Below, one piece after another: positions 1 through 64,000 of a stretch of DNA of 64,000 bases (position 1 is the first letter of the stretch; each line of letters opens with the position of its first letter). The translations under genes and the position numbers were made by a program. The notes beneath the pieces are model-generated. The model did no database searches. It was not told the DNA's origin and saw only the letters and a list, made by a program, of their open reading frames with translations. Source of the stretch: Paenibacillus bovis (GTDB lineage: Bacteria; Bacillota; Bacilli; Bacillales; Bacillaceae_C); NCBI GenBank assembly GCA_007679095.1, contig VEFU01000005.1, positions 1-64,000 on the forward strand, in the 5' to 3' direction.

Positions 1-255
1 ACCTGTAAAAAAAATTGGCTGAGCAGGTTTAATTTGGTGTCCTCAAAAACGCTCGTATTTAACTTAAAAAGCAATAAGATGAAAGAAAATTAGGATTTAT
101 CAAAATCACTGAAACCACTACTTTTTATCACGGATTCAGGATTCTTTAAATTTTAAAAATTATCACCAACTTCTGATATACATCATTTTAAGTGAAGCTT
201 ATTAATATATCCCATTTATTTTTAGTTACTAAAGTAATGGTTTTGGTAATTACTG

Positions 256-304
256 TAATGCCATTAAAAATAAATAAGGGATTCTAGCTGGTTACTAGAA
301 TCCC
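256..304 (-). terminator. Rho-independent terminator of the sulfatase operon
   Basis: A perfect 10-bp stem (278-287 pairs with 295-304, arms GGGATTCTAG and CTAGAATCCC, 7-nt loop) is followed on the minus strand by a T-rich tail (TTATTTATTTTT). It starts 7 bp after the last sulfatase stop codon. The rest of 1-255 is AT-rich and I see no gene or repeat in it. Confidence 0.85.
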
Positions 305-310
305 TCTAAA

Positions 311-1795
311 TCAAGATGTGATTTCCGTTCTTACTTCTGTTAGCCCCAATCTTTCATACTGCTCTGCTGGAGCATCGTGTTCCTTCATTAACTCTACTAT
401 ATAGTTTTGCATTTGTTCTTCCATCTCTTTATCATTGATAGGACTTTGTTGCTTCGGATCTGTTTCGATGTCGAATAATAGGTCTTGTAAGTCGGATCCT
501 CCAAAAAAACGTTGGCTCTTTATTTTCAGTAGTTTGCACCCTTTCGTGAATGGGAACGGGTCAACTAGTTCCATGTCCTGTAGTAGTTGAACAGGAGTAT
601 TGTTAAATCCAAAGGTTGGCAGTAAGGTGTAATGATATAACGGACCTCCCCCTTCATTCACTGGTGCACGCATGTATACATATTTTCCATCTGTGCAGTT
701 AACATGTTCCCCATGGATGCCGAATAGGGCGGCTTTACGAATCGGTTCATTATTGGCAATGGTGTTTTTTAGCGATTTACCAGTCATATTCTCAGGTATA
801 TCAACACCGAAGAACTCTAGGATTGTTGGTGGGATATCGATTGTTTGTACTAAACAATCGTTTTGTTCTGCTTTTTTCCCGCTCCTCGGATCCCATATAA
901 ACAGTGGGATATTGGCAATTTCATTATAGAGAGGCATAATATTTTTACCCCACCAGCCATGCTCCCCAAGTAAGAAGCCATGATCGGTATTTACAATGAG
1001 CATCGTATCTTCCCATAGATTTAGTGCATCCATCTCATCCAGTACTTTTCCAAGGTAGTTATCACACATGCTAACAATTGCGGCATATTCATAACGGACA
1101 TGATTTACGATTTCTTCTGTTTCATTCACTTTCTTATAAGATGGCCAGTCGTAATGCGGACCACTATAGTCATGTAGATACAGGTCCTTATATTTTTGCA
1201 TACTGAAAAACGGCTCATGAGGACTAAAGCATTCTAATTGTAAGAACCATTTATCGGCATCCTTATTTTTCCGCATAAACTCAATGCCAAGTTCGACTGT
1301 TTGTGTGAGTGGATGCCGCTCTTCTGTTTGCATATATTGACGGTTTATCCAGTCTTGTCTGCATCTTGCAGGATCACGGTCATTTAATGATTCAGGTATC
1401 TCTGGGTCCGCCACTTCGCCTTTCCAAGCGTCCCCTTCTTGACCACGGATGCTCTCCCACGTGTTAAATTTACTATGATATGTAGCTGCATTATCCTCCC
1501 AATAATGGTAGTGGTCTGTTACTAGATGAGTGTAGACACCATTTTGCTTCAAAATTTGTGGCATCGAGTCATCAAATGGTTCTAGTGGGCCCCAACTCCG
1601 GTGCAGGAAATTATATCGACCTGTGTGAAGCTCCCGTCTTGCCGGCATACACGGAAGACTACCTGCATAGGCTTTTGCAAATTTCACTGTTTTTTCTGCT
1701 AACCTTTCAAAGTTAGGTGCATGTACCCAATCACATCCATATGGCGGTAGCATATGGCGATTCAAGGAATCAAACATTAGCATTATTGTTTTCAT
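311..1795 (-). CDS. Cys-type sulfatase, cytoplasmic
   Basis: This encodes a 494-residue sulfatase of the alkaline-phosphatase superfamily, predicted to hydrolyse a sulfate ester. The N-terminal metal-binding residues are visible (MLMFDSLNRH). The modification motif C-x-P-x-R appears as CMPARRELHTGR near residue 49; its Cys must be oxidised to formylglycine for activity. A second metal site is seen as NTDHGFLLGEHG near residue 270. There is no signal peptide, so it should act in the cytoplasm on an imported substrate. It is the last gene of the operon, 12 bp after the other sulfatase, with a strong AGAGGAGG ribosome binding site. No formylglycine-generating enzyme or radical-SAM maturase lies in the window. 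The substrate is unknown; sulfated sugars are the usual one for this family. Confidence 0.9.
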   Translation of the reverse strand: MKTIMLMFDSLNRHMLPPYGCDWVHAPNFERLAEKTVKFAKAYAGSLPCMPARRELHTGRYNFLHRSWGPLEPFDDSMPQILKQNGVYTHLVTDHYHYWEDNAATYHSKFNTWESIRGQEGDAWKGEVADPEIPESLNDRDPARCRQDWINRQYMQTEERHPLTQTVELGIEFMRKNKDADKWFLQLECFSPHEPFFSMQKYKDLYLHDYSGPHYDWPSYKKVNETEEIVNHVRYEYAAIVSMCDNYLGKVLDEMDALNLWEDTMLIVNTDHGFLLGEHGWWGKNIMPLYNEIANIPLFIWDPRSGKKAEQNDCLVQTIDIPPTILEFFGVDIPENMTGKSLKNTIANNEPIRKAALFGIHGEHVNCTDGKYVYMRAPVNEGGGPLYHYTLLPTFGFNNTPVQLLQDMELVDPFPFTKGCKLLKIKSQRFFGGSDLQDLLFDIETDPKQQSPINDKEMEEQMQNYIVELMKEHDAPAEQYERLGLTEVRTEITS

Positions 1796-1807
1796 GTATA
1801 TCCTCCT

Positions 1808-3142
1808 CTAATAGTGGGACGAGGGACCTGACCCCAATTCCCGCTCTTCCTTTACAATGCTCGACGCGAACCATTCTTGGACCTCTTGTTTCAATTCTTC
1901 CGTGAGTTTTGGATATCGATCCGCTACGTTTACCCGCTCTCCTGGGTCATTTTTTAGATTTGCCAAATGAATTGGATCTGCCTGCTTCCGTTGAAAGTCC
2001 AACTTTCCATCGAGGACAAGTTTCCAATCGCCTTTACGAACGGCTAATTGACCATCATATTCCCAGTACACACTCGAATGAGGAGATGCTTCATCTTCCG
2101 TCATCATCTTCCATACACTCTTTCCATCAATTGGATGATTTTCTGGCAAGGCTATACCTGCAATTTCTAGAAATGTAGGGAATACATCCATCATGACACC
2201 AACCTCATGGATGATCTTGCCCTGGTTTATTTTTGAAGGGTAACTCAAAATTGCCGGCTCACGGATTCCACCTTCAAACAGACTTGCTTTATGCCCACGG
2301 AATATTCCGGCAGTGCCTCCATAATAAAGGTCTTCAGTTCCATCTAAATAGTTTCGTGATTCCGTAGATGGACCATTATCACTGGAGAAAAAGATGACTG
2401 TGTTATCAAATTGATTTGTATCCTTCAATGCCTTTACTATTTCACCAATTCCATCGTCCATCGCGGTTATCATGGCGGCCATTATTTGTCGGTCTGCAGG
2501 CAAATGGGCATATTGATCCAAGTATTTTTGCGGAGCATGCATCGGATAATGTGGCGCATTAAATGGAACATACAGAAAAAATGGGTCATCACTATTCTTT
2601 TGGATAAACTGGGAAGCTCTATGTGCAATTGTTTCCGTTAAATACTCGCCATTATTCCATACTTCTTGATCATTTTCCCACAAGTCATGGACTGGATTTA
2701 CTCCACTACCTTGCCCCCAATAATAAATATGGGAGTAGTAATCGACACACCCACCTAAAAAGCCGAAGAATTCATCAAATCCGTGAGCATTTGGACCATT
2801 TTCCTTTGATACACCTAAATGCCATTTTCCAAAAAGACCTGTCTTGTAGCCATTTTCCTTCAACACGCTTGCAATTGTTTTTTGATCAGCTCCTAATCCG
2901 GTGGTACCGCGTTTGGAGCCAAGGATATGAATGATACCCGTATTTTTTGGATATCGGCCTGTTAATAAAGATGCCCGTGATGGTGAACATACAGATGAGT
3001 TCGAATACCAATCTGTAAAGCGAACTCCCTGTGCTGCAAGTGCATCGAGATTAGGTGTCTGAATATAGTCAGAGCCATAGCAACCAAGGTCACCATAGCC
3101 CAAATCATCCGCGTACATAATAATAAAATTCGGTTTCGTCAT
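1808..3142 (-). CDS. Arylsulfatase-type sulfatase, cytoplasmic
   Basis: A 444-residue sulfatase with the classical order of motifs: MYADDLGYGDLGCYG (metal ligands) near residue 9, CSPSRASLLTGR (formylglycine motif, Cys type) near residue 52, GKWHLG near 106 and SSDNGP near 256. There is no signal peptide. Its ATG shares one base with the TAA stop of the upstream ATPase gene (TAATG), so translation is probably coupled. The last residues (GSGPSSHY) are encoded by a 27-bp REP-like palindrome at 1816-1842, meaning the natural C-terminus was replaced or extended by the repeat. Paired with the next sulfatase it suggests stepwise desulfation of an imported compound. Confidence 0.92.
   Translation of the reverse strand: MTKPNFIIMYADDLGYGDLGCYGSDYIQTPNLDALAAQGVRFTDWYSNSSVCSPSRASLLTGRYPKNTGIIHILGSKRGTTGLGADQKTIASVLKENGYKTGLFGKWHLGVSKENGPNAHGFDEFFGFLGGCVDYYSHIYYWGQGSGVNPVHDLWENDQEVWNNGEYLTETIAHRASQFIQKNSDDPFFLYVPFNAPHYPMHAPQKYLDQYAHLPADRQIMAAMITAMDDGIGEIVKALKDTNQFDNTVIFFSSDNGPSTESRNYLDGTEDLYYGGTAGIFRGHKASLFEGGIREPAILSYPSKINQGKIIHEVGVMMDVFPTFLEIAGIALPENHPIDGKSVWKMMTEDEASPHSSVYWEYDGQLAVRKGDWKLVLDGKLDFQRKQADPIHLANLKNDPGERVNVADRYPKLTEELKQEVQEWFASSIVKEERELGSGPSSHY
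1816..1842. repeat. 27-bp REP-like palindrome inside a sulfatase 3' end
   Basis: The arms GGGAC and (imperfect) TTCCC flank a CCTGACCCC centre. It is one copy of a family found at many places in the window, and here it lies within the coding sequence of the upstream sulfatase. Confidence 0.75.
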
Positions 3143-4110
3143 TAGCTATTCACTAACTCCTTTGCATAGAGATTACATCTAACTTGGCGGCCGTTTTCAA
3201 CTTCATAGAAGGAGATAGAACCACTTCTACACGCTTCTGTTACAAATGGACAGCGATGTTGAAAGCTACAGCCAGTTGCTGGTAGTGTGGAATCTGTCGG
3301 TTCAATTATTTCCATTTCTATATTTTCATCTTTCCACGGATCTGGTGATGAATGGAGGAGTAGTTTCGTATATGGGTGTTTCGGATTTTTCACGATTTCC
3401 TCCGAATCACCAATTTCGACAATTTCCCCAGCATACATCACCATGATGCGATCTGCCATATAGCGTGCACTACCGAGATTATGTGTAATTAATATATAGG
3501 AAAGTTTGCGTTTTTCCTTTAAATCGAGAAGTAGATTCATTATTTCTATTCCAATCGACACATCGAGCATCGAGGTCGGTTCATCGGCAATAATTACTTC
3601 TGGTTCTAAACCTAGTACTCTAGCAATGACAACACGCTGTTTCTGTCCTCCAGATAATTGAAATGGATATTTTTCAATAAAATCTTCCGCTGGTGTTAAG
3701 CCAACCCGCTCCAGTAATTCGATTACTTTTTCACGAACAGATCCTTCTGTTTTATGTTTCAACACGAGAGGGCGCCCAATCGCATAGCCAACGGTATGAT
3801 GTGGATTTAGTGCTGCAAATGGGTCTTGAAAGATCATTTGAATTTTTTCAGGTAGTAATTTCCGTAAGCTTTTATCATAAATACTGACACCATCTAACAG
3901 CACATCACCAGAGGTCGACTTTATTAAATTCGTTAGTATTCTCGCTGTCGTACTTTTGCCACTGCCGGATTCTCCTACAATCGCAATCACTTCATCCTCG
4001 TGAAGATTAAAGCTGACATCCTTCACCGCATGAAATTCTTTCTTCTTAAAATTTTTTCGAGATGTAAAAACTTTATTAATTGATTTCACCTGCAGTCGAT
4101 AGCGGCTCAC
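3142..4110 (-). CDS. Oligopeptide-type ABC transporter ATPase (OppF/DppF-like)
   Basis: The second ATPase of the transporter, 322 residues. Walker A is GESGSGKST near residue 45, the signature is LSGGQKQR near 154, and Walker B is VIIADEP. A C-terminal oligopeptide/dipeptide extension (PATGCSFQHRCPF) with Cys residues is typical of OppF/DppF. The start is a GTG that overlaps the end of the OppD-like gene by 35 bp and has GGAGGGGG 6 nt upstream. It forms a heterodimer with the OppD-like protein at the cytoplasmic face. The linked sulfatases suggest the cargo is a sulfated compound and not a peptide, which is inference. Confidence 0.93.
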   Translation of the reverse strand: MSRYRLQVKSINKVFTSRKNFKKKEFHAVKDVSFNLHEDEVIAIVGESGSGKSTTARILTNLIKSTSGDVLLDGVSIYDKSLRKLLPEKIQMIFQDPFAALNPHHTVGYAIGRPLVLKHKTEGSVREKVIELLERVGLTPAEDFIEKYPFQLSGGQKQRVVIARVLGLEPEVIIADEPTSMLDVSIGIEIMNLLLDLKEKRKLSYILITHNLGSARYMADRIMVMYAGEIVEIGDSEEIVKNPKHPYTKLLLHSSPDPWKDENIEMEIIEPTDSTLPATGCSFQHRCPFVTEACRSGSISFYEVENGRQVRCNLYAKELVNS

Positions 4111-5077
4111 TCATTTCCCCCTCCTCTCCGTAAAGATGACAGGCAACGATTCCTTTGCGGTCATGTATGGCAGATGGTTCATGCACTCGACATAGTGCCA
4201 TTGCATGTGGGCATCTTGGATGGAAACTGCAGCCCTTCGGTGGGTTAATCAGATTTGGTGGATGTCCTGGTATTCCTTCTAATCTTGTTTTCTCTCCTTG
4301 TAACGATGGGAAGGATCTTAACAACCCTTGTGTATATGGATGGCGAGCGTTTTGAAGTAAGTCTTCTCTTCTCATTACTTCGACGAGCTCCCCTGCATAC
4401 ATCACACCTACACGGTCACAGATTTCGAGCATTAATGGGAGGTCGTGTGTTATAAATAAAATCGAAAATCCAAATTTCTTTTGTAAATCGAGTGTCTTTT
4501 TTATAATGCCATTTTGTACGACAACATCTAATGCAGTTGTCGGTTCATCCATAATGATTAAATCTGGATTGAGGGCAAGTGCCATCGCAATCACCACACG
4601 TTGGCGCATGCCACCAGATAATTCATGTGGAAAGCTTCTAAGGCGATCTGGCTGTATATCTACTAATGAAAGTAAGAACTCCGAATGTTTGATGGCCTCT
4701 TTTATCGTCATTTTCTTATGTGCCAAAATTGCATCAATTAATTGGTCTTGGATTTTAATAACAGGATTTAAGTTATTCATCGCACTTTGGAGAATGATAG
4801 ATAATTGCGACCAGCGGATTCCATCAAACTCACTATCTGTTAAAGTTGTTAACTCTCTACCTTTTAGTTTTACACTCCCAGATGTAATTCTAGCCGGTGG
4901 TCGTAAAAGCCGACTGATGCCAAAAGCAGTAGTAGACTTTCCACATCCAGATTCTCCTACTAGGCCGAATATCTCTCCTTTTTGAATCGTAAAGCTTACA
5001 TCTTTTACCGCCTTTACTTGTCCTTTTGGGGAATCATATACAACATTTAATTTATCTACCTGTAAAAGGGACTCCAT
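4076..5077 (-). CDS. Oligopeptide-type ABC transporter ATPase (OppD/DppD-like)
   Basis: The first ATPase, 333 residues from the chosen start. Walker A is GESGCGKST, the signature LSGGMRQR and Walker B LIIMDEP. The C-terminal domain PPKGCSFHPRCPHAM is typical of the OppD/DppD group. An in-frame upstream ATG at 5101 exists, but AAAGAGG sits about 7 nt before the ATG at 5077 (MESLLQV), which fits better. It lies 25 bp after the permease gene and overlaps the next ATPase gene. Confidence 0.93.
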   Translation of the reverse strand: MESLLQVDKLNVVYDSPKGQVKAVKDVSFTIQKGEIFGLVGESGCGKSTTAFGISRLLRPPARITSGSVKLKGRELTTLTDSEFDGIRWSQLSIILQSAMNNLNPVIKIQDQLIDAILAHKKMTIKEAIKHSEFLLSLVDIQPDRLRSFPHELSGGMRQRVVIAMALALNPDLIIMDEPTTALDVVVQNGIIKKTLDLQKKFGFSILFITHDLPLMLEICDRVGVMYAGELVEVMRREDLLQNARHPYTQGLLRSFPSLQGEKTRLEGIPGHPPNLINPPKGCSFHPRCPHAMALCRVHEPSAIHDRKGIVACHLYGEEGEMSEPLSTAGEIN

Positions 5078-5102
5078 ATTCTCGCCTCTTTTCGTTTCCA
5101 AT

Positions 5103-5966
5103 TTACAATGCTGCGTTTCCTCTATTCGCTTGGTAGCGATCTAGAATACCATTTCCAATTAAAATAAAGCCGAAGCATAGGCATGCAATTGCAAGACCTG
5201 GAGGCAATATCCACCACCATGCATTAAACATGACTGCATTATTCGCATGTGCTAAAGATAAGATCGTTCCCCAACTCACTTGGGTTGGATCTCCAAGCCC
5301 TAAGAAACTTAGTCCCGCTTCTGCAAGCACTGCTTGGGTCGTAACTAATACTAAGTTTGCTAGAATGACAGGAATAATATTTGGCATAACCTCTCTGAAC
5401 ATAATTTCAAAGTCGCTCATCCCAGCCATCCTCGCTGCTTCTACATAGCCACTTTCCCGCTCTGACATCGTCTGACTTCTAATACTGCGAGCCATATATA
5501 GCCAGCTTAGGAGACCAATAATGAGGATCGTGTTTGTCACCCCCATAGATGGTAAAAACGATGCAAGGATAATCATTAATGCAAGGGTAGGAATGACGAG
5601 AAATAAATCGACGACACGCATCAACCCTTCGCCAATCCAGCCACCTTTATAACCCGCAACTAAACCTACTAATACACCAATGACGGTTGTAATCATTCCG
5701 GCTACAATACCGACAAGTAGTGATGTTTGTGTTCCATAAATCATTTGTGAAAGCACATCTTGACCATAGCTATCCGTTCCTAACCAATGTTTCGAAGACG
5801 GAGCTAGCCAAGAGTCAAATCCAATATAATTTTTCTTATATGGTGCAATTTTTGACCCGAAGGCAGCAACAAAGATAAAGAGTAAAATAATGAATAAACC
5901 GAGCTTCCCTTTCACACCAGGGATGAACTTCCAGAAACTTTTTCCATATCCTACGATCTTTTTCAC
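5103..5966 (-). CDS. Oligopeptide-type ABC transporter permease (OppC/DppC-like)
   Basis: A 287-residue inner-membrane permease. It has an N-terminal membrane segment (LGLFIILLFIFVAAFG), the OppC-specific N-terminal domain, then the BPD_transp_1 core. The EAA loop that contacts the ATPases is visible as EAARMAGMSDFEIMFREVMP. Five further hydrophobic segments follow. It starts 11 bp after the OppB-like gene, so the two are cotranscribed and probably translated in tandem. Confidence 0.92.
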   Translation of the reverse strand: MKKIVGYGKSFWKFIPGVKGKLGLFIILLFIFVAAFGSKIAPYKKNYIGFDSWLAPSSKHWLGTDSYGQDVLSQMIYGTQTSLLVGIVAGMITTVIGVLVGLVAGYKGGWIGEGLMRVVDLFLVIPTLALMIILASFLPSMGVTNTILIIGLLSWLYMARSIRSQTMSERESGYVEAARMAGMSDFEIMFREVMPNIIPVILANLVLVTTQAVLAEAGLSFLGLGDPTQVSWGTILSLAHANNAVMFNAWWWILPPGLAIACLCFGFILIGNGILDRYQANRGNAAL

Positions 5967-5977
5967 AAGTCTCCCCC

Positions 5978-6964
5978 CTATTCCAATGCTACTCGCGGAT
6001 CAATTAGTGGATACATGAGGTCTGCAATTAAATTAGCAATAATGACAGATATGGCAATGAATAAGAATGCACCTTGAATTAATGGAAAGTCATGATTCAA
6101 AATCGCATTAAATGTCACGAGGCCAACACCAGGATAAGAGAAAACAATTTCCATCGTTAAAGCTCCACCAATTACATGACCTAATGTAATCATGAGTCCA
6201 GTAAAGGAAGGAAGTAAGGCATTTCTAGCACCATACACATATTTTCGTCTCCGAGTGGATATCCCCTTCGCCTTGGCAAGGAGCATATAGTCCTCCGATA
6301 AAACGCGCATTAAGTTATTCCGTAAGACGAGAATATGTCCTGCTAACGAAGCAATCACCATCGAAACAACTGGCAAAAATGCGTGGCTCATGATGGCTAT
6401 TATTTTCCCCATCAGAGTTAATGAATCAAAGTCAGCTGGAATCGCATTTCCTAATGGAAACCAATCGAAATGGAAGGAGAAAATCATAATCATAATAATT
6501 CCTATCCAAAAATACGGTACCGAGTTTAAAAAGAAGGAAATGAATAATGAGCTATTATCAAATAAGGACCCTGATTTCCATGCACCTTTTATTCCAATCA
6601 TCCAGCCAATCGCGTAACTTAGTATCGTTGCGATTAATACCGTTCCAAGTGTCCACGGTAATGCTTTTAACATCACTTCCGTCACTGGTGCTGGGAAGTT
6701 AACATAGGAAATCCCCATATTCCCTTGAAATAACTGCACTAAATATTGTTTATATTGAATGAATATGTTCGAACTTTCTAAGCCGAATTGTTGCCTTAAT
6801 GCTTCTGCTACTTCCGGAGAACCGAGGGCAAGCTCAGAAGCTAACGTATCAGCTGGATCTCCGCCCATTAATCGTGGTAATAGAAAGTTTGCTGTGATTG
6901 CAACAAATAGCGTAATTAATGCAAAGCCTATTCTCCTAAGTGCATACGAAAGATTAAACCGCAA
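5978..6964 (-). CDS. Oligopeptide-type ABC transporter permease (OppB/DppB-like)
   Basis: A 328-residue permease with six predicted membrane segments. The first is followed by the typical OppB periplasmic loop containing RLMGGDPADTL. The EAA-type loop reads AKGISTRRRKYVYGARNALL. It follows the binding-protein gene by 56 bp and precedes the OppC-like gene. Confidence 0.92.
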   Translation of the reverse strand: MRFNLSYALRRIGFALITLFVAITANFLLPRLMGGDPADTLASELALGSPEVAEALRQQFGLESSNIFIQYKQYLVQLFQGNMGISYVNFPAPVTEVMLKALPWTLGTVLIATILSYAIGWMIGIKGAWKSGSLFDNSSLFISFFLNSVPYFWIGIIMIMIFSFHFDWFPLGNAIPADFDSLTLMGKIIAIMSHAFLPVVSMVIASLAGHILVLRNNLMRVLSEDYMLLAKAKGISTRRRKYVYGARNALLPSFTGLMITLGHVIGGALTMEIVFSYPGVGLVTFNAILNHDFPLIQGAFLFIAISVIIANLIADLMYPLIDPRVALE

Positions 6965-7020
6965 TGTTCTTTCCCCCTTTGAGGGGTAGCAATGAAACTA
7001 CCCCTGCATCTATGAAACTA

Positions 7021-8634
7021 TTACTTTTTCTTCACCTTACTAAGTGAAAGTGAAGAGTGAACTGGTACAGATTCATCATAGTTCGTAAATTCATCGACAC
7101 GGTACGGGATATGGCCGCCAACGTTGTACATAACGGCAATTGGTGCTTGATCAGCAATTTTCTTTTGAATCTTGTGATACAATTCTTTCCGTTTCGCTTC
7201 GTCCGCAGTGAATGCTTCATCTAGCCAAGCATCTACTTCACTATCTTTAAAGCGCATATAGTTTAAACCAGACGTATTTTCACCAATGGGCGCTGTCATT
7301 TTACTATGGAACACTTCTAAAGCTGCTTGTGGATCTGGTGGGAAACTAATTCCGTTTTGAATTAAATCAAAGTCACCCGACATCGCTAACTTTGTTAATT
7401 CTGGCCAAGTTACTAGTTTTACAGTCGTTTTAATCCCTACTTCTTCTAACCATTGCGTAATCATCGTTCCTTCTTTGTTTTGTGCAGGTGCATTCGCAGC
7501 CATATTGTATACAAAGGAAAGTTCTTTTCCATCTTTTTCAAAGATGCCGTCCTTATTTTTTGTATATCCTGCCTCTTCTAAAATTCTGACAGCTTCATTG
7601 TGATTAAAGCTATAGTTCGTATCCTCATATAAAGCTTCGTCCGCCATATCTCCAAACACGGTTGGCAAGAACCCCGGGTTAGCTGGGAAAACGGCATCCA
7701 TCTCCGCTTTTTCAATTAACCATTGCCTATCAATTGCTACTTGAATTGCTCTCCTTACCGCTTCATCATTTAAGCCTGGTTTGTCATTATTCATAATGAC
7801 ACTGAACACTGTAAGACCAGGATAAACTTGTAATTTATTCGCATCGTTTTCTAATAGTTTAGGAAGACTTGGCATCGCGATCGTTCCTTCAGATGCTTGA
7901 ATTTCTCCTTTTTCAAGTGCAAGTGTTAAAGTGGATGAATTATTAAAGCGATTGATGACTAACTCATCAATTTCAGGTGCTCCTCTGTAATAATCTTTAT
8001 TTTTCTCCAATATGATGGCACTTGAGTTTACACTTTTAAATACAAATGGACCTGTCCCAATTGGTTGTTTATTTAAATATGTTGAAGGGTTTTCCTTTTC
8101 AAAAATATGCTTCGGAACGATATCTACTGTCGTTAAGTAATAAGGTAAAGAAGGAAATAGATCATTTAATGTAAAGACAACCGAGTCTCCTTCTACTGAT
8201 ACATCTTTTAGACGCTTATCGCCCCAAATTTGATAACGGTCTAATGCTTTATCTTTCTTTAGTGCGTTAAATGTAAACACGATATCCTCACCTGAAAAAT
8301 CTGTACCATCATGCCATTTCACATCACTTTGAACTTTCACTTTATAGGAAAGTTTATCTTCGGACCATTCCCCAAGATCAGAAGCAAGCATGGGAATTAA
8401 CTCCCCATTTACTTGGTTAAAGAAGAATAACGGGTCATAAATATATGGAAATAAGTTCTCCCAGTTTCCTGTTGCTAATAATGGATTGAAATTGGAAACC
8501 TGCTCTGGATTAATAACCCCACCTAAGTTAAACTGTACTTTTTTAGAGCCAGACGTTTCACTTTTACTACAAGCCATCATCAAACCAATAAGAAGCACCA
8601 GCATTAATATGAACAAAATTCTACTCCTAGACAT
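7021..8634 (-). CDS. ABC transporter substrate-binding lipoprotein (SBP_bac_5 family)
   Basis: An extracellular solute-binding lipoprotein of family 5 (OppA/DppA type), about 537 residues from the start chosen here. A type II signal peptide ends in the lipobox LMMAC, so the mature protein is anchored at Cys in the membrane. The family region with VKWHDGTDFSGEDIVFTF is present. Three in-frame starts are possible. The ATG at 8634 has AAAGGA 9 nt upstream; the ATG at 8673 follows a GGGGGG tract and would give a 35-residue signal peptide. It is the first gene of the sulfatase/transporter operon. Confidence 0.88.
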   Translation of the reverse strand: MSRSRILFILMLVLLIGLMMACSKSETSGSKKVQFNLGGVINPEQVSNFNPLLATGNWENLFPYIYDPLFFFNQVNGELIPMLASDLGEWSEDKLSYKVKVQSDVKWHDGTDFSGEDIVFTFNALKKDKALDRYQIWGDKRLKDVSVEGDSVVFTLNDLFPSLPYYLTTVDIVPKHIFEKENPSTYLNKQPIGTGPFVFKSVNSSAIILEKNKDYYRGAPEIDELVINRFNNSSTLTLALEKGEIQASEGTIAMPSLPKLLENDANKLQVYPGLTVFSVIMNNDKPGLNDEAVRRAIQVAIDRQWLIEKAEMDAVFPANPGFLPTVFGDMADEALYEDTNYSFNHNEAVRILEEAGYTKNKDGIFEKDGKELSFVYNMAANAPAQNKEGTMITQWLEEVGIKTTVKLVTWPELTKLAMSGDFDLIQNGISFPPDPQAALEVFHSKMTAPIGENTSGLNYMRFKDSEVDAWLDEAFTADEAKRKELYHKIQKKIADQAPIAVMYNVGGHIPYRVDEFTNYDESVPVHSSLSLSKVKKK

Positions 8635-8653
8635 ATTCACCATCCTTTTTATT

Positions 8654-8667
8654 TGAAAGCGCTGTCT
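8654..8667. promoter_or_regulatory. Candidate cre site (CcpA binding)
   Basis: TGAAAGCGCTGTCT differs from the classical cre consensus TGWAANCGNTNWCA only at the last base. It lies just before or at the start of the binding-protein gene, where CcpA binding would give catabolite repression of the whole operon. The match is seen in the sequence; function is inferred. Confidence 0.5.
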
Positions 8668-8834
8668 TTTCATTAAAAAATCTTCCCCCCATCCTTGTTT
8701 GATTAAAACCATACTATGTGATGTAGATAAAATTTTAAATGTCCTATTTTTGATATGATGGCAATTATCCGGCAAATAAGCCCTACATGTTCCTTATTTG
8801 ATGTCATGTACCTTTTTTGAAAACCCGTTTATGT

Positions 8835-8867
8835 AAATGAAAAAAGCTGTAGAACGGGTCTACAGCT
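8835..8867 (-). terminator. Terminator of the AraC-type regulator gene
   Basis: A 9-bp stem (8845-8853 with 8859-8867, AGCTGTAGA and TCTACAGCT) with a 5-nt loop overlaps the stop codon and is followed on the minus strand by TTTTTC. Confidence 0.8.
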
Positions 8868-10851
8868 AATATATTTCCTTCGAATCAAGGAATTTCGGAT
8901 TCACATTTTCTCGATACTTTCCAGGTGGAATTCCTTCGTACTTTTTAAAAATACGAATAAAACTATGAGTATTAATGTAACCAACAGCTTCTCCAATTTC
9001 TTTTACACTTAACTCACTTTCTTGTAACAATCTTTTTGCTTCTTGTATACGCAAATTAATTAAGTACTTGGAAAAGTTAATTCCAAGATCCTGTTTAAAT
9101 AACCTACTTATATGAGAAGGATCCAGGCCTAATTTGTCCGCAATTCCATTTAAGGAAATATCGTTCTTATAATTTGCCTGTATATAATCGACAATTTGGG
9201 TCGTTACAGTATCTGGTTGTGGCTCTGCTTCATGTGAGGGGATTTCTTCCATCTGCCAAAAAGCCTTGATTGTACCATTCCTAGTTGCGTTGATTGCTTC
9301 AAGTGCTGTTTCATATGAATGAGCGATACATCCAACTTCTGAAACATACTCCCCAATTGCAATCGTGATGGAGAAATCAATATGGTATGCAATTTGATTA
9401 TGTGTAACTTTTAATAAATCTATGATTTTGTGCTGCAACTCCGGTGTTGGCGTGCTATCTTTTATATTGCATATAAGTGCTATATCCGTACCTTCCATTT
9501 CAACTGCTTCTACATGGATTTTTTCTGAAAGAAACTCTTCACAAAGTTTCATGATGAAGTATTTATAAGCTTGTACATCATTCGCTGGAATTTCCTCTTT
9601 ATTTAAGCGAATAACGGCAACAAAAAATCCAGTATGATGAAATGTAATCTCGTATTCTCTCAGCTTTTGAATACGAGTTTGGTGATCCTTTGATCTTTCA
9701 TAAAGTAGTGTTTTGAGAAAAGCTTGTCTTAGTTCTAATAAACTATTTTGTAGCTGACGCTTTAAAAGCTTCTCCTCATATGATTTCTTTTCTATCGTGG
9801 AGAATATATAAGGCAATTCTCCTGAATGCTTGATTGGAGAATGTACGGATTGTGTTTTCGGTTCGAGTATCTTGATTAAAGCTTGAACTGGATTATAAAT
9901 ACGCTTTGAGATAAAAATAGCTATTACGATCGATATTACGATCGATATTGTAGCTACTAAAAATAGAAACAACCTCACTAATTGACTATCTGTATACAAC
10001 GTCTTCGTTGGAATGACATGCACGTACTTCCAGCCTGTATGTGGCGAAACAACCGATGAAAAGCTATATTGCTTCCCTTGAAATTCTTCGTTGAATGTAT
10101 CACTATTCATTGCTTGAACAAGAGCCAAATTACTTTGAGGTAACAGTTCACCTACCCTCGTTTCAAATCCATAATTACCACTAGGATGAATGATCCAAAT
10201 TTCCTCCCCTTCTCTTAAAAATCGAGTGGGATGATTTTGGAAAAAATATTGTTGATTCACATTCACAATAATGGCAGCACTATTTTCTTCGCCATAGTAC
10301 GGTATTGGTCGAATAAGAGTGACAGTAGAATCCCACGTATGCCCATCCTCATCTGGTTCAGAAAAAATCCATTCTCGTTTTTTCCCCATCTTTTGATAGG
10401 TGGTAATAATTTCTGGTTCTTTATATTCAGATGCAGGCATTAATCCCGTTATGGCGGACTGAACCATATTTAGATTTTGATAGTAAATATAGATTGATTG
10501 TATAAAAGGGGAACCGGTATAAAAATCACGCAAATACGTTTGTACACTTTGTAACATCGGCTTTATTTCATCCATATTGTTTGCTTCAATCGCATTATTC
10601 AATGCATTCACATTTGCCAACTGAATGGATAACGAATCAATACTATTAAGCTGATTGTCCATTAATCTTCTTGTTTGATCTAACAATTGGAAACTGGAAC
10701 TCTCCACTTCGTCACGAATGATTTTCTGGCTATACCAATTCGCAAATGTACTTACAAATATAATTGGTAAAATCACCAACGCACATAAACAAAGGGAGAT
10801 CTTCAAAAACACACTTCTAAAACGAAAGCTTGAAAATGCTTTTTTTAACAC
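8866..10851 (-). CDS. Membrane-bound AraC-family transcriptional regulator
   Basis: A 661-residue one-component regulator of the YtdP/YesS type. A membrane segment lies near residues 17-35, then an extracytoplasmic sensor region of about 250 residues, then a second membrane segment near 290-310. A cytoplasmic linker follows, and the C-terminus is an AraC HTH domain (residues about 550-650). Two helix-turn-helices are visible, around SLNGIADKLGLDPSHISRLF and SVKEIGEAVGYINTHSFIRI. The start is GTG with GGGGGAGG just upstream. It is upstream of and co-oriented with the transporter/sulfatase operon, the usual arrangement for a regulator sensing the transported sugar, but it has its own terminator. 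Confidence 0.9.
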   Translation of the reverse strand: MLKKAFSSFRFRSVFLKISLCLCALVILPIIFVSTFANWYSQKIIRDEVESSSFQLLDQTRRLMDNQLNSIDSLSIQLANVNALNNAIEANNMDEIKPMLQSVQTYLRDFYTGSPFIQSIYIYYQNLNMVQSAITGLMPASEYKEPEIITTYQKMGKKREWIFSEPDEDGHTWDSTVTLIRPIPYYGEENSAAIIVNVNQQYFFQNHPTRFLREGEEIWIIHPSGNYGFETRVGELLPQSNLALVQAMNSDTFNEEFQGKQYSFSSVVSPHTGWKYVHVIPTKTLYTDSQLVRLFLFLVATISIVISIVIAIFISKRIYNPVQALIKILEPKTQSVHSPIKHSGELPYIFSTIEKKSYEEKLLKRQLQNSLLELRQAFLKTLLYERSKDHQTRIQKLREYEITFHHTGFFVAVIRLNKEEIPANDVQAYKYFIMKLCEEFLSEKIHVEAVEMEGTDIALICNIKDSTPTPELQHKIIDLLKVTHNQIAYHIDFSITIAIGEYVSEVGCIAHSYETALEAINATRNGTIKAFWQMEEIPSHEAEPQPDTVTTQIVDYIQANYKNDISLNGIADKLGLDPSHISRLFKQDLGINFSKYLINLRIQEAKRLLQESELSVKEIGEAVGYINTHSFIRIFKKYEGIPPGKYRENVNPKFLDSKEIY

Positions 10852-11172
10852 AGTACCTCCCCCTAAGGATTTAGCTTTTGTATGGAATAAGTCTGAAGTG
10901 ATTATATGTGGAAAATAAAGTCATAGATGATGAAAAATTCTTAAAAGTTACTAAACATATTCTTTTTTTCCTTGTGAAAATCCTTTATTTTATAAAGAGT
11001 ATATGAATTTATGTAGGCTAGGAGAACTATCTGGTGAAGGATTGCGCTTTATAGAGATCTCGTGGTTGTGAGGTGTGTACGGATTTTTTGTTTTGAAAAC
11101 AGGAGAAGTGCTGGTAAATAGTGAATTAGTAATAAAGTCTTATATGTAAAGTCTAGGGAGGTCATGTAATAT
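10852..11172. other. Gene-free divergent intergenic region
   Basis: AT-rich stretch between the AraC-type gene (leftward) and the small membrane-protein unit (rightward). It must carry both promoters. I see no repeat or clear hairpin in it. Confidence 0.4.
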
Positions 11173-11319
11173 ATGAAAGTACTTTTATTTATGATTCTAG
11201 GTGTAATTATGTCGGTTTTTGCTATGATGCTTGGTGTAACAGGTTTAATTTTACTCGGCGGAGCTACATTTGGTGTACTTCTATATATAGCTTTTAACAT
11301 GAATAATGTAAAGGTGTGA
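11173..11319 (+). CDS. Small hydrophobic protein, 48 residues
   Basis: A short reading frame starting MKVLLFMILGVIMS and ending NMNNVKV. It is almost entirely hydrophobic, with two potential membrane segments separated by a glycine-rich turn (LLGGATFG). GGGAGG lies about 11 nt upstream of the ATG. The stop is followed after 4 bp by the TTG start of the next membrane protein, so the two probably form a unit. I do not recognise the family. Confidence 0.6.
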   Translation: MKVLLFMILGVIMSVFAMMLGVTGLILLGGATFGVLLYIAFNMNNVKV

Positions 11320-11323
11320 GTTT

Positions 11324-11818
11324 TTGAATAATCATTTTCAGTTAGGTCCGATTTTTTCACGAAAAATAATCTCTGCTTCTATTTCTGGTTCTGTGTTTGC
11401 TATTTTGCTAGGGCATATGATTACGAGCCCATTTGGTGAGGAAATTAATTCTATTGGGGAATACTTTCATGGCGTTCTGCTCTCCACTCCGGTGTACCTC
11501 ATGTATAGCTTTCCGGTAATTTTAGTGTATGGCACTGTCTCCTCTACAATAAGTGATTACATTGCCTCTCTAATTACTAAATTTACGTCCGCGAAACTAG
11601 AAATCTATCTTTCCTTCGTTTTCCACGTACTTTTTGGCTTAGTATTACTTGGCTATAGTTTATTAGCAGCGGTCTTGTTTTTTCTAATAGATCGCATGTT
11701 GGCACGGAAAGAGATCGCGTCATGGAAAATTGCTTTGAAATCCTTATGTCTACCTATTATTGTGTGGATTGTGTTCATGGGCGGGGTATATGTGGTGGAT
11801 AGTATTATTGATTATTAG
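11324..11818 (+). CDS. Multi-pass membrane protein of unknown function
   Basis: A 164-residue protein with about four hydrophobic segments (residues about 15-35, 50-75, 95-125 and 140-160). It starts with TTG, preceded by AAAGGTG, which is itself the 3' end of the 48-residue gene. I see no catalytic motif and do not recognise it. Coupling with the small hydrophobic protein suggests a membrane pair. Confidence 0.65.
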   Translation: MNNHFQLGPIFSRKIISASISGSVFAILLGHMITSPFGEEINSIGEYFHGVLLSTPVYLMYSFPVILVYGTVSSTISDYIASLITKFTSAKLEIYLSFVFHVLFGLVLLGYSLLAAVLFFLIDRMLARKEIASWKIALKSLCLPIIVWIVFMGGVYVVDSIIDY

Positions 11819-12083
11819 CTGTTTTCGTATGAGGTAAGTCGGACTTTCCCACTTAGGTTTTACAGTGCCTCTGCGCGTTTTTTTTACTACTTAACACCTT
11901 CTACCCAAACATATTATCTATTTATGTCTTCTTTTAGGCAATTAGGTAAAATGAAATAATTAAATTATGTAAAAAGTCTATTAAATCTTACATATTTTGT
12001 TATTATTATGTTATATTTAGGGAAACATCGGGAATTTACAAATAGTTCTTTCTTTCTATCATCTAGAAGTCGAGGTGTAGTAC

Positions 12084-12446
12084 ATGTCAGACATGAAGGC
12101 TAGTCCCATAAATCAATTAAGTCTTCAAGAGGAATTAGAGATTTTAAAAAACAAATTAAATGATCTTTTTATACGTTTGAGTTCTACCAATCCGGAATAC
12201 ATAGAGCCTACTATATATCTTTTAGAAAAAAACTATGAGGAAGTTCTGTTCAACCTTATTAGTATGAAAAAGAAGGAGCTCATTGATATTGCGAATACAA
12301 GAGGACTGGAGCATCCCGATACAATCGAAGCTAGCGAAAGGTTAGATCGACTTATTATTCAATTTCAATATATTAAAAAGAATTTCATTGGTTATCTGTA
12401 TGACACCCATAACACTAAAGAACCTAGTACGTTAGGTTCTGTTTGA
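12084..12446 (+). CDS. Spo0E-like aspartyl-phosphate phosphatase family protein
   Basis: A 120-residue protein. The C-terminal half (residues about 60-100) fits the small Spo0E family: two helices with KKKELIDIANTRGLEHPD followed by the signature-like SERLDRLI. Classical Spo0E members use an SQELD-type motif to dephosphorylate Spo0A~P and delay sporulation. Here the motif is preceded by an extra helical N-terminal region of about 55 residues, so it is longer than the usual 55-85 residues. AGGTG lies 6 nt before the ATG. A GAACCTA/TAGGTTC hairpin overlaps the 3' end and may act with the T-run near 12460 as terminator. Phosphatase activity is inferred. Confidence 0.65.
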   Translation: MSDMKASPINQLSLQEELEILKNKLNDLFIRLSSTNPEYIEPTIYLLEKNYEEVLFNLISMKKKELIDIANTRGLEHPDTIEASERLDRLIIQFQYIKKNFIGYLYDTHNTKEPSTLGSV

Positions 12447-12470
12447 TATAGGGCGTCTTTTTTTTTACAT

Positions 12471-12508
12471 TAAATAAAAAAAAGATTTCTAGGTTTACAC
12501 TAGAAATC
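12471..12508 (-). terminator. Terminator of the DUF2975-HTH-uppS operon
   Basis: A 9-bp perfect stem (12484-12492 with 12500-12508, GATTTCTAG and CTAGAAATC) with a 7-nt loop, followed on the minus strand by a run of eight T. It lies 10 bp after the uppS stop. Confidence 0.85.
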
Positions 12509-12517
12509 CTTCCCGTA

Positions 12518-13279
12518 CTATATGCCTCCGTATCTTCTTTTTCGTTGCCGGTATTCATCCAATGCCTGCAAAAACTCCTGCTCGGAGAAGTCTGGCCATA
12601 ACACATCGCTAAACCAAAACTCTGTATAAGCAAGCTGCCAAAGCAGGAAATTGCTTAGTCGTTTCTCGCCTCCTGTGCGAATGAGGAGGTCCGGGTCTTT
12701 CAAACCACCTGTATCCAAGTAAGATGAAAAATGCTGTTCATCTAGATCGGTCAGTGACAAATTCCCATTTTGAAGATCCCCCAGCATCTCTTTCATAGCA
12801 CGAAGTATCTCGTGCCTACTGCCATAATTAAGGGCAAAATTCAGCTGTAGGCCATCATTTTTACGAGTACGGTCCATCGCATATTGCACCGCTTCCCGTG
12901 TATAAATTGGCAGTTTTTTCATGTCGCCAATAACCTCAATACGAACATTATTCGCGATTAGTTCTGGCAAATATGTTTTCATAAACTGCTTAGGCAGTCG
13001 CAATATTGTCTCTACTTCCGCCATCGGACGTTTCCAATTTTCTGTAGAAAATGTATAAAGTGTGAGAATGTTTACCTTCGATTGAACGGCTGCTCTCACA
13101 ATTTTTACAACCGTCGACATGCCTTCTTTATGACCAGCAGCCCTCGTCATGCCGCGTTTTTGCGCCCAACGCCCATTCCCATCCATAATAATGGCGACGT
13201 GCTCTGGTGTACCGTCCCCCGGAATTTGCAATACTTCTTGTGGTTTTTTGTGATGGATAAAAGGTATTTTCATTGCCAT
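12518..13279 (-). CDS. uppS: Isoprenyl transferase (undecaprenyl diphosphate synthase family)
   Basis: A cis-prenyltransferase of about 253 residues that condenses isopentenyl diphosphate onto farnesyl diphosphate to make the C55 lipid carrier for wall polymers. Visible motifs are HVAIIMDGNGRWAQKRG (substrate and Mg site) and RTGGEKRLSNFLLWQLAYTE near the C-terminus. GGAGGTGG before the ATG at 13279 decides the start (an upstream in-frame TTG overlaps the Shine-Dalgarno). In most Bacillales uppS sits between frr and cdsA; here it follows an HTH and a DUF2975 gene, so this is probably a second copy or a relocated gene. Confidence 0.9.
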   Translation of the reverse strand: MAMKIPFIHHKKPQEVLQIPGDGTPEHVAIIMDGNGRWAQKRGMTRAAGHKEGMSTVVKIVRAAVQSKVNILTLYTFSTENWKRPMAEVETILRLPKQFMKTYLPELIANNVRIEVIGDMKKLPIYTREAVQYAMDRTRKNDGLQLNFALNYGSRHEILRAMKEMLGDLQNGNLSLTDLDEQHFSSYLDTGGLKDPDLLIRTGGEKRLSNFLLWQLAYTEFWFSDVLWPDFSEQEFLQALDEYRQRKRRYGGI

Positions 13280-13319
13280 TTGAACCACCTCCAAGATGTT
13301 TTTATGTTGAACGTAACTT

Positions 13320-13532
13320 TTATTCCTCGTCTGCTCTGTATTCCAATATATCTCCCGGTTGGCAATCTAATGCCTTACAAATTGCTTCTAATGTGGAAAA
13401 TCGAATCGCTTTTGCCTTGCCATTTTTCAAAATCGACAAGTTCGCCATGGTGATTCCTACTTTTTCCGAAAGTTCCGTAACGCTCATTTTCCTTTTTGCT
13501 AACATTACATCTATATTAATAATGATTGCCAT
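13320..13532 (-). CDS. XRE-type HTH regulator (YozG-like)
   Basis: A 70-residue protein that is essentially one helix-turn-helix: MSVTELSEKVGITMANLSIL then LEAICKALDCQPGDILEY. It is the usual partner of DUF2975 membrane proteins. GAGGTG before the start overlaps the stop of the DUF2975 gene, so the two are translationally coupled. It may regulate its own operon including uppS, which is inference. Confidence 0.88.
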   Translation of the reverse strand: MAIIINIDVMLAKRKMSVTELSEKVGITMANLSILKNGKAKAIRFSTLEAICKALDCQPGDILEYRADEE

Positions 13533-13544
13533 TGTTTTTTCACC

Positions 13545-14036
13545 TCAGACCGTTAAATCATTTTCTGATTTTATATTAATTGCTTGTTGTAATAGCCTTT
13601 GGAGAACAGCGGCAAATACAGCGACAAGCAAGGAGGCACCAACAATGACCAAGTTGATTACGATGAGGCCTGGTGCATCATCCCACTCGGCTACCAAATA
13701 GACAAATGGTAAAGCGACGATATACAAGCCAAAAATAATTTTTCCACATGTTTTAATTTTCGTAAGTGCATCTACCGACATTTGGGAGAAAGCTTCGTTT
13801 TTATCAATATAATTTAAAAGTTTGAATGCTTGAAACAACGCAATAAAAAATGGCACCGCCGACGCATATAAAATAAATAAAATCGTAAAGACTACATAAG
13901 CTAACTGTGCCCCATCCTGTGCATGCTCAAATGCTTCCAATGCTATCTTCGGCAATAATAAAACACAAATAGCAAGCACAGGAGCCCCAATCAAAAATAT
14001 CGCTATCTTCAAAAACGTAGTCGACCCTCGTTCCAC
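13545..14036 (-). CDS. DUF2975 membrane protein (YoaS-like)
   Basis: A protein of about 163 residues with four hydrophobic segments, matching the DUF2975 family by size, topology and its neighbouring YozG-like regulator. The conserved cytoplasmic stretch after segment 2 (FKLLNYIDKNEAFS) is visible. The GTG at 14036 is preferred because TGAGGTG lies 7 nt before it; a GTG three codons earlier would overlap the Shine-Dalgarno. The function of the family is not known. Confidence 0.8.
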   Translation of the reverse strand: MERGSTTFLKIAIFLIGAPVLAICVLLLPKIALEAFEHAQDGAQLAYVVFTILFILYASAVPFFIALFQAFKLLNYIDKNEAFSQMSVDALTKIKTCGKIIFGLYIVALPFVYLVAEWDDAPGLIVINLVIVGASLLVAVFAAVLQRLLQQAINIKSENDLTV

Positions 14037-14340
14037 TACAAACACCTCACTCCATTAATTTCGTTTTGATTTTACCATACCATTTATCGTTTATCAATAA
14101 AAATTTATCTTTTTTGGTTATTTATTTGTTGATAAGGGGGAATGGAAGGCTTGGAGGCTTGGAGGACGTATCCAAGCTTGATGGCAGTTGGATTTTGGGA
14201 CTTGGATGGACCGGGGATAGGAGTGGAGGCTTGGAGGGTGTTTCGTATTTGCGGGATTGGGTGGAGGGCCACATGACCGAAAAAAATTGCTGGGGTGCTG
14301 TTTTTTTACCTGGGAAGAGGGAGTGGTTGTTGGATAGGTG

Positions 14341-14610
14341 TCGTTCTTTTTGATGGGATCGGTGCTCTTATTGACGTTAGAGGCTTTCTTTTCGACGCTG
14401 GGGGATTTCTTTTCGATGCTGAGCGCTTCCTTTTCGACGCTGGAAGCTTTCTTTTGAGTGCTCAGCACTTTTTATTTGAAGTTACATTTTCTTTTGGATG
14501 TTGAGTGCTCTTTATTAAACGCTGAGCACTCTCTTTTCGACGTTGGACGATTTCTTTTCGACACTGGAGGCTTTCTTTTGGATGCAGGGCTCTTTTTATT
14601 TATAGATTCT
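14341..14610. repeat. Tandem array, 21-bp units with core TTTCTTTTCGACGCTGG
   Basis: About ten degenerate 21-bp units. Anchors (TTTCTT) fall at 14385, 14406, 14427 and 14448, exactly 21 bp apart. The first part of each unit is conserved and the rest varies. Upstream, 14130-14340 is G-rich with short GGCTTGGAGG-type repeats. No gene is supported here. Confidence 0.85.
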
Positions 14611-14613
14611 TAG

Positions 14614-15085
14614 TTTACTGGCCGTGATACTTCATTTACTGGCCATCGTACGGTTTACTGGCCGTTGATCCAATTTTACTGGCGGTCGTACACAGTTTAC
14701 TGGCCATGTTCTTCATTTACTAGCCATCGTACATGCTTTACTAGCCGTGCTACTTCAGTTACTGGCCATCGTACGGTTTACTGGCCATTGATCCAATTTT
14801 ACTGGCGGTCGTACACAGTTTACTGGCCGTTGATCCGATTTTACTGGCGGTCGTACATAGTTTACTGGCCATGTTACTACATTTACTGGCCGTTGTTCCA
14901 ATTTTACTGGCGGTCGTACGACATTTACTGGCCGTGATACTACATTTACTGGCCTTCGTACGGTTTACTAGCCATGCTACTTCAGTTACTGGCCATCGTG
15001 CAAAGTTTACTAGCCGTCATACAAGAGTTACTGGCCATTATGCACTGTTTACTGGCCATCCCCCCTCATATACAAGCCGTCACAT
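14614..15085. repeat. Tandem array, 19-21-bp units with core TTTACTGGCC (forward)
   Basis: Over twenty units starting TTTACTGGCC, TTTACTAGCC or TTTACTGGCGG followed by about 11 variable bases. The array begins directly after a CGACGCTGG-type array and ends about 12 bp before the modB stop codon. All three forward frames are largely open simply because the core holds no stop, so the open frames are not evidence for a gene. Confidence 0.92.
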
Positions 15086-15096
15086 TTACATAGCAC

Positions 15097-15753
15097 TTAG
15101 TCCCGTACTAGTTGCACGCATACTAGCATAATAAATGAGATGACGATCATACTGCCGACCCAAGCCCAGGCGAGTTGCATGTTGCCGGTGCCGATGGCGA
15201 TGTAGATGGCGGTTGCGGTTGTTTGGGTTTTGCCGGGGATGTTGCCGGCAAACATGAGGGTTGCACCGAATTCGCCAAGTGCGCGGGTGAAGCTAAGAAT
15301 AGCGCCGGCGATGATGGATTTGGCTGCGAGTGGGATCGAAATGAGCAGTAACAGTTTGAGTTTTCCCGCTCCGTCGACTCGGGCGGCGTCTTCGATGTCT
15401 TTGTCAATGCCTTGGAATCCGGTTTTGGCGGATTGGTACATGAGTGGGAAGGCGACGACGATGGCTGCGATGACGGCAGCCCACCAAGTGAACATAATCG
15501 GTTGTTGGAAGAGCCATTCGATTCCTCTTCCTACTGGGCTGTTGCGACCGAAAATGACAATTAATAGGAAGCCGACGACTGAAGGTGGCAGCACAAGCGG
15601 TAACAAGAACATTGTCTCTAGAATGGATTTGCCTCTGAACTTGGAATTGGACATTTTTTTCCCAAGAAAAATTCCGAGGATGATGACGACGATGCTCGAA
15701 ACGAGTGCAATTTCTATGGATAGTTTGATAGGTGACCAGAAGTCTATTGTCAT
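15097..15753 (-). CDS. modB: Molybdate ABC transporter permease
   Basis: A permease of about 218 residues with five to six membrane segments. The EAA loop is visible as DAARVDGAGKLKLLLLISIP, followed by SFTRALGEFGATLMFAGNIPGKTQT, which is strongly characteristic of ModB/CysW-type permeases. It should pair with the ModA protein encoded two genes upstream. The ATG at 15753 has AAAGG 9 nt upstream. No modC ATPase or ModB-ModC fusion is present in the window. Confidence 0.92.
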   Translation of the reverse strand: MTIDFWSPIKLSIEIALVSSIVVIILGIFLGKKMSNSKFRGKSILETMFLLPLVLPPSVVGFLLIVIFGRNSPVGRGIEWLFQQPIMFTWWAAVIAAIVVAFPLMYQSAKTGFQGIDKDIEDAARVDGAGKLKLLLLISIPLAAKSIIAGAILSFTRALGEFGATLMFAGNIPGKTQTTATAIYIAIGTGNMQLAWAWVGSMIVISFIMLVCVQLVRD

Positions 15754-15770
15754 GTTATTCAACCTTTTCT

Positions 15771-16592
15771 TTATACAAATGGAAATTCATAACCTACATA
15801 GTTAAATGTATTCGTAAAGCCGATGTTCTCCGCAACTGCAATGGAGGGCTTGTTTGATTCCATGCAATCCCAATAAGGAACCATGCCGTGCTTCAAGCAG
15901 TCTTGCATAAAATGATGTGCAATCTTTTGCGCCAACTTATTCCCCTGATGCTCCTCCAGTGTTTCAATATCAATGCAATGGACGTTTCCGACGACAAACC
16001 CTGATAAACAAACACTCACGATTTTTTCGTTATGAACAGCGCAGTAGCTCATCCCTTTTTGGAAGAAGCTATCAGGTGACGGCCAAAACTCTGAAATTTT
16101 CGCATGTAAAAAATCCATGTTTTCGATGGGGGATTCAAATAATGCTTTATTTAGCTTCTTGATTGAATACTCCTGTTTTATCGAAGGCTCATTCTCGTCT
16201 CGATAGTCCTGCTTTTCCAGCATATACACTTTCTGATTCCAGCTTCCTAACTTACGGTGCTGAAAGATTTTTTCTATCGTAGTGTTCCAATTTGGATGGT
16301 TGCCAATCGCTTCGAACCAATGCAAACCTACTTTTAGTGCCTCGGGTTGAATGACGGTCTCAATAAAATGATCTATTTGCTCATTGAACTGCTCATTTTC
16401 TTCGTTTCCAATAAAAATAAAGCCATCATTATTGCCTAACCAGACAAGTCCCGTTTTGGGAGAAGCAACATTATCTACGAAAATACGACCAGGGTTAATC
16501 CCTTCGACCACTGCTTTAACTTCCAATTGGCCCTGCTGATGTAGTAGATTTTTGCATTTATAAAAATCTGTTTTATAAAGTTCCATTATCAT
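15771..16592 (-). CDS. GNAT-family N-acetyltransferase
   Basis: A 273-residue protein whose C-terminal half (about 150-273) is a GNAT fold: a central strand with VCLSGFVVGNVHCIDIETLE then EEHQGNKLAQKIAHHFMQDC, the acetyl-CoA loop region. The N-terminal half is also seen in the ZmaR-like GNAT_acetyltran group. It lies between modA and modB with 3 bp and 17 bp gaps, so it is part of the operon. A role in molybdate uptake is not obvious; it may be an inserted passenger. Confidence 0.8.
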   Translation of the reverse strand: MIMELYKTDFYKCKNLLHQQGQLEVKAVVEGINPGRIFVDNVASPKTGLVWLGNNDGFIFIGNEENEQFNEQIDHFIETVIQPEALKVGLHWFEAIGNHPNWNTTIEKIFQHRKLGSWNQKVYMLEKQDYRDENEPSIKQEYSIKKLNKALFESPIENMDFLHAKISEFWPSPDSFFQKGMSYCAVHNEKIVSVCLSGFVVGNVHCIDIETLEEHQGNKLAQKIAHHFMQDCLKHGMVPYWDCMESNKPSIAVAENIGFTNTFNYVGYEFPFV

Positions 16593-16595
16593 AAG

Positions 16596-17345
16596 TTAAT
16601 CCAACCCTTTGAACCCGTATTTTTCTAGGATTTTAATAGATTCTTCGTTTTGAATATAATCAAAAAACAGCTTCGCTTCATCCTGATGAATGGCACTTTT
16701 GATGATGCCGACTGGGTAGATGATTGGTGTGTGCAATTGCTGGTCCGCTGTAGCGACGACCTTCACCTTGTCGGAACTGAGTGCGTCTGTTTTGTAGACG
16801 ATGCCTGCGTCGACATTGCCGGTTTCAACGTATGTAAGCACTTGGCGCACATCTTTTGCATAGACGACTTTTTCAGAGACAGTGTCCCATAACTCCATAC
16901 TTGTCAAAGCTTCCTGCGCATATTTTCCAGCTGGCACGGTTTCTGGGGTGCCGATAGAAATCGTGTTCGTCTTGTGCAGGTCTGTAAATGTCGCAATGTT
17001 GGATTCGTGAGGGACTACGAGCACAATTTCATTGCCTACGAGATCAGCGCTTATTTCGATGATTTCATTATCTACTAACGTGTTGAATTTCGATTCGGAC
17101 GCAGAAAAAAATACATCCACTGGCGCACCGTATAAAATTTGTTGTTGCAACGAACCTGAGCCGCCATAGTTAAAAAATACTTTGACATGCGGATGCTCTT
17201 TTTCAAAGTTATCTTGAATATCATTGAGGGCATGTTGCAAACTTGCAGCTGATGAAATAATGAGTTCCACCTGCTCATCATTGGACTGTGAGCAACCCGC
17301 AACTAGAAGTGAAACAAACATTATTACAGCAAAAAACTTTTTCAT
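16596..17345 (-). CDS. modA: Molybdate-binding lipoprotein
   Basis: A 249-residue extracytoplasmic binding protein. The signal peptide MKKFFAVIMFVSLLVAGC ends in a lipobox. The first mature strand with ELIISSAASLQHALNDI and later NYGGSGSLQQQILYGAPVDV are typical ModA oxyanion-binding regions. The start is set by GAGGAG 8 nt before the ATG at 17345; a longer in-frame reading into the upstream repeat array is spurious. It is the first gene of the modA-GNAT-modB operon. Confidence 0.93.
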   Translation of the reverse strand: MKKFFAVIMFVSLLVAGCSQSNDEQVELIISSAASLQHALNDIQDNFEKEHPHVKVFFNYGGSGSLQQQILYGAPVDVFFSASESKFNTLVDNEIIEISADLVGNEIVLVVPHESNIATFTDLHKTNTISIGTPETVPAGKYAQEALTSMELWDTVSEKVVYAKDVRQVLTYVETGNVDAGIVYKTDALSSDKVKVVATADQQLHTPIIYPVGIIKSAIHQDEAKLFFDYIQNEESIKILEKYGFKGLD

Positions 17346-17440
17346 GAAGTAACTCCTCGCATCATTGTTGATATTTATATTATAAGAGAGTGCAAGAAGA
17401 AAAGAAATGCGAAAAATCACGGATGGGGGTGGAGTGGCTG

Positions 17441-17867
17441 GGATGAGGGATAGTAATTCGACGTTGATGGATAGTAATCTCAGGGCAATGGCCAGTAAAA
17501 CGGGATAACGGACAGTATTTTGCAGTCGGACAGTAAAACGACGATGATGGATAGTAATTAGGCAATGTTGGCTAGTATTTCTAGCATGAAGGACAGTAAA
17601 CACAGCACAATGGACAGTAATACTAGGAGGACGGACAGTATTTTGAGAACGGATAGTAAAACGACGTTGATGGACAGTAAGTTGGCAATGTTGGCTTGTA
17701 TTTCTATTATATTGGACAGTAATATCAGGGAGATGGACAGTAAAACTGTGAGGACGGACAGTATTTGCGGTCGGACAGTAAAATGATGTTGATGGCCAGT
17801 AACTAGGTGACAATGGCTTGTATTTCTATCATGATGGACAGTAATACTAGGAGGACGGACAGATAAC
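17441..17867. repeat. Tandem array, 21-bp units with core GGACAGTAA (reverse of TTACTGTCC)
   Basis: About twenty units beginning GGACAGTAA, GGCCAGTAA or GGCTTGTAT. A six-unit block recurs with starts at 17526, 17651 and 17773 (spacing 125 and 122 bp). It lies upstream of modA and is inverted relative to the array downstream of modB. No gene is supported between the modA start and the next operon. Confidence 0.92.
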
Positions 17868-17898
17868 ATCATCCACCTAATTATTACTACGAATGTTC

Positions 17899-17943
17899 AT
17901 AAAAAAATCTACAGACTTGGTTTTAGTCTGTAGATTTTTCCAT
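17899..17943 (-). terminator. Terminator of the DnaA_N-Uma2 gene
   Basis: A 12-bp perfect stem (17906-17917 with 17925-17936) with a 7-nt loop and T-runs on both sides, placed directly after the stop codon on the minus strand. Confidence 0.85.
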
Positions 17944-18776
17944 TAATAAGTAAATACCATTGATAAATCAATCTTTAAGCCATCTAATATTGAAACTTTG
18001 ACTTGGTCTTCCTCAGAATACAGATTAGGGCGACCGTATTTTTGATTACCCAAAGTAAAAACACTGACTATCTTTTCTTGTGGTTCAATGATCCAATATT
18101 CTTTGACACCTGCTTCTTCATATTTATGAAATTTTAATAGTTTATCTTTTCTTGCTGTTGAAGGAGATGTGATTTCAATGATCATATCCGGACTTCCAAT
18201 GCAGCCATGTTCGTTAAGTTTTGATGTATCACAAACTATCGAAATGTCTGGTTCCACAACACTTCTACTATCGTCATTTAAACAAACATGAAATGGAGCA
18301 GGGTAAACTTTACACTCTTTCCCAACTAGAAAGTTAGCAATCTGCCGGTGAAGCTCAGATAATATTTCTTGGTGGATTCGAGATGGAGCAGTTTGCATAT
18401 ACGGAACGCCGTCAATAATTTCTGTTCTAATATTTTCGTGCAAATCTGTGTAATCAGTATATGAATTGGACACGTCTTCTTTTTCCATTTGGTGCTCAGC
18501 AACTATGTATGTGTCATTTTTTGTGGAAGCTTCTTCTTCTGTAAAGATGAATATATGGGGTTTGCTGTTCGTAGTTTCTAAGATTGCATCTTCTATCAAT
18601 CTCTTATGCTGATTTTCTAACCAATCCCTAGCAAACTCATTAGGAGCAATAATTGTCCAATAGTCTCCTTCTATAACTGCTCTCGTGTGCTTAAACCATG
18701 TATCATAGGAAGGTTTATTCAAACGTTTTTCAATCAAACGCAATACATCTAACCACTGGCTACTCTCTTTTATCAT
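17943..18776 (-). CDS. DnaA domain-I / Uma2 nuclease fusion protein
   Basis: A 277-residue protein with two recognisable parts. Residues 1-75 resemble DnaA domain I: WLDVLRLIEKRLNKPSYDTW, then WTIIAPNEFARDWLE, close to the Bacillus DnaA N-terminus. Residues about 115-277 are a Uma2 (DUF820) PD-(D/E)XK nuclease domain: VEPDISIV, MIIEITSPSTARKDK and KYEEAGVKEYWIIEP supply the D, E and K residues. Normal Uma2 proteins are stand-alone, about 185-200 residues. The start is set by AGGAGTGAT before the ATG at 18776; a longer frame would run through a terminator and a REP element. Domain I of DnaA is a protein-docking module, so the fusion may recruit the nuclease to replication proteins, which is inference. 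Confidence 0.8.
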   Translation of the reverse strand: MIKESSQWLDVLRLIEKRLNKPSYDTWFKHTRAVIEGDYWTIIAPNEFARDWLENQHKRLIEDAILETTNSKPHIFIFTEEEASTKNDTYIVAEHQMEKEDVSNSYTDYTDLHENIRTEIIDGVPYMQTAPSRIHQEILSELHRQIANFLVGKECKVYPAPFHVCLNDDSRSVVEPDISIVCDTSKLNEHGCIGSPDMIIEITSPSTARKDKLLKFHKYEEAGVKEYWIIEPQEKIVSVFTLGNQKYGRPNLYSEEDQVKVSILDGLKIDLSMVFTY

Positions 18777-18861
18777 CTTGACATCACTCCTGCTCAAATG
18801 ATGGATTATATTCCTAGCATACCTAGTAAAAGAGTAACCTTCAATAGGTGGTAAGAAATAA

Positions 18862-18903
18862 AAGAACCCGCCATTCTCTCTAGTAAAATGGCGAGTTCTT
18901 TCT
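18862..18903 (-). terminator. Terminator of the lipoprotein gene
   Basis: A 12-bp stem with one mismatch (18864-18875 with 18887-18898, GAACCCGCCATT and AATGGCGAGTTC) followed on the minus strand by TTTTATTT. Confidence 0.75.
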
Positions 18904-18916
18904 TTAAGGGACTTTT

Positions 18917-18986
18917 GGGACGAGGGACCTGACCCCATGTCCCTCTTCTAGTGGATATTGGGTCAATGAACCTGACCCCATGTCCC
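18917..18986. repeat. Two 27-bp REP-like palindromes in direct orientation
   Basis: Copies at 18917-18943 and 18960-18986, each with GGGAC/GGGTC and GTCCC arms around CCTGACCCCAT. They lie between the lipoprotein stop codon and its hairpin terminator. Confidence 0.8.
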
Positions 18987-20369
18987 TTATTCGTTATAAG
19001 TTCGTAGTAGTGTAAATTCGGTTACGTTGGCGTTCCATTTGTCGCTGTCGAAGCTGACTCGGACTCTGTATTCTGGTGAGAATTCGTACGTCCATGTAAG
19101 GAGTGCAGGGTCGCCGAGTTCGTCGATTGCTTCATTTGTTGGTTCGCCCCATACGCTGCGGAGGTCCATCGTATTGACTTTTTCGGAATCGTCTAGGATT
19201 CTAGCGATGCCGTAAATTTTTTCCCCTTCTGATTCTAGGAATGGGACGGCGTAAGCAAATTTACCGTAGTTTAAGTAATTTGCGCCTGCATAACCAAATG
19301 TTTCGATTGGTGTACCAAGTGTTTTTTCGATGTTTTTATTGGAATCTGTGAGCTGAATTTTGGATCCTGGCATGATTCCAGTTTTTAAAAGGTCAAAATA
19401 TCCGTGTAATAACAAGTCTGGTTGCCCACCTTTTCCTATGATAAACGTCGACATCGTGCTCGCATCATATGGATACTCGCCTGCTTCGATTGTTTTTCCA
19501 AGCATCTCTTCTGTTACTACGAAAGTATCGACGTTATTTTCTTCATGAGTTAGATTTGTTCGAATTTGGAAATCCGTTAATGGAATTGGCTTTGCTCTCC
19601 GGAAACTAATGCGGTCTCCCACTTTTACATCTAATGTAGTGAAGTTAATTTCCGAAAAGATTAGTTTTCCTTGTGCGCTCTTGTCGTAGGTAATCACAAC
19701 ATTGGCACTGTTATCCAAGTTTTTCAGTTCAGAGCGATGTTGGAATTCACCTTTTTCAAAAGTAAAAGTTTCGAGAACAGATTCGTCTTGTACTAACACT
19801 TTCCCGTTATCAAGTGTCATGTCACCTGAGAGAGTGTGTTGAGTAAATTGAGTGTCTATTATTGGTGTTTCATCAAAATACACATATTGGAAACCACGGC
19901 CGCCGAATGCAGCTGGGGATTCGTACTGTTCGATAATAACGATTTCGCTACCATCCGTATTTTGGATTGTGCCTAGAAATGTAGCAGGGTGCACGATTTC
20001 TGATTGATCGATGTCTTGAATGTCCCACTCGTCGCTGTTTTCAACTGGCATTGCGACCATAATGTGGGCAGTTTCCCCTTCTAAACTAACATCCCCACCG
20101 TGATGGCAGATACTTACGATTGCCGATTGTGTGTCTCCGGCACGAAGTTTTGCCTCTATGTACTCAATTTTCATATCGCCACAAGCTGCTAGCATTTGCT
20201 CATCCAACTTGGACTCGGCAATTAATTCTTTAAGAGTCGGGATTGCTTTTGTTTCTGTCTCCTCTACCGGAGCTTTCGCTGTTTCGTCTGTCTTAGGCTT
20301 GTCCGCATCCTTCGAACCACAGCCAGTCAATAAAATGAAGGAAAATAGTAATATAGCAAAATATTTCAT
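18987..20369 (-). CDS. Secreted lipoprotein of unknown function
   Basis: A 460-residue lipoprotein: signal peptide MKYFAILLFSFILLTGC with lipobox LTGC, then a charged linker (residues about 20-45). The C-terminal 130 residues (from LLKTGIMPGSKIQLTDSN to the end) loosely resemble the DUF4309/YjgB fold with its repeated 'G-x-x-I...LG.P' pattern; I am not certain. GAGGAG precedes the ATG at 20369. It has its own terminator and sits between DnaA-like genes without obvious connection. Confidence 0.75.
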   Translation of the reverse strand: MKYFAILLFSFILLTGCGSKDADKPKTDETAKAPVEETETKAIPTLKELIAESKLDEQMLAACGDMKIEYIEAKLRAGDTQSAIVSICHHGGDVSLEGETAHIMVAMPVENSDEWDIQDIDQSEIVHPATFLGTIQNTDGSEIVIIEQYESPAAFGGRGFQYVYFDETPIIDTQFTQHTLSGDMTLDNGKVLVQDESVLETFTFEKGEFQHRSELKNLDNSANVVITYDKSAQGKLIFSEINFTTLDVKVGDRISFRRAKPIPLTDFQIRTNLTHEENNVDTFVVTEEMLGKTIEAGEYPYDASTMSTFIIGKGGQPDLLLHGYFDLLKTGIMPGSKIQLTDSNKNIEKTLGTPIETFGYAGANYLNYGKFAYAVPFLESEGEKIYGIARILDDSEKVNTMDLRSVWGEPTNEAIDELGDPALLTWTYEFSPEYRVRVSFDSDKWNANVTEFTLLRTYNE

Positions 20370-20497
20370 GATGTCTGCTCCTCTTCCTGTATGTAAAAAA
20401 CTCATCACCTTAATATAACACAAACATACATTCAGCTGACATAACCATATTTTTACAGGGAGAGGAGTAAAAACAGTGTAGGGTGATTTTCACTGTA

Positions 20498-20643
20498 CGG
20501 AGGGAATCAAATCTCCATTCTGATTACCGTTTTGGATTTTTCTTCGCTCGAATGGGAATCAGCTCTCGATTCTGATTCCCGTTTTCCACTTTTCTTTGCT
20601 CAATAGAAATCACTTACGATCATCGTTTTATTTTTTCGCTGTG
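20498..20643. repeat. Degenerate repeat of about 52 bp, three copies
   Basis: Two good copies and one decayed copy of a unit holding GGGAATCA...TTCTGATTNCCGTTTT and ending in TTTTTCTTCGCTC. Each carries a GAATCAG/CTGATTC inverted repeat. It occupies the gap between the Rpn-tail gene and the lipoprotein gene. Confidence 0.7.
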
Positions 20644-20677
20644 AGGGATTTATAATGAAGTTTCATCTATGGGGTAA

Positions 20678-21031
20678 TTATTGCCTTTTGCTCAATTCCT
20701 CAATTTCGCTTAAGTCCAGGCCTGTGATTCTTGCAATTTTTTCTAAGGGGAAGCCTTCTTTAAGTAATTTAAGTGCAAAATTAACTGTTGCTTTTTGCCG
20801 ACCTTCTTGAAGTCCTTGCTGGAAGCCTTTTGAAATTTCTTTTACTACACTTATGTCAAGTTCAGATAACCTGGCAATAATATCATTAGGTAATCCGAAA
20901 TCTAACATCTTGGTGGCGATATTGATTTGAGCTTTTCGATAGCCTTCTTTTCTCCCTCTGTCCATCCACGAGTTCGGTAAACTTCCAATGAAATCTAACT
21001 CTTCCTGAGTGAATTCCTTTTTGTAGCTCAT
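20678..21031 (-). CDS. Duplicated C-terminal tail of an Rpn-family protein
   Basis: A 117-residue protein that matches only the C-terminal tail of the adjacent upstream Rpn nuclease: it starts MSYKKEFTQEELDFIGSLPN against MSYTKEFTQEELDFIESLPN, and both end in LKLLKEGxPxxKxAxxT. It lacks the nuclease domain. GAGGG lies about 7 nt before the ATG, so it is translatable. It is either a remnant of tandem duplication or an independently made tail, as known internal starts in Rpn genes give C-terminal-only products. Confidence 0.75.
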   Translation of the reverse strand: MSYKKEFTQEELDFIGSLPNSWMDRGRKEGYRKAQINIATKMLDFGLPNDIIARLSELDISVVKEISKGFQQGLQEGRQKATVNFALKLLKEGFPLEKIARITGLDLSEIEELSKRQ

Positions 21032-21065
21032 CAGTTTTCCCTCGCTTTTTGTTAATATGAGGCAT

Positions 21066-22031
21066 TTACTTATAAAGTTTGCTTAATTCCACAACTTCGT
21101 TAACGTTTAAGTCTGTTAATTGTGCAACTTTATCAAAAGGTAATCCTTCTTTTAATAATTTTAGTGCAATTTTTTTTGTTGTTTTTTGCACTCCTTTTTG
21201 CACTCCTTTTTCTATTCCCTTTTGTATTCCCTTTTGTATTCCTTCCTGTATTCCTTCTTGACGACCTTCTCTCCATCCTCTTTCCTTCCACGAGTTCGGT
21301 AAACTTTCAATGAAATCTAACTCCTCTTGAGTAAATTCCTTTGTATAACTCATAAGTTCTTCTTCCTCGCTTTCTGTTAATTTTAAATAAGTATCAAAAA
21401 AACCATTAATTAACTCTGCTTTTGCAGGATCTATTTCCATCTTCAGCAGCATCCGCAAAAACTCTTTTTTCACGTGTACTCTTTCCCTTTCAGTATATCC
21501 CATTTTACAAAGTAATGCCGCTGCAACTGGGTTGTTTGACTGAATATAATCACGCCAATTTATTTTTTTTAATTCTAACTTTAGAAATCGAAAAGTCAGC
21601 ACTTGAAAAAAAGGAAAAGATATTGTGAATTCATTAGGCTCATGGTGATATTCTTCATAGCTAAATATTGCGATTGGCAAAATTGGTTTCCTATACTTAT
21701 TGTATAGAAGACTAAAATATTGATACATACGTTCATGAAAGTTAGATTGGACATAACTTTGCGGTTCGACATGAATTATAATCAGTGTCTCTCTGCCCTT
21801 AAGTTTTGCTTCAATTACAATATCTGCTCTACGACTTTCCCCTTCAATTAGATCGGTAAAAACCTCTTCTGACAATGGAGTTATTGAATTGAAATCAATA
21901 TCAGCATGTACCTCTGGAAAAAACACTTCCAAAAACTCATCAAAAAAAGTATGAATTAATTGTTTGAATAGCTGGTCATGGCGTATATACTTAGAGGTTT
22001 CTTCTCGGATTAACAACATCGACATATCCAT
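21066..22031 (-). CDS. Rpn-family recombination-promoting nuclease / PD-(D/E)XK transposase-like protein
   Basis: About 321 residues. The N-terminal PD-(D/E)XK nuclease domain shows HDQLFKQLIHTFFDEFLEVF near the start, RRADIVIEAKLKG and IIIHVEPQS (D, E and Q residues of the family). The C-terminus is a repetitive linker, GIQKGIQKGIEKGVQKGVQK, coded by near-perfect 12-bp DNA repeats that are prone to slippage. It ends with a small helical motif. GGAGG precedes both M(DMSML) at 22031 and M(SMLL) at 22025; the choice is uncertain. Rpn proteins are DNA endonucleases linked to recombination and, in some hosts, phage defence. Confidence 0.85.
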   Translation of the reverse strand: MDMSMLLIREETSKYIRHDQLFKQLIHTFFDEFLEVFFPEVHADIDFNSITPLSEEVFTDLIEGESRRADIVIEAKLKGRETLIIIHVEPQSYVQSNFHERMYQYFSLLYNKYRKPILPIAIFSYEEYHHEPNEFTISFPFFQVLTFRFLKLELKKINWRDYIQSNNPVAAALLCKMGYTERERVHVKKEFLRMLLKMEIDPAKAELINGFFDTYLKLTESEEEELMSYTKEFTQEELDFIESLPNSWKERGWREGRQEGIQEGIQKGIQKGIEKGVQKGVQKTTKKIALKLLKEGLPFDKVAQLTDLNVNEVVELSKLYK

Positions 22032-22120
22032 ACATCCTCCATATCCAAATTGATGAAGAATCAAGGATGTTCTACTTTTTATATTATATCAATAACCTTC
22101 AAACAGAACAAGTGTTCTAT

Positions 22121-23080
22121 TTACTTCATCCCCTTCGTCCGGGATTCGAATTCCAGGATGCGTTCCTTAAGCTTTTTCAGGTCTTTTTCCATTTTTTCGA
22201 CTTGTTGGAGGTCGATGCGGGCGTCTTGCGTTTCACTCGCTGTTATATCGACGGCAAGTCCTCTTTTGAAGCGCGTGCGCAAGGTGTCGCTGATGTTCAC
22301 TACTTGATCTAGATTCTGTTTGCTCGCGATGACAATTTGCTTCGAATTTTCCAGGAGCTGTTTAAAAATGCGCAGAAACAGTTCCTGAGCATCGTCTTTT
22401 CCATCTAGATCTTGGATATCATCAAATAGGAGCAAATCGGCACTAGCATAATATGCTTGGAATTGGTCTAATTGATTTTTACGGACGCTGTCCAAATAAT
22501 GATTAGAAAATTGCTCTGCGGTTGTATAGATGACATTTTTGGACGCATCTTTTGCCAGTACTTCATTTCCAATTGCATGGAGCAAGTGCGTCTTTCCCAC
22601 ACCGGATTCACCGTAAATGTGTAGTGGATTATAGGCATTACAAAGCGAATTAGCGATCGTTTTCGCTGCTTGCAAAGCAATGATATTTCCTTCTTTTTCT
22701 GTAAAATCATCAAAGGTGTAGTGTATTTGTAGAGGGATTCTTAGGGGTTCATTCGTGTAGCGCTGTTTTAAAAGGGAAAAAAGATGTTCTCTATCGGCAG
22801 TAGATAATGTATCGATTAGCTGAATAATCGTGTTAAGAGTAGAAGTTTTTTCTGTCTTGATGGTAATATTCGGCCGCTCATTCGTAATCTCAAAGATTGC
22901 TTCCTTGATCAGTTCTACGTAATTTTCTTCTAGTAAAACTCGAGCAAATTCATTTGTGACAACAATTGTCCAGTTGTTATCTTCAACATGAGCACTTGTC
23001 CCTTTTATCCATACATAAAAGGTTTCTTTTGAAATGCGGCTTTCCAGTAAATTCAATACTTGCATCCATTGCTCCTTCAT
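22121..23080 (-). CDS. DnaA paralogue lacking the DNA-binding domain IV
   Basis: A 319-residue protein aligned with DnaA domains I, II and IIIa. Domain I: WMQVLNLLESRISKETFYVW, WTIVVTNEFARVLLE. AAA+ domain: YTFDDFTEKEGNIIALQAA, Walker A GESGVGKTHLLHAIG, Walker B LLLFDDIQDL, and box VII LRTRFKRGLAVDI with the arginine finger. After residue about 285 the lid (IIIb, sensor II) and domain IV are missing and a coiled-coil of about 40 residues (DLQQVEKMEKDLKKLKERIL) takes their place. Genuine DnaA is about 446 residues. The leader (GGGAGTGAGATCAGG before ATG) resembles that of the DnaA_N-Uma2 gene. It probably cannot bind DnaA boxes and might modulate DnaA, as Hda does; this is inference. Confidence 0.85.
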   Translation of the reverse strand: MKEQWMQVLNLLESRISKETFYVWIKGTSAHVEDNNWTIVVTNEFARVLLEENYVELIKEAIFEITNERPNITIKTEKTSTLNTIIQLIDTLSTADREHLFSLLKQRYTNEPLRIPLQIHYTFDDFTEKEGNIIALQAAKTIANSLCNAYNPLHIYGESGVGKTHLLHAIGNEVLAKDASKNVIYTTAEQFSNHYLDSVRKNQLDQFQAYYASADLLLFDDIQDLDGKDDAQELFLRIFKQLLENSKQIVIASKQNLDQVVNISDTLRTRFKRGLAVDITASETQDARIDLQQVEKMEKDLKKLKERILEFESRTKGMK

Positions 23081-23323
23081 CCTGATCTCACTCCCGATAA
23101 GGTGAAATTTCGTACCACAATAGTATGCGATTACATTAGGAAAATCAAATTTAGATTGTGACAAAAATCGCCATATTGTACGGATTTCGCTTAAACAAAC
23201 GTTTGATTAGGAGGTATGTTCGTAGCAAATACAAAAGTATAATAAAAGCTTAACAAATTGTTAAGGAGTTCTTAAAAAAGCCTGACTATATTGGTAATAA
23301 GCAATGAAAAGGAGGAACTGACT

Positions 23324-23980
23324 TTGACAATTTCAACGGTAAACACGATTTTGTTTGATTTTGATGGAACTTTGCTCGATAGCCGCGATGGCCTTGTATA
23401 TGCCGCATACCGAACCATTCAGCATTTTGAGGCTGATACGATCCCATTTTCAGATGTTCAACAACATTACGGTACTGACTTTTCCAGTATTTTCGCGAGA
23501 ATGGATTGTAGCTTAGAAGATGCTTGGAACTTTTTTATCAATGAAAAAAGTTTAACGTACCATCATCATCAACTATTTCCTTATGTAAAAGAAGGCTTGG
23601 CTATTTTAAGAAATCAGGGCATCCGTTTTGGCATTGTATCTAATCAACTGAGAGATTTAGTCATGCTTTCTTTAAAAGTCCACAACATGGAAGATATGTT
23701 TGATGTTATTGTGACGAGAAATGATGTCATGGAAGTAAAACCATCTCCCATCCCAATTTTTCAAGCCATTAACAAGTTAAATGTGCTATCCGAGCAAGTG
23801 ATTATGGTAGGAGATACAAATGTGGATATGCTTTCTGCAAGCCAGGCATACGTAAAAAGCATCCTGTTCAAATTTTACGAAGAAACAAGTTACATCACGA
23901 AAAATCCCACACATGGCACGTTTTTCAGCTTCCACGAATTCGTAGAAAGCTTCTGTCCTGGTGGGAAGATTGCGATATAA
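23324..23980 (+). CDS. HAD-family hydrolase (phosphoglycolate phosphatase-like)
   Basis: A 218-residue HAD phosphatase with all motifs: DFDGTLLDSRDG (I), VSNQLRD (II), KPSPIP (III) and MVGDTNVDM (IV), plus an alpha-helical cap of class C1. It is read divergently from the DnaA paralogue. The start is a TTG at 23324 with AAGGAGG 8 nt upstream. The substrate is unknown. A 10-bp palindrome CAAACGTTTG at 23196-23205 in its upstream region may be an operator. Confidence 0.85.
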   Translation: MTISTVNTILFDFDGTLLDSRDGLVYAAYRTIQHFEADTIPFSDVQQHYGTDFSSIFARMDCSLEDAWNFFINEKSLTYHHHQLFPYVKEGLAILRNQGIRFGIVSNQLRDLVMLSLKVHNMEDMFDVIVTRNDVMEVKPSPIPIFQAINKLNVLSEQVIMVGDTNVDMLSASQAYVKSILFKFYEETSYITKNPTHGTFFSFHEFVESFCPGGKIAI

Positions 23981-24023
23981 ATAGAGATTTCAAGGGGGTC
24001 TTTCCAGATATCTCGATGTAAAA

Positions 24024-25034
24024 TTACCGATATCCATCCGGATTGTTTCGTTGCCAGCGCCATGCATCTTTGCACATCTCCTCTATGCCTTTTTCTGCTT
24101 GCCAGTTGAGATATGTGCGTGCTTTTTCCACATCTGCATAGCAGGTGGCGATGTCCCCAGGACGGCGCTCGACGATTTTGTACGGGATTTTTACACCAGA
24201 GGCTTTTTCAAAAGCTGTAACTAGCTCTAAGACACTGTAGCCATGACCTGTTCCGAGGTTATAGGCATCGATTCCAGTGGAGTGCATCACTTTTTCCAAA
24301 GCCGCAACATGCCCCTTTGCCAAATCTACCACATGTATATAATCGCGGACACCAGTGCCATCCTTCGTTGGATAATCATTCCCAAACACTTGCAGCTCTC
24401 GCCTTTTTCCAACCGCAACTTGTGTAATATATGGCATTAAATTATTCGGAATACCAGTTGGATCCTCGCCAATAAGACCACTTTCATGAGCACCAATTGG
24501 GTTAAAATAACGCAGTAAAGAAATACTCCACTCAGGATCTGCGACATACAAATCGCGAAGAATTTCCTCAATCATTAACTTCGTGCGACCATATGGATTT
24601 GTAGCTTGTAGCCGAGCCGTTTCCGGAATCGGGACTTCATCAGGAGTTCCATAAACCGTTGCAGATGAACTGAACACGAGATTTTTCACATTGTGATTGC
24701 TCATAACCTCACAAAGATTAATTGTGCTCACCAAGTTGTGATGATAGTAATGAAGAGGTTTCGCTACCGACTCCCCCACCGCTTTCAAACCGGCAAGATG
24801 AATAACAGCTTCAATCTTATTTTCGGTAAAAACTCGATCAATTTCTGTTTTATCTATTAGATTAACTTGATAATGCGGGATTTGCTGGCCAGTTATTTGT
24901 TGGAGTCGTTCCAGAAGCACCGCTTTACTGTTCGCAAAATTATCGAGAATGATAACCTCCGCTCCTGTCTTCAGCAACTCCACACACGTATGACTCCCAA
25001 TATACCCCGCACCACCCGTAACAAGAATCGGCAT
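24024..25034 (-). CDS. galE: UDP-glucose 4-epimerase
   Basis: A 336-residue extended SDR enzyme interconverting UDP-glucose and UDP-galactose. NAD-binding motif [10 protein letters not shown] at the N-terminus, catalytic Ser in [15 protein letters not shown] and catalytic Tyr/Lys in NPYGRTK. The substrate region [12 protein letters not shown] is typical of GalE. The ATG at 25034 has AGGAGG 8 nt upstream; an earlier GTG is too close to it. It probably supplies UDP-galactose, or the GalNAc analogue, to the surface polymer genes that follow. Confidence 0.93.
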
Positions 25035-25140
25035 ACACACTACCTCCTAAGCTTGGTCGAGGTATATATATATGCATGAAGTGTGGTGTTTAGAAGTGAG
25101 GTTGAACTCATCAGATGGAGATATCAACTAATAGGGAGCA

Positions 25141-25260
25141 CCTATTGTATGCTGGGGCTGTTCTTTTGGTCGCTCAGGTGGCTGTTTTGGATGCTGAGTA
25201 GCTCTTATTCGTCGCTGGGGATGCTGTTTTCGATGCTCGAGCTGGTTTATTTGCATCTTC
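25141..25260. repeat. Short array related to the CGACGCTGG family
   Basis: Five degenerate units with cores such as TGTTTTGGATGCTGAG and TGTTTTCGATGCTCGAG at about 20-bp spacing. As in the array near 14.4 kb, it directly adjoins a TTACTGKCC-family array. Confidence 0.65.
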
Positions 25261-25280
25261 ATCCTTGGACTTGGATTAAT

Positions 25281-25792
25281 AGACAGTAAAGTACATCCGA
25301 TCGCTAGTTTAATTAGTACCATGGACAGTAATTCACAACGACGGACAGTAATCCGATGATAATAGCTAGTAAATCAGGCATGATGGACAGTACTCTCAAC
25401 TCAACGGCTAGTAAATCAACCATGACGGACAGTAAACTCAACTCAATGGAGTAATCAACACTACGGCCAGTAAACTCTACCCAATGGCCAGTATTCTCAA
25501 CTCAACGACTAGTAAACTCTACGCAACGGACAGTAATCAACACATCGGCCAGTAAACTCTACCCAATGGCCAGTATTCTCAACCTAACGGATAGTAAATA
25601 CAACTCAACGGCTAGTAAACTCTACTCAACGGCTAGTAAACTCTACTCAACGGACAGTTATCTCAATCCAACGGACAGTAAACTCTACTCAACGGACAGT
25701 AAAGTCAACGGAACCGCCAGTAAAATCATCGCAACGGATTGTAAACTCCCCCTAACCGCCAGTAAACCATCATCCTCCGCTAGTAAACACCA
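25281..25792. repeat. Tandem array, 21-bp units with core GGACAGTAA / GGCCAGTAA
   Basis: About 24 units (reverse orientation of TTACTGKCC), for example GGCTAGTAAACTCTACTCAAC and its variants. Part shows an 82-bp, four-unit block (starts 25465 and 25547). It separates galE from the surface-polymer region. No gene is supported. Confidence 0.9.
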
Positions 25793-25797
25793 AAAGT

Positions 25798-25883
25798 GGG
25801 ACAAGGAAGCTGCCCCCTCGTCCCACTGCATACCAATATCGGGACGACGAACCTGACCCCTTGTCCCATGACCCCTTGTCCCA
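25798..25883. repeat. REP-like palindromes, two full and one partial
   Basis: 27-bp copies at 25798-25824 and 25841-25867 with GGGAC and GTCCC arms, then a partial copy to 25883. They abut the end of the GGACAGTAA array. Confidence 0.8.
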
Positions 25884-25898
25884 CCCACTCTCAAACAC

Positions 25899-25932
25899 AA
25901 CAAGCGGAACTCATCCAGAGTTCCGCTTGTTT
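25899..25932 (-). terminator. Hairpin after the fused glycosyltransferase gene
   Basis: A 14-bp perfect stem (25899-25912 with 25918-25931, AACAAGCGGAACTC and GAGTTCCGCTTGTT) with a 5-nt loop, 15 bp after the stop codon. The T-tail on the minus strand is weak (GTGTTTG). Confidence 0.65.
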
Positions 25933-25946
25933 CCATATCCAGTTAC

Positions 25947-28900
25947 CTACTCTTCAAATTTATTATAGAACGACTCCATGGCCATTTCGTTGTAGTATTT
26001 GTAGTTGAATTCGGCTGGTGTGTGGCGTTCTTCTTTTTTGAGCATAGTTTGCATGCCTTGTTCGAGGCCGGTGATGCTGTTTTCGACGAGTAGTCCGTAT
26101 TTGCCGTTTTCGAGGACGGTACGGTTGGCGACGATGTCGGTGGCGATGATGTTCATGCCGAGTGTCATCGCTTCAAGCAGTACCATTGGTTGTCCTTCGT
26201 AATGGGATGATAGGACGAAGCAGTCGCATTTTTTCATTAGGACGAATGGATTTTCCACTTGTCCTAATAAGAAAACGGAATCTTCGACGCCTAATTCTTT
26301 TACTAAGTCCTCCAGTTGCCGGCGTAATGGCCCGTCGCCCATGATGAACAGCTTGCTCGCTTTATGCTGATGATGAAAGTTTGCGAATGCCTGAATTAAG
26401 TTGTCTTGCCCTTTTTCAGGTGAAAGCCTGCCCATATGCACGAAGTTAAGCTCATCTGGATTTGGCTCAGGTACTTCCTGTGCCCGCTCCTCTCGTTTCA
26501 AGCGATACTTTTTCACAGATTCAAAAGCAGTTGCATTCATCCAGCCGATTTTCTGGTTGTTTTTATAAAATAAATAGTAGAATCCGCCTCGTGTTTTAAC
26601 GCCCGCTCTAATTGTGACGGTATCACCAGCAAATGCTGCTGAAGGTGCGACGATAATTGCGTCCTCATTGGCAGGGACTTGGTTCCAAATATTGTAGTCT
26701 CCTGATTTCGATACTTTTACAAAAACAGGATTCATAATTTTTACGACACCTAGTGGCCGTTCTTCGCGCTTCTGTAATAATTCTCGATTTTCTATAAAGT
26801 TCCTAGCTTTCAGTACTTTACGTTTCATGTCGACACGGGCTCGTTCCACTTTACTTAGCCCCGGATGGATCGTATATGCTTCATTTAATGTTAATCCAGA
26901 AGCTTCAATCCAACCTATCACCGTTCCATTCACGGCAATGCGATAGGAAATACCACGCCCCGTCTCCACTTCCTTATCAACATCGACAATAACACCTTTA
27001 TAATCCGCGCTACTACACACTTTTTCACAAGCAGGCAGTTTAAACGGTCGTGACCAAATACAGCTGCCTGCTTTGACCGTGCCGATTTTATCGATAGTGT
27101 CCTCGGCAATTATTTTATCAGGTAAAAACTCTATTCCGTTTGCCTCGATCCAGCCAATGACGCGGTTTTGATGGCTAAACTTATAATACGTTTTCTCATC
27201 AACAACCGCTTTTCTCGTAATAAATATTTCAGCATTGTTGTAATCCGCTCCTAACTGAAAAGAGCGTGCCTCTTCATTCAGTGGGAGTGTATTCCAAACT
27301 GCTTGCGAATTTTTCAACAATGCCCTTGCCTTATAGTCGCTAACCATTTCCTCTTCGCTAGAAATGGATGTCGTATCCCCATCTAAAATCTTACTCGGAT
27401 CTATCGAATTAAGCACATAGTCAAACTTATGCTCGGCCGCGTACTCTGCAAGGTTTTGCTTGTTGACGGCCATCGCTCCCTCCGAAACACTGACAAGCCT
27501 ATCAAACTGGTCGTACACGGAGAACAATCCACGTAAATTGATGCGATGCGGTCTTCTCCCATCGACAAGCCTTTCGCTATCCGCCTTCATATCACTGTGT
27601 AAGTAGCAAATTTTCTGTTTCGCATCTGCTGCAAGAAGCAGCTTCGCCCAGTATAGGCTATAGCCACTAAAATCAACCACATAATCGAAGCTCGTTTTTC
27701 CAAACAGACGTTTATGTTCGCGGGCAAAAGCTTCGTCTGGATACAAGCGCTCCCCTAATTTGCCGTTTTTTCCGCGATTATGAATGAATTTATCTTTGTA
27801 TTGCTCAAAGAAAAGGTACGCAGGGAGACCACCTTTAAAAACGAGACGTACATTTTTATTAATTTTGGCGATATTATTCAACACTTCAGCAGAATTCGAC
27901 GTCGGCAGAAAACACGTAACATCATATTTGTCATAATCAAGGTTATTGGACAAATTGATAAAGGAAGCGGTAATGCCGTTATTACGCATTCCTCCAGGGT
28001 AAATAAGCATTTTCTGCTTTTTAGCATCCAAATTCTTGATGATGTTCAGTGGGACAGGGGGACGGGTTCCTTGTCCCAGATTGGATTGGGACGAGGAAGC
28101 TGAACCCTTGTCCCGAAAGATATACTGGACGATTCGTTCCGTCACTTTTCCATCTTCATAGTTCGTGATATTGCGTTTCATCGTTTCATATTTTTCCTGG
28201 TAATTCTCCTGAACAGTTTTCAGGTCGCGAATTGCCGCAACGAGTTCTTGGGCGTTGAATAATAACGGACCTGGTAGCTCACTGTTAGCAAAGTATTGAC
28301 CGCGCTGGCTACTGTACACATCAAGATCCCAAGTGTAGAAAAGAATTGGTTTATTGGTGACGAGAAAATCAAAGAATATACTAGAATAATCGGTAATTAG
28401 CAGGTCAACTGCGGCAAGTAACTCATTCGTATCAATATAATCAGGGATGAGCCACTTGTTTATTTCCGGATTTTTCTCCGCTTCCTTGTATAAAAATGGA
28501 TGAACTTTTACAAACAAATTGTACTGTTCTCCGATTTCTTGCTCCAAATAGCTCATATCGGCAATAATTTGTTGCAAATCATTATTTACTCGCCTTACAT
28601 TCGTCCCTTTCCACGTCGGAGCGTATAAAATATTCGCTTTTACACGATTCATTTTCACACCGTATCGCTTCAACTCGTCTATCATCATGTCGCGGTCCGT
28701 ATTAAGCGTTAAATCAATCCTTGGGTAACCCTCTTCGATGATTTCACCTTTATATAATCCATCTAATTTATAGCTATCTGTATACATTTTTGTCGTGTGA
28801 GCATTCGGACTCAACAGAAAATCGGTACATAGGAAATTACGCAGCACATTTTGCACTCCAGATGGATTGCCCGGAATGTCGAACCCCATCCTCTTCAGTG

Positions 28901-29357
28901 GAGTCCCATGCCACGTGTTGATATAGGTTTGTCCCTCTTTCGGGATATAAAAGGATTGGAATGTGGAATTATTGATGACATATTGGCACGATGCCAAGTA
29001 TTTGAGGTACTGTTTCGAATTGCGCTGAACAAAAATCACATTAGGATAATTGTTATATTTCATCAACACATTTTTCAGCTTCTCAATGTCCTGAATGGAC
29101 CAAATATGCACATAATCCTTAAAATCCGGGTGATCTACCATATATGTAAACATCGCATATGGGCTATCTGTCATACTATTCCCATCACGACTTTCATACA
29201 AGATTGTCTTCTTCTGGATTGATTGCGTTTCATAATAACGCGTATACTGCTGGACCCGACGGTGATTATCCCGCAACACCACATTTACAATTGGCTCCAA
29301 CACAAACTTCAATCTCCGCTTCAAAACCTTCCTATTCACAACCGACAACCCCTTCAA
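25947..29357 (-). CDS. Fused CDP-glycerol phosphotransferase / GT-B glycosyltransferase with internal GW-like modules
   Basis: A 1136-residue protein. Residues about 40-410 are a PF04464 polymerase module (YINTWHGTPLKRMGFDIPG, ILYAPTWKG, VHPFLY, ITDYSSIFFDF). Residues 415-436 are a linker encoded by two REP-like palindromes. Residues about 445-670 look like the N-lobe of a GT-B enzyme and 960-1136 the C-lobe (MGRLSPEKGQDNLIQAF, SSHYEGQPMVLLEAMTLG, a GT4 E-x7-E motif). Between the lobes (about 690-950) are three SH3-like GW-type modules, each ending in IGWIEANG, IGWIEASG or IGWMNATAF. It probably adds glycerol-phosphate and a sugar to a teichoic-acid-type polymer on the cytoplasmic side. The fusion and the module insertion are seen; the substrates are inferred. 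Confidence 0.85.
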   Translation of the reverse strand: MKGLSVVNRKVLKRRLKFVLEPIVNVVLRDNHRRVQQYTRYYETQSIQKKTILYESRDGNSMTDSPYAMFTYMVDHPDFKDYVHIWSIQDIEKLKNVLMKYNNYPNVIFVQRNSKQYLKYLASCQYVINNSTFQSFYIPKEGQTYINTWHGTPLKRMGFDIPGNPSGVQNVLRNFLCTDFLLSPNAHTTKMYTDSYKLDGLYKGEIIEEGYPRIDLTLNTDRDMMIDELKRYGVKMNRVKANILYAPTWKGTNVRRVNNDLQQIIADMSYLEQEIGEQYNLFVKVHPFLYKEAEKNPEINKWLIPDYIDTNELLAAVDLLITDYSSIFFDFLVTNKPILFYTWDLDVYSSQRGQYFANSELPGPLLFNAQELVAAIRDLKTVQENYQEKYETMKRNITNYEDGKVTERIVQYIFRDKGSASSSQSNLGQGTRPPVPLNIIKNLDAKKQKMLIYPGGMRNNGITASFINLSNNLDYDKYDVTCFLPTSNSAEVLNNIAKINKNVRLVFKGGLPAYLFFEQYKDKFIHNRGKNGKLGERLYPDEAFAREHKRLFGKTSFDYVVDFSGYSLYWAKLLLAADAKQKICYLHSDMKADSERLVDGRRPHRINLRGLFSVYDQFDRLVSVSEGAMAVNKQNLAEYAAEHKFDYVLNSIDPSKILDGDTTSISSEEEMVSDYKARALLKNSQAVWNTLPLNEEARSFQLGADYNNAEIFITRKAVVDEKTYYKFSHQNRVIGWIEANGIEFLPDKIIAEDTIDKIGTVKAGSCIWSRPFKLPACEKVCSSADYKGVIVDVDKEVETGRGISYRIAVNGTVIGWIEASGLTLNEAYTIHPGLSKVERARVDMKRKVLKARNFIENRELLQKREERPLGVVKIMNPVFVKVSKSGDYNIWNQVPANEDAIIVAPSAAFAGDTVTIRAGVKTRGGFYYLFYKNNQKIGWMNATAFESVKKYRLKREERAQEVPEPNPDELNFVHMGRLSPEKGQDNLIQAFANFHHQHKASKLFIMGDGPLRRQLEDLVKELGVEDSVFLLGQVENPFVLMKKCDCFVLSSHYEGQPMVLLEAMTLGMNIIATDIVANRTVLENGKYGLLVENSITGLEQGMQTMLKKEERHTPAEFNYKYYNEMAMESFYNKFEE
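28051..28114. repeat. Inverted pair of REP-like palindromes inside a coding sequence
   Basis: Two 27-bp copies (28051-28077 and 28088-28114) in opposite orientation, read in frame through the linker of the fused glycosyltransferase (residues about 415-436, including GQGTRPPVP). Confidence 0.8.
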
Positions 29358-29414
29358 AAAACTAGACTAATCACCACCAAGTATCCCCAATTACAAAAAA
29401 ATCATTCAAAAAGT

Positions 29415-29480
29415 GGGTCGTGGGGTCAGCTTCCTTGTCCCGAAACGGATGATGGGACGACGGACCTGACCCCATGACCC
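29415..29480. repeat. Inverted pair of REP-like palindromes
   Basis: Copies at 29415-29441 and 29454-29480 in opposite orientations lie between divergent glycosyltransferase genes. The arms here are partly GGGTC/GACCC. A short ACGACCC repetition follows to 29496. Confidence 0.8.
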
Positions 29481-29565
29481 ACGACCCACGACCCACTGAA
29501 TAATTTCCCTATGAAAGATACATAATAGGTGCGGTAGTATTGGACGATTTTGGTGAAGGAATGAC

Positions 29566-31095
29566 GTGAAGATGATCCTGAAGTTTTTGGAGTTGAAGAA
29601 GGCAAAGAAAAGTACATATACGGTGTTTCGGCAGCCTACCTCTGAAGAAACAGAGTATGCCGTAACGGTCATTACGCCGGTTTACAATGGCGAAAAATTT
29701 TTATCAAAATCGATTGATTCGGTGATAGAGCAATCGATTGGGTTTGATAAAATCGAGTACATTCTCATTGATGATTGCTCGACAGATCGGTCGAAGGAAA
29801 TCATCTCTGAATATGCCGCTAAGTATGACAATATTATCGTCGTTTCTTTAGATTGCAATTCGGGGTCACCGGGGAGGCCTCGTAATATTGGCATTGAACT
29901 GGCTAGCGCTCCTTACATCACGTTTTTAGATGCGGATGATTGGCTCGACCCGAACGGTATACAGGCTTTGTATGAGATTTTAGAAGAAACTGGAGATCCA
30001 TATGTCGTTGGCCGGACGCTAAAAGTTGATGGGAACGGCTTATCCGTTGTTGGGGAGCATCAATGTTGTAAGGAAAGAAGAAGTGTATCTCCATTCTCGA
30101 TTCCTCATATTTTTCACCATCTTGGCCCAACCGCACGTATGATGCGTACTAGTTTTATTCGAGAACAACAAATTAAGTTTCCTGAGATGAAGTTTGCGGA
30201 GGATAAGCAATTTTTCATCGATGTCCTCACACAGTGTAAAACAATATCCACAACGAAAAAGCCGATTTATTATGCGAATCGGCTGAATGATACGGTAAAA
30301 ACGCGTTTAACGAATCAAACGAATATTTTACAAAAGACAAATTATAATTTCCAAATCGTCCGTTATATTTTAAAACGTGAGCTCGATGTTGAAATCGAGA
30401 AAATGATTGTGAACAGAATGATTGAGTTTGATTTAATGCGAAGGATGTTTACGACGGCACACTTTAAAAATACGAAACTAAAACTGCTCTACTACTATTT
30501 AATTAAACAAATGTTGAAGACAACGAAAAAATTGCCGTATGACATATCGGATAATTTCTTACAACCTTTACACAAAGCCATATACGAATTGATTCTGGAA
30601 GGAAAGTATGGGGCAGTGACAAAGCTGTTGGAATGGGATGAAAAAACAAAAGTAAAAGAAGTAATCATCCAAAACGAGCAACCTTATTATGTCACCCCTT
30701 TTTCCGACGAGAAATATAAATACATTCCAGTACCAATGTACATTACCTTTAAAGAACATTACTGTGAAGCGGGTAAGTATGTCCTCCATTTCCAAGTGTT
30801 CGGGGAACAAACAACAGCAATTACCGATGTATTATTTCGTGACGGGAAGAACGCACACAATGACTTTGTGTTACCAGTAACGGTGAATGAAAAAGGAGAA
30901 GGTGTGCTCGAATGCGATTTCGATGTATTAAAGGAACTCCCACCTGCATACTATTCGATTTTTGTCCGGTATAACGATTATATGAAGACGAATATTCGCC
31001 AATTAAACAAAAATGAGATGACCTACCCTTACGATAACCGCGAATTCAACTTCTGCCATACAGCGTACTCCAATGTTGCACTGAGAATAAAATAG
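29566..31095 (+). CDS. Family 2 glycosyltransferase
   Basis: A 509-residue GT2 enzyme. The N-terminal GT-A domain (about 30-260) shows VTVITPVYNGEKFL, LIDDCSTDRSKEI and the metal-binding FLDADDWLDP. About 250 further residues follow, of the kind seen after GT2 domains in teichoic-acid glycosylation enzymes. The start is GTG at 29566 or ATG at 29572; AAGGA precedes both. It is divergent from the fused glycosyltransferase. The likely role is glycosylation of a WTA or other surface polymer. Confidence 0.85.
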   Translation: MKMILKFLELKKAKKSTYTVFRQPTSEETEYAVTVITPVYNGEKFLSKSIDSVIEQSIGFDKIEYILIDDCSTDRSKEIISEYAAKYDNIIVVSLDCNSGSPGRPRNIGIELASAPYITFLDADDWLDPNGIQALYEILEETGDPYVVGRTLKVDGNGLSVVGEHQCCKERRSVSPFSIPHIFHHLGPTARMMRTSFIREQQIKFPEMKFAEDKQFFIDVLTQCKTISTTKKPIYYANRLNDTVKTRLTNQTNILQKTNYNFQIVRYILKRELDVEIEKMIVNRMIEFDLMRRMFTTAHFKNTKLKLLYYYLIKQMLKTTKKLPYDISDNFLQPLHKAIYELILEGKYGAVTKLLEWDEKTKVKEVIIQNEQPYYVTPFSDEKYKYIPVPMYITFKEHYCEAGKYVLHFQVFGEQTTAITDVLFRDGKNAHNDFVLPVTVNEKGEGVLECDFDVLKELPPAYYSIFVRYNDYMKTNIRQLNKNEMTYPYDNREFNFCHTAYSNVALRIK

Positions 31096-31166
31096 GGACA
31101 TGGGGTCAGTTTTCTTGTCCCACCACCATGATGAAAAGTGGGACAACTTTCCTGACCCCATGTCCC
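31095..31166. repeat. Inverted pair of REP-like palindromes
   Basis: 27-bp copies at 31095-31121 and 31140-31166 in opposite orientation fill the gap between two convergent genes. The first begins at the GT2 stop codon and the second ends at the stop of the membrane-protein gene. A possible bidirectional terminator. Confidence 0.85.
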
Positions 31167-31664
31167 TTAACCCTTTTTTCCCTCTGCTTTTCCCATTATA
31201 TAGCGGAAGAATAGTAGTGTAAGTGGTTGTGTGAGCAGGTAAAATCCATATGAGTATTTTATATTCCAGCCTTTGTAGTTAAATACGTCAAATAGGACAC
31301 ACAACCATTCATACAATGTCGCTATTAAAGAAGCAATTACTAAATACAGTAATATCCAATAGCCTTTAATATTAAAGCGATCGAATATGTATACAAAGAT
31401 ATAAGCAAACGGTGCATACAATGTGTAGGTGATTAAATCAAACAGATCATATTTCCCTGTATCGGTAATATTGTATACATCGACTGTTGGCCCCGCTAAT
31501 AGATGGTCCAATGTTCTTGCAACGGTTGCTGCAAAAACCATCATGAGAATCGTGACACTTAACGGGAAACGGCGTGGTAGAAGGATGACAGTCACAACCC
31601 CTACAGCTAGAGAGATGATAATAAACCATTCATTTTGGTCAAACTTTTGCGGTAGTGGCATCAT
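31167..31664 (-). CDS. Multi-pass membrane protein (CBO0543-like)
   Basis: A 165-residue integral membrane protein with about five hydrophobic segments and conserved-looking polar positions (TRTLDHLLAGP-like region near residue 50, YEWLCVLFDVFNYKGWNIKY near 115). It resembles the Bacillus membrane family often labelled CBO0543; this is from memory and not certain. It overlaps the preceding membrane-protein gene by 4 bp, so the two are coupled. Confidence 0.65.
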   Translation of the reverse strand: MMPLPQKFDQNEWFIIISLAVGVVTVILLPRRFPLSVTILMMVFAATVARTLDHLLAGPTVDVYNITDTGKYDLFDLITYTLYAPFAYIFVYIFDRFNIKGYWILLYLVIASLIATLYEWLCVLFDVFNYKGWNIKYSYGFYLLTQPLTLLFFRYIMGKAEGKKG

Positions 31665-32134
31665 TCTCTTATCCCTTCTCTCCTGAGCACCCTTCTAAAT
31701 AAAAGAAGCGCCACATACATCACTAGTATCATCATGACGATCGTGATCATAGAAAGTATTATATGCCAATCCATAAATGTAATCACTTCCCATTTCACTA
31801 ATAAAAACTGAACCGAGGCAATAATGGCAACAGAAGCGATGAACACGATGAGTTTTTTCATTTTTGTACCCATCTTTTCAAAGAGATTAAAAAATGCTAA
31901 ATATAATAGCGGACTCATAATGAATTCATATAGTCGAAAAATAATAAATAGATCGATACTACTGGAAACCTTCCATGCTCCAACGTTCACATAAAGTATC
32001 CCCATATAACCAGTTAAAAAAAATACTAACAACATATACAAGAAAATATTCTCTAATATATGCAATCGTTTACTCTGCAGAAAAAAAGCAATCATTACTA
32101 GTAATGTTAAGTTTACAAAAATGACTAGTTCCAC
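31661..32134 (-). CDS. Multi-pass membrane protein of unknown function
   Basis: A 157-residue protein with five predicted membrane segments and few charged residues. I chose a GTG start at 32134 because AAGGG lies 9 nt upstream; a TTG at 32143 overlaps that Shine-Dalgarno. Its stop overlaps the start of the next membrane protein (ATGA), making a two-gene unit. No family is recognised. Confidence 0.6.
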   Translation of the reverse strand: MELVIFVNLTLLVMIAFFLQSKRLHILENIFLYMLLVFFLTGYMGILYVNVGAWKVSSSIDLFIIFRLYEFIMSPLLYLAFFNLFEKMGTKMKKLIVFIASVAIIASVQFLLVKWEVITFMDWHIILSMITIVMMILVMYVALLLFRRVLRREGIRE

Positions 32135-32153
32135 ATATATCAACCCTTATGAT

Positions 32154-32180
32154 GGGACATGAAGATCACAACTTTGTCCC
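32154..32180. repeat. REP-like palindrome, diverged copy
   Basis: GGGACATGAAGATC...TTTGTCCC has the arms and exact 27-bp length of the family but a diverged centre. It lies just upstream of the membrane-protein pair. Confidence 0.6.
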
Positions 32181-32220
32181 AAGTATTATCATTTTATTAT
32201 CACCATAAATTGCTTAAAAA

Positions 32221-32256
32221 ATGCAAAAAACTCTGCAAGAATTGTTCCTTGCAGAG
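32221..32256 (-). terminator. Terminator of a CDP-glycerol phosphotransferase gene
   Basis: A 9-bp stem (32231-32239 with 32248-32256, CTCTGCAAG and CTTGCAGAG), 8-nt loop, followed on the minus strand by TTTTTTGCATTTTTT. Confidence 0.85.
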
Positions 32257-32267
32257 CTTAGCATTAT

Positions 32268-33467
32268 TTAGCCGATTTCTCTATTACTTGATTGTAACTC
32301 TTCATTCCTAAATTCTTTGCCTTCAAAAATATGCTGCACAATCCGCTCCGTCGCTTTCCCATCCTGATAATCAAAGAAGCGATTTCGGAAGTGGCTGACT
32401 TCGTCGATGCTTGCTTCGGAATTACGGATGAGTGCAATCAATGCATCTGTGTCCATTGCAATCGGACCAGGAATAATTTCCTCATATGCATAGTAGAAAT
32501 CACGTTGTCGTTTGTAGTCATCCAAATCATATGGATAGAAAATCATTGGGCGATTGAGCAAGCTATAATCGAAGAACACGGTAGAATAATCGGTAATTAA
32601 TAAGTCCGTAATCGTTAATAATTCTTCAATCGTAAATGCGTTCTTCACTTGGTACCCGAACGTCCCTAGATTCACATTCCCTTGCATATACGGATGTAAA
32701 TGAACGATTAACGTGTATTCATCCTGCAATTCAGCAGCTATTTTTCCTGCATCAAAAGGTAATTTAAAATCGTCCTGATAATGGCTTTTGCCGCGAAATG
32801 TCGGTGCATATAGTAAAATCTTTTTCCCAACAGCACCTGGATATGTCTCTAAAAAGCGCTCCCGAATCTCTTCCGCTACTTTTCCCTCGTAAAAATAATC
32901 GGTTCGTGGTACACCTAGAGGGTAAATGCGCTCCTCCGGCATATTAAAGGCTTCTGCGAAAAATGGTACTACCTCCGACGAACTCACATATGCCTTTGTG
33001 TAATTGCCGTGAATTGGCACATGTTTTAAATAATCCGGGCTTGGACCAAATGGCTTCCCCACAGTACTGAGGCCGAACTTCTTCAGCGCGCCGGCACTAT
33101 GCCATAACTGGATAATTTCTACCTCTTTCCGCGGTTTTATTACATAGACAGGTAAATAATAATCATCAATAATAAAATACCGCGATGTCGCCAAATGGTA
33201 GCAAGCCGGGATCATATGAAATATATAGCTTATTTTTCCAGCAATCGTACTATCAAATTTCTTAAACAAATACTGTCGTTTTAAATGCGGGTACCGCTCC
33301 ACGACCGCATCATGCACAAAAGCCAGATTATCCTTCAACTTATCTGCTCGATACGACGCGAACGTTACTTTCTTTTCATCCACTTTCCACAGCAAACAAA
33401 ACAGCCAATAGAAAGCTCTCATTACATATTTCACTAATATAGTAGGTATTAACTTGAGAAACCTCAT
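32268..33467 (-). CDS. CDP-glycerol:glycerophosphate phosphotransferase family protein (TagB-like)
   Basis: A 399-residue PF04464 enzyme. A hydrophobic/amphipathic N-terminus (residues 1-30) suggests membrane association. Key motifs are QLWHSAGALKKFG, LLYAPTFRG, VHLHPYM and ITDYSTVFFDY. The first motif is close to that of TagB-type primases, while polymerases usually read TWHGTP. It probably transfers glycerol- or ribitol-phosphate from the CDP-alditol to lipid-linked acceptor. AGAGGTAGG precedes the ATG. Confidence 0.85.
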   Translation of the reverse strand: MRFLKLIPTILVKYVMRAFYWLFCLLWKVDEKKVTFASYRADKLKDNLAFVHDAVVERYPHLKRQYLFKKFDSTIAGKISYIFHMIPACYHLATSRYFIIDDYYLPVYVIKPRKEVEIIQLWHSAGALKKFGLSTVGKPFGPSPDYLKHVPIHGNYTKAYVSSSEVVPFFAEAFNMPEERIYPLGVPRTDYFYEGKVAEEIRERFLETYPGAVGKKILLYAPTFRGKSHYQDDFKLPFDAGKIAAELQDEYTLIVHLHPYMQGNVNLGTFGYQVKNAFTIEELLTITDLLITDYSTVFFDYSLLNRPMIFYPYDLDDYKRQRDFYYAYEEIIPGPIAMDTDALIALIRNSEASIDEVSHFRNRFFDYQDGKATERIVQHIFEGKEFRNEELQSSNREIG

Positions 33468-33502
33468 ATACTACCTACCTCTCATCTTAAATTTTTTAGA
33501 AT

Positions 33503-33720
33503 GGGACAGGGGTTGGTTTTCGGGACACGGGGTCAGTTTTCTTGGGACATGGGGGCAGTTTTCTTGTCCCAGTTTGGTTGGTGGGACACGGGGGCAGACT
33601 CCTTGTCCCAACCTATAGCGGGACTAGTAACTGCCCCTAACCCGTTCAATGTGGGACGGTGTTCCTGACCCCATGTCCCGCCCAGTCACTGGGACGATGT
33701 TCCTGACCCCATGTCCCGTC
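33503..33720. repeat. Cluster of REP-like palindromes
   Basis: At least five whole or partial copies of the GGGAC...GTCCC element in succession. The two rightmost copies are clear, and the last (33691-33717) contains the 3' end of the neighbouring phosphotransferase gene. Confidence 0.8.
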
Positions 33721-35011
33721 CGGCCTCCACCACTACTTCTCGTTCACCTAAAATGTGATGGTAAATGTATTGTAGTTGTTTGTTTAGTACAGGTTCTTGG
33801 TTTTCTTTGGAGTAGAAGATGTTCAATACGCGCTCGCGATCTTCAGCATATGAGCTTGGGTCCTCCATGGCGCGCTCCAATTCTACTAATAAATCCTTGA
33901 ATTCGTTCACCTTTGGACCTGGTGTTACGTCAAAATAATTGAAATACATTTCATTTGATTTACGTAAGTACAAATCCAAATCATAGCTATAAAACAGTAC
34001 TGGGCGATCTAGTAATAAATAATCTGTATAGCAGCTAGAGTAATCCGTTAATAAAATATCACTATATTTCAATAGTAATTGCGGATCATACGTCTCTTCA
34101 CTAATATCGATTATGTGTTCATATATACTTGGCACCATGCCACTGCTATACATATGCCGTTTTACGAGGAATTTATAACCCGTCCGTTCACATAGCTCAT
34201 TCAACTTGGCAAAATCAAAAACGAGGTTAATATCCGTCTCTAACTTCCCGAAATTACGATGTGTCGGCATATACAAAATCACTTTCTCGTTACGAATCCA
34301 CTCAGGAATTTCCAAGTCCTCCTCTGTGTCTTTAAAAAACACATCATTACGAACTTGTCCAAGCTGTAACACATTTTCCTTCGGTACTAAAAATGTCTCC
34401 GGATAATAGGAACTAACCGCATCACTAGTCGATACGACATAGTTTGTTTTTGCTTGATTTGTTTTCACGACAAACATCCCGAAAAACCGCTTCACCCAGC
34501 TCTTTTCATGGATTATTTTATAAGAGAATGTGTTTCGATTAGCACCCCACACCTTCTTCAAACCAACCCCATGCCACGTAAGATAGGAGATGGCCCCACC
34601 AACAAATGCTTTACTGAAATCGTCATTAATAGAGTGCGAATGAATGACTAACTTCGCCCGCAATTGGCAGATGATTCCCTTTAGTGAATGGTGCTTATAC
34701 GCTTCATACCCTTGTTTTCGTAGCATCGTGATGACACGGTTATTTTTTGAAATCCACACACAGCGGTAATCTGGGTTTTTGACCATTTCCAAAAATATGT
34801 ACTTCGTATTACCTCGGAAGCCTAACCCATTTTCACCGCCAAACACGACGAGCTTGCGCGATTTCGGCACTAATTTTGATAAAAAGTGAATGGTTACGAC
34901 AAATGTGCGCTTACCTAGCAATCTCACTCTTTTCACTAGGTTTGAGCTTACAGCTATAAAAATTAAGATTAATAGGATAATTTGTATCCATTGCAAAATT
35001 TCATTACTCAT
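33686..35011 (-). CDS. CDP-glycerol/ribitol phosphotransferase family protein with REP-derived tail
   Basis: A 441-residue PF04464 protein. It begins with a membrane segment (residues about 8-25), then the catalytic module with LTWHGVGLKKVWGANRNTF, LYMPTHRNFG, KRHMYS and LTDYSSCYTDY. The last residues (DMGSGTSSQ) and the stop codon are encoded by a REP-like palindrome. It is directly followed upstream in the operon by the TarI-like and SDR genes, so ribitol-phosphate transfer is plausible. Confidence 0.83.
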   Translation of the reverse strand: MSNEILQWIQIILLILIFIAVSSNLVKRVRLLGKRTFVVTIHFLSKLVPKSRKLVVFGGENGLGFRGNTKYIFLEMVKNPDYRCVWISKNNRVITMLRKQGYEAYKHHSLKGIICQLRAKLVIHSHSINDDFSKAFVGGAISYLTWHGVGLKKVWGANRNTFSYKIIHEKSWVKRFFGMFVVKTNQAKTNYVVSTSDAVSSYYPETFLVPKENVLQLGQVRNDVFFKDTEEDLEIPEWIRNEKVILYMPTHRNFGKLETDINLVFDFAKLNELCERTGYKFLVKRHMYSSGMVPSIYEHIIDISEETYDPQLLLKYSDILLTDYSSCYTDYLLLDRPVLFYSYDLDLYLRKSNEMYFNYFDVTPGPKVNEFKDLLVELERAMEDPSSYAEDRERVLNIFYSKENQEPVLNKQLQYIYHHILGEREVVVEAGRDMGSGTSSQ

Positions 35012-35024
35012 TTTGTACCGCCTC

Positions 35025-35765
35025 TTATGAAGTTTGCTTTGTCACCTGTTTCACTGGTCTTTTCGTTACTTGCTTACGAACGACAATATTTTGTCCATCC
35101 AAGCATACGCCATCTTCTGATAAAAGCTGCTTCACTACCTCGCCAACATGCTCTGGCTGCATAATCGTACTCGGATCTTCGTCAGGTGCTAACACTTTTC
35201 GTAATTCTGTTGCACAACGACCTGGAGAAATACAATACACGAGGATACCGTACTCCGACAACTCTTCTGACAATGTTTGTGACATACTAATGATGGCCGC
35301 TTTGGATGATGCATACGCAAGCCAGCCAGGACGTGCGGAACTACCAGCAGTCGAGGCAACATTTAAAATTTGCCCACCTGTTTTCTTCATCCATTTAACT
35401 GTTTCTTTCGTAATGTTAAAAATCGAATGGACATTAATGCTATACGTTTTTTCCCAATCATCAATCGACGTTTCCAGTAACGACTTCGGATTCGCATATC
35501 CTGCAACATTGATTAACATGTCAATCGTTCCGTAGCGCTCGCCAACCGATTGAATCAATTCTTGGACTGCTGTATAATCTGTCAGATCAAGTGCATAGGC
35601 TTGGACATTTTTTCCTGGATGCATGAAACTCGCTGTTTCCTGTAACCCAGCCTCGCTTCTCGAAATTAATATAAAGTTCGTAATGTCTTCTCTATCACTC
35701 AAAGATATGGCGATTGCTCTTCCAATTCCACGACTTGCCCCTGTAATTACACAAGTTTTCCCCAA
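35025..35765 (-). CDS. Short-chain dehydrogenase, probable ribulose-5-phosphate reductase
   Basis: A 246-residue SDR. NADP-binding GASRGIGRA at the N-terminus, NVAGYAN, and catalytic Ser...Tyr-x-x-x-Lys in VASTAGSS and YASSKAA. It follows the TarI-like gene with only a 2-bp gap and starts with TTG behind GGAGG. In Haemophilus influenzae an IspD-like and an SDR domain are fused in one protein that reduces ribulose 5-phosphate and makes CDP-ribitol; here the two halves are separate genes. On that basis it is probably the reductase step. Confidence 0.75.
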   Translation of the reverse strand: MGKTCVITGASRGIGRAIAISLSDREDITNFILISRSEAGLQETASFMHPGKNVQAYALDLTDYTAVQELIQSVGERYGTIDMLINVAGYANPKSLLETSIDDWEKTYSINVHSIFNITKETVKWMKKTGGQILNVASTAGSSARPGWLAYASSKAAIISMSQTLSEELSEYGILVYCISPGRCATELRKVLAPDEDPSTIMQPEHVGEVVKQLLSEDGVCLDGQNIVVRKQVTKRPVKQVTKQTS

Positions 35766-35767
35766 TC

Positions 35768-36454
35768 CTAACCCTCCATTAAAATCGTTTCTTTATATAT
35801 GGCTTCTGCTATTTTGCGATCAATTGGCTTCGTAATTTTGATGTTATACTCAGATCCTTGTAAAATAGTGATCTCAGATTGATAGTAATGAAAATAGAGG
35901 CTCGCATCCTCTGTGAACTCTAGCTTGTCCTCTCGTGCGCACTCATGTGCATAAAGAAGCTTCTTCGTATTATATTTATGTGGCAATTGTACATTCACAA
36001 GCCGATCACGTTGCAAATTCGCTTCGACAACGTCTTTTCCTTGTAACACCGTAAAAGGAATGTCAAGCCCGTAGATAACGCTTTCATTCCGAGCAGCAAG
36101 TAACGCTTCAAATTCTTCTCTCGACACAAACGGTCTCACCGCCTCATGGATAACCACCTGATCAAACGCTGCCTCCTGTAATCCCTTATACACTGATTCC
36201 TGGCGTGTCTCCCCACCTTCCACACAACGAATTGGTGTCGAAAACCCATAGTCTCGGATTACTTCCTGCGTTTTCTCAATAAAATCAGCTGGACACGGAA
36301 TAATAATCTCCTTAATCTCACTGATGCCATCTATCTTTTCCAACACATGAATAAAAATTGGTTTCCCGGCTAACAACAGAAACTGCTTCGGCATATTCAA
36401 CTGCATCCGCTTACCTACACCGCCGGAAAGTAATATAAAACTAAACTTAGACAT
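35768..36454 (-). CDS. tarI: IspD/TarI-family cytidylyltransferase, probable ribitol-5-phosphate cytidylyltransferase
   Basis: A 228-residue nucleotidyltransferase. Signature LLSGGVGKRMQLNMPKQFLL (CTP loop; GVGKRM resembles TarI), VEGGETRQESVYKG and HEAVRPFVS. Isoprenoid IspD has a similar fold, but the pairing with an SDR and with WTA polymerases favours CDP-ribitol synthesis. AAGGAGGG precedes the ATG. Confidence 0.75.
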   Translation of the reverse strand: MSKFSFILLSGGVGKRMQLNMPKQFLLLAGKPIFIHVLEKIDGISEIKEIIIPCPADFIEKTQEVIRDYGFSTPIRCVEGGETRQESVYKGLQEAAFDQVVIHEAVRPFVSREEFEALLAARNESVIYGLDIPFTVLQGKDVVEANLQRDRLVNVQLPHKYNTKKLLYAHECAREDKLEFTEDASLYFHYYQSEITILQGSEYNIKITKPIDRKIAEAIYKETILMEG

Positions 36455-36609
36455 TATGACCCTCCTTCGGTCAAAATTCAGAAAATTATAGTATAGTTTA
36501 TTATACTATTTATAATAGATGATGTCACTAGGAGATTGTACGACATATATTTTATACAATAGAGGATTTACAGAACCTTGTCGAAAACCTATAAAAATTT
36601 TATAAATTA

Positions 36610-36651
36610 AAACAGACTAACCTAATTTCCACATCTTAGGTTAGTCTGTTT
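36610..36651 (-). terminator. Terminator of the GT2/CDP-glycerol phosphotransferase gene
   Basis: A 16-bp stem (36610-36625 with 36636-36651, AAACAGACTAACCTAA and its complement) with a 10-nt loop, 53 bp after the stop. T-rich on the minus strand after the stem. Confidence 0.8.
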
Positions 36652-36703
36652 ATTATTAATTGAATTTCAAAATCCAATTATAAAAGTAGTAGATAATTAG
36701 CCT

Positions 36704-39361
36704 TTATCTATCCATTTGATTAATTCGATCGTAAACTCTTTTACAGTTATTATTGTCAGTATATGCATAAAATTGATCTACTCTTTTTTTGTATTTCTCT
36801 TCCATTGTACAATCAGTATCAAGGTAATATAAAATTTTATTTACCAAACTCTCATATTCATTGAAAACATCACCAAATCCATGTAAATGATAATCAAAAT
36901 AACCCGTTTGATAGTGATTTTTCTCAAATTGGAAATAAATAACTGGTTTCTTTTCATATGCAAAGTCAAATACAACAGATGAGTAATCTGTTATTAAAAG
37001 ACTTGATTCATTAAAAACCTTTTGATAGCTTATATTGCCATTAATTAAATCAACTTGATCATTTATCACCCAATCAGATAATTGTTGTTTCATTTCAGAA
37101 TGTGGAAGAAATAATAGTTTGTAATTTTTTTCATTTGCTTTCTTCAAAATTCTTTCATCGTTAATCAACTTATTAAAGTACTTATAATAGCTACTTTCCT
37201 TAAATGCAGGATTGTAGTCTCGTTTAAATGTTTTCCTATTTAGTGGTAGTACTAAATCTTTATTCCATGTGGGCATTATAACAATTTGCTTTTTATCCTG
37301 ATTAATCAAATTATCAAACCTAGGGAAACCGGTTAATGCAACTTCATCCTTATAATACCCATATTTACCATTTACAATTGAATCATACTCCATCTCAGAT
37401 GCAGTAATAAATAAATTAATTCTTTGGTGATGCTTGCTAAGTTGATCTGAAACATCGTCTTTTGTTATTCCGTGTTGTAAGAAGATAAATTGATATTTCA
37501 CCAAATCCCTATAGAATTGAATACCTGGGAAAGGTTCACGTACCCATTTAGCACAGTGTGATGAAATTATTTTTTCTGCAAAAAGATACAATATTTTATG
37601 TTGATTACTTCCAAACTCAACAACATTACCATATTGTTTCATTCTTTCAAAATCTGGAGAATTTCTATTTAAAACATAATATTTCTGAACCTTATCATCT
37701 GCCTTAGATGCATATCTAAATAAATGTTCAGCATTGTCATCTGCTCTTTCTGGTCTATCAATAAACAACCAAATCCTCTTATTTTTATAAAAAGGATACA
37801 CTAAATGGAAATATTTACGATTTCTTACAACAGAATCAAATCCTTTTTTTAATAACTCATTTTGATACATTTTTTCATAATGCCTTCTTAAACTTTCAGT
37901 ATTTCTGCTTACTAAAAGAGATTTCTTTTCTCTTTTTATTATAAATAAATCGCCTTTATAATAACTGTTGTCAAATTTATCATTTAATCTTGAGGTAAAC
38001 CTAGGAAATACTGGAGTTAGTAATATCCTTAAATTCTCATCTGCAAAGTAAAAATTTATATTGTTGGAGTTCTTATTTGAATTTAGTTCAATTTCTACTC
38101 TAAAGCCATAGTATGACTTCGTAATGTCTCCTAGGTTTTTCTTATCGAGCATCCTTGTTTCTGTACTTTCACAAGTATATTCTTTTCCATCGTACTCAAC
38201 CACAACTGAACTTTGTTCCTTATCTAGAACTCCACCAAGTATACCTTCCATAATCAAGGTAGATCCTTTTAACTGCATTAAATTTATCATTACTCTTTGG
38301 TTTTCAATGTTATCAACAACTTTTCCACATGCATAAATTAATAAATTATCTCTTAAATATAGTTTTTCTAATAATTCGCTTTTTGTTTTATTGTATTTTA
38401 AACATAAGGCATATATTTTATCATGTATAGTCATAAACCGGTGGCTTAGTATGACGTCGGCATCAATAAAGGAAAGGACATTCATAACTTCCTTTTTATA
38501 ATTTAATAACTCATTCTCATCTAATATATCAGTTGCATTTTTTGCTAATAATCGTTGTTTTAAATCATAAAAAACAACACTTTGAATATATTTCGGAACT
38601 GATTCGTAAACTTCAATTGCCTCATTGATTATTTTCATCGTAAAATTTTGTATACTTTCGATATACCAAGATTTTTCACGATTTACATTTTGTGTTTTAG
38701 AACTTGCATCTAGTCTTTGACGATATAAATACATACAGTTATTTAATAATCCGTATTTAAACTTTCTTGAAATTATTTTAGTGAGCAGTTCTGCGTCTTC
38801 TCCATAAAATAAATTTTCATCAAAGTACACGTTTTTTAATGCTTCATTTTTAATAAATGAGCTTGAACTAGATAATTGAACATAATTATATTCCTTATCA
38901 ACATCAACTATTCTATTTCCTTGTTTATACTTAAAATTCAGAGGATGGTCTCCCGTCTTTTCATCGAAATAGACTAGTGGAATAGATACTACGTCTATCT
39001 CCTCCTCGTGGTTTTCAAAAAAACGATAAACGTTATACAAGGTGTTAGAGCTTAGTTTGTCATCTGGGTCTAAGAAATTAACATATTTACCTTTTGCGTA
39101 GTTTAACCCTATATTTCTCGCAGTACTTATACCCCCATTTTCCTTTTCATGATATATTATATTATTAGGATATAAGTTATAATATTTCTTACAAATTGTA
39201 GATGAAGAGTCTGTACTACCGTCATTTATTAAAATTAGCTGTACATGCTTTTCAAAATTTAATGATTGCTCAAGTACACTTTGTATCGATTCCTCAAGAA
39301 AGCTTTCTACATTATAAATTCCCATTATTATGGAAAACAAAAAGTTATTTTCTTGTTCCAA
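36704..39361 (-). CDS. Bifunctional GT2 / CDP-glycerol glycerophosphotransferase
   Basis: An 885-residue fusion. Residues 1-250 are a GT2 domain: FSIIMGIYNVESFLEESI, LILINDGSTDSS, FLDPDDKLSS. Residues about 500-885 are a PF04464 module: IFLQHGITKDDVSD, GFPRFDNL, PTWNKD, LPHSE and ITDYSSVVFDFAYEKKP. The middle is a variable stem. This architecture is known from WTA- and capsule-type loci. It should add both a sugar and a polyol-phosphate, giving a repeating unit containing a hexose. GC content and AT-rich codon use are lower than in the genes at 25-36 kb, which may mean transfer. Confidence 0.88.
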   Translation of the reverse strand: MEQENNFLFSIIMGIYNVESFLEESIQSVLEQSLNFEKHVQLILINDGSTDSSSTICKKYYNLYPNNIIYHEKENGGISTARNIGLNYAKGKYVNFLDPDDKLSSNTLYNVYRFFENHEEEIDVVSIPLVYFDEKTGDHPLNFKYKQGNRIVDVDKEYNYVQLSSSSSFIKNEALKNVYFDENLFYGEDAELLTKIISRKFKYGLLNNCMYLYRQRLDASSKTQNVNREKSWYIESIQNFTMKIINEAIEVYESVPKYIQSVVFYDLKQRLLAKNATDILDENELLNYKKEVMNVLSFIDADVILSHRFMTIHDKIYALCLKYNKTKSELLEKLYLRDNLLIYACGKVVDNIENQRVMINLMQLKGSTLIMEGILGGVLDKEQSSVVVEYDGKEYTCESTETRMLDKKNLGDITKSYYGFRVEIELNSNKNSNNINFYFADENLRILLTPVFPRFTSRLNDKFDNSYYKGDLFIIKREKKSLLVSRNTESLRRHYEKMYQNELLKKGFDSVVRNRKYFHLVYPFYKNKRIWLFIDRPERADDNAEHLFRYASKADDKVQKYYVLNRNSPDFERMKQYGNVVEFGSNQHKILYLFAEKIISSHCAKWVREPFPGIQFYRDLVKYQFIFLQHGITKDDVSDQLSKHHQRINLFITASEMEYDSIVNGKYGYYKDEVALTGFPRFDNLINQDKKQIVIMPTWNKDLVLPLNRKTFKRDYNPAFKESSYYKYFNKLINDERILKKANEKNYKLLFLPHSEMKQQLSDWVINDQVDLINGNISYQKVFNESSLLITDYSSVVFDFAYEKKPVIYFQFEKNHYQTGYFDYHLHGFGDVFNEYESLVNKILYYLDTDCTMEEKYKKRVDQFYAYTDNNNCKRVYDRINQMDR

Positions 39362-39402
39362 TTTTTAATTGCCCCCTAAAAAAAAATCTATCTTACAAGT
39401 TA

Positions 39403-40770
39403 TTATTTACTAGAAAAAAATAAAGATCTTAATTTACTTTTAAATCTTTTATAGTAATTTATTGAGGTTAAGTAATACATTTTCTCATCTTTTTTCAGGT
39501 AAAAGTCTAGATTCAAATGGTAAAATGGTACATAGGCTCGAAATCCAGAATGTTCAAAACCACGCACCTTTTCTCCCCAAATAATAATATCTTTATCGAC
39601 GCTTCTTTTTTTACACTCTATATGTTTTCCATTGGACTGAATACATATACGGTCTTTACTTGTCATATTGTATTTTTCCGAATCATAATAACCTTCTAAT
39701 ATTATTCCTATAAAGATAAAAGTTTTCTTCTTTACTATTATGGATTCACCACTTAAATCTGTATCAATGTTTAGATATTGTAATGGCCATCCTTTTTTCT
39801 TAAGTGATATCAAGAATTCCTTAAAGTAATGCTTTGTTGGTTGTTCAAATATATACTTCTCATTTATGTACTTTAAAACATTTAGCACAGATTGTATAAA
39901 GTCTTCTCTTTCTTTTTCAGAAAGCACCTTCATCATGCTATTTGAATTTTTAGGAAGTAGAAACAGTCTTATATGGTATGCGATAAGATATTGAATATAT
40001 GGAATTACTTCACTATATAAGTCGATTGATTTTTTAATTAAACTAAAATATCCGTTCTCAACTAGGAACTTATATCGATCTTTTCTTTGCCATGAAATAT
40101 CAACGAGGGATTGACTATTTACTTTCTCTCTGCGGTAATAATAATGAGCTTCTGCTATAACACCGTATTCTTTATTCTTTAGTAGAAATTTATTTATTGA
40201 TAGAGCATCCTCCCAGAAATGTAAATTTTCATCAAATTCAAACAGTTTTTCTTTTATTATTTTACTAGAAATAAAAACGCCACCAGCATAGAAGTGGATT
40301 GCATTATATTCATTAAGTATATTAATTACTCTACTACCTTCATTAAATCTGTAGTTAAGCTTATGTTTTGATAAATTTCCACTAGAATTAAAATATATTA
40401 TTGGTAGTACCGCAATATTAACAGTATGATTGTTAAAGAAATCACTAACAGCTGCTATTGCATTATTTTCTAGTTTATCGTCTGCATCTAGAAAACCCAC
40501 ATATGTAATATCCTGTCCTATCATCTTTAGGCCCAGGTTTCGAGCAGATGCTGGGCCTAGATTTCTTGTATGTTTGAGTTTTATATTATTGGGGTATCGC
40601 CTTTTGTAATACTCACATATTTCACCACTTTTGTCAGTACTACCATCATTAATTAAAACTAACTCAAGGTTAGCTTCAAAATTATGGGTTTGATTAACTA
40701 GACTTTCTATAGCTTCATTCAAAAATTTTTCTGAGTTAAATACAGGCATAATAATAGCAATTTTCCCCAT
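39403..40770 (-). CDS. Family 2 glycosyltransferase
   Basis: A 455-residue GT2 enzyme similar in its first 250 residues to the upstream-acting bifunctional protein: IAIIMPVFNSEKFLNEAIES, LVLINDGSTDKSGEI, GFLDADDKLENN. The remaining 200 residues resemble the stem of the fusion, without a polymerase module. GGAGG 8 nt before the ATG at 40770 sets the start. Codon use is AT-rich like its neighbour. Confidence 0.87.
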   Translation of the reverse strand: MGKIAIIMPVFNSEKFLNEAIESLVNQTHNFEANLELVLINDGSTDKSGEICEYYKRRYPNNIKLKHTRNLGPASARNLGLKMIGQDITYVGFLDADDKLENNAIAAVSDFFNNHTVNIAVLPIIYFNSSGNLSKHKLNYRFNEGSRVINILNEYNAIHFYAGGVFISSKIIKEKLFEFDENLHFWEDALSINKFLLKNKEYGVIAEAHYYYRREKVNSQSLVDISWQRKDRYKFLVENGYFSLIKKSIDLYSEVIPYIQYLIAYHIRLFLLPKNSNSMMKVLSEKEREDFIQSVLNVLKYINEKYIFEQPTKHYFKEFLISLKKKGWPLQYLNIDTDLSGESIIVKKKTFIFIGIILEGYYDSEKYNMTSKDRICIQSNGKHIECKKRSVDKDIIIWGEKVRGFEHSGFRAYVPFYHLNLDFYLKKDEKMYYLTSINYYKRFKSKLRSLFFSSK

Positions 40771-40846
40771 GAATATTTCCTCCACTTAACAAGCTAAAAA
40801 CGGATTAAAACAGGATAATAGAACTGCACAAAAGTACCTAGTAAAG

Positions 40847-41662
40847 TTATTCACCTAATAAACTGCGTTGGCGTAGTAACGCTGATTCTTTATACTGCTT
40901 CTTTTCTTCATTCGACATTTTCTGATACTGTTTCAAAAATCCCTCATACTTTGGTATTACATCTTCTACATTACCATAATCCTTAACCATTCCATACTCT
41001 AACCATAGAACTTTTTCACAAAACTGCTTCATTTGACCTATAGAATGGCTTACAAATATCATTGTCTTACCTTTTGCTTTGAACTCTTTCATCTTTGCTA
41101 AACTTTTTTCAGCAAAGGCCTTATCACCTACAGATAAAGCCTCATCAATAATTAAAATATCAGGATCCACATTTACTGAAATTGCAAAACCCAGTCTTGA
41201 TTTCATCCCACTTGAATATGACTTAACAGGCTGATCAATAAATTTATCTAATTCCGAGAACTCAATAATACCTGGCTCTAATGTTTTAATTTCTTCCTTA
41301 CTAAAACCTAACATTAAAAGTTTTAGCTCAATATTATCTCTACCAGTCAAATCATTTTTCAATCCCGATGAAACTGCAATTAATGATGCTTGACCATTTA
41401 CATTAACTGAACCAGATGTTTCAGGAACTATCCCAGCAATAATATTAGAAAGTGTTGATTTACCTGATCCATTTATCCCGATAAAACCAACAACGTCACC
41501 CTTATCCGCCTCAAAGCTTACGTCCGCCAATGCATAAAAGTCCTCTCCATAACTTTTAGGCGTAATTAGGTCTAATATGCGCTCCTTGGTTCCATTGTAT
41601 AATTTGTATTTCTTTGTAATATTCTTAGCAACAATTGCTTTTTCCATCATAATCACAACCAT
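40847..41662 (-). CDS. tagH: Teichoic acid export ABC transporter ATPase
   Basis: A 271-residue ATPase with Walker A GINGSGKST, signature YSSGMKSRLGF and Walker B ILIIDEAL. It begins as TagH/TarH/RfbE-type exporters do (KNITKKYKLYNGTKERILDL). Bacillus subtilis TagH carries a C-terminal extension to about 527 residues; this one lacks it, as in Staphylococcus. Its ATG overlaps the tagG stop (TAATG), and it probably depends on translational coupling because no good ribosome binding site is present. It powers flipping of the finished polymer. Confidence 0.92.
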   Translation of the reverse strand: MVVIMMEKAIVAKNITKKYKLYNGTKERILDLITPKSYGEDFYALADVSFEADKGDVVGFIGINGSGKSTLSNIIAGIVPETSGSVNVNGQASLIAVSSGLKNDLTGRDNIELKLLMLGFSKEEIKTLEPGIIEFSELDKFIDQPVKSYSSGMKSRLGFAISVNVDPDILIIDEALSVGDKAFAEKSLAKMKEFKAKGKTMIFVSHSIGQMKQFCEKVLWLEYGMVKDYGNVEDVIPKYEGFLKQYQKMSNEEKKQYKESALLRQRSLLGE

Positions 41663-42480
41663 TATAAGTAGTCTATAAAATGTCTTCTAAATTTGATATG
41701 TATTAATGAACCAAATAGAAACAACAGAACAACACATCCCCAAAAGTAAAGTGTGTATTCCCAATTAGTAATAAAATACCACTCTGTACCAAAAAGAGCA
41801 GCTCGGTATCCTTCTATTAAGTAATATAGAGGGTTGAGCTTTAAAATAGTTGGCAAGGGATCATTTAATATTGTTATTTGCCATAATATTGGTGACAAAT
41901 ATAATAACATTCTTAAAGTTGCATTTAAAAACATATGAACATCTCTAATAATAGTTGATAAGGTAGAGGTAATTAATGAAATAGCAAATATTAAACAAAG
42001 AGATGCGAAAACAAAATAAAATAATTGCAAGAAGTATACAGTTGGATATATACCCGCAATAATAAAAATTAATATCATGATTCCTAGCATAACTAGATGT
42101 ATATATAGTTGTGAGAATATCACAATATTAGGTATCACACTCATTGGAAAGTTCATTTTAGATAACATCAACAATCTCGAATATATAGATTTTGATCCTT
42201 GTATAGTAGATTGATAAAAGAAGTTCCATAAAATAAAACCCGCGATTAACCAATATATAAACAAGACTTCTGAACCATCTGATAGTTCTACATTAGTCCG
42301 TTGTCTAATAGACCCAAAAACAAACCAATAAATAAGAATTTGAATTAAAGGATTAATAACTTCCCATGACATCCCCAAATAGTTACTTTTATTTTTTCCT
42401 TTTAATTCATATAATGACAGTCTTCGTATTAAATAAAAATGTTTAATTTGTTCACTAATAACTTTGATAGCCGATTTCAT
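41662..42480 (-). CDS. tagG: Teichoic acid export ABC transporter permease
   Basis: A 272-residue ABC-2 family permease with six membrane segments. The amphipathic N-terminus (LIRRLSLYELKGKNKSNYLG) and central SLITSTLSTIIRDVHMFL region are typical of TagG/TarG. It pairs with TagH to translocate undecaprenyl-linked teichoic acid. AAAGGA precedes the ATG. Confidence 0.93.
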   Translation of the reverse strand: MKSAIKVISEQIKHFYLIRRLSLYELKGKNKSNYLGMSWEVINPLIQILIYWFVFGSIRQRTNVELSDGSEVLFIYWLIAGFILWNFFYQSTIQGSKSIYSRLLMLSKMNFPMSVIPNIVIFSQLYIHLVMLGIMILIFIIAGIYPTVYFLQLFYFVFASLCLIFAISLITSTLSTIIRDVHMFLNATLRMLLYLSPILWQITILNDPLPTILKLNPLYYLIEGYRAALFGTEWYFITNWEYTLYFWGCVVLLFLFGSLIHIKFRRHFIDYL

Positions 42481-42599
42481 AGGTTTTTCCTTTCAATTAA
42501 AAATTCCCTTATCCCTGAAACACGTCCTTAAATTATACAAATAGCATATGTGAAAAACAATTATTTTAGGGCATGGAGGATAAACCTGAGTTTTTTATT

Positions 42600-43790
42600 T
42601 CATGCATTAAAAACTTTTTCTACAACTCGTTTACTAGCTGAACCATCTTCGAGATAGCAGAACTTATTATAAAATGATTTAACACCGTTAGTATAGGAAT
42701 ATTCATTACTATCTATAGACTTTATTTGTTCAATAAGGCCTTGAGTTGTTTTGAGCAATGGTCCAGGAGCCTCCCGCTCAAATTCAAAATAAAAACCTCG
42801 AAGGTTGTCCCGGTAATCTTCTATATCATATACATAGAAAAGCATCGGTCTTTTCAAATTAGCATAATCAAAGAAAACTGATGAGTAGTCTGTGATTAAT
42901 AAATCTGAAATTAAATATAGTTCTCTTATATCTTCATGTTGAGAAAAGTCATATACGAAACCTTCAAACTTAGACAAGTCAAGATTTTCTGCCACTAGAT
43001 AATGTAACCTTAATAATAATATATAGTTATCACCTAATTCGCTCCTGAATTTATCAAGGTCCATTTGCAAATCAAACTTGTACCTCCCGACCGAATGGAA
43101 CTGGTTATCCCTCCAAGTAGGTGCATATAATATTATCTTCTTATCTAATGGCAAGTTATTTTTTCTTTTTATTAAATCAATGGTTTCCTTATTGTTATTG
43201 TTTATTAAAAAGTCATTTCGTGGGTAACCTGATTCAACCATAGTTTTATTAAATCCGAATGCCCGTTTAAATATTTCAGTTGAATAAGCATTAGGCGACA
43301 CTAGGTAATCCCATTTTGAGGCTTCGTACAAAAAGTTTTTTTTGTAATTGTGCGTATTAGTACCAGGCATCTTAATATCCTCAATATCAACACCTAGTTT
43401 TTTCAATGGTGTACCATGCCATGTTTGCAAATAAATAGTTTGATTAGATTTAGGAATCCATAAGGGTAATCTACTATTTGTTACCCAGTACTTTGCCCTC
43501 GCCATTAGATAAACCCATTTTACCGAAAGTCGATTTATTTGTTTTAAATTATGTCCATAAAAATTATTTGAAAATCTTCTATCCACACTCCAATACATTC
43601 TATAATTTAGATTTGTATTGTGTTGTATATATTCATATATTGCTCGGGGGTTATCACTGAATTGTTTACCCAAAAAACTTTCAAAAATTATTATATTCTT
43701 TTTAGGTAATTTACCAAGTGTTAAAAAAAGAATTTTGTAGCATAAACCGACTACATTACTTTTTTTAATTATCTTTACGAGAAATTTCAT
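42600..43790 (-). CDS. CDP-glycerol glycerophosphotransferase (TagF-like polymerase)
   Basis: A 396-residue PF04464 enzyme, with YLQTWHGTPLKKLGVDIED, LVSPNAYSTEIFKRAFGF, ILYAPTWRDNQF, LRLHYL and ITDYSSVFFDYANLKRP. The TWHGTPLK form and the placement beside tagGH fit a TagF/TarF type that extends the glycerol-phosphate chain or adds the linker unit. AGAGGT lies 9 nt before the ATG at 43790; a start eight codons upstream is less likely. Confidence 0.85.
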   Translation of the reverse strand: MKFLVKIIKKSNVVGLCYKILFLTLGKLPKKNIIIFESFLGKQFSDNPRAIYEYIQHNTNLNYRMYWSVDRRFSNNFYGHNLKQINRLSVKWVYLMARAKYWVTNSRLPLWIPKSNQTIYLQTWHGTPLKKLGVDIEDIKMPGTNTHNYKKNFLYEASKWDYLVSPNAYSTEIFKRAFGFNKTMVESGYPRNDFLINNNNKETIDLIKRKNNLPLDKKIILYAPTWRDNQFHSVGRYKFDLQMDLDKFRSELGDNYILLLRLHYLVAENLDLSKFEGFVYDFSQHEDIRELYLISDLLITDYSSVFFDYANLKRPMLFYVYDIEDYRDNLRGFYFEFEREAPGPLLKTTQGLIEQIKSIDSNEYSYTNGVKSFYNKFCYLEDGSASKRVVEKVFNA

Positions 43791-43852
43791 TACATATTTA
43801 CCTCTTCTTTGCATAACTATTCACGAAGTGATAGTTAATATATTTCGTAACC

Positions 43853-44728
43853 TTAAAAAGATTTACGACTCATAACATCTAGTAGATACTCATGTACCTC
43901 TTCTTTTAGGTCATCTCTTTTTAGTGCAACTTCAATTGTTGTCTTTATAAAACCCAACTTATCACCAACATCATATCTTTCACCTTCAAAATTATATGCA
44001 TAAACATTTTGAACTTCATTTAGCCTAGCGATAGCATCCGTTAATTGGATTTCTCCTCCTGATCCGTATCCTTGTTTCTCCAATAATTGCATAATTTCTG
44101 GAGTCAAAATGTATCTTCCCATAATTGCCAAATTGGAAGGCGCCTGATCAATTTCAGGCTTTTCTATAAAAGTTTTAACTTGGTATCTTCTCCCCTGTTT
44201 ATCAAGTGGATCGATAATACCATAACGATTTGTTTCATTATATGGTACTTCCTGAACTCCAATTATTGAAGACCCTGTTTGCTCGTACTGTTCAATTAGT
44301 TGTTTCAAACACGGCTTTTCTGCATCAATAATATCATCACCTAGTAGAACAGCAAACGGTTCATTGCCAATAAACTTTCGTGCACACCATACCGCATGGC
44401 CTAAACCTTTTGGTGTCTTTTGTCTAATATAATGTAATTCCACTTTCGACGGTTGTTTCACACGTTCTAGTAATTCATACTTTTCATTTCTTATTAAGTT
44501 CTCTTCTAACTCAAATGCGATATCAAAATGATCCTCTATCGCACGTTTTCCTTTACCAGTTACTATAATGATATCCTCAATACCGGACTCAATGGCTTCT
44601 TCAACAATATATTGAATAGTAGGTGTATCAACAATTGGCAGCATCTCTTTAGGCATTGCTTTAGTTGCTGGTAAAAATCTTGTTCCCAAACCAGCAGCTG
44701 GAATAATGGCTTTCTTAATTTTCTTCAT
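43853..44728 (-). CDS. galU: UTP-glucose-1-phosphate uridylyltransferase
   Basis: A 291-residue nucleotidyltransferase (GtaB in Bacillus). Motifs are [21 protein letters not shown]-like N-terminus, [22 protein letters not shown] and FIEKP. It makes UDP-glucose for teichoic acid glycosylation and glycolipid anchors. It is divergent from the glucosaminidase gene; the 200-bp gap between them must contain both promoters. Confidence 0.95.
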
Positions 44729-44946
44729 AATTTCAGTCCTCCAATGAATAATATTACTACAATCTTCACAAAAGCATTACCTACTAAATTAGGTAAACGT
44801 GAATATGAGTGCACTTTGTAATAGGTATTATCCAGCATAGTTACAATTAATATTCTTAAAAAGAACTTCATATAAAAAGCTTAACTTTTTCTACATTATA
44901 TTACATAATAGAACATATATCATAGAAATTGGGGGGATTTAATAAT

Positions 44947-47900
44947 TTGTTAAAATTACAATCAAAACTTGTAACTTTACTTCTATTTATTGTAACAATA
45001 ATTTTTCTCACAACTTCATTAGAAGTAAATGCAAGTGATTCAAAATGGGAGGCGGAGTACTATCCATATAATAGTAATCTTAATGGAACTTCCGTAAAAA
45101 CCACTGAAAGTGATATTGATTTTAATTGGGGAGATATAAAATCTCCTGCGCCTGGAATTCCTCCAAATATTACTTTTTCAGCCAAGTTTCAGAAGGTTTT
45201 CGACATTAAGGAGGACGGGGTATACAATTTAATCACTATTGCTAATGGTGGTGTACGGGTGTATGTGAATGGACAACTCCACCTGGACGCTTGGCAAGAT
45301 ACTGGAAAAACGGAGAATCGTCAGCAACCAGTCTTTCTTTCCAAGGGACTTCATACTATCAGAGTAGAATTTAAGGAAACTGCTGGTGAGGCAAGTATTA
45401 AGTTTCAACTAGATGATTTATTGCGTGATAATCGGTGGTATGGAGTAGTCTATCCAACAGTTAATTTTTCTGGGAAAGGAACACTAGTGGGATACAGCCC
45501 TCAGATTCCTACTTTGAATTTTGACTGGGGTGATGTAAAGTCACCAGCACCAGGCATTCCTCCTAACACAGCATTTTCCGCAATATACCAACGAAAAATT
45601 CATATTAAGGATTCAGGTGCATATAACTTAATTACTCATGCTAATGGGGGCGTAAGGGTATATGTTGATGGGATTCTACATATTGATGGTTGGAGCGACA
45701 CAGGAAAAACAGAAAATAGACAACAATCAGTTTATTTAACTGAGGGCACCCACACTATCAGAGTAGAATTCAAGGAAACTGCAGAAGAAGCTAATTTAAA
45801 CTTTTCTCTTGACGATTTACTAAGAACCAATAGGTGGTATGGTATTGAATTTCCATCTGAAGACCTTTCTGGTAAAGGTAGATTAGTAGGATATAACCCA
45901 CAAATCCCAAATTTGAATTTTGATTGGGGAAATAATAAATCACAAACACCTTTTTCAGCTATCTATCAAAGAAAGATTTTTATAGATAACGAAGGTGGAT
46001 ACAACCTGATTACTCAAGCAAACGGTGGGATTAGAGTTTTTGTCGATGGATCACTTTATATCGATGATTGGAATGATACCGGAAGAAATGAAAACCGCCA
46101 ACAACCAGTAAAACTTTCTAAAGGTTGGCATACTATTAGAATTGAATATAAACAATCTCAAGGAAATGCTAGTTTAAGATTTTCATTGGATGATTTATTA
46201 AGAGATAATCGTTGGTATGGTATTGTCTATCCAACAGATGATTTTTCAGGAAAAGGTATGTTAGTTGGTTGGAACCCGCAAATACCTGAGCTTAATTTTG
46301 ATTGGACTAATGGAAAAACACCTGCACCTGAGATAAGCCCTAACAGTAAATTTTCCGCTATATATCAAAGGAATATTTATATCGGAGAAACTGGTGGATA
46401 TAATTTAATTACAAAATCTAACGGCGGGGTTCGCCTTTATCTGGATGGAGAACTACAAATCAATGACTGGAATGATAGAGGTAAGTATGAAAATCGCCAA
46501 CAACCTATCTATCTTACTAAAGGGTGGCATACTATTAGAATTGAGTATAAGAATACTACCGGAAATGCTAGTTTAAATTTTTCCTTAGATGATTTATTAA
46601 GAGATAATCGTTGGTATGGTGTAGTATACCCTACGGATAATTTTACAGGTAAAGGAACTTTAGTTGGTTGGGATCCACAAATTCCTAATCTCAATTTTGA
46701 TTGGGGAGATGTGAAATCACCTGCCCCAGGAATACCACCTAACAGAACTTTCTCGGCTATTTATCAAAAGAACATTAAGATTAACGATGCTGGCTTATAT
46801 AATTTAATTACTAAAGCCAATGGTGGCATACGATTATACGTTAACGGTGAGCTTAAAATTGACGGATGGAAAGACACTGGTAAACGAGAAAATCGCCAAC
46901 ATGCTCTCTTTTTACCAGAGGGAACTCATACTTTAAGAATTGAGTTTAAAGAAACAGCAGGTGAAGCTAGTGTTGAATTTAATTTAGATGATTTATTACG
47001 AGACAATCGTTGGTACGGGGTAGTTTACCCTTCACATAATCTAACAGGAAAAGGTATATTGGTAGGATATAGCCCACAAATACCTGAGCTTAACTATGAT
47101 TGGGGAGACATAAAGTCACCAGCCCCTGGAATACCACCTAATGTAGCATTTTCAGCTACATACCAACGAAAGTTTTATACAAATGAAACAGGTGTTTATA
47201 ATATCGAATCTCACGCAAATGGAGGAGTTCGAATATACGTTGATGGCCAGTTACAGATTGATGATTGGAAAGATACTGGAAAAACTGAAAATCGTCAGCA
47301 ATCTGTTTACCTAACAAAAGGGTGGCATACAATTCGAACTGATTACAGAGAGACTGCAAAAGAAGCTAGTTTAAAAGTTTCAATCAGTAATTTAATAAGC
47401 AAAAATTGGAAGACCTACAAGCAAACGAATTATTCGTATGACTTGCATAAAATGGTAAATGCACAGATGAAGGCCTCACCTCAAACAGATTTAACGGGCG
47501 GGTTAGGTTGGCAAGATGCGTCTATAAACCAGGTGCAATATTATACAAATCCATTAAACTTTAAAAATGATAGTAATGAATTCTACCAATTTCTTGTTCT
47601 ATCAAGATCCGTTGGCTTAAATTCCGATGACATTAATGTCATAAATCAAAAATTCCTGACAAATGCAGGGGTATTGACAAATAAAGCCTCAGTATTTGCT
47701 AAAGGTGCTAATAAACATTCTATTAATGAACTTTATTTGATAGCACATGCAATCTTAGAAACAGGGAGAGGTAAATCAGATTTAGCATCGGGAATAAGTA
47801 GATGGACAAAGAGAAATTCAAAGGGTGAAATTGTAAAAGATGAAAACGACAAACCTATTATAATGGATATTTCCCCTAGAAAAGTTTACAACATGTATGG

Positions 47901-48750
47901 AATTGGTGCCTATGATAAATGTCCACTAGATTGCGGTGCTCAAAGGGCATACGATAATGGATGGTTTGATATTGATACAGCTATTATAGAAGGCGCTGCT
48001 TTTGCATCTGAAGGATACATTCATGATGGCCAAAACACACTTTTTAAAATGCGTTGGAATCCAGCACACTTAATTAGCAATAACTATGCATCCCATCAAT
48101 ACGCATCAGATATTGGCTGGGCCATAAAGCAATCTGGTATCATTTCAAACATGTATGCTGAATTGACAGGAAGCTATGTATTGGAATTTGATGTACCACA
48201 ATTTGTATCACAAAATACTGCTCCAAAGGGTAGTATCGAGTGGCAGGGTACACCAGAAACAAATCTCATATCTTATCCTCAAGGTATTTTTGGCATTACT
48301 AATTCTGGAAATTATAACCTGAATCTTCGTAGCGAGACAACTACTGCTAATGAGAAGAATATAATTGGCAGTATCCCAACAGGTTCTAAAGTTGAAGTAT
48401 TAGGCGAAACTACCGGACAAGTGGTTGGAGATAGCAGTACATGGTACCAAGTGAAGTTTGATGGTAAGACTGGTTATGTTCATAGCTCCTTTGTTGATTT
48501 ATTAAATTTACTTGAGGTAACTGCAACAACGATTAATGTAAGAAAAGGTCCTGGAACTAACTATGATAATGTAAATCAAGCACCAAACTTTGTCGCAAAA
48601 GGTAATTTAATTAGGGCAGAAATAGATAATAATAATAAATTAATTACCCAAGCTGCCAATGGTCACGTATGGTATCAAATCAATTTTAATGGCATTAAAG
48701 CATGGGTTAGCGGTGGTAAAGACGGAACAGAATATATTAAAGTAAGGTAA
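44947..48750 (+). CDS. Secreted glucosaminidase with six PA14-like repeats and two SH3 domains
   Basis: A 1267-residue exported protein. A signal peptide covers residues 1-30 (LLLFIVTIIFLTTSLEVNA). Six PA14-like repeats of about 137 residues follow (to about residue 820), each with a NRWYGxxYP start, PQIPxLNFDWG and RVYVNGQL. Repeat 3 has lost the SPAPGIPPN loop. Next is a GH73 domain (about 880-1070) with SINELYLIAHAILETGRGKS carrying the catalytic Glu, then two bacterial SH3 domains (about 1110-1185 and 1190-1267). It probably cleaves peptidoglycan glycan chains, with PA14 and SH3 parts binding wall carbohydrate. The start is a TTG at 44947 behind a GGGGGG tract. B. subtilis has its LytD glucosaminidase in the equivalent neighbourhood. 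Confidence 0.88.
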   Translation: MLKLQSKLVTLLLFIVTIIFLTTSLEVNASDSKWEAEYYPYNSNLNGTSVKTTESDIDFNWGDIKSPAPGIPPNITFSAKFQKVFDIKEDGVYNLITIANGGVRVYVNGQLHLDAWQDTGKTENRQQPVFLSKGLHTIRVEFKETAGEASIKFQLDDLLRDNRWYGVVYPTVNFSGKGTLVGYSPQIPTLNFDWGDVKSPAPGIPPNTAFSAIYQRKIHIKDSGAYNLITHANGGVRVYVDGILHIDGWSDTGKTENRQQSVYLTEGTHTIRVEFKETAEEANLNFSLDDLLRTNRWYGIEFPSEDLSGKGRLVGYNPQIPNLNFDWGNNKSQTPFSAIYQRKIFIDNEGGYNLITQANGGIRVFVDGSLYIDDWNDTGRNENRQQPVKLSKGWHTIRIEYKQSQGNASLRFSLDDLLRDNRWYGIVYPTDDFSGKGMLVGWNPQIPELNFDWTNGKTPAPEISPNSKFSAIYQRNIYIGETGGYNLITKSNGGVRLYLDGELQINDWNDRGKYENRQQPIYLTKGWHTIRIEYKNTTGNASLNFSLDDLLRDNRWYGVVYPTDNFTGKGTLVGWDPQIPNLNFDWGDVKSPAPGIPPNRTFSAIYQKNIKINDAGLYNLITKANGGIRLYVNGELKIDGWKDTGKRENRQHALFLPEGTHTLRIEFKETAGEASVEFNLDDLLRDNRWYGVVYPSHNLTGKGILVGYSPQIPELNYDWGDIKSPAPGIPPNVAFSATYQRKFYTNETGVYNIESHANGGVRIYVDGQLQIDDWKDTGKTENRQQSVYLTKGWHTIRTDYRETAKEASLKVSISNLISKNWKTYKQTNYSYDLHKMVNAQMKASPQTDLTGGLGWQDASINQVQYYTNPLNFKNDSNEFYQFLVLSRSVGLNSDDINVINQKFLTNAGVLTNKASVFAKGANKHSINELYLIAHAILETGRGKSDLASGISRWTKRNSKGEIVKDENDKPIIMDISPRKVYNMYGIGAYDKCPLDCGAQRAYDNGWFDIDTAIIEGAAFASEGYIHDGQNTLFKMRWNPAHLISNNYASHQYASDIGWAIKQSGIISNMYAELTGSYVLEFDVPQFVSQNTAPKGSIEWQGTPETNLISYPQGIFGITNSGNYNLNLRSETTTANEKNIIGSIPTGSKVEVLGETTGQVVGDSSTWYQVKFDGKTGYVHSSFVDLLNLLEVTATTINVRKGPGTNYDNVNQAPNFVAKGNLIRAEIDNNNKLITQAANGHVWYQINFNGIKAWVSGGKDGTEYIKVR

Positions 48751-48755
48751 TTTAT

Positions 48756-48792
48756 CACCATATGCATAGTATTGTGCATATGGTGTTTTTTA
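48756..48792 (+). terminator. Terminator of the glucosaminidase gene
   Basis: An 11-bp perfect stem (48756-48766 with 48775-48785, CACCATATGCA and TGCATATGGTG) followed by TTTTTT, 6 bp after the stop. Confidence 0.9.
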
Positions 48793-48844
48793 ATGGAAAA
48801 ACATTTATGAGTAAATACTTATTTATATTATTGGTCAAAACTAG

Positions 48845-48850
48845 TATAAT
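48845..48850 (+). promoter_or_regulatory. Possible -10 element for tagD
   Basis: A TATAAT hexamer 65 bp before the tagD start and after the upstream terminator. A clear -35 is not visible at 17 bp. Confidence 0.35.
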
Positions 48851-48914
48851 GATGTGTAGTATTTTATCGAATAAAATACTTTCATGTCAGGCATTAAAAT
48901 GGAGGTTAAAACGG

Positions 48915-49313
48915 ATGAAAAAAGTAATCACATATGGCACATTCGATCTGCTCCATACTGGCCATATAAATATTTTGAAACGCGCCAAAGAGTATGGTGA
49001 TTATTTAATTGTTGCAATTTCCACTGATGAATTTAATGATATCAAAAACAAAAAAGCATATTACAGCTTTGAACAGCGTAAAGCCATATTAGAAGCAATT
49101 CGTTATGTAGATGAGGTTATACCAGAGGAAACGTGGGAACAAAAAGTCGAAGACGTACAAAAGTACGATATCGATGTCTTTGTTATGGGTGATGATTGGA
49201 AAGGAAAGTTTGACTTCCTGAAAGAGTATTGCGAAGTTATTTACTTGCCAAGGACGGTTGGAATTTCGACAACACAGATTAAAAAGGATTTAAATAAAGC
49301 ACATAATGGCTAG
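48915..49313 (+). CDS. tagD: Glycerol-3-phosphate cytidylyltransferase
   Basis: A 132-residue enzyme making CDP-glycerol from CTP and glycerol 3-phosphate. Motifs GTFDLLHTGH (HxGH) and RTVGISTTQIK are complete, and the length equals that of Bacillus TagD. GGAGG lies 9 nt before the ATG at 48915; a longer upstream reading would overlap the promoter region. It overlaps the tagB-like gene by 8 bp. Confidence 0.96.
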   Translation: MKKVITYGTFDLLHTGHINILKRAKEYGDYLIVAISTDEFNDIKNKKAYYSFEQRKAILEAIRYVDEVIPEETWEQKVEDVQKYDIDVFVMGDDWKGKFDFLKEYCEVIYLPRTVGISTTQIKKDLNKAHNG

Positions 49314-50490
49314 AGAAATTGCGATTACATTATATTTGATCGTTTTTCGGTTAATTTTTCAAATATGTAAACTATGTCCCCAAAAGAAGAAATCAACCTT
49401 TGTTGCTTCATTTGGGGACAATGTTTTATTTACGGTGCAAGCGCTTGAGCAGCTCACAGATGTACAAGTAGTCGTGTTAAAAACAGCGCAATGCAAGGTA
49501 CGTTTCAATGATGTGCCGAGCCGTATTGTCTTAAAGTTCGAACCGCGTCAATTTTTACAGTGGATTCGCTCCATTTATCACCTTGCTACTTCTACCCACG
49601 TGTTTGTCGATAATTATTTTGGCTTTTTAGCGGTAAGTGCATTCAAAGAGAATGTCGCTTGTACGCAATTATGGCATGCTGCTGGCGCTGTAAAACAATT
49701 TGGGCTAAAAGATCCTTCCAATGCGAATCGGACCCCAAAGGCCATTGCACGCTTCCAGCAAGTGTACAACCGTTTTAATCATGTCGTCGTTGGTAGTGAG
49801 AAGATGGCGGAGATTTTTAAACAAAGCTTCGGTTTACAAGCTGACCGCATGTTACGGACAGGCATCCCAAGAACCGATTTCTTTTTTGATGAAAAAACAA
49901 TTGCGGAAACGAGAGAATTACTTCAGCGAAACTACCCAATAATAAATAAGAAGAAAGTCATCCTATACGCTCCCACATTCCGTGATCACGAACTTCACGT
50001 CGGCAAAATTGCACTTGATGTGACGAAGATGTATGAAGCATTACATAAGGATTACGTGTTGTTACTACGGCTACATCCCGCTGTAAAAGCTTCACTACCA
50101 AATTCTTATCCAGATTTTATTGTGGATGTCTCGAGCTATCCGGATGTGAATCACCTACTAGTTGTCACCGATATTTTAGTGAGTGATTATTCATCCATTC
50201 CGTTTGAGTTCGCATTAATGAAAAAGCCAATGATATTTTTTGCCTATGACCTAGAAGAATATGCAGAGGCGCGCGGTTTCTGGGAGAAGTATGAATATCT
50301 TGTACCAGGACCAATTGTCACTAATACGGAAGAACTAATTGAGATTATTACGAATGAAGAGTTTGATATGGAACGGGTTACTACGTTTGCAAATGAGTGG
50401 AATATGTATTCAAACGGTCAATCAAGCAAACAGTTAATCCGTGCACTATACCCAGAAAGTGAGGAACAACCTGTTACAATGTTACAGTAA
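49306..50490 (+). CDS. tagB: CDP-glycerol:N-acetylmannosaminyl-lipid glycerophosphotransferase (TagB-like primase)
   Basis: A 394-residue PF04464 protein with an amphipathic N-terminal helix for membrane binding. QLWHAAGAVKQFGLKD is close to the TagB signature; ILYAPTFRDHE, LRLHPAV and VSDYSSIPFEF follow. It overlaps tagD and lacks its own Shine-Dalgarno, so the two are coupled. TagB adds the first glycerol-phosphate to the ManNAc-GlcNAc-PP-lipid made by TagO and TagA. Identity as TagB versus another family member rests on the motif and the neighbour. Confidence 0.8.
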   Translation: MAREIAITLYLIVFRLIFQICKLCPQKKKSTFVASFGDNVLFTVQALEQLTDVQVVVLKTAQCKVRFNDVPSRIVLKFEPRQFLQWIRSIYHLATSTHVFVDNYFGFLAVSAFKENVACTQLWHAAGAVKQFGLKDPSNANRTPKAIARFQQVYNRFNHVVVGSEKMAEIFKQSFGLQADRMLRTGIPRTDFFFDEKTIAETRELLQRNYPIINKKKVILYAPTFRDHELHVGKIALDVTKMYEALHKDYVLLLRLHPAVKASLPNSYPDFIVDVSSYPDVNHLLVVTDILVSDYSSIPFEFALMKKPMIFFAYDLEEYAEARGFWEKYEYLVPGPIVTNTEELIEIITNEEFDMERVTTFANEWNMYSNGQSSKQLIRALYPESEEQPVTMLQ

Positions 50491-50622
50491 GACTATTAAA
50501 TTTTACCTATATTGTAACCATTTTGTGTTGTGTACAGCGAAGGAATCATAGTATCATATAGGGTAGCACATTTATTTTAGATTTTAGCTGAAGGAAATTT
50601 TTAAAATGAAGGAGTACTCTCC

Positions 50623-51663
50623 ATGGGTCGATATCAGTTAACAGTTAATCAAAAGAAAAAACGAAAGAGAAGAATATTTTGGTTTATCGCGTTTCCCATC
50701 TTGCTTGTACTAGCTGCAGGGATAAGCTATGGCGTGCACTTATATATTAAGGCAGATAAAATGATGGCCAATTCATTCGAAAGCCATCGTGAGGATGGAA
50801 AATCCAATTTACGTGAACAAAAAGTAGATCCGAAAATTGATAATATATCGATTTTATTTATCGGAATTGATGATAGTGAAAAGCGTAGTCAAGGTACAAA
50901 TACCCGTTCTGACGCACTGCTACTTGCTACATTAAACGAAAAGGAAAAATCAGTGAAACTACTTTCCATACCACGTGATTCCTATGTATATATTGATGAG
51001 GTCGGTTATTCAACAAAAATCAACCATGCCCATAGTTACGGTGGACCAAAAGCAACAATTGAAACAGTAGAAGATTTACTAGAAATTCCTGTTGATTATT
51101 ATGTTCGCCTTGATTTTGAAGCATTCATGCAAATTGTGGATGCACTAAATGGCATTGAGGTTGAAGTTCCATACACATTCACAGAACAAGATTCTAATGA
51201 CCGCGCAGGAGCGATCACCCTTGAAAAAGGTTTACAAACATTAAACGGGGAAGAAGCCCTCGCCCTTGCTAGAACACGGAAAAAGGACAATGATATAGAA
51301 CGCGGAAAACGTCAACAAGAAATCATGAAAGCAATCGCTAAGAAAGCGGCATCCTCCTCTTCTGTACTCAAATATGGACAAATCATTGATGCAATTGGCG
51401 AAAACATGAAAACAGACCTAACATTCGATGAAATCACATCCCTATCTGACTATGTCATCTCAGGTAACTTATCCATCGAAACATTAACCATTGACGGATA
51501 TGACCAATACATCCCGAACAGCAAAGGCCAAAACGTATACTACTGGCGCCTAGACGACCAATCCGTCGCAGAAGTAAAATCAACACTCCAACAACATCTA
51601 GAGTTGAAAGGCACTACCAGCAACGTCGCAAAACCACTAAGTGAAGACGGAACAGTAAATTAA
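50623..51663 (+). CDS. LytR-CpsA-Psr (LCP) family wall polymer ligase
   Basis: A 346-residue membrane-anchored protein with one N-terminal membrane segment (FWFIAFPILLVLAAGISYG). The LCP domain (about 80-300) shows DNISILFIGIDDSE, RSDALLLATLN, LLSIPRDSYV and ARTRKKDNDIERGKRQQ, which carry the Asp and Arg residues that bind pyrophosphate lipid. These enzymes transfer teichoic acid from undecaprenyl diphosphate to peptidoglycan. AAGGAG precedes the ATG. Confidence 0.93.
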   Translation: MGRYQLTVNQKKKRKRRIFWFIAFPILLVLAAGISYGVHLYIKADKMMANSFESHREDGKSNLREQKVDPKIDNISILFIGIDDSEKRSQGTNTRSDALLLATLNEKEKSVKLLSIPRDSYVYIDEVGYSTKINHAHSYGGPKATIETVEDLLEIPVDYYVRLDFEAFMQIVDALNGIEVEVPYTFTEQDSNDRAGAITLEKGLQTLNGEEALALARTRKKDNDIERGKRQQEIMKAIAKKAASSSSVLKYGQIIDAIGENMKTDLTFDEITSLSDYVISGNLSIETLTIDGYDQYIPNSKGQNVYYWRLDDQSVAEVKSTLQQHLELKGTTSNVAKPLSEDGTVN

Positions 51664-51670
51664 TACGGAG

Positions 51671-51704
51671 CACCGCTTGGATGAGAATCCGGGCGGTGTT
51701 TTTT
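51671..51704 (+). terminator. Terminator of the LCP gene
   Basis: A 12-bp stem (51671-51682 with 51687-51698, CACCGCTTGGAT and ATCCGGGCGGTG), GAGA loop, then TTTTTT. Confidence 0.9.
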
Positions 51705-51728
51705 ATGTTGGATGGGGAATGTAGTAGT

Positions 51729-51967
51729 GATGGGGCGGAGTCCTTCTTGATTGGAGGATGGTTACAGTTCTGATGAGGCGGAGTGATTCTTGATTGGTGG
51801 ATGGTTGCAGTTCTGATGGGGCGGAGTGATTCTTGATTGGTGGATGGTTGCAGTTCTGATGGGGCGGAGTCCTTCTTGATTGGAGGATGGTTACAGTTCT
51901 GATGGGGCGGAGTGATTCTTGATTGGAGGATGGTTGCAATTCTGATGGGGCGGAGTGATTCTGGTGG
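51729..51967. repeat. 43-bp tandem repeat, five and a half copies
   Basis: Units start GATGGGGCGGAGT at 51729, 51772, 51815, 51858, 51901 and 51944, exactly 43 bp apart, with few substitutions. 43 bp is close to two 21-bp units, and the repeat runs directly into the TTCTTGCGG array. Confidence 0.92.
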
Positions 51968-53470
51968 ATTCTTGCGGATGCAGCCATTATTCTTGCGAGT
52001 TCTGCTCGTTTTCTTGCGGATGGGAGTTACTTTCTTGCGATATGGAGCTGGATTCTTGCGGAAGCTTTGCGGATTCTTGCAGGAACAACTTAATCTTGCG
52101 GGTGTAGCCGTTATTCTTGCAGCTTCTCCTCATATTCTTGCGGATGGAAGCTGCTTTCTTGCGATATGGAGCTGGATTCTTGCGGAAGCTTTGCGGATTC
52201 TTGCAGGAACTACTTAATCTTGCGGATGCAGCCATTATTCTTGCAGCTTCTCCTCATATTCTTGCGGATGTAAGCTACTTTCTTGCGATATGGAGCTGGA
52301 TTCTTGCGGAAGCTTTGCGGATTCTTGCAGGAACTACTTAATCTTGCGGATGTAGCCATTATTCTTGCTGCTTCTCCTCATATTCTTGCGGATGAGAGCT
52401 GCTTTCTTGCGATAAGGAGCTATATTCTTGCGGAAACTTTGCACATTTTTGCAGGATGAACTTAATCTTGCGGGTGCAACCATTATTCTTGCGGAATCTG
52501 CTCGCTTTCTTGCGGATGTGAGCTGCTTTCTTGCGATAAGAAGCTATATTCTTGCGGATACTGTGCACACTTTTTGCAGGATGAACTTAATCTTGCGGAT
52601 ACATCAATTATTCTTGCGGAATCTGCTCGTTTTCTTGCGGATGGGAGCTGCTTTCTTGCGATAAGAAGCTATATTCTTGCTTGCGGATACTGTGCACATT
52701 TTTGCAGGTAGAACTTAATCTTGCGGATACAACCATTATTCTTGCGGAATCTGCTCGTTTTCTTGCGAATGGGAACTGCTTTCTTGCGATAAGGAGCTAT
52801 ATTTTTGCGGATACTGTGCACATTTTTGCAGGATGAACTTAATCTTGCGGGTGCAACCATTATTCTTGCGGAATCTGCTCGTTTTCTTGCGGATAGGATT
52901 TGCATTCTTGCGATAAGGAGCTATATTCTTGCGGAAACTGTGCACATTTTTGCAGGATGAACTTAATCTTGCGGATACAGCCATTATTCTTGCGGGATCT
53001 GCTGGTTTTCTTGCAGATGTGATCTACTTTCTTGCGATAAGGAGCTATATTCTTGCGGCAACTTTGCGGATTCTTGCAGGAAGAACTTAATCTTGCGAGT
53101 TCATCCATTATTCTTGCAAGTTCTGCTCGTTTTCTTGCAGATGTGATCTACTTTCTTGCGATAAGTAGCTTTATTCTTGCGGCAACTTCATATTTTTTTG
53201 CAGGAACAACTTAATCTTGCGGCTACAACCATTATTCTTGCAGGATCTGCTCATATTCTTGCGGATTCGCCCCACAATCTTGCGTCCGCACCCTATATTC
53301 TTGCGCAAACCCTCCTATTTCTTGCACGACCAGCTTTTATTTGCGACAGCAACCATTAATCTTGTGGATCCACCCTACTTTCTTGCACTACCACCCTACA
53401 TTCTTGCGCTTATCCTTGGTTTTATTACAGCACCACTTTTTTCCTAGCACCCTCCATTTTGCGCAAACCC
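51968..53470. repeat. Large tandem array, about 21-bp units with core TTCTTGCGG
   Basis: About 70 units in 1.5 kb, each a conserved TTCTTGCG core plus about 12 variable bases. Six-unit blocks recur with anchors at 52031, 52155, 52279, 52403, 52527, 52652, 52780, 52904, 53028 and 53152 (124 bp, with 125 and 128 once each). The last units decay toward 53470. It separates the convergent LCP and tagO genes. No gene is supported. Confidence 0.93.
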
Positions 53471-53520
53471 ACCATTATCTCATACGCCCCCAAGTAACTC
53501 ACAATCCCTAAAAATGCACA

Positions 53521-53558
53521 CAAAAAAAACCAGGTTGCACTTTTGCTCAACCTGGGTT
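53521..53558 (-). terminator. Terminator of tagO
   Basis: A 10-bp stem (53528-53537 with 53548-53557, AACCAGGTTG and CAACCTGGGT) with one wobble, followed on the minus strand by TTTTTTTTG. Confidence 0.85.
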
Positions 53559-54644
53559 TTATAAGTTGCGGTCGTAACGGTTTGTTCCGGTACCGGTACC
53601 GCTGCTGGATGGTTTTGGTTTTAGGAATTTTAACAATGGTTTGTAGTCATTGCTGACGAGACCGACGACTTCGACGAATAGTTCGATTGCGATGAGAACC
53701 ACTCCTACGATAAGGATGGATCCCCAAACAGTTGCCATCGAGAAGATGACGGCTGCAAGGCTGAACATAATCGCGATACCATAAATAATTAGTACGGCTT
53801 GGCGATGTGTGAAGCCTGAATTAATAATACGATGGTGCAAGTGATGTTGATCCGCTGCCGCCAATGGTCTTTTGTTAATGAGTCTGCGGATAATCGCAAA
53901 AAATGTATCAGAAATTGGAACTCCGAGAATAATAATCGGTATAACTAATGATACTACTGTAACATTTTTAAAACCAAGCATTGCCAGTACGGATATCATG
54001 AAACCAAGGAATAACGCTCCCGAGTCACCCATGAAAATTTTTGCTGGGTGGAAGTTGTAAATTAAAAATCCGAGCGTACTTCCTAACAACATTAGTGCAA
54101 TCGTGACAACAAAAATGTCTCCTTGCAAAAATGCCATGATGCTCAATGTAATAAGCGCGATCGATGAGACACCAGCAGCAAGACCGTCTAGTCCATCGAT
54201 TAAATTAATCGCATTCGTAATACCAACAATCCATAATATCGTTAATGGAATGGTGAGGTAACCGAAATCTAACTGACCACCAAATGGCAAGTTGATGAAT
54301 TCTACATCGAGTCCACCGCGAATGACGACAAGCGCCGCTAGCAGCTGGCCAATCAATTTATATTTGGGACGTAAATCAAAAGCATCATCTAAAATTCCTG
54401 TTACCATAATGATTAAGCTTCCAATTGTAATCGGCCAAATATATGGACTGTCTTGCTGTGACACAATCAGACCAATGATAAAGCTTAGATAAATGGCTAG
54501 GCCACCAAGTCTCGGCATTGCTTTTTGATGAATTTTCCGATGATTTGGTTGATCTGTAATATTAAAACGTATTGCTAATTTTTTTACTAAAGGTGTAATT
54601 AAAATTGAGGCAACAAAACAAAGGAGTAAATACACATATTCCAT
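53559..54644 (-). CDS. tagO: Undecaprenyl-phosphate N-acetylglucosamine-1-phosphate transferase
   Basis: A 361-residue polytopic enzyme of the MraY/WecA family with about 11 membrane segments. Conserved cytoplasmic motifs are GGLAIYLSF, GILDDAFDLRPKYKL, NLIDGLDGLAAG, MGDSGALFLGF and HHLHHRI. It starts WTA synthesis by transferring GlcNAc-1-P to the lipid carrier. AAGGAGG precedes the ATG. It follows tagA by 225 bp on the same strand. Confidence 0.94.
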   Translation of the reverse strand: MEYVYLLLCFVASILITPLVKKLAIRFNITDQPNHRKIHQKAMPRLGGLAIYLSFIIGLIVSQQDSPYIWPITIGSLIIMVTGILDDAFDLRPKYKLIGQLLAALVVIRGGLDVEFINLPFGGQLDFGYLTIPLTILWIVGITNAINLIDGLDGLAAGVSSIALITLSIMAFLQGDIFVVTIALMLLGSTLGFLIYNFHPAKIFMGDSGALFLGFMISVLAMLGFKNVTVVSLVIPIIILGVPISDTFFAIIRRLINKRPLAAADQHHLHHRIINSGFTHRQAVLIIYGIAIMFSLAAVIFSMATVWGSILIVGVVLIAIELFVEVVGLVSNDYKPLLKFLKPKPSSSGTGTGTNRYDRNL

Positions 54645-54869
54645 TTTGTAACCTCCTTATCAATAATATTGCACATTCATCATCAGCTACCCGTACATTT
54701 TGATGACATATTAGCCAAAATGTAGAAATATGCGACTTATGGTTACAATGAATCTCTTCATCTCACATCATATCTAAATATATACTAGTAATCAACTAAA
54801 ATATTAATACAAGCTTTACAGGAGAATTACGCGTACTTAACAATTGGATGTTATTGTTAAAATAGATAA

Positions 54870-55595
54870 CTATTGTCTTTTACGAGTCTTAAGTACGCGA
54901 ATGACAAATTTCGGCAATGCCAGCATTCTTCTCCATCTAGTAGGTTGGTTCATAAATCGATATAGCCACTCCAAGTTTAACTTAATCCAGAAATCTGGTG
55001 CTCGTTTCGCTGTTCCAGCAATTATATCAAAGCTTCCGCCAACTCCCATAAAAATACCTTTTTCAAAATGGTGATAGTTATTCTGAATCCAATATTCTTG
55101 TTTTGGGAAACCTAATGCTACAAATACCATATCTGGATTAGAATTTTTCACCATTTCTGTAACTGTTTCATCATTTTCTTTAAAAAAGCCATGATGGTAC
55201 CCGGCAATTTGCAAATTCGGATAACTTTTTTGCACATTTGCAACTGTTCGTTCTATCACTTCTTCCCTAGATCCAAGGAAGAAAACACGTAACTGTTCTT
55301 TATTAGCCAATTGTAATAATTCCACCATTAGATCAAAACCAGCAACTCTTTCCGGTAGCGGTTTTTTTACCAACTTGGACGCTAAAATAATTCCAGCCCC
55401 ATCAGCAATAATATGATTAGCTTGTGCAATTGTATTCCTATAATGTTCGTCCTCCACTGCATACATGACTATTTCCGGATTTGCTGTCACAATAAACGTC
55501 TTTTTCTTTAGCTGAAGGTTATGACGCAACTGATGAAGCATATCCTCCATTGTTGTATGATCAAAAGGGACGCCGAGAATATTTAACTTTTCCAC
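54870..55595 (-). CDS. tagA: N-acetylglucosaminyldiphosphoundecaprenol N-acetyl-beta-D-mannosaminyltransferase
   Basis: A 241-residue GT26 (WecG/TagA/CpsF) enzyme. FIVTANPEIVMYA holds the conserved Thr, HIIADGAGIILASK the catalytic Asp, and LGFPKQEYWIQ a family motif. It adds ManNAc to the TagO product. The start is GTG with AGGAG 9 nt upstream. No UDP-GlcNAc 2-epimerase gene is present in the window. Confidence 0.94.
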   Translation of the reverse strand: MEKLNILGVPFDHTTMEDMLHQLRHNLQLKKKTFIVTANPEIVMYAVEDEHYRNTIAQANHIIADGAGIILASKLVKKPLPERVAGFDLMVELLQLANKEQLRVFFLGSREEVIERTVANVQKSYPNLQIAGYHHGFFKENDETVTEMVKNSNPDMVFVALGFPKQEYWIQNNYHHFEKGIFMGVGGSFDIIAGTAKRAPDFWIKLNLEWLYRFMNQPTRWRRMLALPKFVIRVLKTRKRQ

Positions 55596-55762
55596 TATGA
55601 TTGACTCCTGTTTGCGGATTTTTTTATGTTCATTTCTTAGCTTTGTCCATTATAGCAAATCCGCATACAGTTGTGGTAATGGTATTATTAGGGGCTTTGA
55701 ACGAGCTATTAAATTAGACGTAAGTAAAAGAATAAAGTTTCATGATAAAATTCGACAATTTT

Positions 55763-56440
55763 TCAAAAAAGTAAATCCTTATCTTCTTCATCGCCTTCGA
55801 GATATCGTCTTTGAGGTTCTGCTATTACTTCTGATTGATTTTGTGCAATTAAAGAACTAAGTGGTAGGATTTTATTTCCGTTTTTGATTCCAAACGTATG
55901 TAGCAGAAATCGTACAATTGGTTGCGGTAATGATTGTGAATTTCCATCATACGGTTTTATGTCAAAAATCCTCTTCATAAAGTCCATGGAAATAGCTTGT
56001 TCCCATGTCCTACATTTATCAGTAATATTAACTTTCAACTCGGTGTAAACACATAATGGGGATAAGATGATGATGGATGAATTGTATAAAATCGAGGCTG
56101 ACCTTTGAAGATGATGGATAGGGGAAAATTCATGCTTTATGACAAAATCTTTTCCGTTCTGGGTGTCCCCCTTGCATATTAATTTGTACTTTGGATCTAT
56201 AGATTCTCCTACCAACACAATTCTTTCCACTTCTAGATAAATTACCATGAAATTTTCCTGGTTCTAATTCTATAAAAATACAATTTTTCGCCAATAATGA
56301 GATGAAATGTAAACAAAACGTTGAATAAGGCAAATAGAAATTAGCTCCAGGTACACCTCCTTCTTCTAATTTAAATTTGTCTCACCAATGTCTTATTAAC
56401 CGTCGATCATTTTGAAATTTACTTTTAATGGATTACATCT
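55763..56440 (-). pseudogene. Probable decayed gene with ComK-like signatures in three frames
   Basis: One frame gives a 161-residue reading (55763-56248), but similarity to ComK appears only when frames are combined. Frame 1 has KNCIFIELEP and GKNCVGRRIY, resembling the KDCVFYVN...GSSYAGRK region of ComK. Frame 2 has FYTIHPSSSYPHYVF, resembling the FLFPTLSSTRPQCGW region. Frame 3 has VNITDK..AIS and LPQPIVRFLL, resembling the ComK C-terminus. A strong AAGGAGG near 56358 is not followed by a suitable start. I read this as a competence-factor-like gene broken by frameshifts. The resemblance is by eye and the 161-residue frame could instead be an unrelated gene. I see nothing else in 56249-56629. 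Confidence 0.35.
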
Positions 56441-56629
56441 GTTGTCGCCTCCCATCGTTCACAAACATTACACATATTATAGTAAATTTTCCCTATTTTT
56501 AAAAGTCTAAAATGTGACAAATTTCTTATATTTTTTAAAAAGGTTACTTTTTACTTTGAAAAAGTGTGATTCGATAGCTTTTTACAGCTATATTTGATTT
56601 ATTTTTTATCTACAGCTAGCATCAATGCT

Positions 56630-57631
56630 TTACTTTCTGGCCTCTAGTAATTTTTCCAAGCCCTCATAATCAAGAAGATACGTCCTGTTTCTATAACTTC
56701 CTTCATACTTTAGGTTTAGGGATCTTAGCAGTTTCGATGCGATAGATACGGAAGATAAATTTAGGAAATATCGACATCTTCTATTTGTAATCCTAGGTCC
56801 AAAAAGTAAAAAGTAAGCCATTAGTGCTTTAATATGTGCATCTTTGCTTTTATTATTACAAATACTGCATATCCAACTCCTATTTCGTCTTTCTATAGAA
56901 AGCCTCTTGCAATGCTCACAATACATCCCTGTTAAGATATCTTGTATGGGGATTTGATACTCACTTAAAATATCAGGATCTTCCGGTGTATGGTTTTTTA
57001 TTAAAAACTGCAATAAATCATTAAATTGCCTTTCATCTAACACATTATTTGGATTCTTTTTCATAAAGGAGATTGATCTGTGTCTAATTTGTTGAGGGCG
57101 AATTACCTTTTGCCTAGCAAGTGGATATTGTTGATCAATATGGATGATAGATTTTGGATGAGTAAAAACTACAAACGAAGTACCGGGGAGGTGTATTTTG
57201 GTGTGCTTTGCAATTATCTGCTCTAAATGATGTTGCTGATTCTCGACTTGCACAATGGGATTAGCAAAAGTCTCTACATAACCATCCAACTCTCGCGTCA
57301 TCTGATATTCATCTAATTTAATATCACCGGCTATGTGCTTGCTGTCATAGTTTAAGAAGTAACGTGGAGAAAATAGCAAATTATCCATTTGAGTATAAAC
57401 CCCTGGAGCAATCTGTAACCTGAGATCCTGAATAATTACATGCTTTTCAAAGTTAAGTTGTTTTAAGTAATAATCTACTGACTGTTCGCCGTAGACTCCC
57501 GCTCTTCTAATAGCTAAATCCTTTTCTACATCACTTCTTCTAGGATAGTTAGGAGCAATATATTGTAATACTGCCTCTAATATTGAAATCCTCTTTGGCT
57601 TCTTTCGGTGTTTAATAATTATGTAAATCAC
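56630..57631 (-). CDS. NERD domain protein
   Basis: A 333-residue protein. The NERD (nuclease-related) domain spans about 45-160: GEQSVDYYLKQL, VIIQDLRLQ, TQMDNLLFSPRYFLNYDSKH, with D-x-K in place of the usual E-x-K. The C-terminal part has a zinc-ribbon-like CEHCKR...CSICNN and a winged-helix-like end. The start is unclear: GTG at 57631 overlaps the AGAGGTG Shine-Dalgarno, and at normal spacing only ATA or ATT codons are available, so a rare start codon or a GTG with atypical spacing is used. Function is unknown; NERD proteins are proposed DNA-processing enzymes. Confidence 0.75.
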   Translation of the reverse strand: MIYIIIKHRKKPKRISILEAVLQYIAPNYPRRSDVEKDLAIRRAGVYGEQSVDYYLKQLNFEKHVIIQDLRLQIAPGVYTQMDNLLFSPRYFLNYDSKHIAGDIKLDEYQMTRELDGYVETFANPIVQVENQQHHLEQIIAKHTKIHLPGTSFVVFTHPKSIIHIDQQYPLARQKVIRPQQIRHRSISFMKKNPNNVLDERQFNDLLQFLIKNHTPEDPDILSEYQIPIQDILTGMYCEHCKRLSIERRNRSWICSICNNKSKDAHIKALMAYFLLFGPRITNRRCRYFLNLSSVSIASKLLRSLNLKYEGSYRNRTYLLDYEGLEKLLEARK

Positions 57632-57732
57632 CTCTTTTATTTTATAATTGTCACTTAATATATTTCGACACTATTCTGCAAAACCCTTCTTTCTACTAGT
57701 GGTCTGATCTAAAATAATGTCTATTACTGTTT

Positions 57733-58780
57733 TTTACTAGCCTACGTGTGCTTGTTACTGGCCATCGCATTTTATTTACAAGCCATCATGCATCCATTAC
57801 TAGCCGTCATCAAAATTACTGGCCATTGTGCACCTATTACTGGCCGCTCTCTCTTTTTTACTGGCGGTCTTGCTCCAATTACTGGCTGTCTTCTCTTATT
57901 TACTAGCCATCATGACTTCATTACTGGCCGGCGTCCCCTTTACTAGCCATTGTGCTCCGGTTACTGGCCGTTCTCTCTTTTTTACTGGCGGTCTTGCTTC
58001 ATTTACTGGCTGTCTTCTCTTATTTATTAGCCATCATGACTTCATTACTGGCCGGCGTCTGCTTTACTGGCCATCGTGGTCCGGTTACTGGCCATCATCA
58101 CTGCTTTACTGGCGGTCTTGCTTCAATTACTGGCTGCCACCTCTAATTTACTAGCTATCATGCCTCCATTACTGGCCGTCATCTAATTTACTGGCCATCG
58201 TGCTCCAGTTACTGGCCATCATCACTGCTTTACTGGCGGTCTTACTCCAATTACTGGCTGTCACCTCATATTTACTAGCCATCATACCCGCATTACTGGC
58301 CGTCATCTAATTTACTAGCCATTGTGCTCCGGTTACTGGCCGTTCTCTCTTTTTTACTGGCGGTCTTGCTCCAATTACTGGCTGTCACCTCTTATTTACT
58401 AGCCATCATGACTTCATTACTGGCCGTCATCTAATTTACTGGCCATCGTGCTCCAGTTACTGGCCATCATCACTGCTTTACTGGCGGTCTTACTCCAATT
58501 ACTGGCTGTCACCTCATATTTACTAGCCATCATGCCTCCATTACTAGCCGTCATCTAATTTACTGTCCATCGTGCTCCGGTTACTGGCCATCACCACTGC
58601 TTTACTGGCGGTCTTGCTTCATTTACTAGCCATCTCCTCTTATTTACTAGCCATCATACCCGCATTACTGGCCGTCATCTCCTTTACTGCCATCCTCTCT
58701 TATTTACTGGCCATCATTCTCCAGTTACTAGCCGCAACTCATATTTACTAGCCATCACCCCACAGTTACAAGCCTTCACC
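57733..58780. repeat. Large tandem array, about 21-bp units with core TTACTGGCC (forward)
   Basis: About 50 units. The TTACTGGCGGTCTT unit type recurs at 57858, 57982, 58106, 58230, 58354, 58478 and 58602, exactly 124 bp apart six times, so the array is built of six-unit blocks (five of 21 bp and one of 19 bp). Other unit types, such as TTACTAGCCATCATG, keep a fixed place in each block. It fills the gap between the NERD gene and nagB. The open reading frames through it are incidental. Confidence 0.95.
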
Positions 58781-58802
58781 CCATATCCATAGCAGCGCTC
58801 AC

Positions 58803-58843
58803 ACCAAAAAACACCGCCAGGCCCCATATCCCGACGGTGTTTT
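58803..58843 (-). terminator. Terminator of the nagAB operon
   Basis: Stem 58808-58816 with 58835-58843 (AAAACACCG and CGGTGTTTT), 18-nt loop, followed on the minus strand by TT-rich sequence, 10 bp after the nagB stop. Confidence 0.7.
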
Positions 58844-58853
58844 CCCACATATA

Positions 58854-59561
58854 TTATTTCAATTTACTCGCTGCTTCCTCGTCCACGATGATGGTGACGT
58901 TTGGATGGTTTTGGAGGACGGAGGCTGGGCAGGCTTCGGTGATTGGGCCTTGGATCATGTCCCGGACTGCGTCTGCTTTTGCTTCGCCGAATGCGAGTAG
59001 TAGGATTTCTTTTGCTGCCATGATGGAGGAGATCCCCATGGAAATGGCGTGTGTTGGTACGTCTTCTGCTTTTTCGAAGAAGCGTTTGTTTGCTTCGATG
59101 GTAGCAGGTGTTAGTTCAACGACATGTGTTTTCGAATCGAAAGATGTTCCAGGTTCGTTGAAGCCGATGTGACCGTTTGTTCCAATTCCTAGGATTTGAA
59201 GGTCAACCGGGTTTGCCTCTAACACCTTTTCATAGCGTTCGCATTCTGCATCTAGGTCGCTCGCTATTCCATTCGGTAAATTTGTTTCTTTAAAGTTCAA
59301 TACGTTAAATAGTTTTTGCTCCATGAAGTAGTTGTAGCTTTGCGGATCGTCTGCTGCAAGGCCAACATATTCATCGAGATTGACTGTTACGATATTGGAT
59401 ACATCCGGTTTTGCAGCACGCATTTTTGCATATAAACCTTCTGGAGTGCTTCCGGTTGCAAATCCGAATGTGGAAATTGCCCCTGCTTCTAGACGAGCAT
59501 TTACAATTTCAAATGCTTTTTCTGCTGCTTCTTCCTTGTTTTTCACAATGATAGTATTCAT
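58854..59561 (-). CDS. nagB: Glucosamine-6-phosphate deaminase
   Basis: A 235-residue enzyme converting glucosamine 6-phosphate to fructose 6-phosphate and ammonia. Motifs are [20 protein letters not shown] (catalytic Asp) and [14 protein letters not shown]. It follows nagA by 12 bp behind GGGAGG. Together they recycle amino sugars from cell wall or chitin. Confidence 0.96.
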
Positions 59562-59573
59562 AAAATCCTCCCG

Positions 59574-60713
59574 TTAATACTCGACACCTCGTCGATAGGT
59601 TTTTTGCACTTGAAGTTGTTCATTCATCCAAACAAAATCGGCATCTTTGCCAGCTAATAAAGAACCTTTCTGGGTAAGTCCGAATTCGCGTGCTTGGTTG
59701 CTTGATGTCATTTGCACTGCTTCTTGAATGGTGCAACCCGTAAATTTGATAATATTGCGGAAGGCGTCATCCATTTTTAATACACTACCTGCAAGGGAGC
59801 CATTTTCAAGACGAGCCTCTCCATTCTCTACCCATACTTTTTGGCCACCAAGCTCCGTTTCTCCATCGGGCATTCCTTTTGCGCGCATTGCATCCGAAAT
59901 AACGCAAATACCCTCGGCCCCTTTTAAACGATATGATAGCATGATCATATCAGGTGTAATGTGAATACCATCCGCGATTATCTCAACTTGTACACTAGGT
60001 GTTAATAGTGCATGCCCAGCTACTCCAGCTTCGCGATGATGAAGACCACGCATGCCGTTATATAAATGGGTTGCATGTGATGCTTTACTTGGGATGAGTT
60101 CTTCTCTCACCGCATCCGAATGTCCTACAGATGGGACAATTCCCCGCTCCAACATCAATTTTTCAAACTCTGCAGCTCCCTTTAATTCAGGAGCATATGT
60201 TACCAATTTTATTAACTCGCCAGAAGCTTCATACCACTGTAAAAAAAGCTCAAAATCTGGATCCGTTATGTACTCAGGTGGTTGTGCTCCGGCACGTTTT
60301 ACATTAATAAAAGGACCTTCTAAATGCACGCCTTCGATCGAAATACCTTGTTGCTTGGCAATGTGAACAGCTTCTAATGCCTTCGTAATGTTGTCATGAT
60401 TTTGGGTGATGGTCGTTGCAAAAAAAGAAGTAACCCCTTCTTTGAGCAAATTTTCACTGAGAAAACGTAACTTTTCTGGATTAGCGTCCATCGTGTCGAC
60501 CCCATATCCGCCATGAATATGGATATCAATCATACCTGGGATAATAATTGCTCCAGCTGCGTCCTTTACTAATTCACCAGTTTTTTCGGTGAACGCACTC
60601 ATTTCACCTATTTCCGTAATCGTTTCTCCGAAGCGAAGAAAACCATTTTCAATAGGTTCATTTGTTCCTCCTGGATAAATCGTTGCATTAATGATTACTT
60701 GTTCCTTCATCAT
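59574..60713 (-). CDS. nagA: N-acetylglucosamine-6-phosphate deacetylase
   Basis: A 379-residue amidohydrolase. Metal and substrate motifs are DIHIHGGYGVDTMD, LEGPFINVKRAGAQ, VGHSDA, HLYNGM, ADGIH and VISDAM. It produces glucosamine 6-phosphate for NagB. GGGGTGG lies 3 nt before an ATG pair at 60713 and 60710. No nagR-type regulator or clear operator is visible in the 83 bp upstream. Confidence 0.95.
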   Translation of the reverse strand: MMKEQVIINATIYPGGTNEPIENGFLRFGETITEIGEMSAFTEKTGELVKDAAGAIIIPGMIDIHIHGGYGVDTMDANPEKLRFLSENLLKEGVTSFFATTITQNHDNITKALEAVHIAKQQGISIEGVHLEGPFINVKRAGAQPPEYITDPDFELFLQWYEASGELIKLVTYAPELKGAAEFEKLMLERGIVPSVGHSDAVREELIPSKASHATHLYNGMRGLHHREAGVAGHALLTPSVQVEIIADGIHITPDMIMLSYRLKGAEGICVISDAMRAKGMPDGETELGGQKVWVENGEARLENGSLAGSVLKMDDAFRNIIKFTGCTIQEAVQMTSSNQAREFGLTQKGSLLAGKDADFVWMNEQLQVQKTYRRGVEY

Positions 60714-60796
60714 AAACCACCCCAATTTAGTGCATCACTTTTTATTATAATTCTCTATAAAACACAAAACAATTAAAAAAATGTCGTTCATAGCAC

Positions 60797-61927
60797 CTAA
60801 TCAATTGTTCCGTGCCGAATTAATTTTACGTCTAGTTTGTAATCAACTTCAATATCAGGAAACTTTTCGCGCCATTCTTTGTTTTTTAAATGTCCACCTT
60901 TTTGATTGATACGGTATACAACTCCGTAACCAAAGGGATCGGCATTCAATTCCTGTAGATCGCTTAATAGTTTTTCATACTTCTTTTTCATTTCTTTTGC
61001 AACTTCTTTTTCAATTAGTTTCTCTACATCTGGACTTACAATTATTTTTTCAGATGTCTCGACAAGTTCCAAGTTTAATGAGACTACAGTTTCAAATTTA
61101 AGAGCTCCTACGTACTTCGTCTTACTACTGCCACGAAGAATATTATATGCCGTATGGAGTGTATCTCTCCTTTGCTGTACAATCGTATCGTCTTCTATAA
61201 ACTTTGAAAATGGCTCCATCGGCAAGGATACTTCTAGCCATTTTGCTCTGATTGATTTTCTAATCATGTTGAGTAATAGCGCATTGTCAATCGATATTTC
61301 TCCTACCATCTTATCATCCTGCATAACGGCAATCGCTGAAAGTTTCGGTACATCCTTATTAAGCTTAAACAAAGGAAGAATGGGATCTACCCCTATATCG
61401 TAAAAATCACGAATGAAATTAGGCAACATGACACGCGGAAACCGATTTGGAGTGGAGTTTTCTTCAATTAGTCCATGCAAGAATTTCCCAATATTCATGG
61501 AAATATCTTTTTCTTGTATTCGAATAATCTCTTTCGCGTCACCATCACTTACTGCTAAATACATTGTATTTGGCAGGTTGGCATCGCGGTATAACGTTTC
61601 GATGAACGGAAAAATTCCATATTCCGCGGCTTTTCTTCCATACAATTCTAATTGGATTTTCCCTGGTGCTAACATGAAATTCGTTTCATTGTTCGCGTCT
61701 TTTAATGCACCTTTAATGGACTTACCTTTACCTGCCACTATTTTCGCTGTATCTTTTGACTCTCCTTCGAATTGATAAATCGCTAATGTTGTTTCATAAA
61801 TATTCTCTTCACCTAGATCGACCCCACGAGAATTAATTACTCCTAATCTTTCAATATCATGAGATGGGATACAACTTGCAAGCAGAAAGCAAACAAGTAC
61901 AATGCTTAGCCATTTCATATACCTCAT
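60797..61927 (-). CDS. Spore germination receptor lipoprotein (GerAC/GerKC family)
   Basis: A 376-residue Ger(x)C protein: signal peptide with lipobox LLASC (residues 15-19), then RLGVINSRGVDLGE, a typical start of the mature domain. It is the C subunit of a GerA-type germinant receptor in the spore inner membrane. Its ATG overlaps the stop of the B-subunit gene (ATGA). Confidence 0.92.
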   Translation of the reverse strand: MRYMKWLSIVLVCFLLASCIPSHDIERLGVINSRGVDLGEENIYETTLAIYQFEGESKDTAKIVAGKGKSIKGALKDANNETNFMLAPGKIQLELYGRKAAEYGIFPFIETLYRDANLPNTMYLAVSDGDAKEIIRIQEKDISMNIGKFLHGLIEENSTPNRFPRVMLPNFIRDFYDIGVDPILPLFKLNKDVPKLSAIAVMQDDKMVGEISIDNALLLNMIRKSIRAKWLEVSLPMEPFSKFIEDDTIVQQRRDTLHTAYNILRGSSKTKYVGALKFETVVSLNLELVETSEKIIVSPDVEKLIEKEVAKEMKKKYEKLLSDLQELNADPFGYGVVYRINQKGGHLKNKEWREKFPDIEVDYKLDVKLIRHGTID

Positions 61928-63039
61928 TCTGGAGCACTTCCTTTAGCTTTTCGCCATTTTTTCTTTAATAACACAAGTGGCAGGAGAATAAATGGATAAA
62001 CAAATACTAACCATATGCTAACTTTTGCTACTGTATCTGTTAAAAGGTTAATTCTCATATTCGTATTCACGAAAAAAATAAGCACATAAAGTACACACAT
62101 AACCCCATAGAGCGCTACTTTTTGCCTCACTTTAAATAATCTTTTTATCCCATAGGTAGCGGCCCATAAATGCAAGCACATATTAGGAATTACAATAAAA
62201 ATCCACATCCCAATTACAATATAATCTAGTCGTTCCAGGAAACTATAGGAAAGACTTTTAAAAAGTGATAATACACTCCAATCAACCTCTTCAATGTCTT
62301 GTGGACTAAAATAGCCTATGGACATTACAGTGGTAAACAGAATAACAAAAGTTGTATATGTGATCCCGAGAAACGCTGGAAGTTTCGCTTTTTCTTTATT
62401 TTCAATAAAAGGATAGATAATGAGTAACAACTCTAATCCGGATAAGGAAAAGCTCGTCGCCTTAGCCCCTCTTAGTAAATCAGGTATGGACGTCTGGAAC
62501 ATTGGCAGAAAGTGGTACAAGTCCATTTTTGAAATGGGATCATACATGAAAATATAAACCCATTGCATACATAATATGAAGATAAACGTAACACCTATTA
62601 CAATCCTAATCCCTCCTAAAACCGTATATCCAATAAGGATAAGGAAAAAGAAGGCAGCTACAAAAGCAGGTAATACAGGATGAAGAAACACTTTTAGTAC
62701 TTCGATATAATTTAAAAGAACAGATGCTACACCTGCTATGGAATAAACAATATAAAAAGATCCTAAAATGGTTCCAAAAAATCGACCGAATACATCGACT
62801 TGAATCCCGAATATGTCCGCACTCTCATATTGCTTCAGTATGTGGAACATCACATATAGAAGGATGACCATAAAAACATATGCAATTAAGATTGAAATCC
62901 AGGAATCGCGATGTGCTTCCTTGAAAATATAACGTGGGAGCCCCATGACACCGACTCCAGTCTGTGCACTATATAAAATAAATATTAAATAAAAGGCACG
63001 AAAGCGTAGATTCGGTTTTACTTCCATGTTAATTTGCAT
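61924..63039 (-). CDS. Spore germination receptor permease subunit (GerAB/GerKB family)
   Basis: A 371-residue membrane protein with ten predicted segments, related to the amino acid/polyamine transporter fold. The N-terminal stretch SAQTGVGVMGLPRYIFKEAH is a family hallmark. It probably forms the germinant-binding subunit. AGGTG precedes the ATG, 8 bp after the A-subunit gene. Confidence 0.92.
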   Translation of the reverse strand: MQINMEVKPNLRFRAFYLIFILYSAQTGVGVMGLPRYIFKEAHRDSWISILIAYVFMVILLYVMFHILKQYESADIFGIQVDVFGRFFGTILGSFYIVYSIAGVASVLLNYIEVLKVFLHPVLPAFVAAFFFLILIGYTVLGGIRIVIGVTFIFILCMQWVYIFMYDPISKMDLYHFLPMFQTSIPDLLRGAKATSFSLSGLELLLIIYPFIENKEKAKLPAFLGITYTTFVILFTTVMSIGYFSPQDIEEVDWSVLSLFKSLSYSFLERLDYIVIGMWIFIVIPNMCLHLWAATYGIKRLFKVRQKVALYGVMCVLYVLIFFVNTNMRINLLTDTVAKVSIWLVFVYPFILLPLVLLKKKWRKAKGSAPE

Positions 63040-63047
63040 TGAATCAC

Positions 63048-64000
63048 CTATTCATCAATATCTTGCTTCTTAGCTGCTTCTTCCTTCGAAAACCGTCTCT
63101 GATCCTTTAACAAAAAGGATTTCATACGATTACTGTCATATCTTGGTGGTGAACGGAAAAATACATTATTAAAGTCTTTTATTTGTAATGGATAGAGCGG
63201 TGATAAATACGGACGACCGAGCGAAGTTAATCGGATCGCATGAATGATAATAAAGCAAAGCCCAAACATGATGCCAAAAACTCCTAGAGCTCCTGCTAAC
63301 AGCATCAACGGAAAACGGATGATTCGTACAGAACTTCCTAATAAATAACTTGGTGAAGTAAACGAAGCAAGTGCGCTCATTGCGACTACAATAATGAGAA
63401 TGTTACTAGTTAGCCCAGCTTCAACTGCAGCCTGGCCAATAACGATACCACCAACAATACCCATTGTCTGACCAACCTTTGTAGGCAGGCGTGCACCAGC
63501 TTCTCTCAGGAGCTCAATCATAAATTCCAATAAAAATGCCTCTAGCAATGGTGGAAAAGGCACTTGAGCTCGCGACTGACCAATGGATATGAGTAGCTGC
63601 ATAGGGATAAGTCCATATTGGTACGTAACAACTGCTACATACGCAGGAGTAACGGTAATCGCAAAAAACATAGAAATGAAGCGAAGGAAACGAAAAAAAG
63701 TCCCCGATTGCCATCTCATATAGCGATCTTCCGTTGACTCCAAAAAGCTAAAAAATGTGGCCGGAGCTATAATCGCCGATGGACTATTTTCAATTAAAAC
63801 TCCTATTTTCCCATGCGTTATCGCATACGTAAATCGATCAGGTAATTCTGTAATTTCAAATTGTGGGAATACATTTAACTCCGAATCCTCTAGATACTGT
63901 TTTAAAACAATCGCATCTTCTATCTTATCGACATCTAAATCTTCAATTCTTTGTCGCATTGTATTAACGTCATCTTCATTCGCGATTGATTTCATATATA
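63048..64000 (-). CDS. Spore germination receptor subunit A (GerAA/GerKA family), 5' end outside window
   Basis: The last 317 residues or so of a GerA protein; family members are about 480-500 residues and the frame is still open at position 64000, so the start lies beyond the window. Visible are GKIGVLIENSPSAIIAPATF, the RWQSGTFFRFLRF region before the membrane segments, and SIGQSRAQVPFPPLLEAFL. It forms the A subunit with the two downstream genes, the standard A-B-C order. Confidence 0.93.
   Translation of the reverse strand, partial: YMKSIANEDDVNTMRQRIEDLDVDKIEDAIVLKQYLEDSELNVFPQFEITELPDRFTYAITHGKIGVLIENSPSAIIAPATFFSFLESTEDRYMRWQSGTFFRFLRFISMFFAITVTPAYVAVVTYQYGLIPMQLLISIGQSRAQVPFPPLLEAFLLEFMIELLREAGARLPTKVGQTMGIVGGIVIGQAAVEAGLTSNILIIVVAMSALASFTSPSYLLGSSVRIIRFPLMLLAGALGVFGIMFGLCFIIIHAIRLTSLGRPYLSPLYPLQIKDFNNVFFRSPPRYDSNRMKSFLLKDQRRFSKEEAAKKQDIDE

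Follow-up and report, generated by a model that had tools for sequence, protein, structure and literature searches.

Noncoding tandem arrays with three cores follow a 21-bp step and a six-unit block in one bacterial genome

Results

The window, i.e., the whole 64,000-nucleotide stretch of DNA analysed here, belongs to contig C478 of a genome (G000) that totals 4.57 Mb over 522 contigs. At ∼52 kb, two convergent genes enclose two adjoining tandem arrays:

50623..51663, + strand, gene of the LytR_cpsA_psr family (Pfam), reading towards the TTCTTGCGG array from the left
51728..51962, + strand, 43-bp tandem array of 5.5 copies, containing TTCTTGATTGG and abutting the TTCTTGCG array on its left
51969..53340, + strand, TTCTTGCG (TTCTTGCGG) array of ∼70 units, block 5 × 21 + 19 = 124 bp
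53559..54644, − strand, gene of the Glycos_transf_4 family (Pfam), reading towards the TTCTTGCGG array from the right

Terminator-like inverted repeats were seen by eye in the sequence by both flanking gene ends. The regular part of the TTCTTGCGG array stops near 53340 and a decayed tail extends from ∼53340 to ∼53470. All six of its frames contain stops (9 to 20 each), so the array is noncoding. It has an 8–10 bp core and 11–13 bp spacers that recur every 124 bp, unlike a CRISPR array with its identical repeats and unique spacers. A mobile origin was rejected after a blastn search with the array (E-value limit 1e-5, low-complexity regions filtered) matched none of the plasmid or phage records. 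The 43-bp period of the adjoining array falls outside the 20–21 and 52 bp classes described below. The window also contains a 399-bp tandem repeat (46090–47141) inside a 1273-aa ORF (44929–48750), and short repeats of TGACCCCTTGTCCCA together with a form close to its reverse complement at 25854–25883 and 33502–33566.

Autocorrelation of the segment 51968–53470 gave a self-identity of 0.729 at lag 124 and 0.511 at lag 21; 300 mononucleotide shuffles had a mean of 0.27 (sd 0.011–0.012, maximum 0.30). The 19-bp units start at 52074, 52198, 52322, 52446, 52571, 52699, 52823, 52947, 53071, 53195, and 53319, and the step order within a block is 21, 21, 21, 21, 21, 19. Eight of the 10 intervals between 19-bp units are exactly 124 bp; the remaining two are 125 and 128 bp, the latter resulting from a 4-bp insertion near 52675. 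Five further arrays of 21-bp units are found in the window:

14386..14594, + strand, CTTTTCGACGCTG array (third core), 21-bp steps and one of 19
14615..15090, + strand, TTTACTGGCC array, 21-bp steps interspersed with 19/20 steps (mean step 20.67)
17456..17865, − strand, TTTACTGTCC array in which 17- and 18-bp steps separate runs of four to five steps of 21 bp
25289..25786, − strand, TTTACTGTCC/TTTACTGGCC array, 21-bp steps predominating, clear 124 block absent
57734..58787, + strand, TTTACTGGCC (TTACTGGCC) array of ∼50 units, block 5 × 21 + 19 = 124 bp

The TTACTGGCC array gave a self-identity of 0.792 at lag 124 and 0.504 at lag 21 (57720–58790), and all seven intervals between its 19-bp units are 124 bp, with five steps of 21 followed by one of 19. 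The original prediction had assigned the same 21-bp unit and 124-bp block to the TTCTTGCGG and TTACTGGCC arrays, with anchors 124 bp apart in seven of nine intervals of the former. Analysed separately, the two arrays indeed agree in both peaks, and the interval count was essentially right.

Other arrays of G000 follow the same format with variations. A 39-unit array of the third core CTTTTCGACGCTC on C478 (85.3–86.1 kb, locus L386) has the 5 × 21 + 19 block, one block having four 21-bp steps, and the third-core array on C121 runs 5 × 21 then 18 and 5 × 21 then 19. The third-core array at 14.4–14.6 kb continues in phase into the TTTACTGGCC array (14573 to 14615 = 42 bp), in which the block is present only in part (123 and 187). 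TTCTTGCG arrays elsewhere in the genome have 124-bp blocks on C110 and blocks of 124 and 103 on C331; in the TTTACTGGCC array on C110 the short steps are 18 bp and the blocks measure 123, 123, and 144. Over seven G000 arrays we counted 247 steps of 21, 41 of 19, five of 18, four of 20, one of 22, and one skipped unit (44). The mean step per measured array was 20.45–20.87, and 21.06 in one chain that contains the skipped unit. Families of the same length and different sequence coexist in this genome, as in the TTACTGGCC/TTACTGTCC, TTCTTGCG, and CTTTTCGACGC arrays. An ORF beside the 17.4-kb array (17943–18938, − strand) matches a DnaA N-terminal domain followed by a Uma2 nuclease-type domain.

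We then compared the cores themselves. After a one-base shift, TTTACTGGCC and TTTTCTTGCG agree at most positions, and profile comparison gave p = 0.01 (by shuffling columns and taking the best offset and strand; three pairs were compared), a likeness that appears modest and weak at the level of sequence. Similarity of the third core to the other two was not detected by profile comparison (p = 0.35 and 0.34). When blocks were aligned on the short step and rotations compared, no consistently preferred rotation was found between families. Within the TTCTTGCG family, the C110 and C331 blocks are in register (89/124 vs. 67 at the next rotation, the C331 consensus being made from two blocks), but the 51.9-kb block has lost register with its own family (72 against 71 with C110, 68 against 71 with C331). 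Because register is lost even within this family, its loss between families is a weak argument against common descent. As far as the sequences tell, the families have the block format in common without a recognisable common block sequence.

Conservation is higher in the core than in most of the spacer. Core positions mostly carry 1.1–1.7 bits of information and spacer positions mostly 0–0.9, values to be read with the block copies not being independent; one spacer position of the TTACTGGCC family reaches 1.5, and the third family is more diffuse. TTACTGGCC pairs were found in seven of 16 genomes of the genus, whereas TTCTTGCG pairs and the third core were each confined to G000 (1/16). Among 397 genomes of the order, three consecutive TTCTTGCR at 21 bp (TTCTTGCG) occurred in five, and three consecutive TTACTRKCC at 20–21 bp occurred in 20, from 10 of 135 genera and with differing spacers; both counts include hits irrespective of coding status, and the reversed-pattern controls of both searches were zero.

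The block format goes with the genome rather than with the core: it is 124 or 123 in G000, mostly 3 × 21 + 19 = 82 in G065 (on TTCTTGCG), and 41 as the strongest lag of arrays in G001, G003, and G118. The L. panacisoli array (L135) mixes steps of 21 with 20, G014 arrays hold almost exactly 20 bp, and one G003 array has 21.2. Among arrays of at least 280 bp, the strongest lag was 123 or 124 in five of seven from G000 (the exceptions lying at 14.6 kb and 25.3 kb) and in 0 of 17 elsewhere (Fisher p = 0.0005, which is optimistic since arrays within one genome may have a common history; the coding-like G000 row L192 2469–2921 with lag 84 was dropped and the C331 array was outside the list). Within 1.5 kb behind the Glycos_transf_4 gene, no array was present in any of 13 relatives with a close match to this one flanking gene; the TTCTTGCGG array is therefore dispensable at that place. 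Behind the best match of a NagB-like gene, again one flanking gene, an array was present in two of 15 relatives: G001 has a 21-bp array built on a different core, and G008 has a 52-bp array that is palindromic. Arrays that differ or are missing behind matching genes indicate fast turnover. At two places in G014 (L195 8806–10785 and L198 5408–7761), two arrays bracket a segment, and the ends of the segment at one place match those at the other, a picture resembling the insertion of a mobile element into an array.

To survey repeat periods, tandem similarity was scanned at lags 18 to 130 in 2.37 Mb from 11 genomes. The noncoding arrays with a gene on either side comprised 36 of the 20–21-bp class, 16 of the 52-bp class, and three others; that is, 52 of 55 fell into the 20–21 or 51–52 bp classes, a count from partly biased sampling, as part of the scanned stretches had been picked for holding hits. 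The 21-bp class was counted via lags near multiples of 20–21 bp, which make up about a quarter of lags. ORFs lying for the most part within an array were disregarded, which biases the classification towards noncoding; at least two rows of the 21-bp class, L192 2469–2921 and L195 15226–15484, look coding by the first mask. Arrays at stretch edges (two of the 21-bp class and three more) and coding arrays (four of the 21-bp class, eight of others) were set aside. In 58 evenly stepped stretches (from G003, G001 C1, G006, G014, and G011), eight of nine noncoding arrays belonged to the two classes, two of 21 and six of 52 (among the latter L329, which the first mask places in an open frame); the ninth had a period of 28 bp. 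The gaps holding 21-bp-class arrays were tandem (22), convergent (10), or divergent (4), and this occurrence in all three types led us to reject regulation by gene orientation. Convergent placement was only mildly enriched (p = 0.04) and so gives no strong functional hint.

G000 also contains 52-bp arrays, of one length and several sequences:

L186, 15486–16666, 52-bp array
L188, 14134–14879, 52-bp array
L193, 1082–1987 and 19743–19948, 52-bp arrays
L372, 7061–7410, 52-bp array
L385, 16797–18056, 52-bp array
L386, 14622–16306, 52-bp array

In the 52-bp class, represented by 16 families drawn from 20 rows (with one array present twice), AT/GC power peaked at the fifth harmonic (∼10.4 bp). It reached 0.184 there, compared with 0.09 for 4729 52-mers from intergenic DNA (p = 0.00015, uncorrected for the 12 harmonics). 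The second harmonic of the 21-bp class (10.3 bp) showed a weak excess (0.24 vs. 0.173, p = 0.03; 28 arrays in 20 groups, several of them variants of one core). The mean period per turn was 10.29 in the 21-bp class (31 arrays, a few doubtful) and 10.36 in the 52-bp class (15 arrays). We considered whether the short step is a simple correction of helical pitch and rejected this, as the run in G000 arrays stays mostly at five steps of 21 bp for a short step of 17, of 18, and of 19 alike. Over 13 arrays with a base step of 21, which are not independent of one another, a larger short step went with a longer run (Spearman 0.74, p = 0.004). One palindromic 52-bp family of G000 (GGGAATCA...TGATTCCC) gave strong RNA folds for both strands (z −6.8 and −8.0). 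Notable folds were absent from four 21-bp-class segments on either strand (z from +0.8 to −1.9), which speaks against an RNA hairpin role for this class; the segments likewise lack the stable stem-loop unit of REP/BIME elements.

Discussion

Differing cores with the same 21-base spacing and six-repeat block suggest that helix spacing matters more than letters. We consider the best explanation, with a probability of about 0.45, to be that a putative DNA-binding or DNA-wrapping protein recognises face-phased sites, set at intervals of two helical turns, in the arrays. They would be noncoding platforms in which the two-turn distance puts each site on the same face of the DNA, and spacing would be held more tightly than sequence. 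In G000 the candidate sites mostly stand in blocks of six, on any core, a short step of 17–19 bp completing each run of five 21-bp steps, so that a block of ∼122–124 bp comes near 12 helical turns. Six sites may form one assembly unit, the role may lie in chromosome structure, and the block copies within an array were probably multiplied via ordinary unequal recombination; recombination must have had a part in that multiplication. A protein contacting one face of the DNA or wrapping it would directly explain the conserved core, the freer spacers, and the whole-turn spacing, and assembly in six-site units would explain the genome-linked number of sites per block. Several findings stand against a protein platform: the neighbours of the TTCTTGCGG array are cell-wall-type genes, the pitch is not universal (20 in G014, 21 in others, 21.2 in one G003 array), the adjoining 43-bp array does not fit, and two G000 arrays do not have 124 as their strongest lag.

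The original prediction held that the TTCTTGCGG and TTACTGGCC cores share no sequence and that their agreement in both periods points to a common mechanism or constraint over chance slippage. The first wording was too strong for this pair, given the weak TTTACTGGCC/TTTTCTTGCG likeness, and applies better to the third core, which resembles neither. The second is supported by the 5 × 21 + 19 block on that dissimilar core and by the two period classes that hold 52 of 55 arrays; it loses in that TTACTGGCC and TTCTTGCGG are perhaps not independent (p = 0.01) and that constant size with variable sequence had already been published. The prediction also looked to related genomes for both periods on other cores: the 21-bp class does recur there, but in different block formats.

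The arrays could instead be neutral satellites, made by slippage and unequal recombination, in which copying prefers jumps of whole turns (two or five) and different seeds converge without function. We regard this as rather unlikely, although nearly all sampled noncoding arrays fall into two period classes, copies within arrays are clearly amplified (self-identity 0.73–0.79 at 124 bp), and arrays are missing or different behind matching genes in relatives, as fast turnover predicts. Neutral amplification accounts for copy number and turnover and less well for a core more conserved than most of the spacer, for the presence of the TTACTRKCC core in 10 genera, and for a 5 × 21 + short format on three G000 cores where other genomes have other formats. 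About equally doubtful is common descent, by which the TTACTGGCC, TTCTTGCGG, and perhaps CTTTTCGACGC arrays derive from one ancestor and inherited the six-unit block while the letters changed. The weak core likeness, the in-phase passage of the CTTTTCGACGC array into a TTTACTGGCC array, and the register of the C110 and C331 TTCTTGCG blocks agree with descent, and the out-of-register pair within that family (51.9 kb and C110) weakens the register argument against it. Block rotation without consistent preference between families, the third core being unlike the other two, and the other formats of TTACTRKCC arrays in other genomes speak against it.

A role of the arrays as RNA, in which transcribed repeats would serve as sponges or small RNAs, is disfavoured for the 21-bp class and, in our estimate, the least probable of these explanations. 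The published text reports transcription of the 52-nt repeats of B. coagulans (PMC8161180, PMC8625621), and one G000 52-bp family folds strongly; against this stand the four segments of the 21-bp class without notable fold, zero Rfam matches at gathering score within the window, and the occurrence of arrays in both orientations relative to the flanking genes. Hardly more probable is an extension of the preferred reading in which a trans-acting nucleoprotein machine in each genome would count sites and set one block format on any core (six in G000, four in G065, two in others), and a single helical-phase constraint near 10.3–10.4 bp would yield the 21-nt class over two turns and the 52-nt class over five. 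If true, such a machine would amount to a bacterial chromatin-like code in which the inherited signal is spacing, not sequence. For the protein-platform reading itself, the three different cores in one chromosome offer a natural set for separating spacing from sequence in binding.

Comparison with known systems

Iteron- and centromere-type arrays have direct repeats about two helical turns apart, which could place a bound protein on one face of the DNA. The arrays described here differ from them in that there are many per chromosome, that no adjacent gene has an initiator or partition name (for the TTCTTGCGG array, by Pfam on the two flanking genes), and that the plasmid records searched gave no match to the TTCTTGCGG array.

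The closest likeness is to noncoding tandem repeats of Bacillus with a constant length of 20–21 or 52 nt and variable sequence (Subirana and Messeguer, Int J Mol Sci 2021; PMC8161180). As described in the main text of that report, there are several families per genome, each with a short characteristic core, and 21 nt corresponds to two helical turns; the authors propose a protein polymerising on DNA, or small RNAs, term the repeats enigmatic, and report their sequences as species-specific. The G000 arrays are likewise noncoding (stops in six frames), with a 20–21 nt unit, multiple families, a conserved short core (by information per position), and 52-nt repeats alongside. Where the Bacillus repeats have at least 60% of units of identical length, 21-bp steps here make up five of six per block. 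As to species-specificity, TTCTTGCG occurs in one of 16 genomes of the genus but in five of 397 in the order (the other four counted irrespective of coding status), and TTACTRKCC in 20 of 397. The 52-bp arrays of G000, with one length and several sequences, resemble the 52-nt Bacillus repeats, and differ from the 21-bp class in spanning five helical turns instead of two, in AT/GC phasing at ∼10.4 bp, and in at least one palindromic family.

The central inference, that spacing prevails over letters, is thus known in kind from the 20–21- and 52-nt repeats, as is the constant-length class itself (PMC8161180). The terms 'higher-order', 'higher order', and '124 nt' are absent from the main text of PMC8161180, and neither there nor in our literature searches did we recognise a report of a six-unit block. 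Relative to that text, three features appear to be new: the six-unit block in three cores, the link of block format to genome, and a core that occurs in several genera. The higher-order block provides a sharp and testable rule, namely a number of sites per block that is set by the genome.
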